11,314 bases of DNA from Pseudomonadota bacterium. Its GTDB lineage: Bacteria > Bdellovibrionota > Oligoflexia > Oligoflexales > Oligoflexaceae. A model generated the notes under the pieces. The model was not told the origin of the DNA and ran no database searches. It was given only the letters and a program-made list of their open reading frames with translations. Positions 1 to 11,314 of this stretch are shown here, piece by piece. The translations under genes were made by a program, and so were the position numbers. The stretch lies in assembly GCA_029556045.1 (NCBI GenBank), contig JAKQGS010000436.1, positions 1 to 11,314 of the forward strand, read 5' to 3'. Each line of letters begins with the position of its first letter. Positions within the stretch are counted from its first letter, which is position 1.

Positions 1-1
1 C

Positions 2-811
2 GTCGCCGTCATCCTGGCGGTGATCCTTGGTTTGGTGATGTGGCAGTTTAAGCAGAACTTGACCCGCGATAGGCTTTTTCTGGAAGGCCGTCGGGATGAG
101 GCATTAAAGGCCGGTGAAGAGTCCCGCTTTAAGCTGCGGTATTGGAGCGCCCCGATTCTGTTGATTTACGGGATTGCTTTTACCTTTCTGGGTTTCGATC
201 TGATCATGTCGTTGTCCCCTCTGTGGTTCTCAACGTTGTTTGGTGGTTGGTTGTTTGCAATTATGATGCAGACACTGATGGCTCTGTTGCTGATCATCAT
301 GTTCTCCCTCAAAGATTCGGAAATTGGTGGCCTGATCCAGCGCCAGCAGTTCCATGACGTGGGTAAGTTGATGCACGGTTTCTCCATCTTTTTTGCCTAT
401 CTGACCTACGCCCATATCTTGACCTTTTGGTTTGGCAACATGCCGGAGGAGACCGAGTACCTCTTGCATCGGATGCATGCTCCCTGGATATATTTGGTGT
501 TTGGGATCCCTCTATTAGCGTTTGTTGTGCCTCTTTATGTCATGATCTTTAAGGCGGCAAAATGGACGCCTTCTGTCGCGGTTCCCATCGCCCTGTGCAT
601 CCTGGGATCCCAGTGGTTTACCTATATGCTGATCGTGATGCCAGACGTGGTGGATGGCAGCAAGATGGGGATGCCGCTGATCGAAATGGGATTGTTCTTT
701 GGCTTTCTGGGATTGTTTCTGGCCACCTATTTTTGGTTTGGGAAACGTTTCCCCATGGTGGGACTCGCAGATCCGATTCTGCCGGAAGCTCTTCAGGGAG
801 AGCACCACTAA
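2..811 (+). CDS. actF: Alternative complex III subunit ActF-like (NrfD-type quinol:cytochrome c oxidoreductase membrane subunit), 5' truncated by the window
   Basis: The reading frame is open to the first base, so only the C-terminal part (about 269 residues) is present; family members are roughly 400 aa. Alternative complex III oxidises membrane quinol and passes electrons to a cytochrome c-type acceptor or an oxidase, in place of the bc1 complex. Visible are a cluster of hydrophobic helices and recognisable ActF-style segments: MSLSPLWFSTLFG, the HDVGKLMHGF segment, the PEETEYLLHR loop, and a late VMPDVV loop. ActF and ActC are paralogous NrfD-like subunits; the MSLxPxWFST segment favours ActF. 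A terminator follows directly, so no further act or oxidase gene lies downstream on this strand. The identification is from remembered family sequence, not a search. Confidence 0.75.
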   Translation, partial: VAVILAVILGLVMWQFKQNLTRDRLFLEGRRDEALKAGEESRFKLRYWSAPILLIYGIAFTFLGFDLIMSLSPLWFSTLFGGWLFAIMMQTLMALLLIIMFSLKDSEIGGLIQRQQFHDVGKLMHGFSIFFAYLTYAHILTFWFGNMPEETEYLLHRMHAPWIYLVFGIPLLAFVVPLYVMIFKAAKWTPSVAVPIALCILGSQWFTYMLIVMPDVVDGSKMGMPLIEMGLFFGFLGLFLATYFWFGKRFPMVGLADPILPEALQGEHH

Positions 812-836
812 GGAGCCTTTGTATCAGTGGATATGC

Positions 837-872
837 AAAAGCCTGACGGTGCGAGCCGTCAGGCTTTTTTTT
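837..872. terminator. Strong intrinsic terminator, usable from both strands
   Basis: Perfect 9-bp stem GCCTGACGG (841-849) with CCGTCAGGC (856-864), loop 850-855, an A run before it (837-840) and eight T after it (865-872). On the plus strand it ends the actF-like operon. Read on the minus strand the same stem is followed by TTTT, so it can also end the convergent microprotein transcript. Confidence 0.9.
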
Positions 873-879
873 CGAAAAA

Positions 880-1005
880 GTTGGTCTTTAGCCTATGTAG
901 AGACCGTGCAGCCAAAAATAACAAGCCAGAGCGATGAACGTATTGGTTAGCCAACGAAAGAACGATGGGACCATGATGGTTTTCCTCCTACCCTCAAAGA
1001 CCAAC
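880..1005. repeat. 10-bp inverted repeat flanking the microprotein gene
   Basis: GTTGGTCTTT (880-889) and AAAGACCAAC (996-1005) are exact reverse complements. On the minus-strand transcript one arm lies at the predicted 5' end, just before the Shine-Dalgarno, and the other overlaps the stop codon, just before the terminator. The RNA could therefore close into a 5'-3' panhandle. The element is too short (126 bp) and lacks target-site duplication for an insertion sequence. Confidence 0.8.
888..974 (-). CDS. 28-aa single-pass membrane microprotein (unknown function)
   Basis: A 28-codon ORF beginning MVPSFFRWL and ending HGLYIG, stop TAA. A textbook Shine-Dalgarno AGGAGG lies at 984-989 with a 9-nt gap to the ATG, the best ribosome site in the window. 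The peptide is very hydrophobic and aromatic, with a short N-terminal part carrying one Arg and a helix (about residues 9-27) containing Cys, Tyr, Phe and Trp; it should sit in the inner membrane. A sigma28-like promoter lies upstream (1009-1035) and a terminator downstream (837-872), giving a stand-alone transcript of about 170 nt. It faces the actF-like gene, so an accessory role for a respiratory complex is possible but speculative. I do not recognise the family. An alternative is that the RNA is the functional product and the ORF is incidental, but the ribosome site argues against that. Confidence 0.6.
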   Translation of the reverse strand: MVPSFFRWLTNTFIALACYFWLHGLYIG

Positions 1006-1008
1006 CTC

Positions 1009-1035
1009 TTATCGCTTATTTTTATTCCAGCTTTA
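1009..1035 (-). promoter_or_regulatory. Candidate sigma28 (FliA-type) promoter for the microprotein gene
   Basis: Minus strand: TAAAGCTG (1035-1028), 11 nt, then AGCGATAA (1016-1009). The enterobacterial flagellar consensus is TAAAGTTT-N11-GCCGATAA; 12 of 16 positions match, with exact spacing and an intact CGATAA core. The predicted start of transcription (about 1003) falls on the 5' arm of the inverted repeat. Consensus in this organism may differ. Confidence 0.5.
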
Positions 1036-1178
1036 GGGAATTTTGGGTATTCACTCGATTAATCTTCCAACGTGTGGTCAATTTACCTAAATAATACAGT
1101 AATAACAGTGGTATGTGTGTCGCGGGTGTGAGAGGTGACGGCAGTGTTTCGGTGGGCAACATTGATCCATCTTGACTG

Positions 1179-1187
1179 TGGGATAAT
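1179..1187 (+). promoter_or_regulatory. Candidate extended -10 sigma70 promoter
   Basis: TGG followed by GATAAT gives the TGn extension plus a 5/6 match to TATAAT (1182-1187). A -35-like TTGATC (1162-1167) is only 14 nt away, which is too close, so activity would rest on the extended -10. It would give a leader of about 23 nt for the 77-aa gene. In the remaining stretch 1036-1178 I see no gene or structure. Confidence 0.4.
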
Positions 1188-1216
1188 AGGGATGAACCTT
1201 CAAGGGGAGATTCTCC

Positions 1217-1450
1217 ATGGGACATTTTGAAGAAGTTACGCGGGTAGCCATCAGTGAGATCCTGATGAGTTATATGCAGGAGACACGGTTTGGGTATGTG
1301 GTTTCCCCCGATGCCTTCGAGGAGCTGGCGGATGAGCTCAAGGGGTTTTTTATGACCAGTCGTAATCTGAAAAACGCGGGTGATCGCTTGCTGAGTCAAG
1401 GCCCGTCTGCCCTGCCGACTGTGCAAGCAGGTCGGCGTAAAAGCTACTGA
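1217..1450 (+). CDS. Small soluble protein of unknown function (77 aa)
   Basis: ATG preceded by AAGGGGAG (1202-1209) at good spacing. The protein is largely helical and acidic in its first two thirds (EEVTRVAISEILMSYMQ, then FEELADELKGFF), has no signal peptide, membrane helix or cysteine, and ends in a short basic tail (AGRRKSY). I do not recognise a family. The opposite-strand ORF over the same DNA (1022-1426) lacks comparable support. It converges on the HDOD gene with a 25-bp gap containing a T run (1457-1465) but no clear hairpin. GGAG of the ribosome site could pair weakly with CTCC just before the ATG. Confidence 0.6.
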   Translation: MGHFEEVTRVAISEILMSYMQETRFGYVVSPDAFEELADELKGFFMTSRNLKNAGDRLLSQGPSALPTVQAGRRKSY

Positions 1451-1475
1451 TCCATATTTTTTTTTGAATGTACCC

Positions 1476-2498
1476 TCAGGCGGTTCGCTTCAGTTCCAGT
1501 AGGGATTCCGCCAGGGACTCCACCTCTTTCATCGTGAGACCAAAGCGCTGGCTGGATTCATGCAGCTGCTGTTGGTCTATCCTCTGGGGCTCCAGCTCCA
1601 CCCAATGGGTCAATTGGTTAGCCAATCGTATATAATCGATCAGACTTCGATGTTCTACCGCTTCCGGCGCATGCTGATGATGGTGGCGGCAGGAGTCCAA
1701 AATATATTCCGGCAGGCCCCACATGGCGGCGCCAATTTCCCCCAAAATTGTATGATCCGCCAGGCGATGGCGGCTTTCGGCAACTTGCCAGGTGGTCATG
1801 GTTCCCGGCTCCCTGATTTCCCGTTCGACGCGATCGGTTTGGACGGGGAAATAGAAGGCTCCCACAACTTTGCCAATGTTACATAAGGTTGCCGCCAGAT
1901 AGATCTCGTCGGATGAAAGGGGATCCTTAAACCGCGAGAGCAGGTGTTCGGCGATGCGACCACACAGGAGTGAGCGAGTCCAAAAGACGTCCGATTGAAA
2001 AATGCGGGTCGGTAAGGGGAAGGTCTGGATGCAGGCTGTTAGTACGATGTCATTGACGGCACCCAGACCCACATAGGCGATGGCATGGTCCAATGAGTGG
2101 ATTTTTGTTCCGGTGGAGGCCTTCAGATTATTGGCAATCTTCAGCACGTTGCTGGCGATCATCGGTTCGCTTTTGGCGACCTCCGCCAATTGTTTGGAGG
2201 TGGCATTGGGATCCTGCAGCAGCTGCTGCATTTCCATGACCCTCGAGGGAATGTGGGGCAGCAGATTGGAGTCGGCAAACTGATTGAATAGGGAGGAGGC
2301 TTCCCCACTCAGCCCATGCCCAGGCCGGTACCAAGAGTATTTGTCTTTCAGTATGATGTTGGTGGAATGACAGCTGCAGTTGTACCAAAGGTGTTGCTTG
2401 TCGCAGATACGCCAGCGGGAAGTCCCCTGAAAGAAGTCTTCCGGGGAGTTGAATACTCTGCCGCAGGTCCGACAGTTTTTGACTTGGAAATGATTCAT
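1476..2498 (-). CDS. HDOD-domain signalling protein with N-terminal Cys cluster (340 aa)
   Basis: Residues about 75-280 match the HDOD fold: LLPHIPSRVMEMQQLLQDP, SEPMIASNVLKIANN, LCNIGKVV in place of the catalytic His-Asp pair, and HTILGEIGAAMWGLPEYIL followed by a His-rich stretch. HDOD proteins are non-catalytic relatives of HD phosphohydrolases that act as scaffolds in signalling, motility and stress responses. Unusually, the first 45 residues carry C9, C12, C32, C41 and C43 plus H36 and H44, suggesting a small zinc-binding module. The ATG is preceded by GAGG at 8 nt. The gene is alone on this strand, convergent with the 77-aa gene and divergent from miaE. The family is well supported; the partner and output are unknown. 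Confidence 0.85.
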   Translation of the reverse strand: MNHFQVKNCRTCGRVFNSPEDFFQGTSRWRICDKQHLWYNCSCHSTNIILKDKYSWYRPGHGLSGEASSLFNQFADSNLLPHIPSRVMEMQQLLQDPNATSKQLAEVAKSEPMIASNVLKIANNLKASTGTKIHSLDHAIAYVGLGAVNDIVLTACIQTFPLPTRIFQSDVFWTRSLLCGRIAEHLLSRFKDPLSSDEIYLAATLCNIGKVVGAFYFPVQTDRVEREIREPGTMTTWQVAESRHRLADHTILGEIGAAMWGLPEYILDSCRHHHQHAPEAVEHRSLIDYIRLANQLTHWVELEPQRIDQQQLHESSQRFGLTMKEVESLAESLLELKRTA

Positions 2499-2688
2499 GG
2501 ATGATGCCTCGGCATTAATCGCCCCCTTTCGTTTCGGAAGAACCTAGGAATAACGCCTTCTTATCTTTAAGTAATAATATTTTCTTAATTAATACGGATG
2601 GTTGCATTTGATGTGATAAGCCGTGGTTAATTTCGAACGAAAACGCTATAGCTTGAGGTGCATATTCCAAGGATTATATAAGGTTGCC

Positions 2689-3279
2689 ATGAGCTTAATT
2701 ACGGAAAAACTACCCCTGCGGGCTCCAAGTCCTGCGGCGTGGCTGGCGGCGGTGCTTGGCGATTTTGATCAATTCATGATTGATCATGCGGCTTGTGAGC
2801 GCAAAGCCTCGGCTCTCGCCATGTCGTTTGTGGTAAAGTTTGCGGATCGCACGGCTCTGATGGAACCCATGATTTGTCTGGCCAAGGAAGAGCTGGCGCA
2901 TTTCCATGAGGTCTATCGCCTGTTGATGAAGCGGGGCTTAAACCCCATGAGTGATGAAAAAGATCCTTATGTGGCCAGCCTGCTCAAAGCGGTACGCCAT
3001 GGCCGGGAAGAACATTTTCTCGATCGGCTTCTGGTGTCCGGAATCGTGGAGGCCCGCGGTTGCGAACGGTTTGAGATGGTGGGGCAAGCCCTGACCGATC
3101 AGCCGTTAAAGGACTTTTACCTGCGACTGGCCCGTGAGGAAGCGGGGCACTACATGATTTTTCTGAGGGGAGCACGGCACTACTTTCCCGAGGATGCGGT
3201 CAAGGCGCGATTGAATGAATTGCTTGATCTGGAAGCTACAGCGATGCTGGCGGTACCGCCCCGCCCGGCTGTCCATTAA
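2689..3279 (+). CDS. miaE: tRNA-(ms2io6A)-hydroxylase MiaE
   Basis: A non-haem di-iron monooxygenase that hydroxylates the isopentenyl group of 2-methylthio-N6-isopentenyladenosine at tRNA position 37, after MiaA and MiaB. With this start the protein has 196 aa, normal for the Pseudomonas-type family. Metal ligands are visible: E37 in DHAACERKAS, E68-x-x-H71 in EELAHFHEV, E121 or E126 in VEARGCERF, and E151-x-x-H154 in REEAGHY. The start at 2689 was preferred over an in-frame GTG at 2623: it has AAGG five bases upstream, and the family N-terminus begins MSLI. The C-terminal tail after about residue 180 is poorly conserved. It is followed 11 bp later by pepQ. Confidence 0.9.
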   Translation: MSLITEKLPLRAPSPAAWLAAVLGDFDQFMIDHAACERKASALAMSFVVKFADRTALMEPMICLAKEELAHFHEVYRLLMKRGLNPMSDEKDPYVASLLKAVRHGREEHFLDRLLVSGIVEARGCERFEMVGQALTDQPLKDFYLRLAREEAGHYMIFLRGARHYFPEDAVKARLNELLDLEATAMLAVPPRPAVH

Positions 3280-3290
3280 AGAGGAGTGAG

Positions 3291-4610
3291 ATGATGATTC
3301 ATTGGGAAAGTCTTTTTGCAGAACATTTACGGCAGGTGCAGGGTAAAACCGAGGCGATTCTGCAGGTGCTGGCTCTGGACGGTTTGGTGATTGACGCCGG
3401 TTCACCGGTGTTTGTCTTTGAAGACGATCATTCCTACCCATTTCGACCCAACCACCATTTTGCCCATTGGACTCCGGCGAAGGGTGAAAAACACCTGCTG
3501 CATATTCGGCCGGGGCAAAAACCGCGGCTGTTGTATTTTACTTTTGATGACTACTGGTTTGAGCCCAAGGATCTGGGGCAGAACTTTTGGACGTCACAGT
3601 TTGACGTTACCGTCTATAACGATGAAGACAAATTATGGGCGGCAGTATCGGGCCTCAAAAATACGGCCTATCACGGACCACGATCCGAACGAGCTGCCAA
3701 GATCGGTTTGAAAGTTGATGTGCCAACCCTCCTGGAGCGTTTGAATTGGGAGCGCTGCTACAAAAGTGATTATGAGGTCAAATGCCTCGAAGAGGCGACC
3801 CGCATCGCCGCGCTGGGGCACAACGCGGCGCAAAAGGAATTTGAACGTGGGGGCTCCGGATTTGATATCCATATGGCCTATTTGACTGCCACCCGCCAGT
3901 CGGATCGTGAGCTTCCCTACAATAATATTATCGCCCTGAACGAAAAGGCTTGTTATCTTCATTATGAAGACAAGCTGGATCATGTGCGAGATGCTTTTGT
4001 TCTATTGATTGATGCCGGTGCCAACTATAATTTTTACGGCAGTGACATCACCCGTACCCATGCGACCCACAAGGCTCCCGCCGAATTTCGCGCCATGCTG
4101 CACGATGTGGATGCGATGCAGCAGGACATTTGCGCTGCGGTCAGGGTTGGCCTGAACTTCAAAGACCTCAATCAGATGTCTCATATCAAGATCGGCGAGT
4201 TATTGCTGCGGCACGGCGTGCTTCAGGGGGTGACTGCAGAGGAGGCATTTGAGCGGGGATTTACCCGGGCGTTTTTTCCCCACGGCATCGGGCATATGTT
4301 AGGGATTTTCGTGCATGATGTGGGTGGTCGGCAGATTGATGCGCAGGGTACCATCTCACAGCCCCATCCCAAGCATCCCTACCTGCGAGCGACACGTTCG
4401 ATTGAGGAACGTCACCTATTCACGATCGAACCGGGAATTTACTTTATCGACATGCTGCTGAAGCCGTTGCGAGCCTCATCCCAGGACCAAGGATGTTTTA
4501 ATTGGGCGCTCATCGATCGTTTGAGCCCCTGCGGTGGTATCCGCATTGAAGACAATATTCTGGTGACCCATCAGGGGATTCAGAATTTGACACGCCCCTA
4601 TCTGCCTTGA
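3291..4610 (+). CDS. pepQ: Xaa-Pro dipeptidase (M24B family), PepQ
   Basis: A cytoplasmic metallo-dipeptidase that cleaves X-Pro dipeptides, finishing proline-peptide turnover; relatives also hydrolyse organophosphates. Length 439 aa matches proteobacterial PepQ. The N-terminal domain carries the family segment around RPNHHFAHWTP. The C-terminal pita-bread domain has all five metal ligands: D241 (LLIDAGANYNFYG), D252 (GSDITRT), H335 (HGIGHMLG), E380 (TIEPGIYF) and E420 (RIEDNILV). It is co-transcribed with miaE. AGAGGAG (3280-3286) serves two adjacent ATG codons; the second, at 3294, has better spacing (7 nt) and may be the real start. Confidence 0.92.
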   Translation: MMIHWESLFAEHLRQVQGKTEAILQVLALDGLVIDAGSPVFVFEDDHSYPFRPNHHFAHWTPAKGEKHLLHIRPGQKPRLLYFTFDDYWFEPKDLGQNFWTSQFDVTVYNDEDKLWAAVSGLKNTAYHGPRSERAAKIGLKVDVPTLLERLNWERCYKSDYEVKCLEEATRIAALGHNAAQKEFERGGSGFDIHMAYLTATRQSDRELPYNNIIALNEKACYLHYEDKLDHVRDAFVLLIDAGANYNFYGSDITRTHATHKAPAEFRAMLHDVDAMQQDICAAVRVGLNFKDLNQMSHIKIGELLLRHGVLQGVTAEEAFERGFTRAFFPHGIGHMLGIFVHDVGGRQIDAQGTISQPHPKHPYLRATRSIEERHLFTIEPGIYFIDMLLKPLRASSQDQGCFNWALIDRLSPCGGIRIEDNILVTHQGIQNLTRPYLP

Positions 4611-4624
4611 TCAGGTCATCATAA

Positions 4625-4654
4625 GGATGCCGGACTTGCGCCGGCATCCATTTT
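4625..4654 (+). terminator. Intrinsic terminator after pepQ
   Basis: Perfect 9-bp stem GGATGCCGG (4625-4633) and CCGGCATCC (4641-4649), 7-nt loop, followed by ATTTTA. The T tract is short, so it may be leaky. Confidence 0.7.
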
Positions 4655-4764
4655 AGACATATTCCGCGATGATACTCTTCCTGTGAAGAATCTTTGATCC
4701 CACGTTTTCAAAATCATTTCTCACCCCGGGCTAAAAAGTGGGTTATGGGAAAAATGCAGGTTGC

Positions 4765-4793
4765 TTGACCTTTGTAACCCTTTGATCTGTTAA
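4765..4793 (+). promoter_or_regulatory. Candidate sigma70 promoter for the lipoprotein/protease operon
   Basis: TTGACC (4765-4770, 5/6 to consensus), 17-nt spacer, TGTTAA (4788-4793, weak -10). Transcription would leave a leader of about 125 nt that contains a 6-bp hairpin TGACTG/CAGTCA (4867-4885). The rest of the 4655-4926 gap shows no gene. Confidence 0.3.
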
Positions 4794-4821
4794 GTTGTTT
4801 TCAGAAATATTGTCGGGCCGC

Positions 4822-4848
4822 TAAAGAATTTTTGACAAGATCCGAAGC
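4822..4848 (+). promoter_or_regulatory. Weak sigma28-like promoter candidate
   Basis: TAAAGAAT (6/8), 11 nt, TCCGAAGC (4/8, keeping the CCGA core) against TAAAGTTT-N11-GCCGATAA. Alone this is unconvincing; it is listed because the same layout occurs better preserved before the microprotein and before the last lipoprotein. The predicted start lies just before the 4867-4885 hairpin. Confidence 0.22.
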
Positions 4849-4926
4849 CCCCTTTGGTTGCGTTAATGACTGGGTTTTTCAGTCAAAATCCTGATTCCGC
4901 CAACGAACCGCATAGAGGGACTCAAA

Positions 4927-5226
4927 ATGGTCGGAAATTCCTTTCGTGCCTGCCTGTTTATGGTCAGCGTCCTTACGGGTTCGCTGATACTCAGCGCCTG
5001 TGGCAGTCTGTTTCTTAGCCCGTCTCAAAAACCCAATTCCCGCACGGCTGGAAAAAGCGGTGCCGCGGATCAGGGTGGGAAAAGCGGTGACTCCACTGAT
5101 GAGGCCTCTGATACAGATCCTTCGACAGGATCCACGACGATACCAGGTGTTGGTACCACGCAGCTGACCTGGGACGGGAAGTCTTTCCTGGGTTCTTCCC
5201 GCATGGCCATTATCGCGACTGAATAG
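4927..5226 (+). CDS. Small outer-surface lipoprotein (99 aa), unknown function
   Basis: Signal peptide with n-region MVGNSFR, hydrophobic core and lipobox LSAC at residues 22-25, so C25 should be lipidated; G26 at +2 favours export to the outer membrane. The mature part is short: a Gly/Ser/Asp/Thr-rich low-complexity linker (about 36-75) and a C-terminal piece TQLTWDGKSFLGSSRMA. No enzymatic domain is visible. The ATG is preceded by GAGGGA. It lies 13 bp upstream of the metalloprotease lipoprotein and is surely co-transcribed, so it could be a partner or inhibitor of the protease, or the remnant of a longer lipoprotein that kept only its anchor and linker. Confidence 0.75.
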   Translation: MVGNSFRACLFMVSVLTGSLILSACGSLFLSPSQKPNSRTAGKSGAADQGGKSGDSTDEASDTDPSTGSTTIPGVGTTQLTWDGKSFLGSSRMAIIATE

Positions 5227-5239
5227 TGAGGATCATCCC

Positions 5240-7345
5240 ATGAAACATCACACATTGAAAAATTTTGCTTTACTGTCCCCTGCTCTGGGGGTCTGGTTGC
5301 TGGCCTCTTGCGGTCCTGGTACCAGGGGAGGTGAAGGCATCCGGGTCACAGATACCATAAGCGAAGAAAAATTTGCCCTGATGCTGGAACATGGCAAGCG
5401 GGTATCTTACCAACGCGGCATGGACCAACGATCCGGATTTTATATGAACAACGCATCCGTGGAAGATCTGGGTGCTTTCAGTGTCGAATTTCAAGCCGGT
5501 TCTCCCTGGGTTGAATGGGCGCTGTGGAATCCCGCAGATCAATCCGGAGTGGGGGCCGAGAAATTGAGAGATGAAGCCCTGGCAGTGGTGGATCGTTTTC
5601 AGGATCAATTGGGGGTATCCGCCAACGAACTCAAGCCATCGGATGTTCCTGTCGTTGATGTCAGCGGTAAGATTATGGCTCTGAGTTTTGAGCGATTCGT
5701 CAACGATGTGCGCCTGCGGGATGCCTATGTTCAGGTGTTCTTTTTTCGGGGCGACGATGATCTCTATTACCTGAGAGAGATTGTTAATCGTAGCGGCGGA
5801 CAGGTGCAGCCGAGCAACGAAGGAAAAGCTGCTCCGACACTGGCTAATTTACATGAGATTACGGGCCGGGACGATCTTGTCCCTGTCAACGAAATTCCCC
5901 TGATTGTTGCATCGGAAGATGGTAACGGTGGGATTGAGGCCCTGATGGCCACTGAATTTATTGTGGATGATGTTGTCCAGGATGATCGCTATTCCATCAC
6001 CGTCGCTCACGGCGATGGACGGGTGTTGGAGGCTTATAGCCATAAGTTTTCCGCTGATCGTGTCGCAGTGCAAAGCCAGGTTTATGATAGGACCTATCTG
6101 GACGGTGCATTGACCGAAAAGACTCTGCCACTGGCCAATCTTACTGTGAGTGGCACATCTGCTACCTCCGATTTAGACGGATCCATTGCCGCTGACCTCA
6201 AAGGGGCCGGAACCGCCACACTGCGTAGCACCCGGGTTCTTGTCTCCAATAGTGGCTCCAACACGCCGCTGACAATCCCTGTTACGGTGGATGCGGAAGC
6301 CAAAACCAATGCCGCGGATGAAAACCAGCTGCGGGCGGTGAATACCTATGTGGCGACACACCGCATCAATAAGTTTGTGCGGCAACAGGTCAATGTGCAG
6401 GAAGTGCCATTTTTGGAGAGTGTCACCCCGGTTCGCATCAATGTTTCGGGAAGCTGTAATGCTTACTACACTGGGCAGGATGGGTCGATCAACCTGTTTG
6501 CGGCGGGCAATGGTTGTGCCAACCTGGCATTGGTCAATGACGTGCTTTATCATGAATGGGGGCATGCGCTGGACGACAACATGGGGCGTCAGGTCGGCAT
6601 TACCGATGGCGCTTTTTCGGAAGGCATTGGTGATATCCTGTCCGCTTATTACACCAGCAGCTCCACCATGGCCCCCGGTTTTTTTCTGAACAGCAACCGT
6701 GGCATTCGTCAGCTGCAAAATACAGCACGCTATCCCGAGAACCGCGGGGAAGTTCATGCAGAAGGCACGATTATTGGCGGTGCGTTTTGGGATCTGCGCG
6801 TCGGGCTGATTGCCAAACATGGACAAACCAGGGGCGCTTATCTTGCGGAAAACTATTTTTTGCGTCACCTCCTCACCACCGACGCTTATCTGGACTCTTA
6901 TCGTGCAGTGTTGAGGTTGGATGACACCGATGGCAATCCCGACACCCAATCACCCAATCACTGCGTGATCAATAAGGCATTTGCAGCCCATGGACTGGCC
7001 ACTGCGGAAAATTGTACCGATGATCCTCTGGCGGAGGTTTTTCCCCTGGATGCTTCGATCCATGTGGCGGTGCAGTCTGAAGCGAATGGGGACGCCATCC
7101 TGATGGCTTCATCCGAGAAGGCCGTGCAATTTGGTCTTTGTCTGGGGGACCGGAATTCCTGTGCCACCTCTGGCAAAATTGATGTAGAATTTAAACTCGA
7201 AGGAGCTGCGGCAGACAAGTCCCGGAACTTTTTTGTGGCGAGCCAGTCTATGCCATTGACTGATCTGGCCCTTATCACCGGAATTGCCAAAGATGCTGAC
7301 GGTAAAGTCATCGGCGCCCGGACCATGAAAATTGTTTCGAAGTGA
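5240..7345 (+). CDS. Lipidated M36 (fungalysin)-like zinc metalloprotease, 701 aa
   Basis: Signal peptide ends in lipobox LASC (21-24), so C24 should be lipidated. Residues about 100-200 resemble an FTP/PepSY-type inhibitory propeptide (SFERFVNDVRLRDAYVQVFF). The catalytic centre is complete for a gluzincin: H438-E439-x-x-H442 in YHEWGHALDD, third zinc ligand E461 in FSEGIGD with D465, and a later H506 in VHAEGTIIGGAFWDLR. C406 and C426 frame a CNAYYTG...GNGC segment just upstream, probably a disulfide, as I recall from myxobacterial relatives. A beta-rich tail follows about residue 600. It likely degrades extracellular or prey/host protein after propeptide removal. Ribosome site GAGGAT. It follows the small lipoprotein by 13 bp and precedes the permease by 29 bp. 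Confidence 0.85.
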   Translation: MKHHTLKNFALLSPALGVWLLASCGPGTRGGEGIRVTDTISEEKFALMLEHGKRVSYQRGMDQRSGFYMNNASVEDLGAFSVEFQAGSPWVEWALWNPADQSGVGAEKLRDEALAVVDRFQDQLGVSANELKPSDVPVVDVSGKIMALSFERFVNDVRLRDAYVQVFFFRGDDDLYYLREIVNRSGGQVQPSNEGKAAPTLANLHEITGRDDLVPVNEIPLIVASEDGNGGIEALMATEFIVDDVVQDDRYSITVAHGDGRVLEAYSHKFSADRVAVQSQVYDRTYLDGALTEKTLPLANLTVSGTSATSDLDGSIAADLKGAGTATLRSTRVLVSNSGSNTPLTIPVTVDAEAKTNAADENQLRAVNTYVATHRINKFVRQQVNVQEVPFLESVTPVRINVSGSCNAYYTGQDGSINLFAAGNGCANLALVNDVLYHEWGHALDDNMGRQVGITDGAFSEGIGDILSAYYTSSSTMAPGFFLNSNRGIRQLQNTARYPENRGEVHAEGTIIGGAFWDLRVGLIAKHGQTRGAYLAENYFLRHLLTTDAYLDSYRAVLRLDDTDGNPDTQSPNHCVINKAFAAHGLATAENCTDDPLAEVFPLDASIHVAVQSEANGDAILMASSEKAVQFGLCLGDRNSCATSGKIDVEFKLEGAAADKSRNFFVASQSMPLTDLALITGIAKDADGKVIGARTMKIVSK

Positions 7346-7374
7346 GTGAAAAGATATTTGTGTGAGGTTTCTCC

Positions 7375-8217
7375 ATGCTGGATGTTTCCCCCGTTCTTTT
7401 AGTTCTGATGGGGGGAATCGCAGGGCTGTTTAACGGATTATTGGGAATCGGAGGCGGGTGGTTTCTGGTTCCGGTCCTGCATTTTCTTGGTATGTCTCTA
7501 CCGCAGGCCGTTGGCACGGCTCTTACCCAGATCGTAGGGGGCACCTTGATGGGTGTCTGGCGGCATAGCCGACGGGGTAACGTGGGATTTCGCCTGGGCC
7601 TATTTTTTGGCCTGTTCATGGTGCTAGGGGCCCGTTTAGGACAGTCATTGGTGATGCAGGCTGAGAAGGCCGGCGTGTCCCGTTTCGCCATTGGAATTCT
7701 TTATTGTGTGGTTCTCGGTTATGTCAGCCTCAAGATGCTGCAAAGTACCCGATCTTCTCTTCGTCAGGAGCCTTTGGAAGATTCCCAGCCGTCATTTTTA
7801 TCGCGTCTGATCTTTTGGGGTCCCCGCATTCGATTGGCGGAGAATCTGTCTCCTCTGCCGGCCATTCCTCTGGCGCTTCTTGCCTGTTGCGTTGGCGTCA
7901 TTTCGGGAATCACAGGTCTTGGGGGCGGTTTTTTTGTTGTGCCCACCCTGTTGATGTTAGGTCTGTCGCTGCCACAGGCGGTGGGCACCAGCTTATTGGG
8001 GGTTTTTTTAGGAAGCTTGTCGGGTGCGTTGGCCTATCATGCCTCCGGTTTGGCGGACCTCAAGGCCGGCGGGTTTCTCATCATGGGGGCGTTAGCGGGC
8101 AGTTACACTGGAGCCAGCCTCTTACCGCGGGTCGATCCGGTCCGGATCAAATATGCCTTTGCTGTGGTGGCCTTGTTGGCCTGCCTGGCAATGTTGGTAC
8201 GTCTAGTTCTTGGATAG
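7375..8217 (+). CDS. TauE/SafE-family (TSUP) membrane permease, 280 aa
   Basis: Inner-membrane protein built as two repeats of about four helices. Each half starts with a glycine motif (GLLGIGGG at 21-28; GITGLGGG ending near residue 185) followed by the same heptapeptide LPQAVGT, which clearly shows the internal duplication of the family. A hydrophilic loop (about 125-155) separates the halves. TSUP members move sulfite, sulfoacetate, taurine-derived anions or other organosulfur compounds; the substrate cannot be told here. GAGG (7364-7367) precedes the ATG by 7 nt. The 29-bp gap suggests co-transcription with the protease, although no functional link is obvious. Confidence 0.88.
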   Translation: MLDVSPVLLVLMGGIAGLFNGLLGIGGGWFLVPVLHFLGMSLPQAVGTALTQIVGGTLMGVWRHSRRGNVGFRLGLFFGLFMVLGARLGQSLVMQAEKAGVSRFAIGILYCVVLGYVSLKMLQSTRSSLRQEPLEDSQPSFLSRLIFWGPRIRLAENLSPLPAIPLALLACCVGVISGITGLGGGFFVVPTLLMLGLSLPQAVGTSLLGVFLGSLSGALAYHASGLADLKAGGFLIMGALAGSYTGASLLPRVDPVRIKYAFAVVALLACLAMLVRLVLG

Positions 8218-8440
8218 TGTTTCAGATTTGTTGGTTTTGCCCGCAATTCTTGCGCCTCCGTTAAAGATCAACGGCATATTTTCACAATCCCCGAATTTTG
8301 AGTGGGATACCTGAGGGATAGAGGATGACGGTACCGCGCTGATCTTTCCGAACCATGTCTTCTCTCATAAAATAGAAGAGTCACACCTGTTGATGGTGCC
8401 GATCGTTCCGATCGCTACCGATCCATTGGAGAGCGCAGAG
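8218..8440 (+). other. Intergenic region with a weak stem and a weak promoter candidate
   Basis: CCGTT/AACGG (8258-8262 and 8270-8274) forms a 5-bp stem followed by ATATTTTC, a poor terminator for the permease. TTTCCG (8345-8350), 17 nt, TAAAAT (8368-8373) is a weak sigma70-like pair that could start the membrane protein/VWA operon. No convincing small gene was found. Confidence 0.25.
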
Positions 8441-9655
8441 ATGGATAAAGTGGAAGGACCTTGGAAGGTCATTGTGTCGATTCTGGCATTTCCCCTATTT
8501 TTTCAGGGGCCAGTACTGGAATACATGTGGGGGACGCAGGACGATACCTACCTACAGATCTTTAAAAGAGTTTTTCTGCTCTGGCCAACCCTGGCTCTGA
8601 TCTTTGCCTGCTGGATCACCATTCCCTGTGTATTGAGCCTGATCGTTCGCGCCAAAAGAAGACAGTTCGTGTCGCATTTTTTTGTAACCTGGTGGGATTT
8701 TGGGCGTGCGGTCTTCGCTTACTGGGGTGGCATATTTAAATTTGTGTTTGTGCTGCTGGGCGCACTTTATGGTCTCGTCCGAACCATGCTATTGGGGATT
8801 CTGCTGGTGATCAAGGACATCATCATGATGCCGGTGCGACTGGTCACCGACGCCGGACAGGTTTATTTCAAACCTGGCGTGCCATGGACTGCTGTCGCTA
8901 TGATGACCGGATGGGCATTTTTGGAAGCCCTGATATTTACCTTTGTGATGACGCCGTTGGTTTCCGATGTTTTAGGCAGCCTCGTGGGTGGGGAGCTCAA
9001 AGGTCCCTCACTGCAGATCCCCCTTTATTTCACATTCTTAATTTTTGCCCTGGGCTCTTATGCAGTCATTCATAGCCTTGGGGAAGCCATCAAAGAGCGT
9101 GAGATCGGCAAAATCATCGTTTACTCGATTGTGGAAATCATCGTGGCGCTTGTGGAAACCGTATTTCTGTACCGGGAATTTGTGGATGCCCTGGTGCCAT
9201 GGTTTGCCCAGCACGCCGGTGATAACTTTCACCTCGGCATTACGGGTACCCTCGGCATCGCTTTTTTTGTGTGGCTGGCTATTCGCGCCATGACCTGGTT
9301 TTTGTTTGGTTCCAGCGGCATCCCCACCATGATGGCGATTATCCAACGAACCGGATTGGAAGAGCATGGGGGCAAAAAAGGGTCCTTCGCAGAATCCTCG
9401 AAGGAGATGTTTGCTTATACTACCAATGCCATTGAAAAACTGCAAAAAGACATGGATTGGGTCCAGGAAAAAGGTGATGAGGTGCTGAGTGCTTTTATGC
9501 TGCCACCTCTGCAGATTCTGGCTTCCTGTATAAATTTTTGCACCCTATTGGTAAGCAGTACCCATCTCTTTGACCTGCCGTTTAAGAAATTCAAGGACGT
9601 TCTGGAGGCTCGCAATCTTTTGGTACAGGTCAAAAAATCCGTGGCGGATGACTAA
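8441..9655 (+). CDS. Polytopic membrane protein of unknown family (404 aa), partner of the VWA protein
   Basis: About seven hydrophobic segments: near residues 10-29, 44-69, 90-124 (long, perhaps two), 150-177, 195-215, 225-245 and 270-293. A polar C-terminal region of about 100 residues follows, beginning EEHGGKKGSFAESSKEMF, with helix-forming Lys/Glu-rich stretches and one further hydrophobic patch (LPPLQILASCINFC). KRRQ after the second helix is positive-inside-like. I do not recognise a family. The start at 8441 has GGAGAG 7 nt upstream; in-frame TTG/ATG codons at 8390/8393 would add 16-17 residues with a worse ribosome site. Its end overlaps or nearly abuts the VWA gene, so the two products probably act together, for example as a membrane platform with a periplasmic sensor or binding subunit. 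Confidence 0.75.
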   Translation: MDKVEGPWKVIVSILAFPLFFQGPVLEYMWGTQDDTYLQIFKRVFLLWPTLALIFACWITIPCVLSLIVRAKRRQFVSHFFVTWWDFGRAVFAYWGGIFKFVFVLLGALYGLVRTMLLGILLVIKDIIMMPVRLVTDAGQVYFKPGVPWTAVAMMTGWAFLEALIFTFVMTPLVSDVLGSLVGGELKGPSLQIPLYFTFLIFALGSYAVIHSLGEAIKEREIGKIIVYSIVEIIVALVETVFLYREFVDALVPWFAQHAGDNFHLGITGTLGIAFFVWLAIRAMTWFLFGSSGIPTMMAIIQRTGLEEHGGKKGSFAESSKEMFAYTTNAIEKLQKDMDWVQEKGDEVLSAFMLPPLQILASCINFCTLLVSSTHLFDLPFKKFKDVLEARNLLVQVKKSVADD

Positions 9656-9675
9656 TGATAAGAAAGGGATTGAAC

Positions 9676-10452
9676 ATGATGAAGTTGGTTAGACAGACAT
9701 TTTTACTTTTATGGTCGTTAATTTTAACTTTTCCAGCATTCGCAGCTGAATCTCCGGAGCCGGTTAAAGGCAATATGGTGATGTTTGTGGGGGTGGATAT
9801 CAGCGGCTCCTTTAAAAGCACCCACTATTACGAAGATTCCATAAAGTTTCTGGCCCACTATATCTACGGGCATCTGCATGGTATCGAGGGTCTAGAGCCC
9901 CTTAATTCATTGTTCGTGGGATCTATTGGAGGTGCCAAGCCGGATGAACCGAAGACCTTTCATCCCATTCAAACGTTTGCCTATAAGAATATCGACGAAA
10001 TCGAAAAAGAATTGCATAAAATCTTTCCGAAGAATGTGACCAACAAGTTTACGGATTACAATGCATTTTTTAAGCAGGTTACGGAGTTCAGTCAAAATAA
10101 AAAACTAGTAATGAAGCCCATTACGGTCGTGATGTTGAGTGATGGCGTTCCGGATGCCCCCAAGGTTAACGGTAAACACGATTTTCGTTATTTCGATCTG
10201 AAGTCCCTGGAAAACCTTTCGCGCAACGTGGTTATACGTTTGCTCTACACCACGGCCACGGTGGGTTCCGACTGGCAGAACAAAGTCCCCCGCAAACGGG
10301 TGAAGATCTGGACCCAGGACGCTGTGGTCATGGCTGGTTGGAAGGCTAAGGACATCATGCTGGAAGGTAAGCCGATCCGGGAGCAAAAGCGTTTCTTTTC
10401 CTGGGTTAAGGATAATGTGGATTTTCCGGTGCGTGCCAAGCGCGTGGACTAA
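9676..10452 (+). CDS. Exported von Willebrand factor A-domain protein with complete MIDAS (258 aa)
   Basis: Signal peptide MMKLVRQ plus hydrophobic core, probable cleavage after AFA (residue 23); no lipobox, so a soluble periplasmic or secreted protein. The VWA metal-ion-dependent adhesion site is intact: D41-x-S43-x-S45 in VDISGSF, T126 in FTDYN, D156 in LSDGVPD. The rest is one Rossmann-like domain with no other module, ending in a basic tail. MIDAS domains bind partner proteins through a divalent cation. The chosen start has AAAGGGA (9663-9669) at 6 nt; an upstream ATG at 9655 overlaps the preceding stop as TAATG and would spoil the compact signal peptide. Either way, translational coupling to the membrane protein is likely. 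No MoxR ATPase or second VWA gene is adjacent, unlike Bat-type operons. Confidence 0.85.
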   Translation: MMKLVRQTFLLLWSLILTFPAFAAESPEPVKGNMVMFVGVDISGSFKSTHYYEDSIKFLAHYIYGHLHGIEGLEPLNSLFVGSIGGAKPDEPKTFHPIQTFAYKNIDEIEKELHKIFPKNVTNKFTDYNAFFKQVTEFSQNKKLVMKPITVVMLSDGVPDAPKVNGKHDFRYFDLKSLENLSRNVVIRLLYTTATVGSDWQNKVPRKRVKIWTQDAVVMAGWKAKDIMLEGKPIREQKRFFSWVKDNVDFPVRAKRVD

Positions 10453-10529
10453 TAAGATTGGCACCATTGTTTGGGTGATTTAAATTACAGTAAATAGTAC
10501 CTGTTTTTCCAATGAGTTACATGTTCGTT

Positions 10530-10556
10530 TTTACTTTGGCGACAAAAAGCCGATAA
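10530..10556 (+). promoter_or_regulatory. Candidate sigma28 (FliA-type) promoter for the last lipoprotein
   Basis: TTTACTTT (10530-10537, 5/8), 11 nt, GCCGATAA (10549-10556, 8/8). The perfect eight-base -10 at the exact canonical spacing makes this the most convincing promoter in the window. Predicted start is near 10562. The remainder of the 10453-10607 gap holds no gene. Confidence 0.6.
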
Positions 10557-10564
10557 GAACCTGT

Positions 10565-10588
10565 CATTCCTCGCAATGTGCGGGAATG
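10565..10588 (+). other. 5' leader stem-loop at the predicted transcript start
   Basis: CATTCC (10565-10570) pairs with GGAATG (10583-10588) and CGC (10572-10574) with GCG (10580-10582), nine pairs with one bulged T and a 5-nt loop. It begins only about three bases after the predicted transcription start, a position typical of mRNA-stabilising 5' hairpins, and it would bury the in-frame GTG at 10578. Confidence 0.55.
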
Positions 10589-10607
10589 TTTGGGGGTAAA
10601 ACGCACA

Positions 10608-11258
10608 ATGGTATTTGTGGAAAAATTGATTCGAATCGGGTGTGTCAGCCTGGTAACCGTTACCCTGATATCCTGTGGTCTTGATGAAGAAAAGAAGACC
10701 ATGACCCGAAAGTCCATCAGCGGATCGCAGCCAGCACCCGATGATATGGATAAGGGATCGTCAGCCGGTACGGAGGATGCGTCCGGAGAAGATCCCTCCC
10801 CGGAATCTTCGTCACAATTGCCTGATGATACAACAGACGAAACTCCAGCTTCCCAGATCCGTTCGTCGAAGGGCAGCGGTGGGGCCACAGGTTTGCAGGA
10901 GAATTCATTCACCTCAGACAATAACCTGACCAGCTCTTACAAAATCAATGCTCCTGCTGATGCCGGCAATGGCAAGGTCTATGGTCTTCATATTCACCTG
11001 CATGGCGACGGAGGCGGCGGCTATCGGGATTTTCCCAACCGTGAAACCCGGTTTGATTTGATAGGGGTGACCGTCAAAGCCCCGAACACCGGTCTGCAAT
11101 GGGGGCGTAGTCAAGGGGTGGCACACGGGCAGTTTCTCAATGATCTGATTCAGAATGAACTCGTCAAAAAATACGGGTCTTCCGCCAAATGTGTGGATAG
11201 CCAAGGGGCTATCGCGCGGTCGAACCGTTGGCTGACCGCGAGCACCGAGTCCGCTTGA
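10608..11258 (+). CDS. Lipoprotein with truncated alpha/beta-hydrolase (esterase/depolymerase-like) domain, 216 aa
   Basis: Lipobox LISC at 20-23 (C23 lipidated). An acidic Ser/Asp/Glu/Pro-rich linker (about 25-95) follows, then an esterase-like half domain: HIHLHGDGGGG (H132-G138, the oxyanion-hole region), LIGVTVKAP, LQWGRSQG and FLNDLIQNELVKKYG. In relatives I recall, this leads at once to a strand and the GxSxG nucleophile elbow. Here similarity stops at about residue 190 and a 26-residue tail (SSAKCVDSQGAIARSN...) ends at TGA, so no Ser nucleophile, Asp or His is present. It is probably an inactive truncated gene; a binding role is possible. ATG 10608 was preferred over GTG 10578 because it gives a proper signal peptide; GGGGGT lies upstream at long spacing. 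Confidence 0.7.
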   Translation: MVFVEKLIRIGCVSLVTVTLISCGLDEEKKTMTRKSISGSQPAPDDMDKGSSAGTEDASGEDPSPESSSQLPDDTTDETPASQIRSSKGSGGATGLQENSFTSDNNLTSSYKINAPADAGNGKVYGLHIHLHGDGGGGYRDFPNRETRFDLIGVTVKAPNTGLQWGRSQGVAHGQFLNDLIQNELVKKYGSSAKCVDSQGAIARSNRWLTASTESA

Positions 11259-11265
11259 TAGCCCC
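11196..11265 (+). other. Palindrome cluster with two exclusive pairings
   Basis: Hairpin A: GATAGCC (11196-11202)/GGCTATC (11207-11213), AAGG loop. Hairpin B: CGCGGTC (11215-11221)/GACCGCG (11234-11240). Alternative: GGGGCTATC (11205-11213) pairs over 9 bp with GATAGCCCC (11257-11265), enclosing hairpin B and taking bases from the downstream terminator stem. It overlaps the odd C-terminal tail of the lipoprotein gene. Confidence 0.55.
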
Positions 11266-11302
11266 CAGTCCGCGTCTAACGCGGGCTGGGGGCATAGTTT
11301 TT
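11261..11302 (+). terminator. Very strong intrinsic terminator after the last lipoprotein
   Basis: A 14-bp stem (11261-11274 with 11280-11293, one G-T wobble) rich in GC, loop TCTAA (11275-11279), then ATAG and TTTTT (11298-11302). It begins two bases after the stop codon. Confidence 0.85.
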
Positions 11303-11314
11303 AATGGGATTTCA

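Follow-up and report, generated by a model that had tools for sequence, protein, structure and literature searches.

A conserved gene family for a single-helix membrane microprotein, with a putative FliA-type promoter, in Oligoflexia

In a window of 11,314 nucleotides, by which we mean the whole stretch of Oligoflexaceae DNA that was analysed, the minus strand between positions 838 and 1035 carries a microgene of 28 codons that is almost certainly a genuine protein-coding gene, as judged from its conservation in relatives. Comparison of the sequences argues that the microgene is a membrane microprotein family under a FliA-type promoter and not a dual mRNA/small-RNA element. All of the elements named in an earlier sequence-only reading of this DNA, namely a sigma28-type promoter, an AGGAGG motif, the 28-codon ORF, a 10-nt complement and a hairpin, are indeed present on the minus strand at 838–1035. 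The features of the locus are as follows.

2..811 (+): convergent ActF-like gene (alternative complex III), 5' end beyond the window
838..867 (both strands): bidirectional terminator hairpin of 12 bp, common to the microgene and the convergent gene
880..889 (−): 3' arm of the 10-nt self-complement, sequence AAAGACCAAC, overlapping the stop codon
888..974 (−): microprotein ORF, ATG at 974 and TAA at 888, 28 codons plus stop, product MVPSFFRWLTNTFIALACYFWLHGLYIG with a single hydrophobic segment
984..989 (−): AGGAGG ribosome-binding site, read from the sequence, 9 bases 5' of the ATG
996..1005 (−): 5' arm of the 10-nt self-complement, sequence GTTGGTCTTT
1009..1035 (−): sigma28 (FliA)-type promoter, −35 TAAAGCTG at 1035–1028, 11-base spacer, −10 AGCGATAA at 1016–1009
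1217..1450 (+): 77-aa orphan gene, divergent neighbour of the microgene

The gene at 2..811, which we take to be ActF of alternative complex III, had no match in a Pfam search, and the 77-aa gene had none in Pfam or NCBIfam. Searches of the window for known RNA families (at gathering score) and for tRNAs returned none, and a search for plasmid relatives found none. The strong terminator that had been ascribed to the microgene holds in part: the 12-bp hairpin is there, the minus strand has a T-run of only 4 T, and the long T-run lies on the plus strand. A simple terminator scan reported a plus-strand site only.

A search for the peptide in related genomes, as the sequence-only reading had proposed, finds the frame conserved, with a homologue in 30 of 58 genomes of the class (27 via profile and three via the conserved neighbour, the 77-aa gene). 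A search with the ActF-like protein led to 16 loci, titled Oligoflexales, Oligoflexus, Pseudobacteriovorax, Bdellovibrio or less closely, and at 12 of these a short ORF convergent to actF and with the same C-terminal end lies directly behind it (that of L008 being broken by an N run). Ten of the 12 homologues and the window ORF made up the 11 rows of a first profile, which located the peptide away from actF in all but one of the four genomes that were left (G004, E 7.6e-9; G009, E 3.9e-8; G014, E 1.6e-3), the exception being G013. Over the 58 class genomes this profile matched 33 at E≤0.1, many of them outside its own rows; genomes that were not in the build include G028 (1.0e-9), G038 (3.6e-7), G042 (3.5e-6), G030 (5.1e-6), G040 (2.6e-5), G039 (3.3e-5) and the lowest-ranked, G020 (0.026). 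A 25-row profile, whose E-values are partly built in because its rows include most of the newly found members, matches 30 class genomes at E≤0.05, of which we retained 26 at E≤4.1e-7 plus G008, a copy that is interrupted by an N run and was counted as a carrier. The three members located beside the 77-aa gene, where few local frames were searched, are those of G023 (E 8e-4, ending YLWIHSTWF), G025 (E 3.7e-4, ending FFYVHGPFIG) and G032 (E 6.3e-5, ending FLFVQSPFL, the least certain member); G023 with the 11-row profile (E 0.075) and G032 with the 25-row profile (E 0.040) had been weak matches, both divergent to the 77-aa gene. Among the six genomes inspected there, G013 and G022 have no member, and the contig of G029 stops about 120 bases past the 77-aa gene. 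The region beside actF in 13 profile-negative genomes yielded no copy, three of these regions being short (800, 250 and 250 bases). Weak matches in G017, G022, G035, G045 and G054 were discarded as chance, being partial and, where seen, carrying a C-terminal tail or stops; for G022 and G035 the score table was the sole basis.

Built without the window, a profile scores the window ORF at E 2.1e-10 and no other frame of the window better than 0.25. A search of 287 relatives gave 26 matches at E≤0.001, every one of them within the same class genomes, and no homologue at this threshold outside the class.

The tests of promoter, RNA and hydropathy took in the window plus 24 carriers, 25 sequences in all. 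The other six carriers were omitted: G008 for its N run, G010 and G041 as near-copies, and G023, G025 and G032 because they were identified at a later stage. The 25 aligned members have 22–29 residues and a near-common end point (two are without the last G), with the C-terminal consensus YFWxHGPxIG-stop; one divergent member of the family has 34 residues. In the 23-residue core, H18 is the sole position above 90%. A single hydrophobic segment is found in all 25, the best 17-residue mean hydropathy being 1.29–2.50, and its orientation in the membrane is uncertain because only 11 members carry a net positive charge at the N-terminus. Searches of Pfam, NCBIfam and PDB gave no relative of the microprotein, a single NCBIfam match (E 0.097, from one of the 25 members) and PDB matches at E 1.7 or more being taken as chance. 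A literature search found no published description, and novelty is claimed with reference to that search and the family libraries only.

The substitutions are biased towards synonymous ones, as the sequence-only reading had anticipated for a coding frame. A first figure of 29 of 40 synonymous changes, obtained with the 27-carrier set, was biased because the pairs had been picked on peptide identity; the test was therefore redone with pairs taken from the ActF tree. Of the 53 codons with one change in eight such sister pairs, 37 changed synonymously, against 25% expected (p 1.5e-11), and the differences by codon position number 33, 15 and 66. The pair G010/G011 is identical and hence uninformative, and the pair G016/G042 has 4 synonymous vs. 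5 non-synonymous changes. It is the relatives only that rule out chance for the ORF and the promoter. With frame, stop position, hydrophobic segment and promoter all conserved, the claim of a compact microprotein gene that had been missed by annotation is upheld.

The promoter was compared with the E. coli sigma28 consensus, which we take to be TAAAGTTT-N11-GCCGATAA and which served as the yardstick for all matches counted of 16. The window promoter has 12 matches (p 0.025 within its 150-base region), and with three window sites of 12 or more found vs. 1.2 expected by chance, the site alone is weak evidence. Over the 25 members, the best 11-spaced match in the 150 bases 5' of the core sums to 290, against 228.5±3.9 in 100 rounds of dinucleotide shuffling (maximum 237); some of the members are close relatives and hence not independent. 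At a spacer of 11, 12 of the 25 reach 12 matches, compared with 0–3 at thirteen other spacers. Individually, 13 members are at p≤0.05 and 12 are above it (L017, L020, L021, L023, L031, L032, L033, L034, L039, L042, L044 and L047). Further, the motif TAAAGN14GCCGATA occurs 187 times in the 58 class genomes, vs. 30 times for the reversed control; in G028 the counts are 18 and 0. The matches take in the promoter of the microgene in both G028 and G012. FliA (TIGR02479) scores above its cut-off in 53 of the 58 class genomes, the window's own genome not being among them. We consider it very probable that the microgene is under FliA control.

The programme in question does not look simply flagellar, because the upstream regions of flagellin and MotB-type genes barely show the motif. 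For 30 flagellin upstreams, one per genome, the sum is 298 against 287.3±4.1, a slight excess (maximum of 60 shuffles, 296), and one of the 30 has 13 or more matches; the start of L067 appears wrongly chosen. The 28 MotB-type upstreams (30 genomes, two more being without a frame found) contain one site of 12 or more. Thus, little or no E. coli-like sigma28 promoter is seen at the flagellar genes of the clade that were covered (L050–L079 and L186–L215; flagellin and MotB-type), and the reading of the microgene as a simple flagellar gene is weakened. When 20 other sites were inspected (17 in G028 and three in G040), ten were found by eye to precede an ORF with a lipoprotein-like N-terminus; a scan of ten G028 products gave one response regulator, one LssY_C protein and one HAMP match below the curated cut-off. 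All eight flagellin-less genomes (G017, G018, G021, G024 and G033–G036) keep FliA above the family cut-off, as if its role there were non-flagellar. The regulon is probably not simply flagellar.

Two further sites were seen in passing. On the plus strand of the window, at 10530–10556, TTTACTTT-N11-GCCGATAA has 13 of 16 sigma28 matches and lies 51 bases 5' of a lipoprotein-like ORF at 10608; it is perhaps a second member of the same regulon. On the minus strand of L133 (G028:C60:11200-13300), a 42-aa ORF stands behind a sigma28-type site whose 26-mer is unchanged in G012, and this ORF is possibly another small gene of the regulon.

Among the class genomes, the microgene occurs in flagellated ones only. 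Flagellin is present in 50 of the 58 class genomes, including 30 of 30 carriers, and the microgene in none of the eight flagellin-less ones (Fisher p 0.0016 over the 58 genomes and 9e-6 over G001–G043, a section delimited by ActF similarity, both values being uncorrected for kinship). On the ActF tree, the seven flagellin-less genomes with ActF need four changes vs. carriers, at least two of which are forced by well-supported branches. Among flagellated genomes, no copy was found in G013, G022, G029, G031 and G037 or in any of the 15 genomes G044–G058. Such absences are soft because many of the genomes are MAGs, and they can be artefacts: no copy was found in G029, whose ActF is nearly identical to that of the carrier G030, because its contig stops next to the 77-aa gene, and the members of G023, G025 and G032 were missed at first. 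The 77-aa gene itself is found at E≤0.001 in 34 of the 58 class genomes, distributed as 29 of 30 carriers and five of 28 non-carriers (two of them weak), with none of the eight flagellin-less genomes having it. In 25 of the 30 carriers, the microgene lies next to it in divergent orientation, no more than about 750 bp away.

Considering the position of the microgene behind actF, the peptide might belong to the neighbouring alternative complex III/oxidase supercomplex, as a small subunit or a helix for assembly, switched on in the motile state and raising energy supply, a possibility that we regard as unlikely. Eighteen of the 30 carriers have the microgene convergent to actF and no more than 150 bp from it, in six more it lies on the same contig at 0.9–16 kb, and a one-helix precedent exists in ActG of the Rhodothermus marinus complex, as described in passages of PMC5928083. 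Against this stand the own promoter on the opposite strand and the distribution: ActF is matched in seven of the eight flagellin-less genomes, all of which are without the microgene, one carrier (G026) has no ActF match, and five have ActF on another contig. Nor is the microgene found everywhere ActF is (30 vs. 53 of 58 genomes), which would still be compatible with an accessory subunit. The position beside actF may be merely inherited, since synteny with the 77-aa gene is stronger. In G016 and G041–G043 the microgene adjoins actF with the 77-aa gene on another contig, and in eleven other carriers it lies by the 77-aa gene with no adjacent actF; because each adjacency occurs without the other, location proves neither neighbour to be a partner. 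At L028 and L184, a gene named by eye as acetate-kinase-like lies just downstream of the microgene on the same strand, before actF.

The sequence-only reading had also proposed that the 10-nt complement between the 5' end and the stop codon closes the RNA into a panhandle, making the locus a dual mRNA/small-RNA element. Since a sigma28 start usually lies six to seven bases past the −10 box, bases 1004–1005 of the 5' arm are probably untranscribed. In the window, the complement is an unusual one given the sequence (p 0.010; p 0.017 for the duplex), and the transcript including the terminator folds with z −3.87. This value is mostly due to the terminator hairpin, because the stretch from −40 before the start to +10 past the stop, which has both arms and is without the terminator, gives z −0.86 (mean of the members −0.24, with four of 25 below −1.65). 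The panhandle was not borne out in the relatives: in only two of 24, L038 and L044, does the longest complement exceed shuffles at p<0.05, the 8-mer of L038 lies outside the transcript because it overlaps the −10 box, and the duplex energy is significant in L044 alone. The arms diverge without compensating changes, an outcome that the sequence-only reading had itself named as refuting; it speaks against the panhandle and leaves the gene untouched. The leaders of the 25 members fold like shuffles (mean z 0.01), and the idea that a structured leader is conserved was rejected, two of 25 being below −1.65 (L033, z −5.71; L018, z −1.90); hairpins covering the Shine-Dalgarno region, seen by eye in a few relatives, are not general because the leaders fold no better than shuffles. 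FliA-type promoters do give short transcripts in Bdellovibrio and E. coli, according to parts of PMC3627812 and PMC10578931, and with the window complement and fold this is what speaks for a dual-function RNA; with the complement not kept in 24 relatives and the leaders unstructured, we consider such an element highly improbable. The panhandle appears to be a local feature of the window at most.

A hydrophobic peptide of this size with a single hydrophobic segment also resembles a type I toxin. This reading is improbable, given that each carrier genome has one match at E≤0.05, that synteny is stable, that the promoter is a dedicated sigma28-type one, and that polar residues are conserved and leader structure is not.

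We return, then, to the membrane microprotein. In the mechanism that we propose, FliA or a FliA-like sigma factor would transcribe a short mRNA from the microgene's own sigma28-type promoter, ending at the terminator hairpin common to the convergent actF-like gene. The peptide, with its single hydrophobic segment, would insert in the inner membrane and may make helix-helix contact via a conserved polar residue (N/D/K) near its start and a nearly invariant His near its end. There it could join a membrane complex that is important while the FliA programme is on, with an accessory or regulatory role as a subunit; candidate partners are a complex of respiration, one related to motility or the surface, or another. 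To this accessory-helix mechanism we give an even chance of being right. The reading as a whole, a FliA-type-promoted single-helix microprotein with an accessory or regulatory role in an inner-membrane complex that is used during the motile phase, is likewise one that could go either way in our judgement. Distinctly doubtful is the narrower idea that a clade-specific, FliA-driven motile-phase microprotein tunes the adjacent respiratory complex III/oxidase, or another ion-motive complex, to the energy demand of swimming; if true, it would be a direct link at the peptide level between the motility programme and respiration. The findings offer a concrete example in which a membrane peptide is linked to a FliA-type programme, and they add a conserved gene family for about 22–29 residues without a Pfam or NCBIfam model, in a poorly studied class and with an identifiable candidate regulator. 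They also suggest that FliA may govern lifestyle more widely in Oligoflexia, which is what has been reported for Bdellovibrio.

Small single-helix membrane proteins of bacteria, such as CydX, have fewer than 50 residues and one hydrophobic helix, are easily overlooked and likely bind a larger membrane protein. The microprotein shares this size, the one hydrophobic helix, the escape from annotation and a likely action by binding a larger membrane protein; it differs in having no sequence relation to them in Pfam, NCBIfam or PDB, in its own sigma28-type promoter and in being confined to one class among the genomes searched. As described in parts of PMC5928083, ActG of the Rhodothermus marinus complex has one predicted helix, is missing from some act clusters and was judged non-essential for catalysis. 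One predicted helix and patchy occurrence are thus common to both, a likeness by description and not by sequence comparison, whereas ActG is encoded with the act genes where present. The sigma28-dependent sRNAs UhpU, MotR, FliX and FlgO of E. coli are, in the sections concerned of PMC10578931, short, UTR-derived, base-pairing transcripts; the microgene resembles them in its short putative sigma28 transcript and differs in that its conserved product is a peptide. In Bdellovibrio bacteriovorus, passages of PMC3627812 report the FliA motif TTAAG-N16-CCGATA in 92 of 140 attack-phase promoters and at three of eight listed short RNAs, and describe its targets as comprising flagellar genes and many that are non-flagellar, surface or unknown. 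As a coding gene in another class, the microgene differs from the regulon so described, and it agrees with it in a FliA-type motif on non-flagellar genes, half of the 20 targets here being lipoprotein-like.
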